Positions 1 to 64,000 of a stretch of 64,000 bases of DNA are shown one piece after another; the first letter of the stretch is position 1; each line of letters starts with the position of its first letter. Position numbers and translations under genes: made by a program. The notes under the pieces are model-generated. The model had not been told where the DNA came from. It made no database searches and worked only from the letters and a program-made list of their open reading frames with translations. Source of the DNA: Phymorhynchus buccinoides (Eukaryota > Mollusca > Gastropoda > Neogastropoda > Raphitomidae); the NCBI GenBank assembly GCA_017654935.2, contig CM065710.1, forward strand, positions 29,178,197-29,242,196. Reading direction: 5' to 3'.

Positions 1-347
1 AATCATGAGTTACCTCCCCTGGCTTTTCAATAATTTTAATCTGTAAACCAGAATGTTATCTCTGCACCATTTCGTAACTTTTTATATCTTTTGGAAAACA
101 TTTAAAACTATGTATCCTACTTATGCTCATCGAAAGAAGCACCGCATACTCGTCGTGTCCGTTGTAGTGTCTGTATTACGTATGTTTATTATTTTGTACG
201 CTTTTAAAATACATCATTTTAAAGAGCAGCCAGAAGTGTAGCCTCGATTTGAAGTGCGACAATTTTGTCAAAATGTGCGACAATTTTGGACCGACAGACC
301 GACCCACCGACAAAGTGAGTTATAGGTTTGTGGTTTGAGCCACAAAC
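1..347 (+). repeat. Dispersed repeat family A, copy 1 (cut by window edge)
   Basis: This stretch is nearly identical to 2986-3343 and to the reverse complement of 781-1157. Its right end is a short palindrome (GTTTGTGG..CCACAAAC, 326-347), which also closes the other copies. A (GACC)n-type simple repeat lies just inside that end. The left part of the element is outside the window. It is a non-coding dispersed element, MITE-like or SINE-like; I do not know the family name. Confidence 0.75.
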
Positions 348-418
348 AAAAAGGCAGGAGAATGGGCCTATAATTCAGAAAGATAGTAGATGATAGAAAG
401 CAAAGGGGGACAAAAAGG
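348..418 (-). repeat. Fragment of dispersed repeat family R
   Basis: About 70 bp of the GGCAGGAGAATGGGCC...AGCAAAGGG segment of family R (better copies at 1845-2170 and 2196-2612) abuts the end of the family A copy. From 419 to 780 the sequence is AT-rich, and I see no gene or recognisable repeat in it. Confidence 0.6.
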
Positions 419-780
419 ATTTAAAAAAATCTACAACCTGTCAACTTTATCTTTATTATGCAGAGTATAGATTATTTCATCTATTATTAAAAAACTAGAA
501 TTATTTCTACAGGCATTTGAACAATAACATTTAGGGAATTTTTTGTCAGTACAACAACAATTTTCCAAAATTTCCTATTGACTAAATTGAATTTTTAGAA
601 ACTTGGACATAGATTCTAACACGAAATAGGTTGTAGTATTACGCAAATTTTTATTGAAAGTTGTAAGTCACTTTAGTGTATGAAATAAATCCAGTTTTCA
701 GTAGACCTGATTTTACTCAAAAATTGCCCAACATTTGGACCATGAATTACAAGAAAAGTAGCACGGTGACTCCAACTTTT

Positions 781-824
781 GTTTGTGGCTCAAGCCACAA
801 ACCTATAACTCACTTTGTCGGTCG

Positions 825-859
<35 letters not shown>

Positions 860-1214
860 GGTCCAAAATTGTCGCACATTTTGACAAAATTGTCGCACTT
901 CAAATCGAGGCTACACTTCAAAATAATTGAGGCCGCTCTTTAAAATGATGTATTTTAAAAGCGTACAAAATAATAAACATACGTAATACAGACACTACAA
1001 CAGACACGACGAGTATGCGGTGCTTCTTTTGATGAGTATAAGTAGGATACATAGTTTTAAATGTTTTCCAAAAGATATAAAAAGTTACGAAAGGGTGCAG
1101 AGATAACATTCTGGTTTACAGATTAAAATTATTGAAAAGCCAGGGGAGGTAACTCATGATTGGAGTGGTAAAAATAGACCGCGTGCCACAAACTATTGCG
1201 ATTTCGCGCTTGTT
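781..1214 (-). repeat. Dispersed repeat family A, copy 2 (inverted)
   Basis: This is the reverse complement of 2933-3343. It extends from the GTTTGTGGCTCAAGCCACAAAC palindrome at 781-802 to GCGATTTCGCGCTTGTT near 1214. A (GTCT)n tract of about ten units follows the palindrome. With copy 3 it makes an inverted pair of ~420-bp arms about 1.7 kb apart. From 1215 to 1457 I see nothing recognisable. Confidence 0.8.
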
Positions 1215-1457
1215 TTTCTCGAGTTTTGACCTTAGGAGTATGTGTAGATTCTATGACCAAAATCTTAATCATTTGTCATCGTGGGAAGTAAATGGCGCGT
1301 ATCCCCTTAAAGCACGGAACGTTGGAGTTTTCCCTTTCACGGATACCTTGTTTTCTGCACCCACCATTCTTACGTTGTATCTCCAAACGGTACTGCAGTC
1401 CATTTTTCATTTTCTTACAGAAATCAACACATGCACAGGACAAAGCCCGCTAGCGTT

Positions 1458-1690
1458 CAATGGTCAACCTATAGCGATATTTTTCACGCCAGAGGGCAGT
1501 CAATGCACTAGGGGCTTATCACGCGATTTTCTTACTTGGGCGTAGTGAGAGAGAGAGTGATGGTAGGACCACTCACTGTCTCTCTCTCTTTCTTTATCCC
1601 CAACTAATAATATAGAGAGGATTAGCCCCACACGAGCGTCATGCCCTCTGGCGTGAGAAAAATCGCACTAAGTCTCTCATTATTTCAATG
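1458..1690. mobile_element. MITE family B, copy 1
   Basis: The two halves fold back on each other. CACGCCAGAGGGCA at 1485-1498 is matched by TGCCCTCTGGCGTG at 1642-1655, with further imperfect complementarity inside (TTACTTGGG / CCCAACTAA) and outside. The centre is GA/TC-rich. A second copy with the same layout lies at 36411-36590. No coding capacity is visible. The outer limits are approximate. Confidence 0.7.
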
Positions 1691-1718
1691 GGTCAAGAGT
1701 GGCATAGGTGTTGAAGCC

Positions 1719-1830
1719 GAGGGGAGGGGAGGGGATGAGAGGGGGAGGGGAAGAGAGGGGGAGGGGAAGAGAGGGGGAGGGGAAGAGAGGAGGGGAAGAG
1801 AGGGGGGGGGAAGAGAGGGGGAGGGGTTAG
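1719..1830. repeat. Purine-rich minisatellite
   Basis: Tandem GGGGAGGGGAAGAGA-type units of about 15 bp give an all-purine + strand. The open frames across it are low-complexity artefacts. Confidence 0.85.
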
Positions 1831-1844
1831 GGGAGAAATATTAT

Positions 1845-2170
1845 TTGGAAGCCCGCTGCGTACAGCCGACACATTCCGATTTTGGAGGAGCTCAAAAGAG
1901 AACAATTATTTGGAAGATTGCTTTGTGTTTTTTAAAGGCAGGAGAATGGGCCAACAAGTCAGAAAGAGAGTAGATGATAGAAAGCAAAGGGAAAAGGCAG
2001 AGTCAAAGAGAGTGACAGATTAGAGGAAGTTACAAGCACAGAACTTCCAGAAGGTAGGGGAACTATTTTTTATGAAAGACCCCCCCCCCCCGGTATCCCC
2101 ACAGGGATAGACTCGTGGAGGGGTCGGGGTCGTCCAGCTCCCCGATGGCATCCACCCACTGCCCCAATGG
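1845..2170 (-). repeat. Dispersed repeat family R, copy 1
   Basis: This copy matches family R in inverse orientation. The landmarks are CCGACACATTCCGATTT, AGCTCAAA(A/G)GAGAA, the GGCAGGAGAATGGGCCAA block, ACTTCCAGAAGGT, a run of C (here 13) and CCACCCACTGCCCC. Family R is about 400 bp and ends in a GAAGAAG-type tail in several copies, which suggests a retroposon. This copy faces the next one across a ~26-bp spacer, forming an inverted pair. Confidence 0.75.
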
Positions 2171-2195
2171 CAATACAAAACTCATTATAAAGAAA

Positions 2196-2612
2196 GACTA
2201 GGACAGTTTTACCCATGTCTCCGGGACAGTGGGTGGATGCCTCGTGCCTCCATACGTGGAGCTGGACGACCCCGTCCCCTCCACGAGTCTCTCCGTATGG
2301 GGAAACCGGAGGTTCTTTCGTAAAAAATAGTTAACCCACCTTCTGGAAGTTCTGTGCTTGTAGCTTCCCCTAAATCTGCCCTTTTCCCTTTGCTTTCTAT
2401 TATCTACTATCATTCTGACTTATTCTCCTGCCTTTTTTTCTTTTTTTAAAATCTTCCAAATAATGTTTCTCCTTTGAGCTCCTCCGAAATCGGAATATGT
2501 CGGCTGACACGCAAGCGGGGGAGACCAGTGTAAGCTGAAAACCGGACACATACGAACCTTACCCATTATGGCCAGGGAACGCAGAAGAAGAAGACGAAGA
2601 AGAGTACCTATG
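2196..2612 (+). repeat. Dispersed repeat family R, copy 2, with GAA-type tail
   Basis: The element runs head to tail: GGGACAGTGGGTGGATGCC, the C/G-prone region, the TTCTGGAAGTTCTGTGCTTG block, CTCCTCCGAAATCGG, then ACCTTACCCATTATGGCC and a GAAGAAGAAGACGAAG tail. The 3' simple-repeat tail supports retroposition. No open frame is conserved between copies. Confidence 0.75.
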
Positions 2613-2693
2613 TCTCAAAGACAGCTTACAGTAGGATACAGAGCAATGTGTTTAACAACCGAATAAAGTGACATTTTACTTTTACGAACGAAC

Positions 2694-2879
2694 ACTTAGG
2701 GTACGTACACATACATGCGGAGATTCCGTATGAAAAGAAAGAAGGGAAAAGATTTCCGCGCGTGTCCGTATTTCCCCTAATCCGCAAAATTTTACCCTTC
2801 TTTCTTTTACTTATTTACGGATTGCGCATGGGTTTCCGCGGCACAGAATCTCCGCATGTATGTGTACGTACCCTTAGGG
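2694..2879. mobile_element. MITE with ~28-bp perfect terminal inverted repeats
   Basis: AGGGTACGTACACATACATG at the left end is mirrored by CATGTATGTGTACGTACCCT at the right end, and the match continues inward through GCGGAGATTC. The interior of about 120 bp has no coding potential and its own imperfect symmetry (AAGAAAGAAGGG / CCCTTCTTTCTTT). Confidence 0.85.
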
Positions 2880-2932
2880 TAAGCAAAATAAGAACTAACA
2901 ATGACAATCTTCAAAAACAAAAACAAAATATA

Positions 2933-3343
2933 AACAAGCGCGAAATCGCAATAGTTTGTGGCACGCGGTCTATTTTTACCACTCCAATCATGAGTTACCT
3001 CCCCTGGCTTTTCAATAATTTTAATGTGTAAACCAGAATGTTATCTCTGCACCATTTCGTAACTTTTTATATCTTTTGGAAAACATTTAAAACTATGTAT
3101 CCTACTTATACTCATCAAAAGAAGCACCGCATACTCGTCGTGTCTGTTGTAGTGTCTGTATTACGTATGTTTATTATTTTGTACGCTTTTAAAATACATC
3201 ATTTTAAGAGCGGCCAGAAGTGTAGCCTCGATTTGAAGTGCGACAATTTTGTCAAAATGTGCGACAATTTTGGACCGACAGACCGACCGACAGACCGACC
3301 CACCGACAAAGTGAGTTATAGGTTTGTGGCTTGAGCCACAAAC
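2933..3343 (+). repeat. Dispersed repeat family A, copy 3
   Basis: This is the most complete copy in the window. It begins AACAAGCGCGAAATCGCAAT and ends in the GTTTGTGGCTTGAGCCACAAAC palindrome at 3322-3343. It is nearly identical to copies 1 and 2, so the family spread recently. From 3344 to 3488 I see nothing. Confidence 0.8.
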
Positions 3344-3488
3344 AAAAAATCAAATGTTGGAGTCATGCATCTCAGAACGCATTTCAGTGTTTTTAGGTTA
3401 CTGATTGTAAAAAAAAAATAATCTTAAAATGAAACAGTCATTAATTTAAAATGGGGTCAAGTATCAATTGTATCACGAGTATCAATAG

Positions 3489-3930
3489 CAATTGTTCAGA
3501 AATAATTAAGGGGAGTAATTTCATGGTGTGTGGGAGTGATCTTGCCTAATTCAATCGGTCAAACGGGGGAAGTTACTCTACCATTAGGTAGATCCCCAGC
3601 TCTCGCCTCGTGTGCTTGAGCAGACACACAGCACTTAGAACACCGTGCATCATTCTAAAAAATTAATGTAATTTATATATTTTTACGTCACGATTTGCAA
3701 GTTTTAATCAGTTCGTGGCCACTGGCCACCACTAATTTTTAAAAAATGTTTGCAAGTCGCTGACTCGTATCCTGCGGTTTCAAGCTTCGACGCCATTGTT
3801 GTTGCATTGTTACTATGGTGTTTGACTGAGTACTGGAGGTAAACAACTCTAATTTTCACGAAGTGCTCTCCCCTAGTTTTTTTCTCTCTCCGAAAATCGT
3901 CCATTGTGTAGTCATTTGATACCTGTTAAC

Positions 3931-3965
<35 letters not shown>

Positions 3966-4578
3966 ACAGACACCAAAAAGACCCTCCACCATGACCACCA
4001 CCACAACTCTCCCAAAACTTTGTATCAAACATGCAGGGTTTTCCCCCCTCTGAACCCTAAATGTTCAATCATAAGCATGAGCTCATTAAGAAAAGTATTT
4101 CCTCCCTTTTCTGTTTTCATTGTGAAATTAATAATCTGTGTCAGTTTGTTTAGTTCAAAAGACGATTTTCGGAAGAAAAAAACACCTAGGGGAGAGCACT
4201 TCGTGAAAATTAGAGTTGATTACCTCGATCAAAACTATTAAGCAAACATGGCGGCATGGCGTCGAAGCTTGAAACCGCAGGATGCCAGTCAGCGACTTGT
4301 AAACTTTTTTTTAAAAGAAAAATAAAGGATGGCCAGTTGCTACAAAGTGATAGAACTTGCAAACTGTGACGTAAAAATATAAATTATATCAATTTTAGAA
4401 TGACGCACTGCGTTCTACATGCTGTGTGTCTCCTCAAACACATGAAGCGAAGGCTGGGGATTTACCTGATGGTAGGGTAACTTCCCCTGTTTGACCGATT
4501 GAATTAGGCGAGATCACTCCCACACACCATGAATTTACTCCCCTTAATTATTTCCCAACAATTCCTATTTACAAGTGA
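3489..4578. mobile_element. Fold-back element with ~415-bp arms
   Basis: The left arm (about 3489-3903) and right arm (about 4158-4578) are imperfect reverse complements. Paired blocks include ATTAAGGGGAGTAATTTCAT, TTTTTACGTCAC and CTCTCCCCTAG. The spacer holds a run of 34 C at 3932-3965. A single arm of the same family occurs at 34788-35066. No transposase frame is visible. Confidence 0.75.
3932..3965. repeat. Homopolymer run C34
   Basis: There is an uninterrupted run of C in the spacer of the fold-back element. Its exact length should be treated as uncertain, because such runs are hard to sequence. Confidence 0.9.
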
Positions 4579-4876
4579 TGGTCGAAATTAGCAAAAGTAA
4601 TAGAAGCTTGCTTTATAAAGCAGATGTTGTTGTGAAATACATATGTCACGCGTGTTCAGTTGATAAGTAAGTGCATGGCAAATTATTTGATACTCCATTG
4701 TGTAAAATGTCCCCAAATAGGCCTAAACAACAAACGTCGGACAGTCTGGGGTTAGCCTAACCCTAACCCTAAGCCTGTTGAACAAAGAAGAAGTCAGTCA
4801 AACATTATTTTATCATACCCAACTGAAGGTGTTCACTCGTGTTGAATTGCACTTGTCCAACTAATACACCTAAACA

Positions 4877-5460
4877 TAATCTCAAGCACGACTATTTGCA
4901 GATGACTGTATTGTCTACAGACAGATTAAGAGCACAGATGACTGCAAGATACTGCAAGAGGATCTCAACACCCTATCCACGTGGGAAAAACGCTGGGGCA
5001 TGGAATTCCACCCCCAAAAATGCAATGCAATGACATGCTCCAAGTCCCGCAAACCTATCGCCTTCAAATACCACCTGAAGGGCCACTGCCTAGAAGAAAC
5101 GTCAAGCGCTAAATACCTAGGAGTGGATATTAGCAACGACCTGAACTGGAAACCCCATGTCAACAGGGTCACCAAAAAAGCAAACAGTATGGTAGGGTTC
5201 CTACAAAGAAATTTGAAAACAGCAAACAGAACAACAAAAACAAACGCATACAACACCTTAGTGCGCCCACATCTGGAATACTGTTCAACAGTATGGAACC
5301 CTCACACCACAGAACTAGCAAAGAAGATCGAAGCTGTTCAGAGAAGAGCGGCTAGATACGTGAACAACTGCTACGATACCACCAGTAGCGTCACAGCCAT
5401 GCTCTCCAAGCTTCAATGGGAATCACTTGAGGCAAGAAGATCAAAACATCAGGCCACCCT
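4877..5460 (+). pseudogene. LINE reverse transcriptase fragment (Jockey/CR1-like)
   Basis: One frame, open from about 4877 just after an in-frame TAA, encodes the second half of a non-LTR reverse transcriptase. Visible motifs are LFADDCIVYR (the active-site x-ADD box), KYLGVDISNDLNWKPHV, LVRPHLEYCSTVWNP and the K-EAVQRRAARYV block, in the order usual for Jockey/CR1-type elements. The endonuclease domain and the fingers/palm region upstream of the ADD box are absent. Near 5460 the coding sequence stops abruptly and joins family D repeat DNA, which supplies the stop codon at 5480-5482. It is a dead, 5'-truncated and 3'-truncated copy. In a live element this enzyme copies element RNA at a nicked target. 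Confidence 0.9.
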
Positions 5461-5461
5461 A

Positions 5462-5551
5462 GCTGGTGGAGTTGTACCGTAGTGTTCAAATGCTTCGGCT
5501 GTTGGGACTAGAGTAGTTGGGATGATCCCTGGAGTCTTTAAGCCAGGATAA
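5462..5551 (-). repeat. Fragment of dispersed repeat family D
   Basis: The TTGTACCGTAGTGTTC, GCTTCGGCTGTTGGGA and GATGATCCCTGGAGTCTTTA blocks match the fuller copies at 37498-37790 and 51295-51572. It is fused directly to the LINE fragment. From 5552 to 5836 I see only a short C run (about 5760-5770). Confidence 0.7.
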
Positions 5552-5836
5552 GATATTTGAACAGGCTTTCGTGGTGTTTTGCGAACTCGACATTTGCTAT
5601 CAATATTCGATTACAAACCAAGTGCGAAAATCTATATTTCAACGATGTTTTTCAACTTGTTTGCAGCTTGAGAGCGCTTTATCTGTTATCAAAAGGCTTT
5701 TTTTAAAATATCCTACATACATACATACACATTTTTCAACACTTATAATACTACTAACACCCCCCCCCCCTCCCATTTAATTAGCCCAAAATTCAAGAAC
5801 CCGTAGCAATTAATTTTTAAAAAAATAACGCAGTAG

Positions 5837-5986
5837 CCTAGAAGACATATTAGGAAAAAACAGTTATTCTCTCATAGAGTAACAAAGTTTTGGAATAACC
5901 TTCCTGCACGCACTAAACTTGCACAGAATTTAACACAATTTAAAAACCTCCTTGATAGTCATCCTTCAGTGTTAAAGACACACTGA
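5837..5986 (+). pseudogene. C-terminal tail of a second LINE reverse transcriptase
   Basis: A 49-codon open stretch ends in TGA. It reads RKKQLFSHRVTKFWNNLPA...FKNLLDSH, which matches the FFSxRVxxxWNxLP...FKxxLD ending common to Jockey/CR1-clade reverse transcriptases. No ADD box or other upstream domain is present, so it is a 5'-truncated remnant. It runs straight into a MITE whose left TTAA overlaps the last codons. The AT-rich sequence at 6210-6360, ending in TAAAAAAATAAAAAA, may be its 3' UTR displaced by that MITE. Confidence 0.8.
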
Positions 5987-6209
5987 CCCACCACGATTAA
6001 GTCCCTTGGGTTTTTTGGGTAGCTGTGACCCACATACAAATTCCCCAACTTCAAATTGAGTCTGCTCTTTCAGAAAATGATGTTTTGTTTTGAATTTGGG
6101 GGCATTTGTATGGGAGTCAAACCTGGTCAAAACAAGAGTTTGTTACCAGCTATAAGAGGAAAGGCACGCGAAACCCGTGATTTTGACACGCGATCTGGTG
6201 GGTCTTTAA
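5972..6209. mobile_element. TTAA-flanked MITE family E, copy 1
   Basis: The element lies between TTAA motifs with inner termini AGAC...GACCCACCACG and GGTGGGTCT. The sequence is largely shared with 39206-39441. TTAA target duplication is typical of piggyBac and Kolobok superfamilies. The AG termini fit piggyBac poorly, so Kolobok is an inference only. Confidence 0.7.
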
Positions 6210-6408
6210 AACTTCCATATGAGTATGACTAGTAGTAAGCAGCTTTGCATTCTTCCCGCTTTTAACGATCTCAACCATGTATCAATCCAACAAAACTGAA
6301 AGGACATTGAAGAGGCCGCGAGGCCTAGTTGTCCTCAAATACCTGACCTGACCTAAAAAAATAAAAAACCAAAAACATCTAGCGCTGTGTCTCCTTACAA
6401 GCCGAAAT

Positions 6409-8457
6409 TTATGTTACTCACCATTCTTCCTACTAACTCCACAGCACAGCTCATTGTCTTTGTAGTTCACAGGGTTGTTACAACCCACACCCATTGTTTT
6501 ACTACAATTCCCATTTTACTCACCATTCTTCATACTTCACAGTACAGTTCATTGTCTTTGTAGTTCACAGGGTTGTTACAACCCACACCCATTGTTTTGC
6601 TACGATTCCCATTTTACTCACCATTCTTTCCCCACAGCACAGCTCATTGTCTTTGTAGTTCACAGGCTTGTTACAACCCACACCCATTGTTTACTATTCC
6701 CATTTTACTCACCATTCTTCCTACTCCACAGCACAGCTCATTGTCTTTGTAGTTCACAGGGTTGTTACAACCCACACCCATTGTTTACTATTCCCATTTT
6801 ACTCACCATTCTCCCCCCACAGTACAGCTCATTGTCTTTGTAGTTCACAGGGTTGTTACAACCCACACCCATTGCTTACTATTCCCATTTTGCTCACCAT
6901 TCTTCCTACTCCACAGCACAGCTCATTGTCTTTGTAGTTCACAGGGTTGTTACAACCCACACCCATTGTTTACTATTCCCATTTTGCTCACCATTCTTCC
7001 TACTCCACAGCACAGCTCATTGTCTTTGTAGTTCACAGGGTTGTTACAACCCACACCCATTGTTTACTATTCCCATTTTGCTCACCATTCTTCCTACTCC
7101 ACAGCACAGCTCATTGTCTTTGTAGTTCACAGGCTTGTTACAACCCACACCCATTGTTTACTATTCCCATTTTACTCACCATTCTTCCTACTCCACAGCA
7201 CAGCTCATTGTCTTTGTAGTTCACAGGGTTGTTACAACCCACACCCATTGCTTACTATTCCCATTTTGCTCACCATTCTTCCTACTCCACAGCACAGCTC
7301 ATTGTCTTTGTAGTTCACAGGGTTGTTACAACCCACACCCATTGCTTACTATTCCCATTTTGCTCACCATTCTTCCTACTCCACAGCACAGCTCATTGTC
7401 TTTGTAGTTCACAGGGTTGCTACAACCCACACCCATTGTTTTACTACGATTCCCATTTTACTCAACATTCTTCCTACTTCACAGTACAGCTCAATGTCTT
7501 TGTAGTTCACAGGGTTGTTACAACGCACACCCATTGTTTTACTACCTTTCCCATTTTACTTAGAATTCTTTCTCTATTGTCTTAGTAGTTCACAGAGTTG
7601 TTACAACCCACTGCCTTACCATTCCCATTTTACTCACCATTCTTCCTACTCCACAGTAAAGCTCGTTGTCGCTGTAGTTGACAGGGTTGTTAGAACCCAT
7701 ACCCAATTGTTTACTATTCCCATTTTACTCACCATTCTCCCCCCACAGTACAGCTCATTGTCTTCGTAGTTCACAGGGTTGCTACAACCCACACCCATTG
7801 TTTCACCATTCCATTTTACTCACCATTCTCCCCCCACAGGACAGCTAATTGTCTTTGTAGTTCACAGGGTTGTCACAACCCATACCCAATTGTTTACAAT
7901 TCCCATTTTACTCACCATTCTTTCCCCACAGTACAGCTCATTGTCTTCGTAGTTCACAGGGTTGTTACAACCCACACCCATTGTTTCACCATTCCATTTT
8001 ACTCACCATTCTTTCCCCACAGAACAGCTCATTGTCTTCGTAGTTCACAGGGTTGTTACAACTCACACCCATTGTTTCACCATTCCATTTTACTCACTAT
8101 TCTCCCCCCACAGTACAGCTCATTGTCTTCGTAGTTCACAGGGTTGTTACAACTCACACCCATTGTTTCACCATTCCATTTTACTCACCATTCTCCCCCC
8201 ACATTACAGCTCATTGTCTTCGTAGTTCACAGGGTTGTTACAACTCACACCCATTGTTTCACCATTCCATTTTACTCACCATTCTCCCCCCACAGTACAG
8301 CTCATTGTCTTTGTAGTTCACAGGGTTGCTACAACCCACACCCATTGCTTTATAGCTATTTCCATTTTACTCACCATTCTTTCTCAGTTATCTTTGTAGT
8401 TGACAGGGTTGTTACAACGCACACCCATTGTTTTCATACAGTTCCCATTTTACTCAC
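6409..8457 (-). repeat. Exon/intron-junction-derived tandem satellite (~22 units of 91-97 bp)
   Basis: About 22 head-to-tail units abut the AA15 exon. Read on the minus strand, each unit contains a copy of the last ~60 bp of that exon (GTTGTAACAACCCTGTGAAC, GACAATGAGCTGT..TGTGG, AGAATG), then the splice donor GTGAGTAAAATGG and ~30 bp of intron. Roughly 20 of 22 units keep GTGAG(T/C); those near 7460 and 7556 have lost it. Units nearest the exon are mostly 91 bp and carry exon-like TACTGTGGGGGG. Middle units are 94 bp with TGCTGTGGAGTAGG, and the most distal are 96-97 bp. Neither 91 nor 94 is a multiple of three, so the array is not one reading frame. Short open frames across it are by-products. 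It lies inside intron 1. Confidence 0.95.
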
Positions 8458-8688
8458 CATTCTCCCCCCACAGTACAGCTCGTTGTCGTTGTAGTTGACA
8501 GGGTTGTTAAAACCCAGACGCCACATGCTGTTCCGGGCAGGGGGGTCCATCATTCGACCGTGTCCCGTGACGACACCCAGCCGTGACGTCATCACCATCA
8601 ATGACGTCATCACCCCTAAGATGGCGGCGCCGAAGGGACTGCACGTCTTTGAGACATGCCGGTGTAGGGGTGGAAGTCGGTGTTCCAT
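8458..8688 (-). CDS. First coding exon of an AA15 lytic polysaccharide monooxygenase (partial gene)
   Basis: AA15 enzymes are secreted copper monooxygenases that cleave chitin or cellulose chains oxidatively. The exon encodes 77 residues from ATG at 8686-8688: a basic start, a hydrophobic stretch (about 23-41) ending VVTG, then HGRMMDPPARNSMWR and the NNPVNYNDNELYCGG motif. His43 would become mature residue 1, the first ligand of the copper-binding histidine brace. The second His and the remaining cysteines must lie in later exons. The exon ends at AATG|GTGAGT (donor 8457-8452, phase 0). I chose ATG 8688 as the first in-frame ATG; 8610 is a shorter alternative giving a 16-residue signal. No later exon is visible down to position 1, so intron 1 exceeds 8.4 kb. 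The intron begins with the satellite described above. The AA15 assignment is strong; substrate is unknown. Confidence 0.9.
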
Positions 8689-10270
8689 TGTGGAATAGCA
8701 ATAAAGTGGTTTCAATTTCAAGATGGATTGCGTGTGTCCTGGGGTTTTTTTGTGTTTTTTTTTCTTAGATTCGCTTCATTCAACAAATGTTGTTATTGTC
8801 AAACTTGTTGTTTTTCAGCAAAAACAACTTTGAAATCATCGCCAACACAATAACTTTTTTTTTTAAACTAGTCAGATTTGCACATACATCGAAATGACTC
8901 CAATCCTTTCATCTTCAAATCATCTTCATCATCATCATTGTCCTTTGAAAGGTAAAAACCTTCGCAAAAAAATAAATAAAAAACGGTGGGCATCAGCAAA
9001 AAACGCAATATAACAAAATGTCAGATTTAGTTTCTCGATCAGTCCAACGCTGTTTATACACCACACAAGATTTCTTTTTTTAGTCCAAGTGAATAAAAAG
9101 AAGAAAGTCTATGAACAAAATGTTGAATTATGCACCTCTAACTCCCAGATGGAAACTTAGGCTCAGGCTTCCAACGCTGTCTGCATTCTGTAACTCTTTG
9201 ATTAGTGAGTCACTACTATTGGTAGTACTGGCGCATGCGCGTTGTCGACAAAAAGGTATGCTGTTTCAGTGTGCTACGCGGAGATTGTCAGACCTTACCG
9301 GTTCATCTTCTCATTGCAGATTGCTGTACACTATACCCTTTGGCAAAATGTTAGTATTTGTTTTTTAACTGCAGGAGAAAAACAAACAACTTATGCACCG
9401 GTTCGTTGAAGTCAGTTCTTGTCGATTATTGTGACATGGACGATTTGACCAGATAATTCAGTTCTTTTTTACCCTTTTTTTTAACGAGCAGTCTGCGTTA
9501 ATAAATTCGTTAATCCAGTCACAATAGATGGTTAGATGATTGTGTCATAAGTTTTCAATCGATCTTTCATCATAGCAACAGCTAAAAAAACCAAAAACAT
9601 AAGAAACAATATCGTTGATTGAAATTCCTTGTCCGTTTCACTTGTTGCAAGAGAAGTCGAAAGTACCAGAGCTTAGATCGTTTTTCTGTTTCTTGATGTT
9701 TTGGTGTGTTTTTCTCAAAATCGAATGAAGTATGCCTTACGTGGAAATCGCACTTGCTGGTAGGGACAGAGTGGGGTTGCCTCATCTTTGCGAGGCCTTT
9801 TATGCTCCTCCTTCTGTCCATGGCTTGAGTGGTCCTCCCTTTCCAAACGTTTCCACGCCATAATCCTCCCCCCCCCCCCCCTCCCTCTCTCCTGTTTCTC
9901 TCTTCACCCGCCTTTCCTTTTCTTTTCTGTCCTCCTCCCATGTTTTTCTTCCTCTCTTGGCTGTTGGCATAATCCCTGAGTGACTCCCGAGGCTATTAAA
10001 AGACACTTTCTCCTCCTTGCGCAAACGCGAGTTCGCCGTTTTTAGACCCTCCCCAAACCAAACAGTTTATTTCCTCGCAAAAATCCCGTTTTTGACTACA
10101 GAAACGAGCACTTCCTATAATATAACGTGTTGATCATAACTCCAAGATTAGCTACAGATTCTATTTTGAAGTCATTTTCTGCCAGTTTTGGCTTTGTCGT
10201 GGTTTTTGTTGTTGTTGTTGATGATTATTTTGCTAAATAGTTTCCCTTTTGTGTTGACTTTCTGACGAGA
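8689..10270. other. Presumed 5' flank of the AA15 gene; no recognised features
   Basis: This is mixed AT-rich sequence upstream (on the minus strand) of the AA15 exon. I see no convincing TATA box, additional exon or known repeat. A CT/C-rich stretch lies near 9864-9905. The 119-codon and 85-codon frames here have no recognisable protein character. Confidence 0.5.
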
Positions 10271-10288
10271 ATTTTGTGACCATATTTG

Positions 10289-10806
<518 letters not shown>

Positions 10807-10917
10807 GCACAGTCCTGTTCCAAAAATATACCTGGCAACGCCAAGAGACAAGTATTTTAGTCAAATGAAGGTAAACAAATATTCGTCCTAAATTTTGAGG
10901 TTTTGTTTGCAAGCCCG

Positions 10918-11001
10918 CTATGGGACAGTGGGTAGATGCCTCGTGCCTCCATACGGGGAGCTGGACGACCCCGCCCCCTCCACGAGTCTCTCCCCGTGCG
11001 G

Positions 11002-11048
<47 letters not shown>

Positions 11049-11335
11049 GGGGGGGGGAAGTCTCGCAAAAATAGTTCCCCACCTTCTGGAAGTTCTGTGC
11101 TTGTAGCTTCCTCTAATCTGCCACTCTCTTTGACTCTGCCTTTTCCTTTCTATCATCCACTATTTTATTGACTTATTGGCCCATTCTCCTGCCTTTCCCC
11201 CCAAAAAAATCTTTCAAATAATTTTTCTCCTTTGAGCTCCTCCGAAATCGGAGTGTGTCGGCTGTACGCAGCGGAGAGACCAGTGAAATTTGAAAACCGG
11301 ACACGTACGTACCTTAACCATTATGGTTAATCAAA
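10918..11335 (+). repeat. Dispersed repeat family R, copy 3, with expanded G tract
   Basis: The copy runs from TGGGACAGTGGGTAGATGCC to CCTTAACCATTATGG. At the position where other copies carry a short C/G run it has about 39 G followed by TGGGGGGG (11009-11056). Confidence 0.8.
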
Positions 11336-11364
11336 GAATGAAATAGTGAGGCCAAGAGAGGAGA

Positions 11365-11875
11365 TCACCAAATTGAACAAAGGGGGGATACTCTCTTTCT
11401 AATTAACTCCCCTCCACCACCAAAGTTGACTACGATACCAATCGCCTAGCAATGCGTGGATCAGAGCCAAAGTGAGACAAACAAACAATGAGAATGATGG
11501 CTTGTTTGTCTCAACAAACAATGAGAATGACGCTTCGTTTGTCTCCCTTTGGCTCTAATCTACGCATTGCTAGCTGATCGGTATCGTAGTCAACTTTGGT
11601 GGTGGACTCTCTGTTTTTAGTTACTCCACATAGTGATGATAAATTGTTACCTCAAGATGTTGTGATAACATTTTGCAATGACTTCCACGGCACAGTTGTG
11701 TGTAAATGTGTTTGTTTGTCTTCTGTATGTATGTATTTGATTTTTGTCTATTATTTGTTTTGTTTTCTCCCTTGTGAAATAATGTGAGAAAAAAAGTTCA
11801 ATAAAAAAAAACCCACTTTGGTGGTGGAGGGGAGTTATTTAGAAAGAGAGTGCTCCCCCTTTGTTCCATTTCGTT
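11365..11875. mobile_element. Fold-back MITE family F, copy 1
   Basis: Terminal blocks AACAAAGGGGGGATACTCTC and the inverse at 11845-11870 pair up, with CTCCCCTCCACCACCAAAG next to them. Inside, 11420-11480 pairs with 11543-11605 (AGTTGACTACGATACC / GGTATCGTAGTCAACT). A shorter relative is at 28722-28905. No coding capacity is visible. Confidence 0.7.
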
Positions 11876-11989
11876 ACCCATTATGGCCCGGGAACTGACG
11901 TAGAAGAAGAAGAAGTAAGCCCGCTGTGGCAAAGGTCTGTGAATGTTTAAAGGCCCTACATTATAGTTTAAGTTATGGGCTCTCAGTGT

Positions 11990-12199
11990 GAGTACGTGGT
12001 TGAATGCTAGGGTTCACGCCTTGTGTTCTCGACCCGATTTGCAGCTTAATCTGTATCGTTAAAAAATTCGGGACTTTCCTGGAGTTGCACTGCCTCCGGG
12101 CATTGCCTCCAGGATCGTTCCCACCATCTTTATATCTACTAATGTCCTATATGTGTTTGTTTCAGACCAGAGGACGTTAAACGGATTTTCACGTGTCCT
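11990..12199 (+). mobile_element. SINE with shared core (5S-SINE group), 5' part divergent
   Basis: The core reads CTGTATCGTTAAAAAATTCG, then GTTGCACTGCCTCCGGGCAT, then CCACCATCTTTATATCTAC, and ends in GGACGTTAAACGGATTTTCA. The same core occurs at 22034-22457, 22660-23045, 24512-24712 and 57965-58125. The head of this copy is not 5S-like. Confidence 0.7.
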
Positions 12200-12209
12200 C
12201 TACCCGCAA

Positions 12210-12548
12210 CGAAGTAGAACGTGGTGTATGTTTGTGTTCGTTTGTAGTAGTGGTAGGTACGTTATAGTCACAGATGCGTCTCTGTGAAATTCGGGTTGCT
12301 CCCACCTGGAGAGCGCGTCGCAGCCTGAGGCGCGCCACCCAAGATGTTTTAGTGGGTTTTTTTTGCATGAGATTTTTGTGACTGATGAGGAAGGAAAGGG
12401 GTAGGGGTGGTGGGTAAATTTTGACCGAATGACAACTTTTTCGTTGCCACTGGGTTTAACGTGTGCTAAGTGCATGGGCACACGAGACCTAGGTTTATCG
12501 TCTCATCCGAAAGACTCCACGTTCATACTGTAAGGCCTAGTGCAGAAT
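12210..12548 (-). mobile_element. tRNA-derived SINE family S1, copy 1 (head missing)
   Basis: On the minus strand it carries the S1 body: GAGTCTTTCGGATGAGACGA, TGTGCCCATGCACTTAGCAC, AACCCAGTGGCAACGAAAAA and a 3' segment with GCGCGTCGCAGCC and the GAAATTC-containing hairpin region. The tRNA-like head seen at 29186-29262 is replaced by a (GT)n tract at 12566-12640. Confidence 0.75.
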
Positions 12549-12559
12549 GAGAGGAAAAA

Positions 12560-12910
12560 TCCCCTGTGTGTATGTGTGTGTGTGTGTGTGCGTGTGCGTG
12601 TGTGTGCGTGTGCGTGCGTGCGTGTATGTGTCCACCTGAGAGTGCCACACTTTATTTTAAATAATATTTTTTGTTATTACAAAATACTTAAAGAGACCGG
12701 GTTGAAACAAAAGGTGGCATTAGTATGGTTTGCCACTTGGGGTAAACTGAAATGTTGGGCATCATAGCCGAGACATTGGATATACTTCAGAATGTCAATT
12801 TTCATAACTCTGGTTCGGTAACATTCATACTTTCAAACACACACAATCACACACACACACACACACACACGCACACACACACACGCACACGCGCACACAC
12901 ACACACAGCA
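12560..12910. repeat. (GT)n and (CA)n microsatellites
   Basis: A GT/GC alternating tract lies at 12566-12630 and a CA/CG tract at 12836-12905. Both are alternating purine-pyrimidine, so could adopt Z-DNA. From 12911 to 13450 I see nothing recognisable. Confidence 0.9.
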
Positions 12911-13451
12911 CAGAGAGGAGAGAGAGTCTGAGTCTGAATGATTTACTGATTAGGCCTTAGGCCCATTTCAAAGAATGAGTACATAAAAACAACATACATC
13001 CACAAAACATTAATTAATGAAAATAATAAAATAGAAAGAATACAATTTAACAAGGTGGCATCAAATGTCAAAATAGAAAACAAATAAAGTCATTAAGGCT
13101 ATAGCCACGAAACAGATACATAATAAAGACCACAAGGAAATACGCCTTATATTCATATCGCACAACAATAAGTTTTAGGCTAACTTGTTATGGCAAAGAA
13201 AGCACATTCAATGCATATTCGATGATGCCTGACAAAACATGAAATTCTCATAAAGAACTACGGAGTTCAAAAGCCTTACACACATAGACAGAGAGGCGCA
13301 TTATTGTAGGTTTGTGAGTTGAGGCAAGAAGAAGAGAAAGCTTAAAAAATTAGACGGACGATTGAAATATTATCTTGGAATGTATCTTTCTCGAATATCA
13401 GCATATTTTAGGACACTTAAGTGTAAAATGCACCTCCGTTTCTGATTCTAG

Positions 13452-13599
<148 letters not shown>

Positions 13600-13909
13600 T
13601 CGAACTCGAAATGTTTAATGAGGATAACTGAATACGTAACCATACGTCTTTTCATCAGGTCCTCTAAATTTAAAAATGAACAAAAATCCGAACAAGCAAA
13701 CAAGTAGATCAATCAATCAATCAATCATCAACTACTACGCAAAAACAAATTATGTAATGGTTCCCACGTACATTACAGTAAAATATAGCAAAACTCCAAG
13801 ACAAGAGATCATGTAACATGAAACAACAACACACACACACATTAAATCTAACGTAACCATGACATGACATACAAAGAAAGCATCAAATGCCAAACAGATA
13901 AGAAAAGAG

Positions 13910-14120
<211 letters not shown>

Positions 14121-14299
14121 TTTTTTCTCTCTCCAAAATTCCAACAGATTTAATGCAAAAACCAAAGGCACGAATCCTTTTCTGGTCAAATGTAGCTTAA
14201 TACACCATTCAGACGAAAAACAGCCGCGGCTTCCTTGAGTAATGCTGATTGAAAAAAGAATATATATGCATAGTTGTAACAGTTGCGACAAATGGTTTT

Positions 14300-15065
14300 C
14301 TTGTACAGCCTCAAGGTCAAATATCAAGGTCAAGGGGCTTCAAATGTTATCCACAGCTTTACCTATGTCATGCTGAACAAGAATGCAATTAATAAGGCTA
14401 TGTGGATGTACGGCCAATGGTGTTCAAACTATAGCCACTTCTAAAAGTCAAGGTCATGAATGTAAGCAGTACTTTGCACCGGCCATGACATTGACCCATG
14501 GACCCAGTCTCTCAGCCTGCCAAATGTGAAGCCTGTACCTCGAAAAATGTGAAAGATATGAATAAAACACCATTAATATTTCACCCCATTCTACCCAAAA
14601 GTCTTTGACCTTGACCATCATCAGTTTCCTATATTCAGACTTAATAATAGCCAATGCACCTACGTACAATGTTTGAACATCGTTAAGTCCAACTATGTGA
14701 AAGATGTGGCCAATTTCGGTTTTCAAGGTCAAACTTCAAGGGCAAGGTCAACACGGTTATAATTTTTTTATGGGACCATTTGCGCACCACCACACAAACT
14801 CTGAAAAGAGTCTGGAGATACAGATTGGACATGGAATATATAGCGCAAAGAGGAACATTTCGGTTTTCAAGGTCAAACTTCAAGGTCAAGGTCAGCATAG
14901 TCATGATTTTCGACGGGTACCTTCCTTTGTAAGATGCCTACCGCTCTGCCAAATTTGATCAAACTCCGTCTGGTAGTTTTTAAGATAATCGGTACACAGA
15001 CAGACATACACATAGGCAGACAGACACACGGATCCATCACAATACCCGTCCTCTGGCCGGGTAAA
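14300..15065. repeat. Dispersed repeat family G, rich in AAGGTCA
   Basis: Two related units are seen, both carrying TTTCGGTTTTCAAGGTCAAA (near 14715 and 14860). Each has several copies of TCAAGGTCA, the extended nuclear-receptor half-site. The 3' part is ATCGGTACACAGACAGACA then CCGTCCTCTGGCCGGGTAAA. A second genomic copy is at 35625-35850, with the same ordering. This is a transposable or satellite-like element of unknown class. Confidence 0.7.
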
Positions 15066-15179
15066 TATATCGAAAAAACAACAACATAAAATCCATTAGA
15101 ACAAAATAAAACAACAAAACAACAGAAACACAGAAAATCCATCAAAGCAACGTGGAGCATTGTTATGTAGATACAGTCA

Positions 15180-15320
15180 ATAAAGCTGGCAACTGCACAC
15201 ACACACATGCATACACACACACACGAGTGCGTGCGCGTGCAGGTGCACGTGTGCAGGCTCGCGTGCGCTTACGCAGGCACACACACACACAGACAGAAAG
15301 GCACACACACACTTCATCTG
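15180..15320. repeat. (CA)n / alternating CG-rich tract
   Basis: CA repeats surround a GTGCGTGCGCGTGCAGGTGC-type stretch that alternates purine and pyrimidine for about 60 bp. Confidence 0.85.
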
Positions 15321-15463
15321 TCTCTTCTATTTTTTTCTCTCTCTTTTTCCGAGTCTTCTTGTCTCTTTTCTTCTGAGTCTTGATCTCTCTTCTTCTGAGT
15401 TTTCTTCCTGTGTCTTCTCCTGATCTTTCCTCAGAGTCTTGATCTCTCTTCTTCTGAGATTTC

Positions 15464-17554
15464 TTATTCTGAGGCTTCTTCCGAATCCGTCAAGTCTTCA
15501 TCCGTCTCTTCTTCTGAGTCTTCTCCTGATCTTTCCTCAGAGTCTTGATCTCTCTCTTCTTCCGAGTCTTCATCCGTCTCCTCTTCCGAGTCTTCTTCTT
15601 CATCCGAGTCTTCTCCTGATCTTTCCTCAGAGTCGTCATCACTCTCGTCTTCCGCATCTTTTTCTGCGTCTTCTTTTTTCGAGTGCTCCGAGAGAAGGTC
15701 ATTGAACCTCACCTTGTGCTTGAGGGGTTCTGGAAGGGGCAGAGCATCGATCCTCTCAGAGCGCCCCGGACGACATCCGACATGGTGTGACACCGCCTGA
15801 CGTGCTAGGTTGTCCAGTCTAAAAGGCGTGGCAGCAGCCTCCATCATGCAGTCGAAGTTCCGCTTCGAGGTCTGCTTCACTCTCGGGTCTGTGGTGAAAA
15901 AGTGCTGCGCATGGGAGTTTTGTCGGATCGCGTGCAGGCTTTTGTGGGAATAGGCTCCGCATTTCAGCATCAGTTTAACTGTGGGGATGTGGTCAAACTT
16001 AGAGAGCAGGGTCCACAAGACGCACCAGGCGGGTACATGGTCCTTGAACAATCCTGAATCGTGTGGCAAGTCCCGTTGAAACGTGGACACGCCGGTGGAA
16101 ACCAACAGCCGAACCATTTTTAACATGACCTGACGTTCGCCATTTTGTGAGGCAAGATCAAGTAAGGATTTGCGAAAATCATTAGCATCATCATCATCAT
16201 CATCATCATCATTGTCGTCGTAGTCATTTCTGTCATATTTTACCACTTTGCTTAGATCCACACGTTTCAGTAAACACTCTACTAATTCAACCTGACCATT
16301 GCTGATTGCTTTTCTTAGGACGTACAGGAGAACATACTCTTCAAAGCATCTTGCCTGCAGTTCCCTAATGAGATCCCAGATTTCATGCCTGCAGGCTTCC
16401 ATCAAGACATGACTGTTCACGTCTTGATTGCGGCACCGCCTCAAAAGTTCTTGAACGTGAGTTTTCTCACAGCATTGTAGCACGCACGCCCAGTCCAAGA
16501 GACCCTGATCTTCACAAGCCTTGCCCAGTTGGCCAAACCTTTCATTGCCGGAAGAACTGCAACAAGATTTCAGATATTTGTAAGTCACCGGACAGTGTTT
16601 CAACAGCTTAGCGCCTGTGCAGTTAGCCCCTCCTTTAGCAGCCTTAAACGCGGCTAGCCTAATCAACCCACCAGCCAGGTTCAAATGGGTACATTTGGTG
16701 ACCATTGTGTCCAGTAGTAGCCAGTCCTGTCTTACAACAGCTAGGAATAAGACCACACGCCACTGACCATTGGCAACACACCAGTTTTTCAAACCGACTA
16801 CCTCAAACACAGAGTGCATCGTTTTCAACTTTTTCAACGCATCCGCCATCACCGCATAGTCAAGATCGTACTCAGAGTTGAACCACTCGTTCATGATCGG
16901 AACGAAGTCTGTCCATGTGGATTCGTCAGCCAGCATTTTGTCCACGCAGCTCACCACCACTCTGGAACAAGCCTTTCCACGAAATCGTCTTTGCAGAACT
17001 TGAAAGACATTCACCAGGGCATCACAGGCTTTCTTTTCCAGGATCAAATCCACAAGAATATGCAGCTCTGTGCGACAATATTTATGAGGAAGGAAAATCT
17101 TTTCTTCAATGGCTTTTGAAATAAAATTCAACCGGTTTCCATCTATTGCAGCTGTGTAGGCAAAAACGCAATCTGCCTGTGATCTACTAGGTTCCATTTT
17201 CGTTCCACAAATTTCAAACTGTGCTTTGCACATTGAAACAAAACAGTCAGCGAAGTCAAACTTCACGCATTTCTTAACAGCTGTTTGGAAGATGTCCTGC
17301 TTGAAAGGTACGTCTTGACAACTTTCGAATTGTGTCACAAAGGCTTCTAGACTAGCCTGTTTCTTGAACTTGAAGAAATGTCTCATTGCCCGTTCGAGTG
17401 CACGCTTTTGCATCAGGTCCTCGCTCTGTTTCTCCAGAGCTAAGTCGCATGATCTCTTCACATAGTCGCATGTTCTTTCCAAAGGTTCGCGGCGTATTTT
17501 CTTCGAAGCTTGGTCACTCGCTCCCTCCAAAGCCTGGTCAGGTGTTCTCTTCAT
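15464..17554 (-). CDS. SOCS-box-like protein with ankyrin-like helices and acidic tail (696 aa)
   Basis: This is one uninterrupted frame of 696 codons from ATG 17552-17554, with an in-frame TGA just upstream. Residues 1-60 are basic. Residues 60-560 are Cys/Leu-rich, probably helical pairs resembling degenerate ankyrin repeats (for example QVELVECLLKRV at 421-432, VKLMLKCGA at 526-534). Asp-rich 444-457 is encoded by a (CAT)n tract. Residues 577-619 resemble a SOCS box: PFRLDNLARQAV (BC-box-like) then IDALPLPEPLK (Cul5-box-like LPxP). SOCS boxes recruit Elongin B/C and Cullin-5, so I infer a ubiquitin-ligase substrate receptor like ASB proteins. Unusually, 75 residues of Asp/Glu/Ser repeats follow the box, which normally ends such proteins. 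Related repeats continue past the TAA in shifted frames. Lack of introns within the frame may be natural. Confidence 0.85.
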   Translation of the reverse strand: MKRTPDQALEGASDQASKKIRREPLERTCDYVKRSCDLALEKQSEDLMQKRALERAMRHFFKFKKQASLEAFVTQFESCQDVPFKQDIFQTAVKKCVKFDFADCFVSMCKAQFEICGTKMEPSRSQADCVFAYTAAIDGNRLNFISKAIEEKIFLPHKYCRTELHILVDLILEKKACDALVNVFQVLQRRFRGKACSRVVVSCVDKMLADESTWTDFVPIMNEWFNSEYDLDYAVMADALKKLKTMHSVFEVVGLKNWCVANGQWRVVLFLAVVRQDWLLLDTMVTKCTHLNLAGGLIRLAAFKAAKGGANCTGAKLLKHCPVTYKYLKSCCSSSGNERFGQLGKACEDQGLLDWACVLQCCEKTHVQELLRRCRNQDVNSHVLMEACRHEIWDLIRELQARCFEEYVLLYVLRKAISNGQVELVECLLKRVDLSKVVKYDRNDYDDNDDDDDDDDANDFRKSLLDLASQNGERQVMLKMVRLLVSTGVSTFQRDLPHDSGLFKDHVPAWCVLWTLLSKFDHIPTVKLMLKCGAYSHKSLHAIRQNSHAQHFFTTDPRVKQTSKRNFDCMMEAAATPFRLDNLARQAVSHHVGCRPGRSERIDALPLPEPLKHKVRFNDLLSEHSKKEDAEKDAEDESDDDSEERSGEDSDEEEDSEEETDEDSEEERDQDSEERSGEDSEEETDEDLTDSEEASE

Positions 17555-17663
17555 GGCTCAGAATACAGGTTGCGCTGCCGATGCTTCGCTCCTCGTCAAC
17601 TATCCAAGGAGTCTTCACAACAGATATGGTATAGTCTTCCTCCTGAAAAAAAGAAAAAGCAGA
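17555..17663 (-). promoter_or_regulatory. 5' UTR segment and 3' splice site of the SOCS-box gene
   Basis: On the minus strand a pyrimidine-rich tract (about 17663-17646) ends in TTTTTTTCAG, then GAGGAAGAC begins the putative exon at 17642. This is a good acceptor located 88 nt before the ATG, so the gene probably has at least one upstream non-coding exon. I could not place that exon. Confidence 0.6.
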
Positions 17664-19550
17664 CATGGGAATTAGAGAAGACAAAAAAAGACTGAAAACT
17701 GGGGTCTGGAAGTAGGCATAGGAACAAGGAATAAAAAAACAACTGAAAACCGTGTGTGTTGGGATACAGCCCCCAGAAAATGAAGCTTCTTCTGTTATCT
17801 AAGTCTTAAAAACTGTATTAGAGATAAGACAGATATATTTAGTCGATTTTGCATTCATTTATAACCAATAACTTAAGTTTTACTCCTTGGGCTTCTTTTT
17901 TTTATCTCATAAATGTCCTCTTGGACCATCAAAAAAGCTGAAACTTGCAAAAAAAGACTGAAGAGGACCATCAAAAAAGCTGAAATCAGCCCAAAGACTG
18001 ACAATTCCCATGCCTGAAAAAGAAATCCTGATAATGTAAGAGGTTAAAAATGAAATGTGGGTGTAGAAATGAACGAACGAAATGGAGACTATTGTACGCA
18101 CTGTCACAGGGGTGCACACCTTTTGGCACTGAGTCATGTATATTCATTCAAATAAAGGGCATTATAATAGAAGTTAAGAATAAGCAATGCTAGGTAGTAG
18201 TTTTCATGTAGATCAGTTGACAATGGAGAATATGGCGATTGTAAGGCAGTTTTATTCATTCACAGATGCACAGAGAAATACGCAGGCCCTCATTGTCATT
18301 TAAAGCACGCTACTTCATATAGAATTGGAGCAGAAAAGATTATTTTTCTGTCATATATCCACACAGTATAGTCCACAAGATGCTTAGGATCTAATATGCG
18401 AGAAACGATTTATTAGCACCCTTTCTGGCTACGGTTGTTTTGGCTCTACATGAGCAGATCAGCCAATTGTGTGACTCATGATTGTAAAGCGCTTAGAGCT
18501 TGGTCTGGTTTTTATGACAGTCACATATAACTGTATATGTAGCAAGACATAACTGTGCATTAGATTCATAAATAGTAATAACGGTATTAGGGTGACCTCA
18601 CAAAGGGGCCTGTTTCTCGCAGAAACCACCAGCTGCGAAGGTGTTTCCCATCATTTTATGTTAGGGGAGGGTCTGAAGTACATGTGTGCCAAAGGGCATG
18701 CCTTAACCATAATTTGCAATTTGTCTCACATTTTATTCCATTAACCGACAGACTAGAAAGTAGGTGATCATTTTTAGTTCTCTTGCAAAATCGCTACGCA
18801 GAGAAGGTTACAAAGAACAGAAAATACTTTGCACTAGAAGAGCTAAGACGTGTCAGTGATTACAGCGCCAGACCCCTTACACAATAATTCCACGTCCTCC
18901 CAACAAAGAGGTGAACGACTCTCTTCTTGAATAATAATAAAAATGAGTATTTATATAATAATAATAATAATAATGACGAAAATTTATACAGCGCCCATCC
19001 TACTATGTAGGCTACAGGGCGCTTTACACAGAATTGAAATGGAATAAAAACATGAAACAAAAATCAAAAAAACATGAGCAAACAAAACGATAAAAATGCA
19101 CATGTATAAGAATCAGCAACAACAACTGCTGTGACTACTACTGCTACTACTACTACTACTGCTACTACTACTACTGCTATTACTACTACTACTACTGCTA
19201 CTACTACTACTTATAATAGGCCTAATACAAGTATGTATTGTCACACAATTCGCAAGCATGAAATAACAGTATATATTCACAACAACATACACACATAAAC
19301 AACACACACAATCAGAGCACACACACACACACACACACTCTCATCTCATATAGGGGCCTACATGAACGCATCACGCACACATACACAACACACATATGTG
19401 CGCGCACGCACGCACACACGGAACACGTGATGACACATACACATAACAAGATGGACAAATAGAGTGGCTGGCAATATTTCTAAGTTGAAGGGAGACTATC
19501 CTTTATTTACTATTTACCCAATACTACTCGGAGTTAATGTTCTTTGATAA
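17664..19550. other. Non-coding flank with short simple repeats
   Basis: A duplicated CCATCAAAAAAGCTGAAA block lies at 17928-17985. TGTAAAGCGCTTAGAGC (18483-18499) and the AATAATAATAATGAC...CAGCGCCCAT...GGGCGCTTTACA segment (18957-19029) resemble tails of common invertebrate short elements. (CTACTA)n lies at 19130-19215 and CA tracts at 19300-19440. No coding exon was recognised. Confidence 0.6.
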
Positions 19551-19557
19551 ACAAAGG

Positions 19558-19743
19558 CCATTATGGGGATACCGAGGGGGGGGGGGGGGGGGGGGTGTCT
19601 TTCTTTCGTAAAAAATAGTTTTCCCCACCTTCTGGAAGCTTGTAACTTCCTCTAATCTGCCACTCTCTTTGACTCTGCCTTTTCCCTTTGCTTTATATCA
19701 TCTACTATCTTTCCGACTTATTGGCCCATTCTCCTGCCTTTTA
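19558..19743 (+). repeat. Dispersed repeat family R, copy 4 (partial), G-run variant
   Basis: The copy begins at GGGGATACCG with a run of about 18 G and ends at TTCTCCTGCCTTTT. Head and tail are missing. Confidence 0.75.
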
Positions 19744-19750
19744 TGCCTAC

Positions 19751-19970
19751 ATAGGGGAAGACGGGGTAAAAAGCGCATGGGCGGGTAAGAAGCCCACTCC
19801 AATTATGTCATGAAATGAAGCAAATTTGAGTCTCACTTTGCCCATGAGACGAGAGTTAATGTCTAGCATTCGTCTCATGGGCAAATTTGACTGAAATTGT
19901 TTTTATTTCATGAGATAATTGGGGTGGGCTTCTTACCCGCCCATGCGCTTTTTACCCCGTCTTCCCCTAT
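19751..19970. mobile_element. MITE with ~60-bp terminal inverted repeats
   Basis: ATAGGGGAAGACGGGGTAAA at the left end matches TTTACCCCGTCTTCCCCTAT at the right end, and pairing continues inward through GCGCATGGGCGGGTAAGAAG. The centre also pairs (TTGCCCATGAGACGA / TCGTCTCATGGGCAA), so the whole 220 bp can fold into a hairpin. Confidence 0.9.
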
Positions 19971-20394
19971 ATGTTATATATATTTAAAAAAATCTTCTTG
20001 CTTGCTACAAGACGCCTCTGGATGTATTCAGGGGCGAATCTTTCCCAAAACAGCAAATAATTCCAATGAGGAAATGGGTATTTATTTCACGGTTGAGGTA
20101 TTTTATGCAACACCGGTGCTGTCCACTGTTCCGGCCTAAGAAACACTTTAGAAAACGTTTGCGGAAGAATAGTACAAGCTCTTGTCTGATTGGTCAAAAA
20201 AGATTATTATTTTAACCAAACTGGACCAATCAACAGCAAGAAACGTGTTCACCCCCTACTAGTTCCGGATAGTTCGCCGCTTGCTCGGTGTTTGGCAAGA
20301 ACAAAACGCCACGCGAACGATCGGCAAAAGAAGGGAGTTTCTTAGACCGTTTTTGCCGATTTGAGCGAGCGCAACGTAACGCTAGCCCTTGTGA

Positions 20395-20553
20395 AACGGA
20401 CCCCTGCTCCAGTTCCAACGCATCCAGTACCGCACCAAATATCGCTCAAATTCTTTCCTCCCAAGGACCATCAGGGAGTGGAGCGACCTGCGGCCGGAAA
20501 CCATCAACACCTTCACTGCTGATATTAACGCACCCTGTGCAGGATCAACAATA
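20395..20553 (+). pseudogene. C-terminal fragment of a LINE reverse transcriptase
   Basis: An open stretch reads QFQRIQYRTKYRSNSFLPRT then IREWSDLRPETINTF. The Y(R/K)xSFxPRTIREWxxLPxET ending is typical of the last residues of Jockey/RTE-type reverse transcriptases. No upstream domains are present; the preceding in-frame TGA lies at 20392-20394. It is a short dead remnant. Position 20650-20672 nearby is a G run. Confidence 0.7.
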
Positions 20554-20706
20554 ATCCATCAAGTGCACCCACCCCCCTCTCACCCCCCTTGTCCCTTCAC
20601 TGTCCCAGGCATGTCCTCGGTAAAGAACCGATCGGTCCCCCATTTTTCAGGGGGGGGGGGGGGGGGGGGGGGTTCTCTCCAAAGGAGCCAGAACGATCAA
20701 CATACT

Positions 20707-20920
20707 TAGGGCTCCCAGGGACCCCCATTTGGGGGTCTACGAAGCACTAAAATTCTACAGGACCCTCTAAAAGAATGTGCAGGGGACCTCAGGGATGCAC
20801 TAGAAAAATTCAGCATTCGCAATGCCACTGGGACCCTCTATGCCGCCTCTAGGACCCTCTGTACTGTAAGTGAAGGAGTCCCTGGGACCCCTTGTTTTTG
20901 CGGGACGATTGTGAGCCCTG
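20707..20920. mobile_element. Possible small TIR element (AGGGCTC / GAGCCCT ends)
   Basis: AGGGCTCCCAGGGACCCC at the left and GAGCCCTGAT at the right are partly complementary, and CCCTGGGACCCC occurs inside the right end. The ends resemble hAT-type CAGGGCTC termini, but I could not find a clear target duplication. Confidence 0.4.
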
Positions 20921-20938
20921 ATACTAACGGTGGACCCT

Positions 20939-21061
20939 GAAGAAGAAGAAGAAGAAGAAGAAGAAGAAGAAGAAGAAGAAGAAGAAGAAGAAGAAGAAGA
21001 AGAAGAAGAAGAAGAAGAAGAAGAAGAAGAAGAAGAAGAAGAAGAAGAAGAAGAAGAAGAA
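20939..21061. repeat. (GAA)n microsatellite, ~41 units
   Basis: This is a pure GAA tract. A TATATAGCGCTTTTTATCGA then CGCTTTACAATCAGC segment (21079-21119) follows, resembling the tail at 18957-19029. Confidence 0.95.
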
Positions 21062-21129
21062 ATAAATAAACGGACACTTATATAGCGCTTTTTATCGAGC
21101 ACAAATCGCTTTACAATCAGCATTGAAAC

Positions 21130-21578
21130 ATTCACATACGCACACACACACACACACACACACACGCACAACAGAAACACACGCACGTACGTACGTGCAC
21201 GCACGCGAGTGAACGCGTTCTTGCACACAGACCCACACACACTGATTTCAACAAAGACACATAAAACACATGCTCACTGAAACGGACACACACACACAAA
21301 CACACTCACATGCACAAAACACACATGTGCACTCACACTCACATACACACACTCCCCCTCCCCCCCCCCCCTCTCTCTCTCTCTAGCCGAACACAATCTC
21401 CCCTGCGAACACATACACTCATACACATGCAAGCGTATATATCCACACAGAAAACACACACAGCACACTCACACACAACACACACACACCTGCTCGGAAG
21501 CGCGGCCGTGGGCGCACGCACACTCACAAATTACACACATACACTACATATATACAAACATACGGACATACATCGCAC

Positions 21579-21619
<41 letters not shown>

Positions 21620-21640
21620 ACACACGCGCGCGCGCAGAGT
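21130..21640. repeat. (CA)n-rich region with C run and CT tract
   Basis: CA repeats occur at several places (21140-21165, 21580-21617), with CGCG at 21627-21637 and a C11 plus CT tract at 21359-21384. His-Thr and Val-Cys frames are artefacts. Confidence 0.85.
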
Positions 21641-21825
21641 CAATTTAGTAAATTTTTCAAGACACACGCACGCACTTTTTGCATCCCATGACTGAGCGCT
21701 GCCGCCGTAACAGTAGCCTGCGATTACGGACCCGTAACTGCAGCCTTTTGGATCTGGATCATGAACGTTGTAGGAGCCTACGAAGGCTATAATATATAAC
21801 GGATTCGGAGAGCGCATTGACAGTT

Positions 21826-22014
21826 AAAATTGATGCCTTGATGGTAATGACACAAAGGATTCGAACATTCTGTATTGATGTTAATGACATTAACTTGCTT
21901 TAAAAATGTCTGTCTTGATGGTAATGACACAAGGAAATTAACATTTCTGCCTTGATGGTATAGGCCTACTAACACAGATAGAGTTCAAGTTGCTGTCTTG
22001 ATGGTAATGACAGC
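21826..22014. repeat. Short diverged tandem repeat
   Basis: Four or five units built around GCCTTGATGGTAATGACACA occur with spacings of roughly 45-65 bp. Confidence 0.7.
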
Positions 22015-22033
22015 CTGTCTTTCTTTTTTTTTG

Positions 22034-22457
22034 AAGGGTGAAAATCCGTTTAACGTCCTCCGGTCGGAAACAGACACATAATTATGGGACATTAGTAGAC
22101 TATAAAAATGGCGGGAACGATCCTGGAGGTAATGCCCGGAGGCAGTGCAACTCCAGGAAAGTCCCGATTTTTTAACGATACAGACGTATTGCTAGTCTCC
22201 CGCGTGACAGGCGGGAATACTGACCAATATACGGTGATACTGACCACCACTTTAGTACAACAGAACTATCAAAAAGATGATGGTGGTTGTTCAAAGAAAG
22301 AAGATACTACTGAGGACCTTCAAAGTAGAATGCCAACAACAGCACCTGGTGTTCCCACCCAGGCGGTCACCCATCCAAGTACTGACCAGGCCCGACGTTG
22401 CTTAACTTGGGCGATCGGACGAGAACCGGTGTTTTCAACGTGGTATGAACGTTGACC
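22034..22457 (-). mobile_element. 5S rRNA-derived SINE (SINE3-type), full-length copy
   Basis: On the minus strand, positions 22457 to about 22331 are clearly a 5S rRNA copy. Recognisable blocks are CATACCACGTTGAAAACACC, TTCTCGTCCGATCGCC, AAGTTAAGCAACG (box A region, 22408-22396) and TGGATGGGTGACCGCC (box C region, 22377-22362). It departs from normal 5S at both ends and by a small insertion after CCGCCTGGG, so it is not a functional 5S gene. A ~130-bp linker follows, then the core found in other copies (CTGTATCGTTAAAAAATCGG, TTGCACTGCCTCCGGGCAT), and the element ends at GACGTTAAACGGATTTTCAC. The intact internal promoter would let RNA polymerase III transcribe it. Confidence 0.85.
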
Positions 22458-22659
22458 AAAATGTACGCGACGAAATAAGGCTTTACGCTCTCTTCGGCCT
22501 TTCGGCCATGTGGGGCTTAAAATGTCTGCGAGAGAGAGAAAAACAGAGATTTAACGCCTTCTGGGCCATTTGAAATGATACAGATACTGTAAATGTCTGC
22601 GACCCGGACGGTCTTTCTTTCATAGTATCCGGGCTCATACTAACCGCGTGGCGGTACCA

Positions 22660-22840
22660 CTGATAGCCGATGAGGTTTAACCGATACGAGGCGTTGTTAC
22701 TGCTACACTTATCTGTATTGCTAAAAAATCGGGACTTTACTGGTGTTGCACTGCCTCCGGGCATTGACTCCAGTATTGTTCCCACCATCTTTGTATTTAC
22801 AAATGCCCCACATGGCTGAAAGGCCGAAAACCTCTATTTT
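22660..22840 (+). mobile_element. SINE, same core as the 5S-SINE, non-5S head, copy a
   Basis: It carries GAGGTTTAACCGATACGAGG, CTTATCTGTATTGCTAAAAA and the GTTGCACTGCCTCCGGGCAT core. It lies immediately before a second copy in the same orientation. Confidence 0.75.
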
Positions 22841-22852
22841 CATCCAGGTTTC

Positions 22853-23045
22853 ATGAGGTTTAACCGAGGCGTGGTTACTCGGCTACACCTATCTCATCTG
22901 TATTGTTAAAAAAATCGGGACTTTACTGGTGTTGCACTGCCTCCGGGCATTGCCTCCAGTATGGTTCCCACCATCTTTGTATCTACAAAAATGTCCCACA
23001 ACTGTGTCTGTTCCAGACCGAGAGGACGTAATAACACTATTTTTC
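22853..23045 (+). mobile_element. SINE, same core, copy b, with ATTC-type tail
   Basis: It runs from GAGGTTTAACCGAGGCGTGG through the core to GAGAGGACGTAATAACACTA then TTTTTCATTCATTC. The (ATTC)n tail is a retroposon signature. Confidence 0.8.
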
Positions 23046-23404
23046 ATTCATTCGGGCAAGGCCAATCCCCCGGCTAGTCTGTAGACGTCACTGGGGACAA
23101 AACCCGACCGGCCTTTTAGTTTATCTAAGCATATTAATTATTATTATAACAATACTCACACAATACGTAGACCGAGATGGCAGGACGTCAAAAAACTTTG
23201 TCCGAGCAACGTTTTTGTGTTCTTGTCTGGAAAAAATCCACGCTGTACTATTACTAAACACGTGTTGAATTTTTTTTGCTGAATCACTGGGTGAATGACG
23301 TCTACAGGGCGAATGACCAGCAAGGAGACGGAAGTCGCGTCAGTGATGCATTTTGGGTTTTGTCGTTGTGACGTTTGCAACCGCGGCGGGATGGGTTTCG
23401 TAAA

Positions 23405-23452
<48 letters not shown>

Positions 23453-23974
23453 CACATGTGCCTTCCCAGGTCGAGAGGACGTAAAATTCCAAATTTACTA
23501 CTAGAGAGAGAGAGAGAGAAGCCGATTTGAATAATGATGCAATATTGAGTCCTTTAGTTGTGATTGTATAATAGGACCCATACCTTGAGAACCGTGTTGA
23601 TTTGACCTTGTAACCTTTTTTTTCATGTTTTTTATTTGTTTGTTTGTTTGTTTTCTTTCTTTCTCGACCCCCCACCCCCACCCCCCAGTCTGTTCCTTCT
23701 GTCTTTGGTTAGAATCTATCATAATTATCATTCATCTACCCATGGTATTCATTCGTTCGATCTTTCACTCACTCCTTTCTTTCTTTTCTGTTCTGGGTTC
23801 TTGTTAATCAATCAATCAATATTGTTATTGTTCATTTTATAGGAAATTCTGTTTGCAGCGATAAAACAATCAACAAAACAACACAAGACAGAGACATAGT
23901 ATGTAGAACAGACAAAAAAAATGAAATATTCGACTATTTTAAACACTGTGCGCACATAGCCTACAATTCTTGGT
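23046..23974. other. Intergenic sequence with (GA)n tracts
   Basis: GA tracts lie at 23408-23450 and 23503-23518. A (GTTT)n/(TTTC)n stretch lies near 23635-23665. No gene was seen. Confidence 0.7.
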
Positions 23975-24175
23975 CACACACATACACACACACACACAGA
24001 GACGACACACACACAGACACACACACACACACACACAGACGACACACACACAGACACACACAGACACAGACACACACACACAGAGACGACACAGACACAG
24101 ACACACACACAAACACACACAGAGACGACACACACACAGACACACACACACACAGAGACGACACACACACAGACA

Positions 24176-24224
<49 letters not shown>

Positions 24225-24243
24225 ACACACACACATATACACA

Positions 24244-24306
<63 letters not shown>

Positions 24307-24371
24307 TACACACACACAGAGAGAGACACACACACACACACACACACCAAGTTCACACACACACATACACA

Positions 24372-24413
<42 letters not shown>
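23975..24413. repeat. (CA)n microsatellite with GACGACAC interruptions
   Basis: About 440 bp of CA repeats carry periodic (ACAGA/GACGACAC) variants in the first half and pure CA in the second. The frames across it are artefacts. Confidence 0.95.
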
Positions 24414-24414
<1 letters not shown>

Positions 24415-24463
24415 TCTAGTCTATGCAATACTTGAGAAAGTAACACGGACATTCTTAATTTAA

Positions 24464-24834
24464 TAGGGCATTTGCCGCGTGCCAGCGACCTTGAAGTTCA
24501 CTGAGTTGAATGAATGAAAAATGGTGTTTTACGTCCACTCGGTCTGGAACAGACACATATAGGACATTTGTAAATACAGTACAAAGATGGTGGGAACGAT
24601 ACTGGAGGCAATGCCCGGAGGCAGTGCAACTCCAGTAAAGTCCCGATTTTTTTAACAATACAGATAGGTGTAGCAATGATCACGCCTCGGTTAAGCCACG
24701 CTTTTATAAAGTAAGTTCACTGAGTTGAATTTAAAGAGTTGAATTAGAAAGGTCAGCGTAACTCGGGCAGAACGAGCGCGGGCAAATTAGTAGTCTAGCA
24801 TAGAGAACGAACACTCGTGGCAAATGCCCTATTC
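24464..24834. mobile_element. MITE family I, split by a SINE
   Basis: The left end is AGGGCATTTGCC and the right end is GGCAAATGCCCT, with further similarity to the uninterrupted copy at 52028-52142. The SINE at 24512-24712 sits inside it. Confidence 0.75.
24512..24712 (-). mobile_element. SINE with 18-bp target-site duplication
   Basis: The insert carries the GGAGGCAGTGCAACTCCAG core and on the minus strand ends in TTTTTCATTCATTC. The 18-bp sequence AAGTTCACTGAGTTGAAT is repeated exactly at 24494-24511 and 24713-24730. That duplication shows LINE-type target-primed retroposition and a recent insertion. The 5S head is absent. Confidence 0.9.
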
Positions 24835-25075
24835 AGTCACATGCTACTGTGCTACTTTGCACAACATGCAAGCAGTGTTTATAAATGTCTTCTTTCACTT
24901 TTTTTCTCGTTATTTTTTTTCCGGACTTTTTTTTTAACCCAACTAAAAAAAAAAAATTGTTGTTCTCCTCGCTTGCAGGGTACATGTATACAAAATTTTC
25001 AAGGTTTTAGGTTACCCCCTCCTTCACCCCCAGCCCCACAAAAGTTTTTTCATTCATTACTAAAAATCATTAGTG

Positions 25076-25203
<128 letters not shown>

Positions 25204-25508
25204 GTAAAAGTAAAGAGGAAAGGAACAACATCCTCGATTGTTTTGATTTTTAAAAAATTATTTTTCAACTCCAGATGTTAAATGATGGCAGGTGACCTTG
25301 AAGGGACAGCCACACACACATAGGAATCGTATCATCTGAATGCGATGCGATTTTGAGGATCCCTGATTCATCGTGTGAAAGCAGCAGAATTACGGGCAAA
25401 TGTTAAAGACCCACCACGTCACGTGTCCAAATCACGGTTTTCACGTGTTTTCCTTCTTACAGCTATAGTAAGACATTTTAAGAAATCTCCCTAGCATGTG
25501 ACACCTGA

Positions 25509-25509
<1 letters not shown>

Positions 25510-25586
<77 letters not shown>
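25510..25586. repeat. Homopolymer run G77
   Basis: There are seventy-seven consecutive G on the + strand. This is exceptionally long for any genome and its exact length is uncertain. It could form G-quadruplexes. Confidence 0.9.
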
Positions 25587-25587
<1 letters not shown>

Positions 25588-25624
25588 GAGAAAAGCTCCC
25601 TCCCCTGCCCTTTCCATTCATTTC

Positions 25625-26330
25625 AAACGGTTTCGGGTTAGGGTTAGGAATTATGGTTTGGGATAGGGTTAGGGATAGGTTTAGGGTAAGTTTAGTCATC
25701 TTCTTCTTCTTCTTCTGCGTTCCCAGGCCATTATGGCCACAATGGGTAAGGTACGTATGTGTCTGGTTTTCAGTTTTCACTGGTCTCCCCGCTGCGTACA
25801 GCCGACACATTCCGATTTCGGAGGAGCTCAAAGGAGAAAAATTATGTCGGCAGATTGTTTTTGGAGATAAAAAAAGGCAGGAGAATGGGGCCAATAAGTC
25901 AGATAGTAGATGATAGAAAGCAAAGGGAAAAGGCAGAGTCAAAGAGAGAGTGTCAGATTAGAGGAAGTTGCAAGCACAGAACTTCCAGAAGGTGGGGGAA
26001 CTATTTTTTACGAAAGCCCCCCTCCCCCCCCCCCCAGTATCCCCACGGGGAGGTTTAGTCATCAACTTTTGTTGTTGTTGGGGGGGGGGGGGGGGTGTAT
26101 TTGACACTAAACTGACCCTAAACCTATCTCTAACCCTATCCCAAACCATATTCCTAACCCTAAACCTAACCTGAAACCGTCTAATCCACAAAATAAAATA
26201 AAAATTAAAAAAATTATGGTATGATATGAGATTGATACTTAACTGACCCTAAATCTATCCCTAACCCTATTCCTAAACTCTAGCCCTAACCTGAAACCGT
26301 CTGAAATGAATTGAAGGGGAGGGGGCTTTT
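25625..26330. repeat. Degenerate TTAGGG-type arms around a family R insertion
   Basis: GGTTTCGGGTTAGGGTTAGG at 25629 and its neighbours are partly repeated in inverse orientation at 26105-26180 and again at 26240-26305 (CTAACCCTA, CCTAACC). The repeats are imperfect, so they are interstitial and not a chromosome end. Confidence 0.7.
25698..26052 (-). repeat. Dispersed repeat family R, copy 5
   Basis: It runs from CTTCTTCTTCTTCTTCTGCG (the inverse GAA tail) through CATTATGGCC and AGGAGCTCAAAGGAGAAAAA to a C-rich run and GTATCCCCACGGGGA. The (CTT)n end supports the retroposon orientation given. Confidence 0.8.
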
Positions 26331-26599
26331 CTTAACATTAATTTGCCGAATTATGTTTAGCCCAGACGGAAGTATTTCATGTGGCTGGTTCATCGACTCG
26401 CGTCCCCCGTCAAAATCGCATCGCGTTCAGATGCGATTTGTACGTGCGTGTGTGTGGCTGGCCCCTTTGAGTCAAGGTTTGAGCTGCTCAATTTGCTGAA
26501 CGTGCTGTGCTGGGAGAGAGGACTGGGGGCAGTGTCCAACGTAGGCTAACACGAAACGGCATCCCACCCCTTGCGATAGAAGACAGCCAGCCACTGGGA

Positions 26600-27095
26600 C
26601 CTGACACGTTATTTGCTCTCTGTCTGTCTTTCTCTCTCTGTCTCTGTCACTCTCTGTTTATCTCTGTGTGTGTCTTCTTCTTTTTCTTCTTCTTCTTCGC
26701 CAGATGATGGTGAGATTAGCGTCCAATTGGTCGGAGATCCGTATTGACGGTAGTCCTGAAGATTGGAGCTTCTTGTTGATGACGTGATGATGGTGTCTTC
26801 TTCGCCTCAGGCAGCAAAACTTCATCAGGCTGAAGCGTCTCTCTGTTTAAATACATACTCTGTCTCTCTTGCATACACACACGCACGCGCGCACATACAC
26901 ACACACATATACTACATACAACCATACAAACACACGTTTTTTTGCTCTCTCTCTCTCCCTCACCCACTCTCTGTCTATCTCTGTGTGTGTCTCTCTGTCT
27001 CATACTCTGTATCTCTCTTGCACACACACACACACACACACACACGAACATACACGCACACATACCACATACAGCCATGCAAACACACGTGTGCA

Positions 27096-27127
<32 letters not shown>

Positions 27128-27235
27128 TATACCACATACAACCATACAGACACGTTTTTTGCTCTCCGTCTTTCTTTCTCTCTCTCTCTCTCTCTGTCTC
27201 ATAGTCTGTCTCTCTTGCACACACACACACACGCT
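26600..27235. repeat. CT, CTT and CA simple-repeat region
   Basis: (CTGT)/(CT) and CTT tracts at 26607-26700 are followed by three similar blocks of CA repeat, CCATACAAACACACG-like sequence and CT repeat (26870-27235). The blocks look like tandem duplications of one microsatellite unit. Confidence 0.8.
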
Positions 27236-27237
27236 TT

Positions 27238-27340
27238 TTTTTCAAATCTTCGAAATAATTTTTCTCCTTTGAGCTCCTCCGAAATCGGAATGTGTCATGC
27301 TGTACGCAGCGGGGAGACCGGTGAAAACTGAAAATCTATT
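27238..27340 (+). repeat. Dispersed repeat family R, copy 6 (3' part)
   Basis: Only the segment from CAAATCTTCGAAATAATTTT to GGTGAAAACTGAAAA is present. The following 27341-27675 has AAGGTCAAG half-sites like those of family G. Confidence 0.7.
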
Positions 27341-27679
27341 TTTAGCCATATCTCGGGCACCAGTCGACATAGGATGCTGAAGCTTGGTCATAAAGGTGGT
27401 TTGGCTTATGCTCCTTCCGAATATTGTTGACCAATCAAGGTCAAGATCAAGGAGATCGCTGGACCCTGAAAATCGGGGGGTCGGAAAAATGGAGTTCCCA
27501 AGATAACAGCATATCACCATGAAGGAATAAGGATAGGAAGATGAAACTTGATCAGTTGATGTGCATGTAGGCTAGGTACTGTAGATGTGCCTTTTGGTGT
27601 CAAGGTCAAGAGGGGGAATGTTGGCTTGGTATTGTAAATGTGCCTTTTGGGGTCAAGGTCAAGGTCATGAGGGGGGGGG

Positions 27680-27990
27680 GGGGGCAGGCCTGGGAAACCT
27701 AGCTAGCTATCAATTTGGCCATACCAGGCAGCGGGATTTCTCCCTGCTCTTACCGACTTGCAACTCCTGTGGTATTTTTACGTGCGGTAAAGCAGCACGG
27801 GTCAGACCAGCTTTATGTCCCCCATCCCGGCGAAGGACTCATGGACGTTCAGTTCGATTTTCATGTCAAAACTAGAAAGAAAGGGCGAGGAGGAGGAGGA
27901 GGCAGGGATTCGAACCCGGGGGTTCACTCACGCTGCTGCAGTCACTGCATTACATTTGGCAGGCGAACGTCTTAACCACTCTGCCACCTT
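27680..27990 (-). mobile_element. tRNA-derived SINE family S2
   Basis: The minus strand begins GGTGGCAGAGTGGTTAAGAC (box A-like TGGCAGAGTGG) and has GGGTTCGAATCCCTGCC (box B-like GGTTCGAATCC) about 55 nt later, as in a tRNA head. The body includes GTAAAAATACCACAGGAG and AGAGCAGGGAGAAATCCCG. A tail fragment of this family occurs at 58548-58640. The head is not a working tRNA gene. Confidence 0.8.
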
Positions 27991-28084
27991 TCTGCCGCGT
28001 GGCTGGTTGTTCTAGGGTTCTCACGCTCCAGTTTTGCAAAAAATAAAAATGTTTTTTGAGGGGTGGGGATGCAATGCTAGTTGA

Positions 28085-28394
28085 CTCTTTCACACACACA
28101 CACTCTCTCTCTCTATCTCACACACACTCTCTCTCTCTCACACACATATACACTCTCTCTCTCCCTCTCTCTCACAGTCACACACACACACATAAACACA
28201 GACAACTCAGAGCTAACAAAACGCCCCAGACTGTCAAACGAATAGATTCTATATGTGCGCGCGCACGCACGTGTGTGTTTGCATGGTTGTATGCAGTCAC
28301 ATGATGTGTGCGTGTGTGTGCATGTGTGTGAGTGTGTGTGCGTGCATGAGTGTGCGTGCAAGAGACAGAGAGAGACACACACAGAGATAGACAA

Positions 28395-28485
<91 letters not shown>

Positions 28486-28490
28486 AAAGA
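28085..28490. repeat. CA/CT/GT/GA microsatellite cluster
   Basis: Mixed (CA)n and (CT)n at 28091-28195, GT-rich sequence at 28270-28360 and pure (GA)n at 28398-28483. Confidence 0.9.
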
Positions 28491-28721
28491 ATGTGTGTTT
28501 GCATGTAGTATGTGTGTGTGCGTGTGTGTCTCTTTGCCTCTTCTCCGTTCATTGTTCTCAGTTGACCGACAGTTGTGCCAGTCTTTGTTGGGGATGCATA
28601 CTGGGTTGGGTTTGCCTTGGTCACATATTGCATGACCTCACAACACACACACAGAAGCCGTCCCTTTGTTAAACAAATATGAAACAGTGAGGCTAAGAGA
28701 GACGATGAAACAGTGAAATGA

Positions 28722-28905
28722 ATCAGGGGAAGGAACTTCCCGTAATTAACTCCCTTTTTAACTCCATGTTATTCATGGCACCTAGTCGCCTAGCAAAGTG
28801 AAAGCAGTTGCAACAACAAATGCAGACCCAGGATGAACTAGGCGAATAGGTGCCGTAAATAACATTGTCAAATGGGGGTTAATTACGAGAAGTTCCTTCC
28901 CCTTA
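28722..28905. mobile_element. MITE family F, copy 2
   Basis: AGGGGAAGGAACTTCCCGTA at the left pairs with ACGAGAAGTTCCTTCCCCTT at the right, and TTAATTA motifs lie just inside. The centre carries complementary CACCTAGTCGCCTAG / CTAGGCGAATAGGTG blocks. Confidence 0.8.
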
Positions 28906-28919
28906 TTTATTTCACTGTC

Positions 28920-29262
28920 CCTTTCTTTTTGTTATCGCTTAAAACAACACCACACCACACCACCCAATTTTTTTTTTCTTTTTCTTTTGCATGCGAGTTT
29001 TGTTTTGTGTGACTAATGAGGAAGGGAAGGAGGGGGGGGGTAAATTTCGACCAAATGACAACATTTTCGTTGCCACTGGGTTTAGTGTGTGCTAAGTGCA
29101 TGGGCACACAGGACCTCGGGTTTATCGTCTCATCCGAAAGACTCCACGTTCAGACCGTTAAGACCTAGCGTAAAGTGAGAGGAAAAATCCCCTGTACCCA
29201 GGTTCGAACTCGGGTTTACTTGACACGAAGCGAACGCGCTACCACTGTGCCACTCTGCACTG
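28920..29262 (-). mobile_element. tRNA-derived SINE family S1, copy 2 (with tRNA-like head)
   Basis: The minus strand starts at AGAGTGGCACAGTGGTAGCG (box A-like TGGCACAGTGG) followed by GAGTTCGAACCTGGG (box B-like). The S1 body follows (GAGTCTTTCGGATGAGACGA, AACCCAGTGGCAACGAAAAT). It is truncated near CTCGCATGCAAAAG and lacks the 3' segment seen at 12210-12330. Confidence 0.85.
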
Positions 29263-29329
29263 TGGTACCTTTCCAGGGGCAACGACATTTCAATCAACTG
29301 CACATTTTTGTTCTAAGAGAAACTTGAGC

Positions 29330-31382
29330 CCGAAGAAAGACTGAAAATGATTCGCAGACTTTTGTTCCAAAAGAAAGACTGAAAATGATTTCATTTTAAA
29401 GTTGTGTCCCCCCCAAGAAGATTGAGAGAATGAATCGCAGAATTTTGTCCCAACAAAGATTGAAAATAAATGCAGACTATTGTCCCAATAAAGATTGAAA
29501 ATGAATGCAGACTATTGTCCAAACAAAGATTGAAAATGAATGCAGACTATTGTCCAAAGATTGAAAATGAATGCAGACTATTGTCCAAACAAAGATTGAA
29601 AATGAATGCAGACTATTGTCCAAACAAAGATTGAAAATGAATGCAGACTATTGTCCAAAGATTGAAAATGAATGCAGACTATTGTCCAAACAAAGATTGA
29701 AAATGAATGCAGACTATTGTCCAAACAAAGATTGAAAATAAATGCAGACTATTGTCCCAATAAAGATTGAAAATGAATGCAGACTATTGTCCAAACAAAG
29801 ATTGAAAATGAATGCAGACTATTGTCCAAAGATTGAAAATGAATGCAGACTATTGTCCAAAGATTGAAAATGAATGCAGACTATTGTCCCAATAAAGATT
29901 GAAAATGAATGCAGACTATTGTCCCAATAAAGATTGAAAATGAATGCAGACTATTGTCCAAACAAAGATTGAAAATGAATGCAGACTTTTGTCCAAAGAT
30001 TGAAAATGAATGCAGACTATTGTCCAAAAAGATTGAAAATGAATGCAGACTATTGTCCCAACAAAGATTGAAAATGAATGCAGACTATTGTCCAAAGATT
30101 GAAAATGAATGCAGACTATTGTCCAAAGATTGAAAATGAATGCAGACTATTGTCCCAACAAAGACTGAAAATGAATGCAGACTATTGTCCCAACAAAGAT
30201 TGAAAATAAATGCAGACTATTGTCCCAATAAAGATTGAAAATGAATGCAGACTTTTGTCCAAACAAAGATTGAAAATGAATGCAGACTATTGTCCAAAGA
30301 TTGAAAATGAATGCAGACTATTGTCCAAAGATTGAAAATGAATGCAGACTATTGTCCCAACAAAGATTGAAAATGAATGCAGACTATTGTCCCAACAAAG
30401 ATTGAAAATGAATGCAGACTTTTGTCCAAAGATTGAAAATGAATGCAGACTATTGTCCAAACAAAGATTGAAAATGAATGCAGACTATTGTCCCAACAAA
30501 GATTGAAAATGAATGCAGACTATTGTCCAAACAAAGATTGAAAATGAATGCAGACTATTGTCCCAACAAAGATTGAAAATGAATGCAGACTATTGTCCAA
30601 ACAAAGATTGAAAATGAATGCAGACTTTTGTCCAAAGATTGAAAATGAATGCAGACTATTGTCCAAAGATTGAAAATGAATGCAGACTATTGTCCCAACA
30701 AAGATTGAAAATGAATGCAGACTATTGTCCAAAGATTGAAAATGAATGCAGACTATTGTCCAAAGATTGAAAATGAATGCAGACTATTGTCCAAAGATTG
30801 AAAATGAATGCAGACTATTGTCCCAACAAAGATTGAAAATGAATGCAGACTATTGTCCCAACAAAGATTGAAAATGAATGCAGACTTTTGTCCAAAGATT
30901 GAAAATGAATGCAGACTTTTGTCCAAACAAAGATTGAAAATGAATGCAGACTTTTGTCCCAATAAAGATTGAAAATGAATGCAGACTATTGTCCAAACAA
31001 AGATTGAAAATAAATGCAGACTATTGTCCCAACAAAGATTGAAAATGAATGCAGACTTTTGTCCAAACAAAGATTGAAAATGAATGCAGACTATTGTCCC
31101 AATAAAGATTGAAAATGAATGCAGACTTTTGTCCAAACAAAGATTGAAAATGAATGCAGACTATTGTCCCAACAAAGATTGAAAATGAATGCAGACTTTT
31201 GTCCAAAGATTGAAAATGAATGCAGACTATTGTCCCAACAAAGATTGAAAATGAATGCAGACTATTGTCCCAATAAAGATTGAAAATGAATGCAGACTAT
31301 TGTCCCAATAAAGATTGAAAATGAATGCAGACTTTTGTCCCAACAAAGATTGAAAATGAATGCAGACTATTGTCCAAAGATT
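29330..31382. repeat. 2-kb minisatellite of 31-bp and 35-bp units (~60 copies)
   Basis: The unit is ATTGAAAATGAATGCAGACT then ATTGTCCAAAG (31 bp) or ATTGTCC(A/C)AACAAAG (35 bp). The two lengths differ by a 4-bp CAAA-type slip. The first three or four units are diverged and the rest are nearly identical. Units are not multiples of three together, and the frames across it are artefacts. There are no unique spacers, so it is not a CRISPR array. Confidence 0.95.
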
Positions 31383-31383
31383 A

Positions 31384-32010
31384 TGAGGCGCACCCCCCAA
31401 ATTTCACACAAAATTCAGATGTTGTTAGAATGTTACTGTATTTTCTTACTATTTTATTACAGGGTTCGTACAGCTTTTTCCCTTCCAAATTTACAAACTT
31501 TTTAAAGACTTCTTAAAGACCTTCCCCCCAAAAAAAATAGGACTGTATATGACGGTAATGCATGCACACACACACACCACACATACAATTTGTGGCGCTG
31601 CGCTTGCGTCGATGACGATCTTTCCAGATGGAGCAACCCGAATTTCACAGAGATAAGTCTCTGTGACTTGTACATACCAAAATATCAAACACCAAATACA
31701 CCGTGACCTACCAGATTTTTCAGGATTTGTACGGGGGCATTTTGTTCTGAATACAACTGATCGTCAAATTATGTACTGGGAAGGATAAGCCTGTTGATCA
31801 GTTGATCAAAAATAAAGACTTTTTAAAAACTCTGGACAAAATGGCTGTTTTTACAGACTTTTTAAGGGCTTAAAAATCGGGTGGCGTTTTGTACAATTTT
31901 TTACCAACCTTTAAAGACCGTATGAACCCTGTATTAGTCATATTATAATAAGGCGCAGGGGTGTCAGTCTGGGAAAAAAGTATCGCCTTATAGTCCGAAA
32001 AATTTGGTAA
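31384..32010. mobile_element. TIR-element remnant (GGACTATAAGGCG-type ends) split by a hAT-like MITE
   Basis: ATGAGGCGCACCCCCC at the left and CGCCTTATAGTCCG near 31983 at the right are related to the ends at 54458-55222. The 472-bp element at 31460-31931 lies within it. Confidence 0.5.
31460..31931. mobile_element. hAT-like MITE with 5-bp target duplication
   Basis: The left end CAGGGTTCGTAC is mirrored by GTATGAACCCTG, one mismatch in 12. TATTA flanks it exactly on both sides (31455-31459, 31932-31936). A fragment of SINE S1 (CAACCCGAATTTCACAGAGA) lies inside near 31630. No transposase frame is present. Confidence 0.85.
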
Positions 32011-34110
32011 AACACACATACACACACGCATGTTAACCCTTTCACACACACAAACCATGACTAAACAAGTTAACCCTTTCACTCTCCCCCCCCCCCCTCC
32101 GCACACATTAAAAATTCAAAAAAGACACTGAACACCTTGTGTGTATAATGTTAACCCTTTCAAAAGTTTATTTCCGTCTCAGCAACATCTACACAGATGA
32201 TTTTTCTCTATCTCGCATAAAGCTCCGCACACACTCACACGCACGCACACATGCAGCGCGCGCACACACACACACATTCACACACAGCGAACATCAAAAA
32301 CAGCCACAGCGCTAGTAGTAGAAGTAAGACCCAAGCATGTTTCTCAACCATGATATCCAACAAGTTGAACAACACACACCCCTCATCATGAATCGATTGA
32401 ATAGATCTACACACCATCATTAGAAATCTATAATACAGAAAAAACAACAAAACAACCCAAAACATAACAAAAACAACGATTACCCTCTTATTAAAAAAAA
32501 GAAAGAAAATTTAAAAAAAGAGAAAGACGCAATCAAAGTACGAGTTGATCTTTTTCATCAACGCGAAATATGTCGGTGATCAAAAAAAGATGATTAAATA
32601 AAATTAAAAAAATTCCGTAAATTTTTCCCCCCCCCCCCGAAAAAAAGAGCATGAAAAGTTAAAACTGTCCTACCTACCAAACAACCAAATTCTATCATTT
32701 CATTGAAGTATCACGCCACATTCTTATCTCAACGAGGGGATTTTATATTCGCATTCTAAACGCAAATTAATGGAAAGGAAACGGACAACGTATTTCTCTC
32801 ACTCACTCTCTCTCTCTCTTCTAAACAGCGAATGGCTTCAAGACAGAACTGATCATAATAAGAATATTTACTATGAATAAATATCACAAGTTTCACGTTA
32901 GTCAAGCCTACAGCCGTTACGTTACATCGACCGAATGAAGCACGGACCAGCTACGACAAATTAAGACGAGAGAAAACCGACGATAGAAAGGAAGGAAACA
33001 AGCAGATAAGACGCACTCACATACACACGCAATGTGCATGCACGCATATATGCATCGACATCGACAACACATGGAAGATGTTTCAGTACATGTAGGCAAT
33101 CCAAATCTTTGTTGCTGAGTTTTTGAGAAAAACCCAACAACAAACAGGATTCTAGTTTACTAATGCTAGCAGAAAGCTAAAGCTCAAAGTTGACTAAAAG
33201 CTCCAATAATAATACGTCTTGTTATTCCTGAAACTGGCATATACACAGTATGATAAATGCATTGTATGTGTGCTCGACTACACACATACACACACACAGT
33301 ATATACGCACACACACACTATCTCCACTTCATACACATACACACACACATACACTCTCTCTCTCTCTCTCCCTAGGACACACACACACACACATTCTCTA
33401 CACTACACACATATACTATCTCTCCCCTTCACACACACACTACACTACACCACACACACACAAAGTATACACAATTGTTCAGTACGCTTCTTTAGCACTT
33501 TACACACGAGGAAAACAATGCGATGATGGATTTTCAGATAAAACAAACTTATACACAATCATCATGAAAAAAAAACCCAGTTTAAAAAAACACCCGCATG
33601 TTGTTGTCGAACCACCTACCGTAGTAGAGCAAATGTTAAGTCATTCCTATAAATACCAATGGCACACACTCACACCTTTGCACACACGCCATTCGCATAG
33701 TGGAATAGGGTTGGGTATAAAATGTTAATTATTATATTTAATACGCGTTGCACTGTAGCATGTCTATTACCGTCAAAACAAAAAAAAGAAAATAGTACAA
33801 TGCTATCACCATTTTATACTATACACACCGTGAGCACTTAATATGTTGTATATTTTGGATCGGTCGCGCTACTACTAGTAGTAAATGTCATATATACACG
33901 TTCTTGAATGTGAAAATAAGTAGACCGAAATAATATTCTCAAGAAAGAAGAATTATTCGCAGATTTTCAAGTCCGCACAAGTCGGTCGGTCGGGCGGTCA
34001 AAACTACGTACGCAAGCTTCAACATTATCTATTGATGAACATTTCTCGGCAATCGTTCTTCTTGGGCAATAATGTGTATGTGTTTATAAATAATGAGCGA
34101 CATAATAAAA
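32011..34110. other. AT-rich sequence with CA microsatellites, no gene recognised
   Basis: CA tracts lie near 32010-32050, 32229-32288 and 33280-33465. TTAACCCTTTCA occurs three times at 32033-32165. A C run is at 32628-32638 and (CT)n at 32796-32820. I see no exon with convincing splice sites or conserved protein motif. Confidence 0.6.
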
Positions 34111-34261
34111 GGCCTGGGACGGTATTCATGTCGAGATAGCATGAGGCTAACTTAGAAGCTCTTCCAAAAGTCCTATTAAATGCTATAGGACATTGGAAGA
34201 GCTTCTAAGTTAGCATCATGCTAAGTCTCATGCTATCTCAACGTGAATACAGGCCCTGGTA
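34111..34261. mobile_element. Hairpin MITE family J
   Basis: GCCTGGGACGGTATTCATGT pairs imperfectly with ACGTGAATACAGGCCCTGG, and GCTAACTTAGAAGCTCTTCC pairs exactly with GGAAGAGCTTCTAAGTTAGC. The whole 150 bp can form a stem-loop. Confidence 0.85.
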
Positions 34262-34787
34262 CCCACCGCTAAGTGCAATGGCGATTGCTACGATCTAAAT
34301 GGAAATGAAATCTGTACTAGAAAGCAACAATGTATGGAACACACAGACACACACAAGCGCGTGTGCGCACACACACACACATCACATACATACACACACT
34401 GATCATCATTGCCTTTTACCAAAGAATATTAGAGCATAGACTCACAATGGCTAAAGGTCGACTTAAAACCCCCCACCCAACATCAACAATTGCCAATGTA
34501 TTATTTGATGATATACAGTCAAACCTCTTTTTTAAGACGTCTAAAACGTCAGGAAAAATAGGCTTAAATGGGAGAGGTATTATAACGTAGGTGGGTTTCA
34601 AACAGATTAAAATAAGACACACGACATCCGCGCCCCCCCAAAAAAAAAATCAGTCTTCTTCTTCTTCGATCGCTCAGACAGTTTCCTGTCAATTATGAGC
34701 GCAGATACGTCATGCTGCCGTTATGCGCCTAACTAAGAAATAATCAGGCCCAGCAAGTCCGACTTTGGCTGGAGGAAATGTTTTTGC

Positions 34788-35066
34788 AAACATTTTTTTA
34801 AAAGAAAAATTAGGGGTGACCAGTTGCCACAAACTAATCAAACTTGCAAAATGTGACGTAAAAATATAAATGACATAATTTTTTAGAATGACGCACGGTG
34901 TTCTAAGTGTGCTGTATGTCTGCTCAAACACACGAGTCAATAGCCAGGCTACGAGAGCTGAAGGTAGAGTAACTTCCCCTTTTGACCTGATTGAATTAGG
35001 CGAGATCACACCCACACACCATGAAATTACTCCCCTTAATTATTTCCAAGCAATTCCTATTGAAGG
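34788..35066 (+). mobile_element. Single arm of the 3489-4578 fold-back family
   Basis: The sequence from TTTTTTTAAAAGAAAAATTA to CCAAGCAATTCCTATT matches the right arm at about 4310-4570 (GTGACGTAAAAATATAAAT, AGAATGACGCAC, ATTACTCCCCTTAATTATTT). Confidence 0.75.
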
Positions 35067-35227
35067 ACAATTTTTTTTATTTTCCTGCATCTGACGGCAT
35101 CATCTGAGTGACGTCACTAAGCCCGCACATGATACGTCATAACGGCAGTCAAGGGGTTAAACAACAATAACAAAGGCATCGCCGAGCGGCACCAACGCAT
35201 TGTGACAATGCAAACCTGGCCAGAGTT

Positions 35228-35580
35228 ATGTCCTCTCCCCCCCCCCCCCCCCCCCCCCCCCCAATAAACACACCACTTTCCACCCTTACAGAACGCATAA
35301 AATACATAGCCCAAAATTTGAAGCGATTCTGTTCAGTAGTTCACGAGATACAGCTGAACTTTTATACAAACTTCCTTGCACCATGTCCTCTCCCCCCCCC
35401 CCCCCCCCCCCCCCCCCAATAAACACACCACTTTCCACCCTTACAGAACGCATAAAATACATAGCCCAAAATTTGAAGCGATTCTGTTCAGTAGTTCACG
35501 AGATACAGCTGAACTTTTATACAAACTTCCTTGCACCATGGTACACCACCACACAAAATTTGAAGCGATTCTGTTCACTA
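35228..35580. repeat. 155-bp tandem duplication, each with a poly-C tract
   Basis: Two nearly identical units start ATGTCCTCTCCCC (35228 and 35383) and contain AATAAACACACCACTTTCCA and GCGATTCTGTTCAGTAGTTC. A partial third follows near 35556. The C tract differs slightly in length between units. Confidence 0.9.
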
Positions 35581-35624
35581 GTTCACGAAATAAAGCTGGG
35601 GGGGACATTACATAGCCCAAAGAA

Positions 35625-35850
35625 GGAAATTTCGGTTTTCAAGGTCAAACTTCAAGGTCAAGGTCAGCACGGTGTTGATCAACGAAAGGAAGCTTCCTTT
35701 TCAAGCTGTCTACCCCTCTGCCAATTTTAATTTTAATCAAAATCCAAACAGTAGTTTTTAAGATAATCAATACACAGACAGACACACAGACAGACAGACA
35801 CAACACACACACACAAACCAATCGCAATACCTCGGCCTCTGGCCGGGTAA
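35625..35850. repeat. Dispersed repeat family G, copy 2
   Basis: TTTCGGTTTTCAAGGTCAAA then CTTCAAGGTCAAGGTCAGCA, AGTAGTTTTTAAGATAATCA, (CAGA)n and CTCTGGCCGGGTAAA occur in the same order as at 14860-15065. Confidence 0.8.
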
Positions 35851-36117
35851 AAACCACACACACACACACGCAATCACACAAACAGATCACCTTGCTAATA
35901 AATTCGCCATCATGTTGTTTATATTCCTCCGTTTTTAAACAAGAAAAAGACGTTTTAATTAAGTCCGCCTTGGAGAGATCCATCAGATTTCTTGTCATTA
36001 AAATTGCAAAAAAAGCAGCACCAAAAACCCCCCAAGAAAAATAAGAATCGAAAACCAATGTTCTACACAATCATGTTCTTCTCTACCCTCTATCTTTGAT
36101 CAATACAAGGCTCGCAT

Positions 36118-36239
<122 letters not shown>

Positions 36240-36410
36240 AGGGGTGGGGAGGGGGAGAGGATAAAACACTAGTGTAAAAAACCCCACCAAAGACACAAAC
36301 GCAAAAAACAACACAGGCATAAATTCACATAATAAGAGTAGGCTATCCATAGTTAGTAAAAGCTCCGAAATTCTTTCCCTTTAATGGTTGACTTACGGCG
36401 ATTATTTGAC

Positions 36411-36590
36411 CGCCAGGGGGCATAACGCTCGAGTGGGGCTTATCACGCTATATTCTTAGTTGGGCGTAGTGAGAGAGAGAGAGAGAGAGAGAGAGGGTTG
36501 GACTCCTCCCTATCTCTCTCTCTCTCTTTATCCCAACTAAGAATATAGAGGATTAACCCACTCGAGCGTTATGCCACCTGACGGGCAAAA
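36411..36590. mobile_element. MITE family B, copy 2
   Basis: GGCATAACGCTCGAGTGGG at the left pairs with CCCACTCGAGCGTTATGCC at the right, and TATATTCTTAGTTGGG pairs with CCCAACTAAGAATATA. The centre is (GA)n and (CT)n. It shares layout and sequence with 1458-1690. Confidence 0.9.
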
Positions 36591-36627
36591 GAGCCAGCTA
36601 AGTCGCTCATTGAAAGAAACTACCTGG

Positions 36628-37018
36628 GGCAGTGGGTGGATGCCTCGTGCCTCCATACGGGGAAGCTGGACGACCGACCCGGCCCCCTCCATGAGTCTCT
36701 CCCCATGGGGATACCGTAAAAATAGTTCCCCCACCTTCTGGAAGTTCTGTGCTTGTAACTTCCTCTAATCTGCCACACTCTTTGACTCTGCCTTTTCCCT
36801 TTGCTTACTGCTGCCATCTACTATCTTTCTGATTTGGCCCGTTCTCCTGCCTTTTTTCCAAAACAAGAATCTTCCAAATAACTTTTCTTCTTTGAGCTCC
36901 TCCGAAATCGGAATGCGTCGGCTGTGCGCACGCAAGCGGAGAGACCAGTGAAAACTGAAAACCGGACACATACGTACGTACCTTACCCATTATGGCCTTT
37001 GGGCCTGGGAACGCAGAG
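36628..37018 (+). repeat. Dispersed repeat family R, copy 7
   Basis: It is nearly full length from GGGGCAGTGGGTGGATGCC to TACCTTACCCATTATGGCC. Here the C/G run is absent (GGGGATACCGTAAAAATAG), so the homopolymer is optional. Confidence 0.85.
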
Positions 37019-37261
37019 AAAAAACCAACACATACAACACAAACAAAGCACACAGGAAATATTAGGCATTGATAATATTTCCAAAATCAGCCTTTGTTAG
37101 GAGTACTAAAACACGTTCCATGAAAAATGAAATAAATTCTCAATGTTTTTAAAAAAAGAGAAATTCCTGAGTCCAAAGTTTGTGGTTTATTTTTCTTAAT
37201 ACATACAACACCCAGAGGAAATTTTTTTTTCAGTTCACATAATCATTCCGCCTTGGCTTAA

Positions 37262-37492
37262 CCCTTTCAACGCCAGCCATTTTTCAGCCAAAACGTTCCA
37301 TTAAGCTTACCTGGAGAGAGAAAAGATTTCATCTGCAATATTCCTTTGTGACATCCATAAAATAGGGTCTATCCTTACCTCCCAAAATGAAGAACATACG
37401 GTCACTGGATACCAGACCCTCATTTGATGCCTTTCAGTGACATGGGTGTTCAATCATTGTGGTGCCAAGAGGCGATAGTGGCCATGAAAGGG
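37262..37492 (+). mobile_element. piggyBac-like MITE family P, copy 1
   Basis: The element is flanked by TTAA on both sides, starts CCCTTTCAACGCC and ends GGCCATGAAAGGG. CCC...GGG ends next to TTAA are typical of piggyBac. No transposase frame is present; related copies are at 37866, 56226 and 62851. Confidence 0.85.
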
Positions 37493-37497
37493 TTAAG

Positions 37498-37790
37498 GCT
37501 GTGTCAGACCAAGTGACATAGGCTAGAACACCAAGGCTACATAAACTGTTGTTACACTATGCATAGTTATGCGGGGGATTGTCTTCAGCCGTGACTAGCT
37601 CCTAGCATAACATCATCAAGTCTCCAAAATCCCCCCCGAAGATGGAGTGTGGCTGCCCAACGTGGCGGGGGTAATCGAAAACGGTCACACGCGTAATGTT
37701 CTCATCCCTAGCTAATGCATTTGTACCAAAGTGCTCAAGCGCTTCGGGCTGTTGGGATGATCCCTGGAGTCTTTTAGCCAGGGTATGTTA
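37498..37790 (+). repeat. Dispersed repeat family D, copy 2
   Basis: Landmarks in order are GACATAGGCTAGAACACCAA, GCGGGGGATTGTCTTCAGCC, GAGTGTGGCTGCCCAACGTG, AAAACGGTCACACGCGTAAT and GATGATCCCTGGAGTCTTTT. Copies or parts occur at 5462, 40520, 51295 and 58815. The (CAA)n tail after GCCAGGGTA in some copies suggests a retroposon. Confidence 0.8.
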
Positions 37791-37865
37791 ACAACAATAA
37801 AAAAAACAAACATAATCATTTGGGAGTGCATTACATGTCGATAAAAGCTGAGAAGGAAATATCAA

Positions 37866-38104
37866 CCCTTTCACCGCCAATGTCGAATTTTAGCACCACA
37901 ATGGTTTAACACCCATGTCACTAAAACCCTTGAAATCAGGGTCTATTATTCAATGATATTGTGTTCCTAAACTTGGGTAGTAAGGATTGACCCTATTCCA
38001 AATGTGTCACAGAGAAATCCCACAATATTGCAGACGCAATCTTTTCTGTAGCCAAGTACGTTTAATGGAAATTTTGGGCTCAAAGATGGCTGGCGGTGAA
38101 AGGG
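37866..38104 (-). mobile_element. piggyBac-like MITE family P, copy 2 (inverted)
   Basis: It lies between TCAA (left, one base off TTAA) and TTAA (right). CCCTTTCACCGCC and GGCGGTGAAAGGG form its ends. It is the reverse orientation of copy 1, about 370 bp away across a family D copy. Confidence 0.85.
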
Positions 38105-38653
38105 TTAACATCGATAAAAAAAAAGAGGCAACGTGAAACGACTTGACAAGTTCTATTTCGTTATCTATATCTATTTTACAAAACAAGCCTCGCCCCTTTT
38201 CAGGTTTTTCTTTTTTAATAAAGAACTGCTGCAAAAGGTAGAGTTTAACACCCCCCCCCCCCCCCCCCCCCCCCCATCCCTCCCCACTCCTTCAAACGGT
38301 CCAAATTCTTCACAAAACATATTAAGCGCATACATATAAAAATTTTAAAAAACAAGAATAAATTATGTTGACATGACATCTAAAGCTTGAAAAATTGGTT
38401 TCAATTCTCTTTTCACAAGACGCATAACATTTCTAGAGATTTATCTTTCCTGACTTGTTTAAAAAAACACACACAAAAAAAACAGCATTCCATGACTATG
38501 AGTAACATCAAAAGTATTGACTTCATCAATGACATCACACACACACACACGGTAGTAGACACAGTAGGGGGCAGACAGGGAAAGGGGTTAACATTGATGG
38601 TAGATCTATTGTGAACGGTAGAGGAGTGGGGAATCGTTTGCAACTTTGCACTC

Positions 38654-38654
<1 letters not shown>

Positions 38655-38730
<76 letters not shown>

Positions 38731-38748
38731 AAAAAAAAAAAAAAAAAA
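38655..38748. repeat. C66 run directly followed by A28
   Basis: Sixty-six C are followed without interruption by twenty-eight A. The Pro/Lys and Gly/Phe frames across it are artefacts. Confidence 0.9.
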
Positions 38749-39205
38749 GTGGAGTTCTCGTTTACTGGAAATCTGGGCAAGGATGCGCGCGCGCAGATGC
38801 GCATTGAAATGCACGGCACATGCACATACAAATACACCCATATGAATAAACAAACACTCTCACACATATGCACAAGCACGCACACAAACGCAGAAAGCAC
38901 AAGCACGCACACACACACACAAATGCACGCGCACACACACAAACACATACTTATCATTTCAGTGTCTATACACACACACACACACAATACACTGACATGA
39001 CTCGCTAAAGAAAACAGCAACAACACATCACCCCATCAAACACACAAAAACAACATAACGAAAAAAAAATTGAGCGCACATTTGAAGTTTTTCTTCAAAG
39101 TTGAGCCCAGTCATACATACACTGCACTAAACTGTATATCATGGTGATGGGGAGGAGGAGGATGGTGGTGGGGGGGTAAAGGTGATGGGGGAGATGGGGA
39201 GGGTC
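38749..39205. repeat. CA-rich region and GGTGG-rich tract
   Basis: CA/CG repeats lie at 38785-38990 and a GGGGAGGAGGAGGATGGTGG-type purine-rich stretch at 39140-39200. Confidence 0.75.
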
Positions 39206-39441
39206 AAAGACCCAGTGACGCACCACGATTAAGTCCCTTGGTTTTTTTCCCTGGGTAGCTGTGACCCACATACAAATGTCCCCAACTTCAAATTGAGGCT
39301 GCTCTTTAAAAATGATGTTTCGGTTTGAATTTGGGGGGCATTTATATGGGAAGTGAGACTTGGGTCAAAACAAGATTTCTTTCCAGCTATAAGAGGGAAA
39401 ACATGTGAAACCCGTGATTTTGACACATGGTGGGTCTTTAA
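39206..39441. mobile_element. TTAA-flanked MITE family E, copy 2
   Basis: It shares ACGATTAAGTCCCTTGG, GGGTAGCTGTGACCCACATA, CCAACTTCAAATTGAG and ACCCGTGATTTTGACAC with 5972-6209. The left flank is TCAA and the right flank TTAA. Confidence 0.8.
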
Positions 39442-40519
39442 GGGAAATAAATGAATGATGGTGCTGGGGGGGGGGGGGGGAGGAGAGGAGGGGGGGGGGG
39501 AGGAGAGGGGGGGGGGGAGAATCGTGGCAGCTTAAGTCCCACAAGGTTAATTCTGTTTTTTTGTTAAATCACACCAGCCCTGAACTCTGCATGTCGAAAA
39601 TGCCACCACTCACCATATCTCCCCCCCCTCCCCCCCCCCCCCCCCCCCTCTACCTGCTTTTGTTCCAGTAATCCATCTCACTCCCCCTACCCCCCACCCC
39701 CAAAAAGAAAAAACAAAGAGGCACGCAGACAATAATAATAATCACGGGAAGATGAGAAAGGGGGGGGTGTATTTTTATTTTTGTTCAAAAAGCCTCATCA
39801 TCTAATCTGCAGGCAGAGGACACTGTTAAATAAAAACAAACAAAACCCCCCACTGAATTCAGGAACAGAGCTTGAAGAGAAGCACCCATGCTTTCTCGCA
39901 TGGATGTGTGTGTGTGCGTTTCGACACTCGAAACTCAGGCATCATTCTTGTGTTCTTATCCAACACAAATTTTTGCAACATAAAAAATTCCACAAACTTT
40001 TTGACACGCCTTTTTTTTTCTTTTTTTTTTAGCAAGGCCCGGGCATAATTCTGTATTCTCCACTCAAAAATATTAAAATAATAATAATAAAAAAGTTCTC
40101 AAAATCTTGCGAAGAGGCCCTTATAGCTTAGTTTGGTGCTATTATTATTAATAATAATAATAATAATAATCAACATTTGCACAAATACTCCAACGAACCA
40201 TCAAGTCTGACAAGGATGAGTTTAGTTCTGTTGTCTCCATCAACGTCTTGCAAACAAAATCTTCCTCAACTTTGAAAGTCTTACCCGGCTGAGCGCAACT
40301 CGGTGTTCGAAAATTAACTTTCCCCGTAAACATTCTTAACTTGGGAAACTTGCACAAGCTGAGCACGACTCCGTGAAAATTAATTATTCATTGAATTTTA
40401 TTTAATTCCCAATTCGAAACTTCAAGTTGAAGGTTTTTTTTAGCAAGTTCATTCGGTGTTTCACTTTCGCAGGAAACCTAAACTTCAAGTCTTCAAAAGC
40501 GTAGCATGTATTATTTCAT
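39442..40519. other. Simple-repeat-rich interval, no gene recognised
   Basis: G-rich runs lie at 39467-39518 and C-rich at 39619-39650, with (TAA)n at 40078-40090 and 40142-40170. GCTGAGCGCAACTCGGTG (40290) and GCTGAGCACGACTCCGTG (40358) are a short duplication. Confidence 0.6.
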
Positions 40520-40680
40520 TGCACCTCCTCCGAAGACGGAGTGTGGCTGCCCACGTGGCAGGGTAATCAAAAACGGTCACACACATAATGTTCTCATCCG
40601 TAGCTGATGCACTTGTAGCATAGTTTTCAAAGTGCTTTCACTGTTGGGATGATCCCTGGAGTCTTTTAGCCAGGGTAAGC
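40520..40680 (+). repeat. Dispersed repeat family D, copy 3 (3' part)
   Basis: It carries CGGAGTGTGGCTGCCCACG, AAAACGGTCACACACATAAT and GATGATCCCTGGAGTCTTTT. Confidence 0.8.
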
Positions 40681-40714
40681 CAAACAAACAAAAAAATGTC
40701 ACTTTCACCAACCC

Positions 40715-41155
40715 TAAACTTCAAGCGATGCCGGCTCAATCTTAAAACTTCAAGTGTTGCCGGCTAAATCCGAAACTTGACATGTTGCCAGCTCAATCGC
40801 AACCTTCAACTGTTGCCGGCTCAACCCTAAACTTCAAGTGTTGCCAGTCCAATCCGAAACTCCACATGTTGCCGGCTCAATCCCAAAACTTCTAGCGCTG
40901 CCGGCTCAATCTTAAACTTCAAATGTTGCCAGCTCAATCCTAAAATTCATGAGTTGCAAACCTCAATCCTAAATTTTAAAAAGTTCCATCCTAACCTTCC
41001 AAGCGCTGCCGGCTCCAAACATTAAAACTTCATGAACAAGCATTGCCGGCTCAATCCTAAACCTCAAGCGTTGCTGGCCCAAATCTTAAAAAACGTCACA
41101 AGCGTTGCCGGCTCAAATCTTAAAACTCCCGAGCGCTGCTGGCTCCAGCATCAAA
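40715..41155. repeat. Diverged ~35-bp minisatellite (GTTGCCGGCTCAAT)
   Basis: About twelve units of AAACTTCAAGCGTTGCCGGC then TCAATCCT occur, with many substitutions and length changes. It differs from the homogeneous array at 29330 and so is older or not being homogenised. Confidence 0.85.
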
Positions 41156-41464
41156 TAGTCTGGACGCCCAATCCTACGTCAATGCAATGTCAGTTCCCCC
41201 CAAACCACCACTGTGCGAAACGATAAGCGGTCTCCACCCCTAACCTAGGGGGTGAGTGGGTGAGGGTGGGTGTGGGGCGAATAGTCATAAAAATAACTAC
41301 ACAGAAAAGGAAAGATCACCCGACAGGACGAACAGCAAAAGCCTGGCAGAGCACATCATTCGTTCTTCGTTCCTCCTCCTCCTTTCCTTCGCTCATCGGA
41401 GACGGGGTTAGTTTCTCCCGCTTGCCTCCTCGCCGTTTCCTTCCTTCCTTCCTTCCAGTCAAGC

Positions 41465-41570
<106 letters not shown>

Positions 41571-41772
41571 TCTAGGTTAAGCTGGTCAGGTTGGTCAGGA
41601 GTTGTTGCACACACCCCTACCCCCACCTTGGATGTCTTCTTCTTCTTGTTGTTGTTGTCGTTCGGGTTGAGCTACAAGTAGGTCTGCAACAAGTTACATG
41701 AGGGGGTGTCAGTGTTCGGCGTTTAGGTAGAAGCAAAACAAAAAAACAAGCAACTTATAATGAAGATCTTAA

Positions 41773-42327
41773 AGCTGGACCCTGACGGATGAGTTTTTGC
41801 AAGAAGCACGTCGGGATCACCAGAAAGACAGCCTTTTCAAGGATCGGAACACTCACTTTGCTCTGGTTTCCTAGAAATCAAGCCGTCAAAACGGCGATTC
41901 CTCCTTGGCGGAGATGCCGGAGAGAGTAGCCATTTTGGACGGGGTGGGTGGAGGTCACTCATTGTGGTTGAAGCGTTTTCTTTTTTGTAGTGCAGTAACA
42001 AAACAAAAAAAAGGAGCTATTTCCTTTGTTGTGATCGTAGCTCCTTCAGATAAACTGCATAAAATTATTTTTTTAAAATAATAAAAAGGCTTGTATTGCG
42101 AAAATTTCGTGCAAACGATTTGGCGGCCATTAGAAAAGAGACGGCACACGCCTTCTCTTTGGGTGAAAGAATTTGACTTCCAGCACCTCCGCCAAGAAGG
42201 AATCGTCGATTTGACGGTTTGATTTCCAGGAAACCAGAGCAAAGTGAGTGTTGCAATCTCTGTAAAGGGTGTTTTCCTGGTGATCTCGACATGTTTCTTG
42301 CAAAAACTCATCCGTCAGGGTGCCCCT
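41773..42327. mobile_element. TTAA-flanked TIR element family K, copy 1
   Basis: TTAA lies on both sides (41769-41772, 42328-42331). The arms of more than 100 bp pair: ACCCTGACGGATGAGTTTTT with AAAAACTCATCCGTCAGGGT, and CACTCACTTTGCTCTGGTTT with AAACCAGAGCAAAGTGAGTG. A frame of 118 codons in the interior has no recognised motif. It is non-autonomous; the superfamily is uncertain (Kolobok-like by TTAA and AG ends). Confidence 0.85.
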
Positions 42328-42489
42328 TTAAGCATTTCACTCAACCTGAAAGCTTGACAGTTTACTACTCATGCGCGTAGCTTTCAACCAAAGCCTCCCG
42401 CTCGGTTTCGCTAATAGTACTTGCGCGACTGAATGTGGAGACTTGGTTCAGCTGTGAACTGAATAGGAGGCCATCCACATGACAGACCA

Positions 42490-42870
42490 TTCACAGGTGC
42501 AGAGGTAACGCGTTCGCCTCGCATACAATAAACCCAAGTTTTTTTTCCTCTCACTCTGTGCTAGGCCTTATGGGAGTCTTTCGGGGGACGAGACGATAAA
42601 CCGAGCTCTTGTGTGCCTATGCACTTAGCACAAGTTAAACCCAGTGGCAACGAAAAAGTTGTCATTTGGTCAAAATTTACTCCCCCTTGCCTTCCTCATC
42701 AGTCACACAAAAATTGCACAGATTTTTTTAAAAAAGTAGCGCGTCTCTGGCTGCGACGCGCTCTCCAGGTGGGAGCCACCGGAATTTCACAGACGCCTCT
42801 GTGTCTATAAAGTACCAAATACAAGTAACATCGCGGGCACCAAACCCACGCTGAACAGGGACAGAGGGTA
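42490..42870 (+). mobile_element. tRNA-derived SINE family S1, copy 3
   Basis: The head GTGCAGAGGTAACGCGTTCG (decayed box A region) is followed by the S1 body (GAGTCTTTCGGGGGACGAGA, AACCCAGTGGCAACGAAAAA) and the 3' segment with GCGACGCGCTCTCCAGGTGG and TTTCACAGACGCCTCTGTG. Confidence 0.8.
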
Positions 42871-43030
42871 GACACCACGTTTTGCCAGCAAGTCCACAAC
42901 TCCCTCATTCAGTCGCAATTGGTGAGTTCCTCTCACCGGCCTGTTGACAGAATTTTAGTCTCCACATTCAGCTGTGCCAGCGGATAACAAAAGCCGAGCA
43001 GAGGCTTCGTTGAAAGCTACGCGTTGAGTA

Positions 43031-43208
43031 CAGTGGAGCCTCCAATATAAGACCTTCAAAAATCATCCAAAATGGGGTCGTATAAGGGAGGGGTCTTGTA
43101 AGGGAGGTAATTTTAATACTTACAAAGAAGGGCAATGTCTCGGAGAAGTGAAGGTTTTATGTGGGAGGGAGTCTTATAATGGGAGGTCTTATAAGGGAGG
43201 TTCCACTG
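43031..43208 (+). mobile_element. pogo-like MITE family T, copy 1
   Basis: Its ends are CAGTGGAGCCTCC and GGAGGTTCCACTG, flanked by TA. TA duplication and CAGTGGAACCTC-type ends are typical of Tc1/mariner-pogo elements. Inner blocks ATAAGGGAGGTAATTTTAAT and GGGCAATGTCTCGGAGAAGT recur in all copies. Confidence 0.85.
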
Positions 43209-43210
43209 TA

Positions 43211-43377
43211 CAGTGGAATATGACCTCCCATTATAAGACTCCCTCCCTTATAAGACCTACTTCTCCGAGACATTGCCCTTCTTTGTAAGTATTAAAATTA
43301 CCTCCCTTATAAGACCCCTCCCCTATAAGACCCCATTTTGGGTGATTTTTTAAGGTCTTATAAGGGAGGTTCCACTG
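43211..43377 (-). mobile_element. pogo-like MITE family T, copy 2, sharing a TA with copy 1
   Basis: Only one TA (43209-43210) separates it from copy 1, and another TA follows it. The two copies are inverted relative to each other, so one inserted into the end of the other or they form a palindromic dimer. Confidence 0.85.
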
Positions 43378-43894
43378 TAGTAAACTTTCAGGTTTGAGTG
43401 AAACGGCGTTGAAAATCTTCTTCATTATGTCAACAACACCTCAATCGTTAAAGCTACCACAACCGAACAAATTGGCAACACACACACACACACACACAAA
43501 CAAATACAAAACCCAACCCAGCAACCACATAAAACAGCAAAGCTTAACGTCTGCGATGAAACAATAGCGACGGAACGTCCTTGTTCTGTGAAACAATAAT
43601 TCAAACCTCCCTTCCAACTCTCACGCTTAAAGAAACAAAACAAGAAAACCTATAACCTTCCTTCCAAGCTTAGAAACAAAATAAGAAAGGCGTACCTTTA
43701 CAACCGAAACAAGAAAACTTGCAAACTAAGTGCAGGCTAGCACAACATATTTGAATGAAATTAATATTTGATTTGTTGAAACTATATATATAATTTAAAC
43801 AAAAAAATGAAACAAAATATGCAGAAACATAAATAATAGAATCTAAATTTAAAAAAATTATTAAAAAAATTGCAAAAGGAGAAGAGGAAGAGAG

Positions 43895-44500
<606 letters not shown>

Positions 44501-45050
44501 AGAAAGAGTCACACACACATAGAGAAAAAGAACCACCGACAGATAAGACACGAATAAAAGCAATAGTTTTATACAAATAAAACGGGGCAAAGAACAGAAA
44601 ATTATCATCAAGTCAAAACAACATCAAATAACAACAAAGAAATCTTCATCCCCCCTCCCCAAAAAAAAACAAGAAAAAAAAAAGAAAGAAGGAAAAAGAG
44701 AGAAGAGAACCCCAACCAACACAAAATATAAAAACAACAACAAAAGCCAAAGCAGCTAAACAACAGCAGCAACACGACAAACTTCGCCTTGACCCCAAGG
44801 TCAAAGGTCAAGGCCATTGACTAACTGACCAATCAGAGGTGAGTTTCCATGAACGTAGCAGCAGTTTGAGTAGCTACATGGCGAAATGAAAAAAGAAGAG
44901 GAAAAAAAAGAAACACAATACGACATGAACTAAGACCGCTGTGACTTTTACTTATAAGTGAGATTGCAAACTTTTACTGCAGAAAGGGTTTTGTTCGTTT
45001 TGACCCTGTGTGTCAAAGGTGTGTGTGTGTGTAACTGACCAATGTGTGGT
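44501..45050. other. A-rich interval, no gene recognised
   Basis: This is A-rich sequence with a CTTGACCCCAAGGTCAAAGG motif at 44788 resembling family G half-sites. No exon was seen. Confidence 0.55.
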
Positions 45051-45193
45051 GTGTGTTGTGAACGTAGTGTGTGTGTGTGTGTAGTGTGGCGAAATGCAAA
45101 AAGAAGAGGATCCAAACTGTCACTGTGTGTGTGAACTGTGTGTGCTGTGACTGTGTGTGTGTGTGAGATTGCAAACTTTCCACTGCAAAAGTC

Positions 45194-45257
<64 letters not shown>

Positions 45258-45284
45258 TGCAAATGTCTTTCCATCCAAACTGTC

Positions 45285-45337
<53 letters not shown>

Positions 45338-45387
45338 CTGTGAGTGCAAATGTGTTTTCGATTTTATGTCTTTCCATTCAAACTGTC

Positions 45388-45435
<48 letters not shown>

Positions 45436-45480
45436 TGCAAATGTGTTTTCGATTTTATGTCTTTCCATTCAAACTGTCAC

Positions 45481-45513
<33 letters not shown>

Positions 45514-45560
45514 GTGTGTGCGTGTTGTGTGCGTGTGCATGTGCGCGCATGCATGTGTGA
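45051..45560. repeat. Composite (GT)n array with ~90-100 bp higher-order unit
   Basis: Long GT tracts alternate with AGTGCAAATGTGTTTTCGAT then TTTATGTCTTTCCATTCAAA and CTGTCAC. Four islands occur near 45160, 45256, 45341 and 45434, the last two virtually identical. Confidence 0.9.
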
Positions 45561-45848
45561 ATGGCACAGGGCCTAATCCGTTGTGATAATAAAGCATAAC
45601 AGACGTGCGTATAAGCGTTTGCATATACATATGAATGTATATAAATCATTATTGTGTACGAATATGTACATAATTATCTCTGTGCATTCATGCATGCTTG
45701 TGTGCGCGTGCGTGTGTATGTGCAAACGTGTGAGCATGCGCAAACGTGTGAGCGAGTGTGCATGTGTGTGTGCAAGCATGCACAAATGTGTGAGCATGTG
45801 CCCGCAGGTGCTTCCCAATGCCAGTGAAGGGTCTGTCCTGGCCGTCTC

Positions 45849-46059
45849 CAGACCTGTTTACTCCCTACACAAGTCTCGAGTAGTCTGGATAGCTGAAATG
45901 AGTAGTTTGGGTGTGAAAATGTGTAGTTCCTACTCATTAAACCATCAAACAGTGTTCACCGATCATGAGCAATTAGAGCATTTTTTTTTAATTTTGAAGA
46001 GTAGTAGAGGTCCACATTGAGTAGAATACTACTCGAAAAGAGTAGAGTAAACAGGTCTG
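45849..46059. mobile_element. TIR element family L (CAGACCTGTTTAC ends), copy 1, 6-bp TSD
   Basis: CAGACCTGTTTACTC and GAGTAAACAGGTCTG are perfect 15-bp inverted ends. CGTCTC is repeated exactly outside them (45843-45848, 46060-46065). The element is 211 bp and non-coding. Six-base duplications are reported for some hAT, Dada and IS3EU groups; CAG ends favour hAT-like. Confidence 0.9.
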
Positions 46060-46399
46060 CGTCTCCCTGAGTTTCCTCACAATATGCAGCAGTAAAAGTA
46101 AATTAATGCTAAAAAAAAAAGGGGGGGTCTATGCCTATCCACCCAAACACGCAAACAAAAAGCGTCCGCATCAAGCAAATATAATGAGATAAACCCCCTA
46201 AAATACAACCCAGCATGAAAGGTTAGTCAAAACTGCCCGTGATTAGAATAATAACCAACGCACCATAATGCCAACTTGAAAAAGGGTATAAAAAAAAAGA
46301 AAAAGAAAAAAAGGCTCACATGACATTATAAGTGGGAGAAAAAAAAGATAGCCCCCACCCCACCCCCAAGAAACATAAAATAATTATTATTTTGGTAAA

Positions 46400-46610
46400 G
46401 GTAAAGATGTGCCCCCCCCCCCCCCCCCCCCCCCCCGAAATTTTATTTTTCATAAAAAGCTATTTAGGAACATTTTCAGCTAATATACTAACCCTAACCC
46501 TAGCCCTAAACCTAACCCTACCCCCCACTATGAGCGATTTGTCACAGTTGTGCTTGCATAGGGTGGGGGGGGGTAGGGTTAGGGTTAGGGCTATCTGTTC
46601 ACATCTTGAC
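46400..46610. repeat. Poly-C run and inverted telomere-like motifs
   Basis: A C run lies at 46412-46436. CTAACCCTAACCCTAGCCCT at 46488 and GGGTAGGGTTAGGGTTAGGG at 46571 face each other around about 45 bp. These are interstitial. Confidence 0.8.
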
Positions 46611-46892
46611 CTTTGCCTTTTTTTAAAATACAAATCGAGAACTGCTTCATACAAACCTGAACAAAAAACAAAAATCACGGAATAAAGTTCCACAAAATGT
46701 TAATATGATAATATAAACACAATTTATTTTGTACTGCATGATGACAATGCTAACTGTAGTGCAGTATTTGAACTTCAAACTTCAACTTTGCCCCACATTT
46801 ATTTCTAACTGCAACATGCCTAAAAAGAAGAAGAATGAATCGCAACGCACGTTTCAATCAAAATCCTTCCATTCTCGTCTAGGCGTGGAACT

Positions 46893-47730
46893 ATCTAGCT
46901 TCTTCTTCTTCTTCCGCGTTCTCAGGCCATATGGCCATAATGGGTAAGGTACATATGTGTCTGGTTTTCAGTTTTCACTGGTCTCCCCGCCGTTTACAGC
47001 CGACACACTACGATTTCGGAGGAGCTCAAAGGAGAAAAATTATTTGGAAGATCTTTTTGGAAAAAGGCCTGCAGGAGAATGGGCCAATAAGTCAGAAAGA
47101 TAGTAGATGACAGAAAGCAAAGGGAAAAAGGCAGGAGGAGAATGGGGCCAATAAGTCAGAAAGATAGTAGATGACAGAAAGCAAAGGGAAAAGGCAGGAG
47201 GAGAATGGGGCCAATAAGTCAGAAAGATAGTAGATGACAGAAAGCAAAGGGAAAAAGGCAGGAGGAGAGGGGCCAATAAGTCAGAAAGATGTAGATGGAA
47301 AGCCAAAGGGAAAAGGCAGAGAAATGGGGCCATAGTAGATGACAGAAAGCAAAGGGAAAAGGCAGGAGGAGGGGCCAATAAGTCAGAAAGATAGTAGGAC
47401 AGAAAGCAAAGGGAAAAGGCAGAAAGATAGGGCCAATAGATGAGAGAGAAGTAAAGGACAGAAAAGGGAAAAAGGCAGGAGGAGAATGGGGCCAATAAGT
47501 CAGAAAGATAGTAGATGACAGAAAGCAAAGGGAAAAGGCAGGAGAATCAAAAAGAGAGTAGATGACAGAAAGCAGAGGCAGGAGTTAAGTCAGAAAGATA
47601 GTAGATGACAGAAAAAAGAAAAAAGGCAGAGTCCAAGAGAGTGGCAGATTAGAGGAAGTTACAAGCACAGAACATCCAGAAGGTGGGGGAACTATGTTTA
47701 CGAAAGACCCCCCCAGTATTCCCACGGGGA
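46893..47730 (-). repeat. Dispersed repeat family R, copy 8, internally expanded
   Basis: A normal R copy in inverse orientation has its CAGGAGAATGGGGCCAATAA...AGCAAAGGGAAAAGG segment (about 60-75 bp) repeated roughly eight to nine times between 47060 and 47610, with deletions. The 162-codon frame across the array is an artefact. Confidence 0.9.
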
Positions 47731-47841
47731 ACTATCTAGCTAAAACTAATACACTCAGGCAAAGAAGATGTAATGTTAGTAAGCGTAGACATTTTGAGTT
47801 GGGAACGCTCAAGTGCGAAATTGTAGAAAAAGCACAAACTT

Positions 47842-48112
47842 CTGTCTTCTTCTTCGACCACTCAGACAGTTTCCTGTCAATTAAGAGCGCAGATGCATCA
47901 TGCTGCTGTCATGCACCTAAGTAAGAAATAATAAGGCCCAGCACATCCGACTTCGGCTGGAGGAAATCATTGAAAATGGACCGGAAAGGCACAACGATAG
48001 TAGATGACAGCAAGCAAAGGGAAAAGGCAGATTAGAGGAAGTTACAAGCACAGAACTTCCAGAAGGTGGGGGGAACTATTTATACAAAAGACCCCCCGGT
48101 ATCCCCACGGGT
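47842..48112 (-). repeat. Family R chimera with a second short repeat
   Basis: 47842-47968 matches 34660-34790 (CAGACAGTTTCCTGTCAATT, GACTTCGGCTGGAGGAAAT). 47995-48112 is the R segment ATAGTAGATGACAG to GGTATCCCCACGGG. The two are joined without a gap. From 48113 to 48590 I see nothing. Confidence 0.7.
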
Positions 48113-48591
48113 GGAAAGTTCTGTCGAGACTTGTCTTCCCCCCTCTCCCAGTCATGCAGTTAGTCACTAAAGAAAACTAGGAGCTGCCACATTTTTAGTT
48201 TTTGTTTTTTCAAACTTGTTACGTTTCTGTTCAAACTTGGTCGTTTAGGACTATAAGATGTAAAATTTAAAAAATTAACGCATTTTTTGTTTTGTTTTAG
48301 TTGTTCCATATTTTCCTATTTGTACCGAGCGAAATGGTTTGTTGATTTAATTAATACAAGACATAAAAGAATTTGAATTGCATATTTGCGACCCAGCACC
48401 ACGAAAGGGACATTAAGTCGCTGGGCTAGTTTCTCACAACAGGCTTGCAAAGTAGATTTTTTAAAATTAATTTCGAGTTATGGGTATTTTCGTGCTCTCT
48501 AAGTCTAAGATCTTATCTTTCATATCCAGCAAGGATAACCTTTAACAGTTTAATATGGTATCTAAACATTCCAAAAAGTGCTTTAAAATTA

Positions 48592-49512
48592 CAGTGGAAC
48601 CTCCCTTATAAGACCTTAAAAAATCATCCAAAATAAGGGAGGGGTCTTCAAAGGGAGGTAGTTTCAATACTTACAAAGAAAGGCAATGTCTCAGAGAAGT
48701 AGGTGTTATGTGGGAGTGACAGACCTGCCTACCCCCAATTTCTTTTTTAGGCACTCCACGAAATAAAATTCCGTACTTTTTCTAAAAATTCCGTATTTTG
48801 CAAGGAGACCCCAAAACGGAACATTACAGAACATTAAACCGCCATGCGAAATGACGAAAAACACTCTATTTTGACCGATCTTAGAAGACATTAAGTTAAA
48901 AAATTTGCCGTATTAATTTTCCATTTACTGTACTGCAGTACTGGGGCTCAAAATCGTGTACAAAATACGGAAAAATTGTATGGATAGGCAGGCCTGGAGT
49001 GAGTCTTATAATGGGAGGCCTTATAAGGGAGGTAATTTCAATACTTACAAAGAGGGCAATGTCTCAGATAAGTAGGTCTAATGTGGGAGTCTTATAAGGG
49101 AGGGGTCATATAAGGGAGGTAATTTCAATACTTACAAAGAAGGGCAATGTCTCAGAGAAGTAGGTCTTATGTGGGAGGGAGTCTTATAAGGGAGGTCATT
49201 TCAATACTTATAAAGAAGGGCAATGTCTCAGATAAGGTCTTATGTGGGAGGGAGTCTTATAATGGGAGGTCTTTAAGGGAGGTAATTTCAATACTTACAA
49301 AGAAGGGCAATGTCTCGGAGAAGTAGGTCTTATGTGGGAGGGAGTCTTATAAGGGAGGTCATTTCAATACTTACAAAGAAGGGCAATGTCTCAGATAAGG
49401 TCTTATAATGGGAGGTCTTATAAGGGAGGTAATTTCAATACTTACAAAGAAGGGCAATGCCTCAGAGAAGTAGGTCTTATGTGGGAGGGAGTCTTATAAG
49501 GGAGGTTCACTG
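48592..49512 (+). mobile_element. pogo-like family T, copy 3, internally expanded and interrupted
   Basis: CAGTGGAACCTCCC at the left and GGGAGGTTCACTG at the right are flanked by TA. The inner ~85-160 bp block (GAGGTAATTTCAATACTTAC, GGGCAATGTCTC, GGTCTTATGTGGGAGGGAGT) is repeated about six times. A family L element interrupts it at 48720-48996. Confidence 0.85.
48720..48996. mobile_element. TIR element family L, copy 2, 6-bp TSD
   Basis: The ends are CAGACCTGCCTACCC and GGATAGGCAGGCCTG. GAGTGA flanks both sides (48714-48719, 48997-49002). The interior is AT-rich with AATTCCGTA motifs like those in copy 3. Confidence 0.85.
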
Positions 49513-50880
49513 TAGTAGGTTGATGCATTTTCTTGAAATAGTCTAGACTTAAGACTGTAATTTCTCAAAATGGCCGACAGTCGCCTTAATACCGACTTTA
49601 AATGCTCATAACTTTGCAACAAAAAAGGATACGAGAATGCTTTTGACATCATTAGAAAGAGATTTGTCTGAAGTTTCCAACTGTGCCATTCTCTCAGAAC
49701 GGTCATTTTGACACTTAATGTCCCTTTCATGGTGCTGGGTCATATTTAGTTACTCCTTTTGCTGTTTTTCCCTGCAAGTCAGTCATTTAAGAATACACAA
49801 CGCATACAAACAGAAATTGCACTTGCAGTTATTCCCAGTCCTTGTCTAAACAATTCTGATCTATTGTGTTAATTTTCTTTCACCTGGTAAACCGTAAAAA
49901 AAATGTATCAAAAAATCCAAATACAATCTATCCCAGGGAGAAGGGGTGAATTCTGAAATACGTACATACATACATAGATCACACTGCACTACTGGCTCTC
50001 TTCTTCTGAATCCTGTTGTCAAGAGACGATCCAATAGAATGTACTTGAGAATATAAATGACCACTGGGACCAGTTAAGGCACAAAAAACACTCAATGTCT
50101 TTTTTTAATTTTTTTTACAGCAAATAGTTATAAATAAAAATCGGACAAACGCAAGACAAGCATGATATGCAATGGAGATAGGACGAGCAAAAAACCAAAA
50201 TAACCCCCAAAAAACGATTTCAAAAGAGGATGATTGTAAATGACCACAAACTCCGTTCACACCCATTTTTAAGGGTCTGAAACTGAAAGTCTGTTTAACT
50301 CAATGGAGTCATATCGGAGACGTCATTCCGACACTCACGGGTGCAACTCCCCCAAATGAAAAAAACCTAAAAGGCTGGGGTCCAGGGACCCATGGCCCCG
50401 GTAGGGTACAGGGGCAGAGCCCCGTCGGACGATTCAGGGGGGCAACTTAAGATAGAGATATAATAAGACAGACTGTTAAAATGATAGACAGAGACAGTTT
50501 GAGTCTGATAAGCCTTGTAAAATTATTACATTGCCTTTGTAAACTTCCAAGTTAGAACAACTAGACTAAGTTAAAAACGCCCCAAATCGATTGTGGTAAA
50601 ACGTTTTTTGGGATGAATGAAAAAACCCTGAAGTTCAGTATCTGGTAAAATAAAAAATACTGAAATCAGTATACAAATTAAAGAGTAGCACACATGGACA
50701 CTGTTCCCATCTTTGGAGTCTTCTGAGTGAAGATTATGCTCAGCAACAAAGGCAAAAACCCTCTGCTATCACAGACAAATCCTCTTCAATCCTCGAAAAA
50801 ATTTGGAAACCCCCCGACAATTCTGAAGCCTGAAGGATCGAACGAACCAATGAAGATGGAAGCAGCAGACAGCATGAAAT
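49513..50880. other. Intergenic sequence, no gene recognised
   Basis: This is mixed sequence. GGGGTCCAGGGACCCATGGC and CAGGGGCAGAGCCCCGTCGG (50379-50430) resemble the GGCAGGGGTCCAGGGG segment at 61309 and may be another repeat family. Confidence 0.5.
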
Positions 50881-50885
50881 GCCGA

Positions 50886-51290
50886 AAGACAGACAATGGG
50901 GCGAAGAAGAAGCGTTCCATGCACACGGACAGACACAGAAGACAGAACGACAGAGCAATTCGCGAAACACACAGACACACAAACACAGACAACTGGGACA
51001 AAACTGACAAGACGGAGAGACAGACAAAGCTATTCCGCTACACAGACAGACAATGGGGGCGAAGAAGAAGCGTTCCATGCACACGGACAGACACAGAGCA
51101 ATTCGCGAAACACACAGACAACTGGGACAAACAAAGCTCGGGACACAGACAACACGCGACAAAAACTGACAAAGACGGAGAGACAGACAAAGCTATTCCG
51201 CTACGCAGACAGACAATAAACGATAGAGCGAATCTCACCAAACGCAGACAGACAAAGCATTCCGTTACACAGACAGACCCGCCTTGGCAT
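50886..51290. repeat. ~150-bp tandem repeat (CAGACA-rich)
   Basis: Blocks GGGCGAAGAAGAAGCGTTCC, AGAGCAATTCGCGAAACACA and CAGACAAAGCTATTCCGCTA each occur two or three times in the same order. The 198-codon frame starting at 50727 runs through it and is low complexity (Thr, Asp, Arg-rich). Confidence 0.8.
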
Positions 51291-51294
51291 AAGG

Positions 51295-51572
51295 CTGTGG
51301 TCAGGCCAACCGACATAAGCTAGAACACCAAGGCTACATCAAAATGATGTTATCTTCTGCATAGCTATGCGGGGATTGTCTTTAGCCATGGCAAGCTCCA
51401 GGTGTAACATCATCATCTCCGAAGTCGGAGTGTGGCTGCCCAATGTGGCGGGGTAATCAAAAACGGTCGCTAAACACGTAGCGTTCTCATCCCTACCCGG
51501 TACGTTTGTACCGTAGCATTCAAGCGCTTCGGCTGTTGGGATGATCCCTGGAGTCTTTAAGCCAGGGTACAA
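51295..51572 (+). repeat. Dispersed repeat family D, copy 4
   Basis: The copy runs from AAGGCTGTGGTCAGGCCAAC to CTTTAAGCCAGGGTACAACA, with the landmark blocks in order and a short (CAA)n tail. Confidence 0.85.
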
Positions 51573-52027
51573 CAACAACAACGTAGACAGACAATGAACG
51601 GTAGAGCGATTCATGAAACATAGACAGCTACGAAACATTGCATACGCGCACAAATAGAGACACAAATGGACAACAAAGCATTTCACGAAACGCAGACGCA
51701 GCCATGCCACAAAACAATGCACACACGTTCAGACAATCACTGAATCAGGCATGGTACTGGAGAGAAAGAAAGCATTCACAGCCTAGCACCCTGCCATGTG
51801 TTTACCGTCTATTTTCAGAGCTTAAGTCAGTGATTTCCCCCCCCGTTAAAGCGACGCATGCGCCCTTGAAAAAAATAGTTACCACCCCCCCACCCCCAAA
51901 CTTCGTCGGTTGAGATGCAATGGACAACCCCCAAGAACACCAAAAAATACATGGCGGGCCACAAGAGTTAAACTAAAAAACTCTCCAAAGTTCCGCACGT
52001 TCACTTTTCCCCCGAATTCAGCCAAAA

Positions 52028-52142
52028 GGGCATTTGCCACGAGTGTTCGTTCTCAAATACTAATTTGCCCGCTGCTCGTTCTGCCTGAGTTACGCCAACC
52101 TTTCAGTGAAATTCAAGGTCGCCGCCACGTGGCCGATACCCT
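52028..52142 (-). mobile_element. MITE family I, uninterrupted copy
   Basis: GGGCATTTGCCACGAGTGTT and the rest match the two halves at 24464-24511 and 24713-24834. It shows what that locus looked like before the SINE inserted. Confidence 0.75.
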
Positions 52143-52938
52143 ACTCCCCGAAATAGTACCACGCATGGACAGTGGAACACACGTTAATTCGACAAAAAAC
52201 GCAGACACGGGCCGACACAAAGCGTTCATTCAACACGGGACAACTTTACGACATTCCAGGACTGCGTTTTGAAGGGGAGTTACCTGCCTTGTCACTGCAA
52301 AAAGGAGAAGAAAAAAAAAAAAGCGAAAAAAAACCCCAAACCCAGCAGAGTCAGTCAATAAATTACATAAAAAAATATTCATCAGCAAGGGATATCGCAA
52401 GCACAAATCAAAGGAAGGAAAATGTGAATAAAAGGAGGCTTGGCAGGTTTTTTTTCTTTCTTTTTTTCCTGAGATGTACACAGCAATCGCTCATCTTGTG
52501 CACAAATGTATCAGGACCTATACTAAAAATTGTGCAACAACACCACGAAAAAATACAAACCGTTGATCAAAATTAGGAAAGCTTCCGGAAACCAGTCATT
52601 TCGACACAGAGCAATCTACTACCATAGGGAATTTTGAAATGGGCCAATCACGGCCTTTCTGAATAAATAATCTCCGGTCTTCACTCTACAATAGGGAATT
52701 GTGTTGTGCTGTATTTTGTGTGTGCGAAATAGCATTTGTTATAACAACAACAACAACATACAGTATTTATACGGCGATGAATCTTGATATAAATCAAATC
52801 AAAGCGCACACACACGTTAGCATTCAAAGCGCATTCAAACACAAACGCAATACAAAGCGAACACACACGGATAACATAAATGGAATATAGCAGAAACAGA
52901 CATAATGGCAAGAGAGAGAAGAGAAAGAGAGAGGAGCT
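52143..52938. other. Intergenic sequence, partly LINE 3' flank
   Basis: An A-rich stretch lies at 52304-52345. The part from about 52690 to 52938 may be the 3' UTR of the minus-strand LINE that follows. No separate gene was seen. Confidence 0.5.
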
Positions 52939-53416
52939 TTAATGACGGGTGAACAGGTGGGTTTTGAGGTTAGCTTTGAAAGCAGAGAGTCGGTCGCTGA
53001 CGGAGGGAGAGAGGAAGTTTGTTCCAGGAGGTCGGTCCTGAGACAGCAAAAGAGCGCCGACCAACAGTTGAAAGCTTATACCTAGGGATCTGGAGAGAAA
53101 GAGGGTCAGAAACTGAACGTAAAGTGCGAGCTGGTGTATAGATGGAAATATTGTCGCAGAGGTAAGATGGAGCAGCTATATGAATAGATTTATAGCAAAG
53201 TGTGTTTAATTTATACTCAATTCTGTCTGCGACAGGAAGCCAGTGCAAAGAACGCAGAAGAGGGCTAACATGATCAAACTTTTTTTTCCTAAGGACAAGA
53301 CGAGCAGCTGTGTTTTGAATACGCTGGAGACAAGATAGAGAAGAGACTGATAGGCCAGAAAGGAGAGCATTACAGTAGTCAATACGAGATAGGATGAGGG
53401 AAGTAACAAGCTTTGC
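52939..53416 (-). pseudogene. CR1/L2-type LINE reverse transcriptase, C-terminal part
   Basis: One open minus-strand frame encodes about 158 residues to a TAA at 52939-52941. It reads SLILSRIDYCNALLSGL, LQRIQNTAARLVL, HVSPLLRSLHWLPVADRIEY, APSYLCDNIS, RSFAVSGPTSWNKLPLSLR and FKANLKTHLFTR, the characteristic C-terminal series of CR1/L2 reverse transcriptases. The reading frame is intact to the stop. Upstream it is broken exactly at the insertion point of the family L element, and the preceding part continues at 54236. The endonuclease and catalytic domains are not in the window. Confidence 0.9.
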
Positions 53417-54229
53417 CAGACCTGTTTACCCTTATAATGAAAAACCCGGAATTTGCCACACACAAAAACGGAATTTGAGAACAAAAACCGGAATTCACAT
53501 GATCTGTACACGACTCGCGATAAAGCGGTTTCTTGTTCTTCTCCTTTCTGCGAACATTGGCGTCGATTTTCAATATTGTGATGATTTCTTAGCTCAATTT
53601 TGCCAGAAAAGTTTTATTAGTAAATTCAGTCACTAATTCTTAGTCAATTTTAGTATAAAACAAGCTGGAAAAAGCAAAATACCTGGAAATGTCCACGATG
53701 GGACAGAGAAAAATCACTCGGCCACGGATCGGCGGATGCCAAGTTGCAACTCGGCGCCATCGCGATCAATTTTGACTTAATTTTCCGTTGAAAACTTCAA
53801 AATTCTCACATCATCGTATTTTCCAGTGATAATATAATCTAAATTGACTCATTTCAAGCCCTAATTACAATCTCTACCATTAAAAAACTGCCTGGAAAGC
53901 TCTTCGAATCGACAGTAAAAGTCTGGCCGCCATTTGCTCAGTCCCGAAATATATTGACCAAAATAAAAACATTATTTCAGCCCTTTAACCAATGAAAATG
54001 CAGCATTTAATGCATGTGACGTCAAGCACAACCCCTTTTATGATGACGTAGCGTGTTAGGTACACGTTTCGGTCAACCCTTGAGTCTTTTCCTACGAACG
54101 GAAACAAATAATAGATGGTTTTTCGAAATCCCGGAATTTTCAGCGTTCACCCGGAATTTACTATTTTACCCGGAATTTTAGCAAATTTCTGGAATAATTC
54201 CGGCTAAACCGGAATGGTAAACAGGTCTG
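53417..54229. mobile_element. TIR element family L, copy 3 (813 bp), inserted in the LINE
   Basis: CAGACCTGTTTACC and GGTAAACAGGTCTG are perfect inverted ends, and CTTTGC is duplicated at 53411-53416 and 54230-54235. AACCCGGAATTTGCC-type and CCGGAATTT motifs recur near both ends. The interior 53750-53940 is related to 60765-60965. No transposase frame is evident, so it is probably non-autonomous. Confidence 0.9.
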
Positions 54230-54235
54230 CTTTGC

Positions 54236-54376
54236 TGTGGATTCATCTGAGAGGTATTTACGAATATAGCCAATGCAACGAATTTGATAGTAGCAAGACT
54301 GACAGGTCTGAGTCAGGAAACTCTGCATGGAAAGAGTATTGTCCAACACATAGAACAACACATACACATGTAACAT
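54236..54376 (-). pseudogene. CR1/L2-type LINE reverse transcriptase, segment upstream of the insertion
   Basis: The minus strand reads LDNTLSMQSFLTQTCQSCYY then QIRCIGYIRKYLSDESTAK, the region that normally precedes SRLDYCN in L2/CR1 enzymes. It ends at the duplicated 6-bp target, after which the family L element starts. Further upstream domains are missing. Confidence 0.85.
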
Positions 54377-54457
54377 ATTTGGGGTTAGATTTCTACCATA
54401 ATCTATATAATCTTACAGTGCTGCACGTGTTTTGCGTTTATTTGTGTGTGTGAAATA

Positions 54458-55222
54458 CAGTATTTTACGGACTATACGGCGATACTTTGTCCCCCAGACC
54501 GAGAGCTCTGTGCCTTGTAGTGTGACTAATCAAATAGATATCATTATGAAAGGAAGCGTAGAACACAGCCCTGTCATGCAGTCTCAGAACGATAGAGAAC
54601 TCCATAGCATCATCATCATCATCGTTATCATCGGCCTCATTTTCCATCAATCACTAAAAAGAAAAAAATGTCTCAAATTCTGTGGCTTTGCATGCCCTGC
54701 TCTCATGGTGACCTCAGTTTCGGTTTCCAATCCAGTCTGTGCCTTGGTGCGTTCGGGTCAAAGTCATGGGGATCAGTGTGTTCTGGGGAGCTGTCGGTGG
54801 ACGGTCGTGGTGGCGCCCTCGGAGGAGGACCTCACTCACGCTGGCTCCGCGACTAAGATAACAGTGTCGTCAGTAGGGGGCTTAGTAGATGGTGTCCTGA
54901 ACAGGCTCCACTGAACTCCACCGAAGCGACTCAGCAGCAGTGCAGTGTCTCCTCGGTTGGTTGCCTCTTGATGGCCTAACATAGATTTGCTCCCCTTGGA
55001 CTGCTGGTCTTGGATTCTGCGACCTGAACAAGCCGGGGTGTAGCTGCGAATTGGGACTCGGAACGAGCGGCGTGGGAGCAACGCCACTGTACGGCCCAGA
55101 AGATGGGACAGCAAAAAAGAAAGAAAAAAAAAGTAAGAAACTTAAAACGAAATCTGCATTTTGTGCAAAATTTGAGGCTGCGCTTTATTATCAGGTGCGC
55201 CTTGTAGTCCATTTAATACGGT
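54458..55222. mobile_element. TIR element with GGACTA(C/T)AAGGCG-type ends
   Basis: TACAGTATTTTACGGACTAT then ACGGCGA at the left pairs imperfectly with GCGCCTTGTAGTCCATTTAA then TACGGTA at the right. The interior 54720-55090 includes GTCGTCAGTAGGGGGCTTAG and other sequence that looks like an older repeat. No transposase was recognised. Confidence 0.65.
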
Positions 55223-55841
55223 AGTATTTTATTTTTGTAACAACACATAACTTTTTTTGTGTGGTGAGATTATAATCATATAAGACAATTATACAAGCTA
55301 TTGGCCACTGCAACTAGGGTTATCAACACCCTTGACAACGAAGAGCTAAGCCCTTGTTGGTCAGTATCCAAAAGGGCATTAACTCTTGCAAAAGGCGGCC
55401 ATTCAGTGGCCTCAAGTATGGTTACTGGCGAGAGTTACGCCCTTGTTTGGTCAGTACTCAAGCATCTACTAAGGGCATTCACTCTAGCAAAAGGTGGCCG
55501 TTGCGGTGGCCAACATACAGCGCCGCACAAACGGTTTGTAAAAAGGGAGATAGTTACGCAAAATGCAATCTACCGTAAAGAAAACCCCAAAAAACCCAAC
55601 AGATTGAGATGATGTAATACATGTACATCAAATTAAAAAACAAAAAAAGTTTACACAAAAAAAGACTAAACATTTGATGCCAAGGACGTACATTGACACT
55701 TTCAAAATTGGTGAAGTTTAGTTTTAAAAACATACTCCTGTTCTCATGTAACTGGGTGTAAAGACAACGTTGTGCTTAACATGACTGTGGTGTTAATCAA
55801 AAACGATCAGAAATCAAAAGTTTTAGTCATTCGTTGGTGAA
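55223..55841. other. Intergenic sequence with a short tandem duplication
   Basis: CTTGCAAAAGGCGGCCATTC (55385) and TCTAGCAAAAGGTGGCCGTT (55483) mark a diverged ~95-bp duplication. No gene was recognised. Confidence 0.5.
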
Positions 55842-55845
55842 ATAA

Positions 55846-56221
55846 AGGTGCACCCTGGCGGATTAGTTTTTTTTGCAAGAAACACGTCGAGATCACCAGG
55901 AAAACACCCTTTACAGAGATCGCAACACTCACTTTGCTCTGGTTTCCTAGAAATCAAACCGTCAAATCGGCGATTCCTCCTTGGCGGAGGTGCTGGGAGT
56001 CATAACCCCCTTTTTTTTTACTCTGCAAAGACTAAAAAGCTTCAACCACACCGAGTGTCCTCCACCCACCCCATCCAAAATGGCTTCTCTCTCTGGCATT
56101 CTCTCTGGCGTTTGATTTCTAGGAAACCAGAGCAAAGTGAGTGTTCCGATCCCTGGAAAAGGCCGTCTCTCTGGTGACCTCGACGTGCTGCTTGCAAAAA
56201 CTTATCCGTCAGGGTCCACCT
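55846..56221. mobile_element. TTAA-flanked TIR element family K, copy 2
   Basis: The arms match copy 1: CACCCTGGCGGATTAGTTTT / AAAACTTATCCGTCAGGGTC and CACTCACTTTGCTCTGGTTT / AAACCAGAGCAAAGTGAGTG. The right flank is TTAA and the left ATAA. The interior differs from copy 1. Confidence 0.85.
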
Positions 56222-56225
56222 TTAA

Positions 56226-56456
56226 CCCTTTCAACGCTAGCCATTCCTCAGTCAAAATTTACCATTAAACTTACCCGGGTAGAGAAAAGATTTCGTCTGG
56301 AATATTGGGGATTACTCTGCGGCGTGCATAAAATAGGGCCTGTCCTTAACTCCCAAAATTAAGAACATAAGGTCACTGGATACCAGACTGATGCCTTTCA
56401 GTGACATGGGTGTCAAATCATTGTGGTGCCAAGAGGCGACAGTGGCGATGAAAGGG
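56226..56456 (+). mobile_element. piggyBac-like MITE family P, copy 3, sharing TTAA with family K copy 2
   Basis: CCCTTTCAACGC and GCGATGAAAGGG are the ends. The TTAA at 56222-56225 is shared with the preceding element, so one element inserted at the other's edge. Confidence 0.85.
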
Positions 56457-57805
56457 TTAATTAAGCCATAATAGGTGAAAAAACAAAAACTAAGGGTGTT
56501 GAAGAAAATGGGCGTATTTAATACCTGTAGTGTTATCGACCTGTCAGTATGGAGGACCCCCATTCCTAATTCACACTGACACTCCCTCCATATGTCTAGA
56601 CATCATCAAATCAAACGCATCCCGTTCTCAAAAAAATTCAAACGCACATGATTCATAAATTACTATTTTTTAAAATTGAATATGTACCACTGTATTTTAA
56701 AGGCTGTTTTACTTTTAGTTGCCCTGGTGCTTTGCCCGTCAAAGGTTTAAGAATAAACCAAAATATACCGATGTACAAGTAGTGCAAAGAGGCCTGCCAG
56801 CCGTGAGATATAAAACAATATCCAGAGATATCATTTGCATATATTAACCCATAGGCTTAGTGTAAACGTGCGTGAGAAAAGGTGTAAGAATATACCGTTG
56901 CTATTAGAAACTTGACGTCACAGTTATATATCTCACGGCTTGTTTACTTGCACGCGACTATCTGCAGTACTCAAACCATATTTTCTTTATTTGCATCAAG
57001 TGATGTTTAGTAAAACAAAAAGCCCAAACATACTCCTAACCCTGTGCCTTAACCCGATAAATGCAAAAGGTTGTTTATGATGAACATTTTACATTGACAT
57101 TTTTTTGTGTGAATAGTAACTTTTAGTGAAATTGCAAATGATAAAAATAGCGGCCAGCAACCTTAACTCAAGGTAGTGTCACTGCAAATAGCGTCTTCTG
57201 AGCAGGACACCAAAAAACGTCATCTTAGTGAACTTATGCAATCACTATTATTACATCATCATTGAAAGTTTGTCATTGGCGAAATGACAATAACTATGGC
57301 CTGTGATTGCAGTGTAAAACGAATATGTCATTGTAAAGGCTATTTTTTTAGACAGCAAATTCCAGTAGGTTCATGTTTCGATTAATAATCAGTTTCCTTT
57401 CATAATGTATCAATGAGCTCATAGCTCACGACTTTCTAACTTGGAGAACTATATTATTAGTGGATGAGTGGGATTTTCTTACTACGGTGAGGTGGTTAGT
57501 ATTATTTTAGATCTGCATGCATGGCCGTCTCGCTTCTTCGTTGCGTGCTTGATTATCACCTGAAAGTGGTAAAATATCGGTATATATCCGTTATTAGGAT
57601 TTGCGAGTGTGATATTGCTTTTATCCTATCTCTCGTGGCTTGCTGTTTATCACACTCGACAACAAGCCACGAGAGATAGGATAAAAGCAATATCACACTC
57701 ACAAATCCCAATAACTGATAATAATTATCGTGATTTTATCAGTGTTTTTGTTTGTTTTTTATATTGATATTTTTGTTTTTATAAAATGTATGAAAAAAAT
57801 AAATA
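56457..57805. other. AT-rich interval with a strong hairpin
   Basis: CCAGCCGTGAGATATAAAAC (56798) and TATATATCTCACGGCTTG (56924) are inverted. A near-perfect palindrome occupies 57575-57730: GCGAGTGTGATATTGCTTTT then ATCCTATCTCTCGTGGCTTG pairs with the inverse from 57663, loop about 20 bp. It may be a hairpin MITE. No gene was seen. Confidence 0.75.
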
Positions 57806-58187
57806 CTCTGGAACCTCCCTTTTTAACTTAAGACCCCGAAGAATCATCCAAAATAAGGTCTTGAGAGGGAGAGGGAGTTGCCCAAGGGAGGTAATTTTAA
57901 TGTTTTCACAACGAAGGGCAATGTCTCGGAGAAGTAGGTCTTAAGTGGGAGGGAGTCTTATAGGAATGAAAATCTGATTAACATCCTCCGGTCTGGAACG
58001 GACACATATGGGACACTAGTAGATATAAAGATGGTGGGAACAATCCTGGAGGCAATGCCCGGAGGCAGTGCAACACCAGGAAAGTCCCGAATTAGTAACA
58101 ATACATATGTATCTTAAAGATAATCTAAGTATTAGTTTTATAAGTGGGGGGTCGGGGGGGGGGTTTTATAAGGGAGGTTCCACTGTA
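57806..58187 (+). mobile_element. pogo-like family T, copy 4, carrying a SINE insertion
   Basis: TGGAACCTCCC at the left and GGGAGGTTCCACTG plus TA at the right bound it. GGGCAATGTCTCGGAGAAGT is present. 57965-58125 is the 5S-SINE-group core (GGAGGCAATGCCCGGAGGCA), in minus orientation, interrupting the element. Confidence 0.8.
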
Positions 58188-58424
58188 GTAAAACAGATGT
58201 GAAACTTCTTGACCTTTTTTCTAATTTTTTACTTGCGTTAGTACTTACTAGTGAGCATTAAAATGAAGAAAAGATTAAATATTTTAGGGCTCTGAAAATT
58301 AATTAATTAATTATGGTTACAGTAAATTTTAGGGGGGAACAAACAGGTATGCTTCTTTAATGTTGGGAAAACGCAGGATTGGTATTTTTTAAATTTTTTT
58401 ATATTGGGCATATTCTAGTCACAG

Positions 58425-58645
58425 AAACTTATCTCTGTGAAATTCAGGCTGCTCTCCCCCGGAGAGCGTGTCGCTGCAAGTGCAGCGTCTACAATTTTTT
58501 TTTCGGGGGGTGGGGGGCACAGGGTGAGGAGGGGGTGTGGACACACTTGGAAAACCTAGCTATAAATTTGGCCATATCAGGCAGCGGGATTTCTCCCTGC
58601 TCTTACCGACTTTCAACTGCCGTGGGTTTTTTACGTGCCACCTTC
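58425..58645. mobile_element. Tail fragments of SINE families S1 and S2 side by side
   Basis: 58425-58505 holds the S1 3' segment (ATCTCTGTGAAATTCAGGCT, GGAGAGCGTGTCGCTGC). 58548-58640 holds the S2 body in + orientation (TGGCCATATCAGGCAGCGGG, ATTTCTCCCTGCTCTTACCG). Confidence 0.7.
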
Positions 58646-58814
58646 GAGTTTTTACACACACAAATAGCGTCATACAAAGGAGCTTACTGTTGAAAGTCAA
58701 ACTACACTCATTTATGCTTCGATTTCTTCCCTTAGTCTGTGCTCGACAGCCATTTGGGCCTCATTTTTAGCAGGTTGCACTTAAGTCACCAGGCAACGGT
58801 CGCCTGGCTCAAGG

Positions 58815-59935
58815 CTACGTCAGACCGACTGACATAGGCTAGAACACCAAGGCTATGTCAAACTGTTGTTATGCAATGCACTGCTACGCAGGGGATTGTC
58901 TTTAGCCGTGACAAGTTCCTAGCATAACATCATCCATGGTTCGTGGGGACTTGGAAGAGTGCCAAAAAAGGACCTTAAAAGGACCTTTAAAGGACCAGCA
59001 AATTTTTTAAAGGACCTATTTAAACCTTGTTTGTAGTTGTATTTGCAGACGTGGTGGGCGCAGAGCCAGACGCCGACGATTGTGGCTGAGCAGATTTTTT
59101 TTTTTTTTGACTGAGCAGATTCATTTGTTGTTACAGATTCATTTGCTGCTTGCAAAAAAAGTCGGTCACATTGCACCTCGATTCCGCCTTGTGCCTTCTT
59201 TCAGCTTTCTTGTGATTTTCAGTCTTTCACTCTTTGCGTGTTGTTTCAGCACCGACTCTCCCATTGACAAGATGTTTTTTTCACAATATGCACAACGAAC
59301 TGCATGTTTGTTGTCCATCACTTTTCGGACCCAGTCCTTATAAATGTCCTCTCAGCCAACGATCCTGAAAACGAACACTTTCCAGGCATTTTTACACTTT
59401 TTACTTGAAAACAAGCACTGAAGCAGCCGCATGTGCGAAGAATTTCAACATGGCGCATAAGATATCTCGCCGAATCTCGCGCACGTGACCGGATTTACAG
59501 TGACTATTAAAATTAGATCGTCTGCTCGAAAGATACGAAGGCGATCGATTTTTGGCAAATTTTATTTCATTTAATATATTTTTTTGAGTTCATTTCTTAT
59601 GACAAGGTACTTAGTTTTGTTTTTTGGCCCGATGAAAGGATTTAAACTGACCGCACCAATTTTAAAAGGACCTTTGACTGATTTGAAAGGACCTCCTTGC
59701 TGATATAAAGGACTTAACAGGCCTTTTGAAGACCGATCAATTTCACAGCACTTTAAAGCACCTGAAAGGACCCCACGAACCCTGTCATCAGTCTCCCAAA
59801 TCCCCCCGAAGACAAGAGTGTGGCTGCCCACGTGGTGGGGGTAATCCAAAACGGTCACACACGTAATGTTCTCATCCCTAGCTGATGCATTTGTACCATA
59901 GTGTTCACGTGCTTCGACTGTTAGGAAATTCCTTT
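58815..59935 (+). repeat. Dispersed repeat family D, copy 5, split by a hAT-like element
   Basis: 58815-58934 carries GACATAGGCTAGAACACCAA and GGGGATTGTCTTTAGCCGTG. 59785-59935 resumes with GAGTGTGGCTGCCCACGTGG and AAAACGGTCACACACGTAAT. Comparison with 37498-37790 shows nothing else is missing, apart from the 850-bp insertion between. Confidence 0.85.
58935..59784 (-). mobile_element. hAT-like DNA transposon remnant with BED-finger-like coding piece
   Basis: The ends CATGGTTCGTGGGG and CCCCACGAACCCTG are inverted with one mismatch, and TCATC is duplicated on both sides (58930-58934, 59785-59789). On the minus strand an open piece reads MPGKCSFSGS, then in the next frame YKDWVRKVMDNKHAVRCAYC and NILSMGESVLKQHAKSE, the C-x2-C...H layout of zinc-finger N-termini found in some hAT transposase-like proteins. 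A second His is not seen, frames shift at least twice and no DDE catalytic region follows. It is an internally deleted, inactive copy. Sub-terminal (A/T)AAGGACCT motifs are repeated near both ends, as is usual for transposase binding sites. Confidence 0.8.
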
Positions 59936-60095
59936 TTTTTGGGGGGGGGGGAAAATTCTGTCGAGAATTTTTTGTTTACACAAAAGAGATGAGTAAGCAC
60001 ACCAACTGGATGTGGCGTTTTAGTTGGCAGACTTGCGCCTTTCTTTTTCGCAAAGTACCATTTTGTTTTCTGTCTTGATTAGCTATGTTGTAGTA

Positions 60096-60402
60096 CAGTG
60101 GAACCCCCCTAATATAAGACCTCCTATTATAAGACTCCCTCCCACATAAGACCTACTTCTCTTTTCAGACAAGACGAAATAAAATCAGCAACACCGTGTT
60201 AAAAGAGCGATATTTCGAATTTTTATAAAAATCTTTGCCCAGCTAAAACGTTGGCCAACTGAATGTTTGAAGCAACGAATCCTGCTTCTCTGAGACATTT
60301 CCCTTCTTCGTAAGTATCAAAATCACCTCCCTTATAAGACCCCTCCCTTATAAGACCTCATGTTGGATGTTTTTTGAAGGTCTTATAAGGGAGGTTCCAC
60401 TG
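60096..60402 (+). mobile_element. pogo-like family T, copy 5
   Basis: CAGTGGAACCCCCC and GGAGGTTCCACTG are flanked by TA. Relative to copies 1 and 2 it has about 130 extra bp between CCTACTTCTC and TGCTTCTCTGAGACATT, either an insertion or the longer ancestral form. Confidence 0.85.
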
Positions 60403-61700
60403 TACACGTAGTAATTCTTCAAACAAACAAAAAGTGACCCGAAGCGCAGCGATTCCTGGGGTCGAGCGCGCACCATCTTGACTGCGACTCCCAACGAGTT
60501 AACAATCATTAAAAACAACGACAAAACAGCTTCTATACACAGGCAGGATCTGGGGTGAAAGTGAAGGTAGGGGGTGGTGGTGGGGGTGGTGTGGTGTGGG
60601 GGGGGGGGGGGGGAGGTATAGGAGGAGAGGGAGAGGGAAGGGTCACAACACTGATTTACTGTTCCAGGCATCAGAATACTCCAGAGTCCAATCCGCGGGC
60701 GAACAACACTCGCCATGACTCGGGAGTCGACATCGAGTCGGACCCCACAAAACTCTAGTCCGTAGTCGGCATCATTGCGATCATTCGCTACCCGATTTCT
60801 CGCGGAAAAGTTCAAAGTTCTCACATCATCGTAGTCTCCCGCAATCATATCCTCTAAATCGACTCATTTAAAACCCAAATCACAATCACTGTCATCAAAA
60901 CAAACTCTGAAACACTGAAAGTAAGAGTCTAGAGAGCTCTAAACATGGCCGCGATTTTTCGTTTCCGAAGGCGCAGTATGAAAACAAACCATTTAAGAAT
61001 ACTATTTGAGAATAAGATCGCGCTGCCTCATGAAGTACAAACTGCGGCCGGCAGTGCCAAAACCTCGGCCAGTGGCTACTAAAACCGCGGGCCGTTCTGA
61101 TGCCTGTGTTTGTATCAGATTTTTTGGGGGGAGTTAAAAAAAAAATGAACCCAGTTATCAACAAGCTTTGAACAGTGAACCTTTCTCAGTGCTTGGATCC
61201 ACACACAATTCAAACCATAACTACACACACACACACACACGTGCACAAAACTCACGCACAAATATTTTCATCACAGGGGTGTTCCTGGGAAGTTTCAAAA
61301 ATCCTGCAAGGCAGGGGTCCAGGGGCGGCCCAGTTAACAACTTGACTTAATTAAACAAATCCTAAAAAATATAAAGTTCCTGGTAAAGGCATGTCAATAT
61401 TCATCTGTATTCATTTCTTTTATATTGTACGCATGAGAGAGAAACCCGAAGAAAAAAAAAGTTTATAAATAGGAAATTTCGTTGCTTCTAAAATTCTCAT
61501 CATCCGGCAACAGGCAACAATAAAAACAATCCTGTATTTCGGGACATCCTGAAAGCAGGAGCATCCATGTGATTAGTATGGGTGCATGCAGCGAGTCAAA
61601 CTTTAGCCTGAACTTTCTCAACGAAACCCGATGTACAAACATATTGAGAAGCCTTTTCTTCAGGCAGTGGGCTTGCCTGAACCTGCATCAAATTGCCTGA
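60403..61700. other. Intergenic sequence with a remnant related to family L interior
   Basis: 60765-60965 resembles 53750-53940 (TTCTCACATCATCGTA, GACTCATTT, ATCACAATC). A GGTGGGGGTGG-type G-rich run lies at 60568-60625. The 166-codon minus frame here has no recognised domain. Confidence 0.55.
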
Positions 61701-61807
61701 ATTCACCCCTGCATTATGCCAACACAGTTATTTCCCCACCCCCACCCCAAATCCTTCCATCCACACCCCACCCCACCCCACCGTTTTCTCTCTCTTCGAA
61801 AACTTAC

Positions 61808-62502
61808 CACTTCGTCCCTATCCTGCGACATCTCCTGGGGAGTCGCCTCGCCAGCAGAAGGGGGAGGAGGAGCGGGGGGGGTACGTGCGGTGAGCGAGGA
61901 GTGGGCGAAGCGGGTGGGGGCGCGGTTGGGGGCAGGAGCAGCCGCCACAGAACCGGCGGCAGTAGTAGTAGTAGTAGTAGTAGTAGGAGGAGGAGGACGA
62001 GGAGTCGCGGTTCCTGCTGATGCGTTTGACACCACCACCACCTGCCCCCCTTGCCACTTGGACTGCGGTGGCGGTGGCGCCACCGCTGCTACTACTATAA
62101 CCGACGACGACTCCGACGAGCTCCCATGCGCGGACGAGCGCGCGGCAGCCGACGACACGGACGAGCGCGTGGCAGCCGACGACACGGACGAGCGCGTGAC
62201 AGCCGACGACACGGACGAGCTCTCTCGTCGCGGCGCAGCTGACAACACCGACATCGAGAACGTCGACTCTTCATCCGCCATGACGAGCTCCGACATGGAA
62301 AGCGAGCTGGCTTCTTCTTCTCCGAGTCGAGGAGTAGTAGAGGGAGGGAAGGAGGGGGAGGGGCCGGTGGTGGGATGGGGTTGGGGTTGGTCCGCCCCGC
62401 TGCTGGGGGTGCGGGCGTGGTGGGTGGAGGGGGGGTGGTGGGGGTGGAGGGTGGCGGCGGCTGCGGAGGTCGTCAGGGTGCCCTCCCCTGAGGGGTTAAG
62501 GT
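61808..62502 (-). CDS. Internal exon of an unidentified gene, Ser/Ala/Thr/Pro-rich, ~232 codons
   Basis: On the minus strand CCCCCGTTTTCGTTGCAG|ACC is a good acceptor (exon starts 62502), and GACGAAGTG|GTAAGT a good donor (exon ends 61808). The 695-bp exon is open throughout. It starts with the last two bases of a codon and ends in phase 0. The product is low complexity: His/Pro/Thr stretches, an acidic patch (LGEEEASSLSMSELVMADEE), three tandem 30-bp units giving SSVSSAATR-type repeats, a Gln-Ser-Lys-Trp island (PPPPQSKWQGGQVVVV), and a run of Thr from a (TAC)-type microsatellite. It is disordered-looking, without a known domain. No neighbouring exon was found. The opposite strand is also open for 313 codons but lacks matching splice signals. 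High GC and CpG content set it apart from its flanks. Confidence 0.65.
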
Positions 62503-62662
62503 CTGCAACGAAAACGGGGGCAGTTGAAAAAAAGTTTTGTTTTTGTTTTTGCTCCTTTTCTCTCCTTTTTCTGGTTTTTTTCCTTCTTACTTTTTTTTCT
62601 CTCTCCACACTCTCTCTAAACATTTCAGTTTATACTGTTTATTTTATTTTTTCTTAATTAGG

Positions 62663-62665
62663 GGT

Positions 62666-62703
<38 letters not shown>

Positions 62704-62720
62704 GTGTGTGCGTGTGCGTT
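62663..62720. repeat. (GT)n microsatellite
   Basis: A GT tract of about 40 bp with CG variants at its right end. Confidence 0.9.
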
Positions 62721-62850
62721 ATTTTCTCTTTTAACTCACTCAACTCTGGGCGATTTGTGTCCGTTCACAGCCCTTCCAACACTAGTCGGGTTTGCATTCA
62801 CTACATTAACAAAATTATTTTTAAGAGAAAGCCTAATTGCACAATATTAA

Positions 62851-63620
62851 CCCTTTCACCACCAGCCATATTTCAGCAAAAAATTTCCATTAACCCAATG
62901 ACTCCCAACCATTCGAACCAGGAATTGATCCCAGTTCCCGAGAGATGGGAATTAACTCCGAACGTCACACCAAATCTTTTCATTAAAAAAATCACCCAGA
63001 ATAAAGTCTAACTCACATTTCATTTCTGAAAGATGCATATTGAATAGCAATGATGATATTATTATTCCAAAGCTAACACACTGTCACACAACAAACCATG
63101 AATTGGAATAAAAAATCCGTAATGGCGCTCCGAGCATCGCGCCGAGTCAATACTGCGTCACGTCACGTGGAAAGAAGGAAAAAATTTGGGGTCACTTCGA
63201 AAAATCCGTTCAAAAAGACTAGTGGGTGCTTTCCCTTGCTGTAAGAACCAAAAACGGACCACTGAGAGTCAGGAACAGGAAGAACTAACTTAGTATATTG
63301 CATTGTGGGTAGGGAGAAAGTGAAAGTACTAGACCTGGCGTTCAGCGGGCGCAATCGGCGCATACGGGCTGCATGAGTTGACAAAATTTGGTCACATTTG
63401 GCGTCTGTGTCCTAGAGAGGGTTAAACTTACTTGGGTAGAGAAAGAAAATCCTCTGCAATATGGGGGATTCCTCTGTGACATGTATAGCGTAAGGCCTAT
63501 CCCTACCTTCCAAAATAAAGAAAACGGGGTCTTTGGATAACAGACCCTGGTTTGAGGCCTTTTCGTAACATGGGCGTTAAATCATTGTGGTGTTAAAACG
63601 CGACATTGGTGGTGAAAGGG
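62851..63620 (+). mobile_element. piggyBac-like MITE family P, copy 4, split by another TTAA element
   Basis: CCCTTTCACCACC and GGTGGTGAAAGGG lie between TTAA motifs. Comparison with 56226-56456 shows the sequence breaks after TTCCA(TTAA) at 62893 and resumes at ACTTACTTGGGTAGAG at 63426. Confidence 0.85.
62894..63421. mobile_element. piggyBac-like element inserted in family P copy 4
   Basis: The 528-bp insert starts CCC, ends GGG and has TTAA exactly duplicated on both sides (62890-62893, 63422-63425). Its longer terminal repeats are weak. A 73-codon minus frame has no recognised motif. Confidence 0.8.
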
Positions 63621-63624
63621 TTAA

Positions 63625-64000
63625 AAAGATGTGTGGCATTATTTATGATAATAAAAGCTAACGTTGGATAAAGTTCCGAAGCAAGTTTTTTCATTAATGG
63701 CCGATTGACGACGTTTCGCAGAAAAAGCTTGATAAAGAAGATGTAGAGAGGGAGTGGGGGGTAGGGCCTCGCTTTCATTCATTTCCGTCCTAAAAATAGA
63801 CTAGAAGTCATTTCATTGGTTGAATATATTAAGGAACGGTGGAGGAATACTTTTATACCAGTTTGGTTTGCATGGGGTCGCTGTGTTGTGAACTGTGAAT
63901 GTCTAAACACGATGTACGCCAGAGCACACTCTCGTGTTGAACGGTTGTGCAAGGCATAGCGTACTCTCGTGTAGAGAGAGTTAAAGCTATCATGCTAGCT
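63625..64000. other. No recognised feature
   Basis: Unique-looking AT-rich sequence. GCGTACTCTCGTGT-like motifs near 63920-63975 form a small duplication. No gene or element was recognised. Confidence 0.5.

What the first reader, a model, noticed from the sequence alone, without database searches (positions are those of the whole stretch)
6409..8688. A satellite grown out of an exon-intron junction, carrying about 20 copies of the gene's own 5' splice site
Seen directly: about 22 tandem units, each a copy of the last ~60 bp of the AA15 exon plus ~30 bp of intron 1, start exactly at that exon's donor. About 20 keep GTGAG(T/C) in the context AATG|GTGAGTAAAATGG. Unit similarity to the exon falls with distance. 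Inference: the array grew directionally from the junction by unequal exchange or slippage. In the pre-mRNA it would present a ladder of decoy donors, possibly sequestering U1 snRNP, shifting the donor choice, or making circular or extended first exons. I know of no described system of this kind.
Basis: partly seen in the sequence, partly recalled or inferred. Interest (0 to 1): 0.92.

Follow-up and report, generated by a model that had tools for sequence, protein, structure and literature searches.

The report
Copied splice-junction repeat beside snail gene
Next to one exon of an intact-looking sugar-cutting-enzyme gene, probably in a snail, the end of that exon and the start of its intron have been copied 22 times in a row, a known kind of repeat called a 'mirage' that multiplies splice signals, most likely by accident rather than as a working device.

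Summary
22 tandem units (window 6422-8457, minus strand) each join the last ~58 nt of an AA15 LPMO exon (8458-8688) to the first ~33-40 nt of its intron; 20 of 22 keep GTGAG[T/C]. The gene looks intact: exons 2-4 lie off-window on the same contig, and the exon's own donor restores the AA15 frame. The exon is ancestral, the array derived.

The kind is known: amphioxus 'mirages', duplicated exon-intron boundaries reported not to disturb splicing (PMC3087553, PMC3902484, passages), and a human donor-supplying minisatellite (IFI6, seen only as cited). One genome search found the unit only here. Similar arrays stand at other junctions, a second AA15 gene and a sugar transporter: 3 of 62 exon matches examined, about the background rate of tandem arrays. 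Best reading: a mirage grown by local duplication, donors as passengers. New member of a known kind.

The parts
8458..8688 (-). AA15 LPMO exon 1 (mature N terminus HGRMMDPPARNSMWRLGFNNPVNYNDNELYCGGRM); authentic donor ATG|GTGAGT at 8458|8457.
   Evidence: 5MSZ E 1.8e-6; 155 proteins at E <= 1e-3, 120 listed; spliced domain 5.4e-52; exon 2 found at G000:C31:29169122 downward, phase 0
6422..8457 (-). mirage array: 22 tandem copies of [first ~33-40 nt of intron 1 + last ~58 nt of exon 1]
   Evidence: all 13 matches of a two-unit DNA query lie at this locus
6409..6421 (-). truncated last intron copy (GTGAGTAACATAA) after which the array stops
8434..8436 (-). TGA, 8th codon after the authentic donor; the stop met if any array donor is used
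   Evidence: 22 of 22 array junctions
7558..7566 (-). array junction with donor lost (ATT|CTAAGT)
7460..7468 (-). array junction with donor lost (ATG|TTGAGT)
6409..8474 (+). the same units read on the other strand: a ladder of acceptor-like sites (CTCAC branch-like, pyrimidine tract, mostly CACAG); no evidence of use
   Evidence: 26 of the window's 61 plus-strand acceptor-like sites fall in 6380-8720 by a simple rule

Best explanation
It is a 'mirage': a minisatellite seeded by a short tandem duplication across the donor of exon 1 of an intact-looking AA15 LPMO gene. It then expanded and was partly homogenised by slippage, unequal exchange or gene conversion (inference from the pattern). The array lies at the start of intron 1 (17,531 bp) and is removed with it (inference). 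The copied donors are passengers. The functional mRNA must use the exon's own donor, since every array donor leads to the same early stop. The genome is rich in tandem arrays, and other exon edges have been caught in arrays the same way.
For: Structure. Exons 1-4 with GT/AG borders joining into one AA15 domain. Exon ancestral, array derived. Local turnover: neighbour similarity p 0.0004, u13=u14 and u16=u17. Donor columns evolve like the rest. Coding constraint relaxed in units: a stop appears in 6 of 22 (u1, u3, u7, u10, u21, u22) in a fixed 57-nt reading, though in some of these length changes shift that frame. Unit found only at this locus. Second mirage at exon 2 of a C3 paralogue, ~19 units, AAG|GTA kept in 6 of 19 by my reading. 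Third at a Sugar_tr acceptor on C8, 10 extra copies spanning the acceptor and at least 12 nt of exon. Points lying in arrays with 4+ extra copies: 22 of 481 random points in the window; 25 of 576 in fetched loci, 16 of 544 without the two mirage loci. Exon-match edges: 4 of 124 by the mechanical test, 3 of 124 after dropping L063. Precedent that such arrays need not disturb splicing: passages of PMC3087553 and PMC3902484.
Against: No RNA was available, so donor use is inferred. 14 array donors equal the native one in computed U1 pairing (-10.8 kcal/mol), and 0 of 2657 GT sites in window 9001-30000, both strands, reach that. 20 of 22 donors keep GTGAG[T/C] here while only 6 of 19 keep AAG|GTA in the C3 array, which a selectionist could read as maintenance here. 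A passage of PMC6002489 says that the intron-proximal site is favoured among comparable donors for reasons not known, so undisturbed splicing is not guaranteed. Length polymorphism, expected of a minisatellite, could not be tested.
Confidence: 0.8

Rival explanations
1. The donor ladder works: it binds U1 snRNPs in cis and diverts part of the transcripts to array donors. Those carry the stop at 8434-8436 and are degraded or make a short fragment, so copy number tunes AA15 output (a poison extension), or it protects the long intron from premature polyadenylation.
For: 14 array donors with native-strength U1 pairing and none so strong in the other 15.5 kb of intron 1, of which 5,000 bases read N; stop 59 nt or more upstream of every array donor; long intron with 7 AATAAA motifs in its readable part. 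A pseudo-5' splice site trapping U1 has a published case (PMC6002489, passages).
Against: No excess conservation of donor columns; two donors lost and six weakened in U1 pairing; the C3 array kept AAG|GTA in 6 of 19; amphioxus mirages reported not to disturb splicing.
Confidence: 0.12
2. The plus strand matters: the array is a ladder of acceptors (branch site, pyrimidine tract, CAG) for an antisense transcript ending at AATAAA 8700.
For: 26 of 61 plus-strand acceptor-like sites of the window lie in 6380-8720; AATAAA at 8700.
Against: The plus-strand signals are the complement of conserved AA15 codons and the donor, so they come for free; one plus-strand array ORF has no homologue at E <= 1e-3 among 409 candidates; no RNA.
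Confidence: 0.04
3. The AA15 exon is a dead fragment and the array merely decays with it.
For: Exon 2 is absent from the window; the signal peptide start is unclear; the gene's end beyond exon 4 was not worked out.
Against: Exons 2, 3 and 4 follow on the same strand with GT/AG borders, joining into an LPMO domain (Pfam 79.3 bits, 5MSZ 5.4e-52) with both copper histidines aligned.
Confidence: 0.04

Closest known systems
Mirages of amphioxus (Adh3, globins BflGb6 and BflGb9, TnC, PGBD5); PMC3087553 and PMC3902484, passages seen
   Same: Minisatellite-like tandem copies of an exon-intron boundary beside the authentic junction of a working gene; many copies keep splice signals; concerted evolution inside the cluster; donor or acceptor side may be affected.
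   Different: Here probably a gastropod, not a cephalochordate; 22 copies against 6 and 3 in the BflGb6 haplotypes; unit 74-102 nt; the donor of the first coding exon; 14 of 22 copies keep a native-strength donor. Splicing and length polymorphism not tested here.
Human IFI6 (6-16, G1P3) minisatellite with multiple splice donors (Turri, Cuin & Porter 1995; seen only as a citation in PMC2572611 and PMC4526556)
   Same: A tandem repeat that supplies several donors to one exon.
   Different: A passage of PMC4526556 states that two downstream repeat units serve as donors in IFI6; here any array donor gives the same early stop.
Intron gain by internal tandem duplication (Rogers 1989 and Gao & Lynch 2009, as cited in a passage of PMC3087553)
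   Same: Duplication that includes splice-site sequence and could seed new introns.
   Different: No new intron is shown here.

Membership tests
Mirage (minisatellite-like duplication of an exon-intron boundary) | tandem units that span an exon-intron boundary and contain both parts | tested here: met
   22 units, ~58 nt exon + ~33-40 nt intron, u1 and u10 shorter in the exon part
Mirage (minisatellite-like duplication of an exon-intron boundary) | adjacent to the authentic junction of an intact gene | tested here: met
   exons 1-4 with GT/AG borders, exons 1 and 2 join in phase 0; AA15 domain 5.4e-52; end of the gene not determined
Mirage (minisatellite-like duplication of an exon-intron boundary) | many, not all, copies keep splice signals | tested here: met
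   20 of 22
Mirage (minisatellite-like duplication of an exon-intron boundary) | concerted evolution within the cluster | tested here: met
   neighbour similarity p 0.0004; two identical neighbouring pairs
Mirage (minisatellite-like duplication of an exon-intron boundary) | length instability between haplotypes | not testable with these tools
   one assembly only
Mirage (minisatellite-like duplication of an exon-intron boundary) | regular splicing not disturbed | not testable with these tools
   no RNA data
AA15 LPMO (the host gene) | N-terminal His and second His of the copper brace, AA15 by sequence | tested here: met
   alignment to 5MSZ covers His1, and the His at chain position 91 faces the His of TANH; PF03067 79.3 bits
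AA15 LPMO (the host gene) | secretion signal ahead of His1 | tested here: inconclusive
   hydrophobic stretch ahead of HGR, partly alike in P0001; start codon uncertain; no signal-peptide program was run
IFI6-type donor minisatellite | repeat-borne donors are used in mRNA | not testable with these tools
   no RNA data; any such use gives an early stop

The most novel reading that the evidence does not exclude
In this lineage exon-intron junctions are caught in tandem arrays so often that the genome carries very many mirages. Some of them, like this one with 14 donors of native U1 strength, act as copy-number-variable splicing rheostats: the share of transcripts lost to the stop-bearing donors depends on array length. 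Individuals would then differ in enzyme output, and new exons and introns would be fed into the genome.
Probability: 0.12. Interest if true: 0.8.

Novelty: new member of a known kind. Interest (0 to 1): 0.45.

Why it matters
It gives a natural series of 15 donors of equal computed U1 pairing (the native one and 14 copies) within about 2 kb, in a gene where use of the wrong one is easy to see, so rules of donor competition could be read from ordinary RNA data. Similar arrays at two other junctions of the same genome suggest that mirages, which the searches of the held library showed by that name only in amphioxus, also recur in another phylum. That would bear on how introns and alternative exons arise.

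Tried and rejected
Gradient of similarity away from the exon: not found. Selection on donor bases: not found. Array as a dispersed satellite: not supported; all 13 matches of one two-unit DNA query lie at this locus (one candidate region was scored, and the tool warns that no match does not prove rarity). Array first and exon second: rejected. Pseudogene: disfavoured. Circular or internal array exons: no strong minus-strand acceptor by a simple rule. Array translations in the protein collection: none at E <= 1e-3 in two searches, one per strand. Viral contigs: none. A palindrome GGGTTGTAACAACCC in 9 of 22 units was considered as an instability motif and left open. The trypsin exon L063 passes the mechanical copy test with 20 copies, but its 29-bp units hold no acceptor AG and no exon part, so it was not counted as a mirage. 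L012 has one extra copy 801 bp away, apparently a duplicated exon piece, and was not counted. The window gene was ascertained by the finding itself; without it the mirage count is 2 of 61. The edges tested are ends of protein matches, not curated exon borders: for the sugar-transporter exon L056 the tested point lay about 65 bases upstream of the true acceptor, inside the array, so I recounted at the true junction. Several exon matches are near-identical copies (for example L004 and L005 on C14), so the counts are not independent. My note says 16 of 23 junctions at -10.8 kcal/mol; the output shows 15 of 23, and that is used here.

Full report
What is there. On the minus strand, window 8458-8688 is the first coding exon of an AA15 LPMO, and directly behind its donor stand 22 tandem units down to 6422. 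Each unit repeats the first ~33-40 nt of intron 1 and about the last 58 nt of the exon; u1 and u10 lack part of the exon piece. Unit lengths are 74-102 nt, mostly 91 or 94. After the last donor only GTGAGTAACATAA resembles the unit, then other sequence follows. 20 of 22 array junctions keep GTGAG[T/C] (15 and 5); two have lost the GT. In computed pairing with the U1 5' end (recalled sequence), 14 array donors equal the native one (-10.8 kcal/mol), five GTGAGC sites give -8.1, one ATA|GTGAGT gives -7.3 and the two lost ones about -4. None of 2657 other GT sites in window 9001-30000, both strands, reaches -10.8, nor does any in the other 15.5 kb of intron 1, of which 5,000 bases read N.

The gene. 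The exon alone matches 5MSZ, an AA15 structure, at E 1.8e-6; alone it does not pass the Pfam cut-off (13.9 bits against 23). In the window's own genome (G000, 2.12 Gb; the window is C31:29178197-29242196) the next exons lie on the same strand: exon 2 at 29169122-29168958, exon 3 at 29166864-29166537 and exon 4 from 29165733, all with GT/AG borders; what follows exon 4 was not worked out. Intron 1 is 17,531 bp. The first two exons join in phase 0 as CGGRM|IQWIRNGGKCGVCGD, which lines up with the named snail protein P0002, CGGRITQWARNKGKCGVCGD. The spliced domain scores 5.4e-52 to 5MSZ and 79.3 bits to PF03067, and it reads straight from the joined exons. Both copper histidines are aligned; their numbers, His1 and His91, come from passages of PMC5823890. 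So the host gene looks intact and the donor at 8458 is the true one.

Direction of descent. The exon came first. Seven paralogue exons of the same genome (L002-L008) have their donor two codons after CGG, in phase 0, and none has this array within the 1.5 kb fetched on each side. Where the units share amino-acid changes, the exon keeps the family residue: F or Y in 115 of 115 aligned homologues where 21 of 22 units read C and one S; N in 115 of 115 where 15 units read K, 5 read E, one S and one a stop (115 of the 120 listed homologues had the motif). A related exon in the protein collection, P0001, reads on past the same point for 28 residues without array sequence.

How the array behaves. Similarity to the exon does not fall with distance (rho -0.05, p 0.83). 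Neighbouring units are more alike than in shuffled order (p 0.0004 from 5000 shuffles) and u13=u14, u16=u17. Exon part u9 is among the most exon-like and u10 shares the deletion of u1, which suggests one larger block duplication (inference). Changes per column on a tree of the units are 0.78 for the nine donor positions and 0.71 for the rest; 60 of 87 nine-column windows are as conserved or more. There is therefore no sign of selection on the donors.

What it would do in RNA. Any array donor carries the reading frame into a TGA at 8434-8436, 59 to 2012 nt ahead of the donor used. The product would be 84 residues counted from 8688, and the mRNA a likely decay target (established knowledge of NMD; not tested). 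On the minus strand a simple rule finds no strong acceptor in the array, so array exons or circles are unlikely; on the plus strand the same units look like acceptors, 26 of the window's 61. The two faces come from the same letters, and there is no evidence of antisense use.

How common it is. One two-unit DNA query found the unit only here (13 of 13 matches); a second such query did not complete. But the same kind of event is found at other exon edges. A second AA15 gene on C3 has about 19 units, 15 of 19 spacings between 59 and 70 nt, behind the donor of exon 2 (8138058), with AAG|GTA kept in 6 of 19 by my reading (the script's count of 7 of 19 includes one out of register). Its native donor is itself weak in the same pairing measure (-5.6). 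A sugar-transporter exon on C8 has 10 extra copies that span its acceptor and at least 12 nt of exon. Whether those two genes are intact was not tested. Two more edges have one or two extra copies: an AA15 acceptor on C24 and a trypsin acceptor on C1. Examined in all: 33 AA15 exon hits (42 merged hits less 9 that are units of this array), 9 of 9 scored Sugar_tr matches (829 first-look candidates) and 20 of 132 trypsin matches, chosen by me and with shorter flanks. That gives 3 of 62 exon matches, or 3 of 124 edges, with four or more extra junction copies; the mechanical test alone gives 4 of 124, the fourth being L063, whose units hold no exon part. The window gene is among them by choice; without it the count is 2 of 61. 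Random points lie in arrays of that depth in 22 of 481 cases in the window and 25 of 576 in the fetched loci, 16 of 544 without the two mirage loci. Exon edges are therefore not visibly enriched; a genome full of minisatellites catches some junctions.

What is known. [quoted passage not shown] A passage of PMC3902484 adds troponin C and PGBD5. A human minisatellite that supplies several splice donors (Turri, Cuin & Porter 1995) is cited in PMC2572611 and PMC4526556; the paper itself was not held. So the kind is known; this is a new member, with many copies and many strong donors. The host is probably a gastropod (inference from P0002, Candidula unifasciata, second among the homologues). My searches of the held library showed mirages by that name only in amphioxus; I opened only some of the listed papers, and the library lacks most subscription papers.

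Verdict. Real, well explained, and of moderate interest: a mirage whose donors are most likely passengers, but which offers a natural test of donor competition, in a genome where such arrays recur.

Noticed in passing
L042:1060-2570 (G000:C3:8138059-~8139570): A second, independent mirage: about 19 copies of the exon 2 donor region of an AA15 paralogue, most copies with changed donors. No exon 3 of that gene was among the C3 matches.
   Followed up: partly
L056 (G000:C8, upstream of the exon at 34131518-34131745, minus): A third mirage in an unrelated sugar-transporter gene, on the acceptor side: 10 extra copies spanning the acceptor and exon start, period near 134.
   Followed up: partly
L026 (G000:C24) and L066 (G000:C1): One and two diverged extra copies of an acceptor plus exon start upstream of an AA15 exon and a trypsin exon.
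   Followed up: partly
L007:1464-1494 (G000:C24): A 7-bp tandem repeat (4.4 copies) starts within the donor of another AA15 paralogue.
   Followed up: no
window 6400-8720, + strand: The array's other strand is a ladder of well-formed acceptor-like sites, and AATAAA lies at 8700, so an antisense terminal exon would look good on paper.
   Followed up: partly
window 4880-5482, +: Reverse transcriptase fragment (PF00078, E 4e-8) of a retroelement in intron 1, about 1 kb from the array's far end.
   Followed up: partly
window 29418-31375: A 35-bp minisatellite of about 58 copies, also fitted by a 101-bp period.
   Followed up: no
window 22334-22456, -: A 5S rRNA match (Rfam RF00001, 86.3 bits), full length.
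   Followed up: no
P0001 (protein collection): Just past the donor, the unspliced reading holds GGHGRLLYIQG, alike to the exon's own GHGRLMDP; this might be another junction duplication or chance.
   Followed up: no
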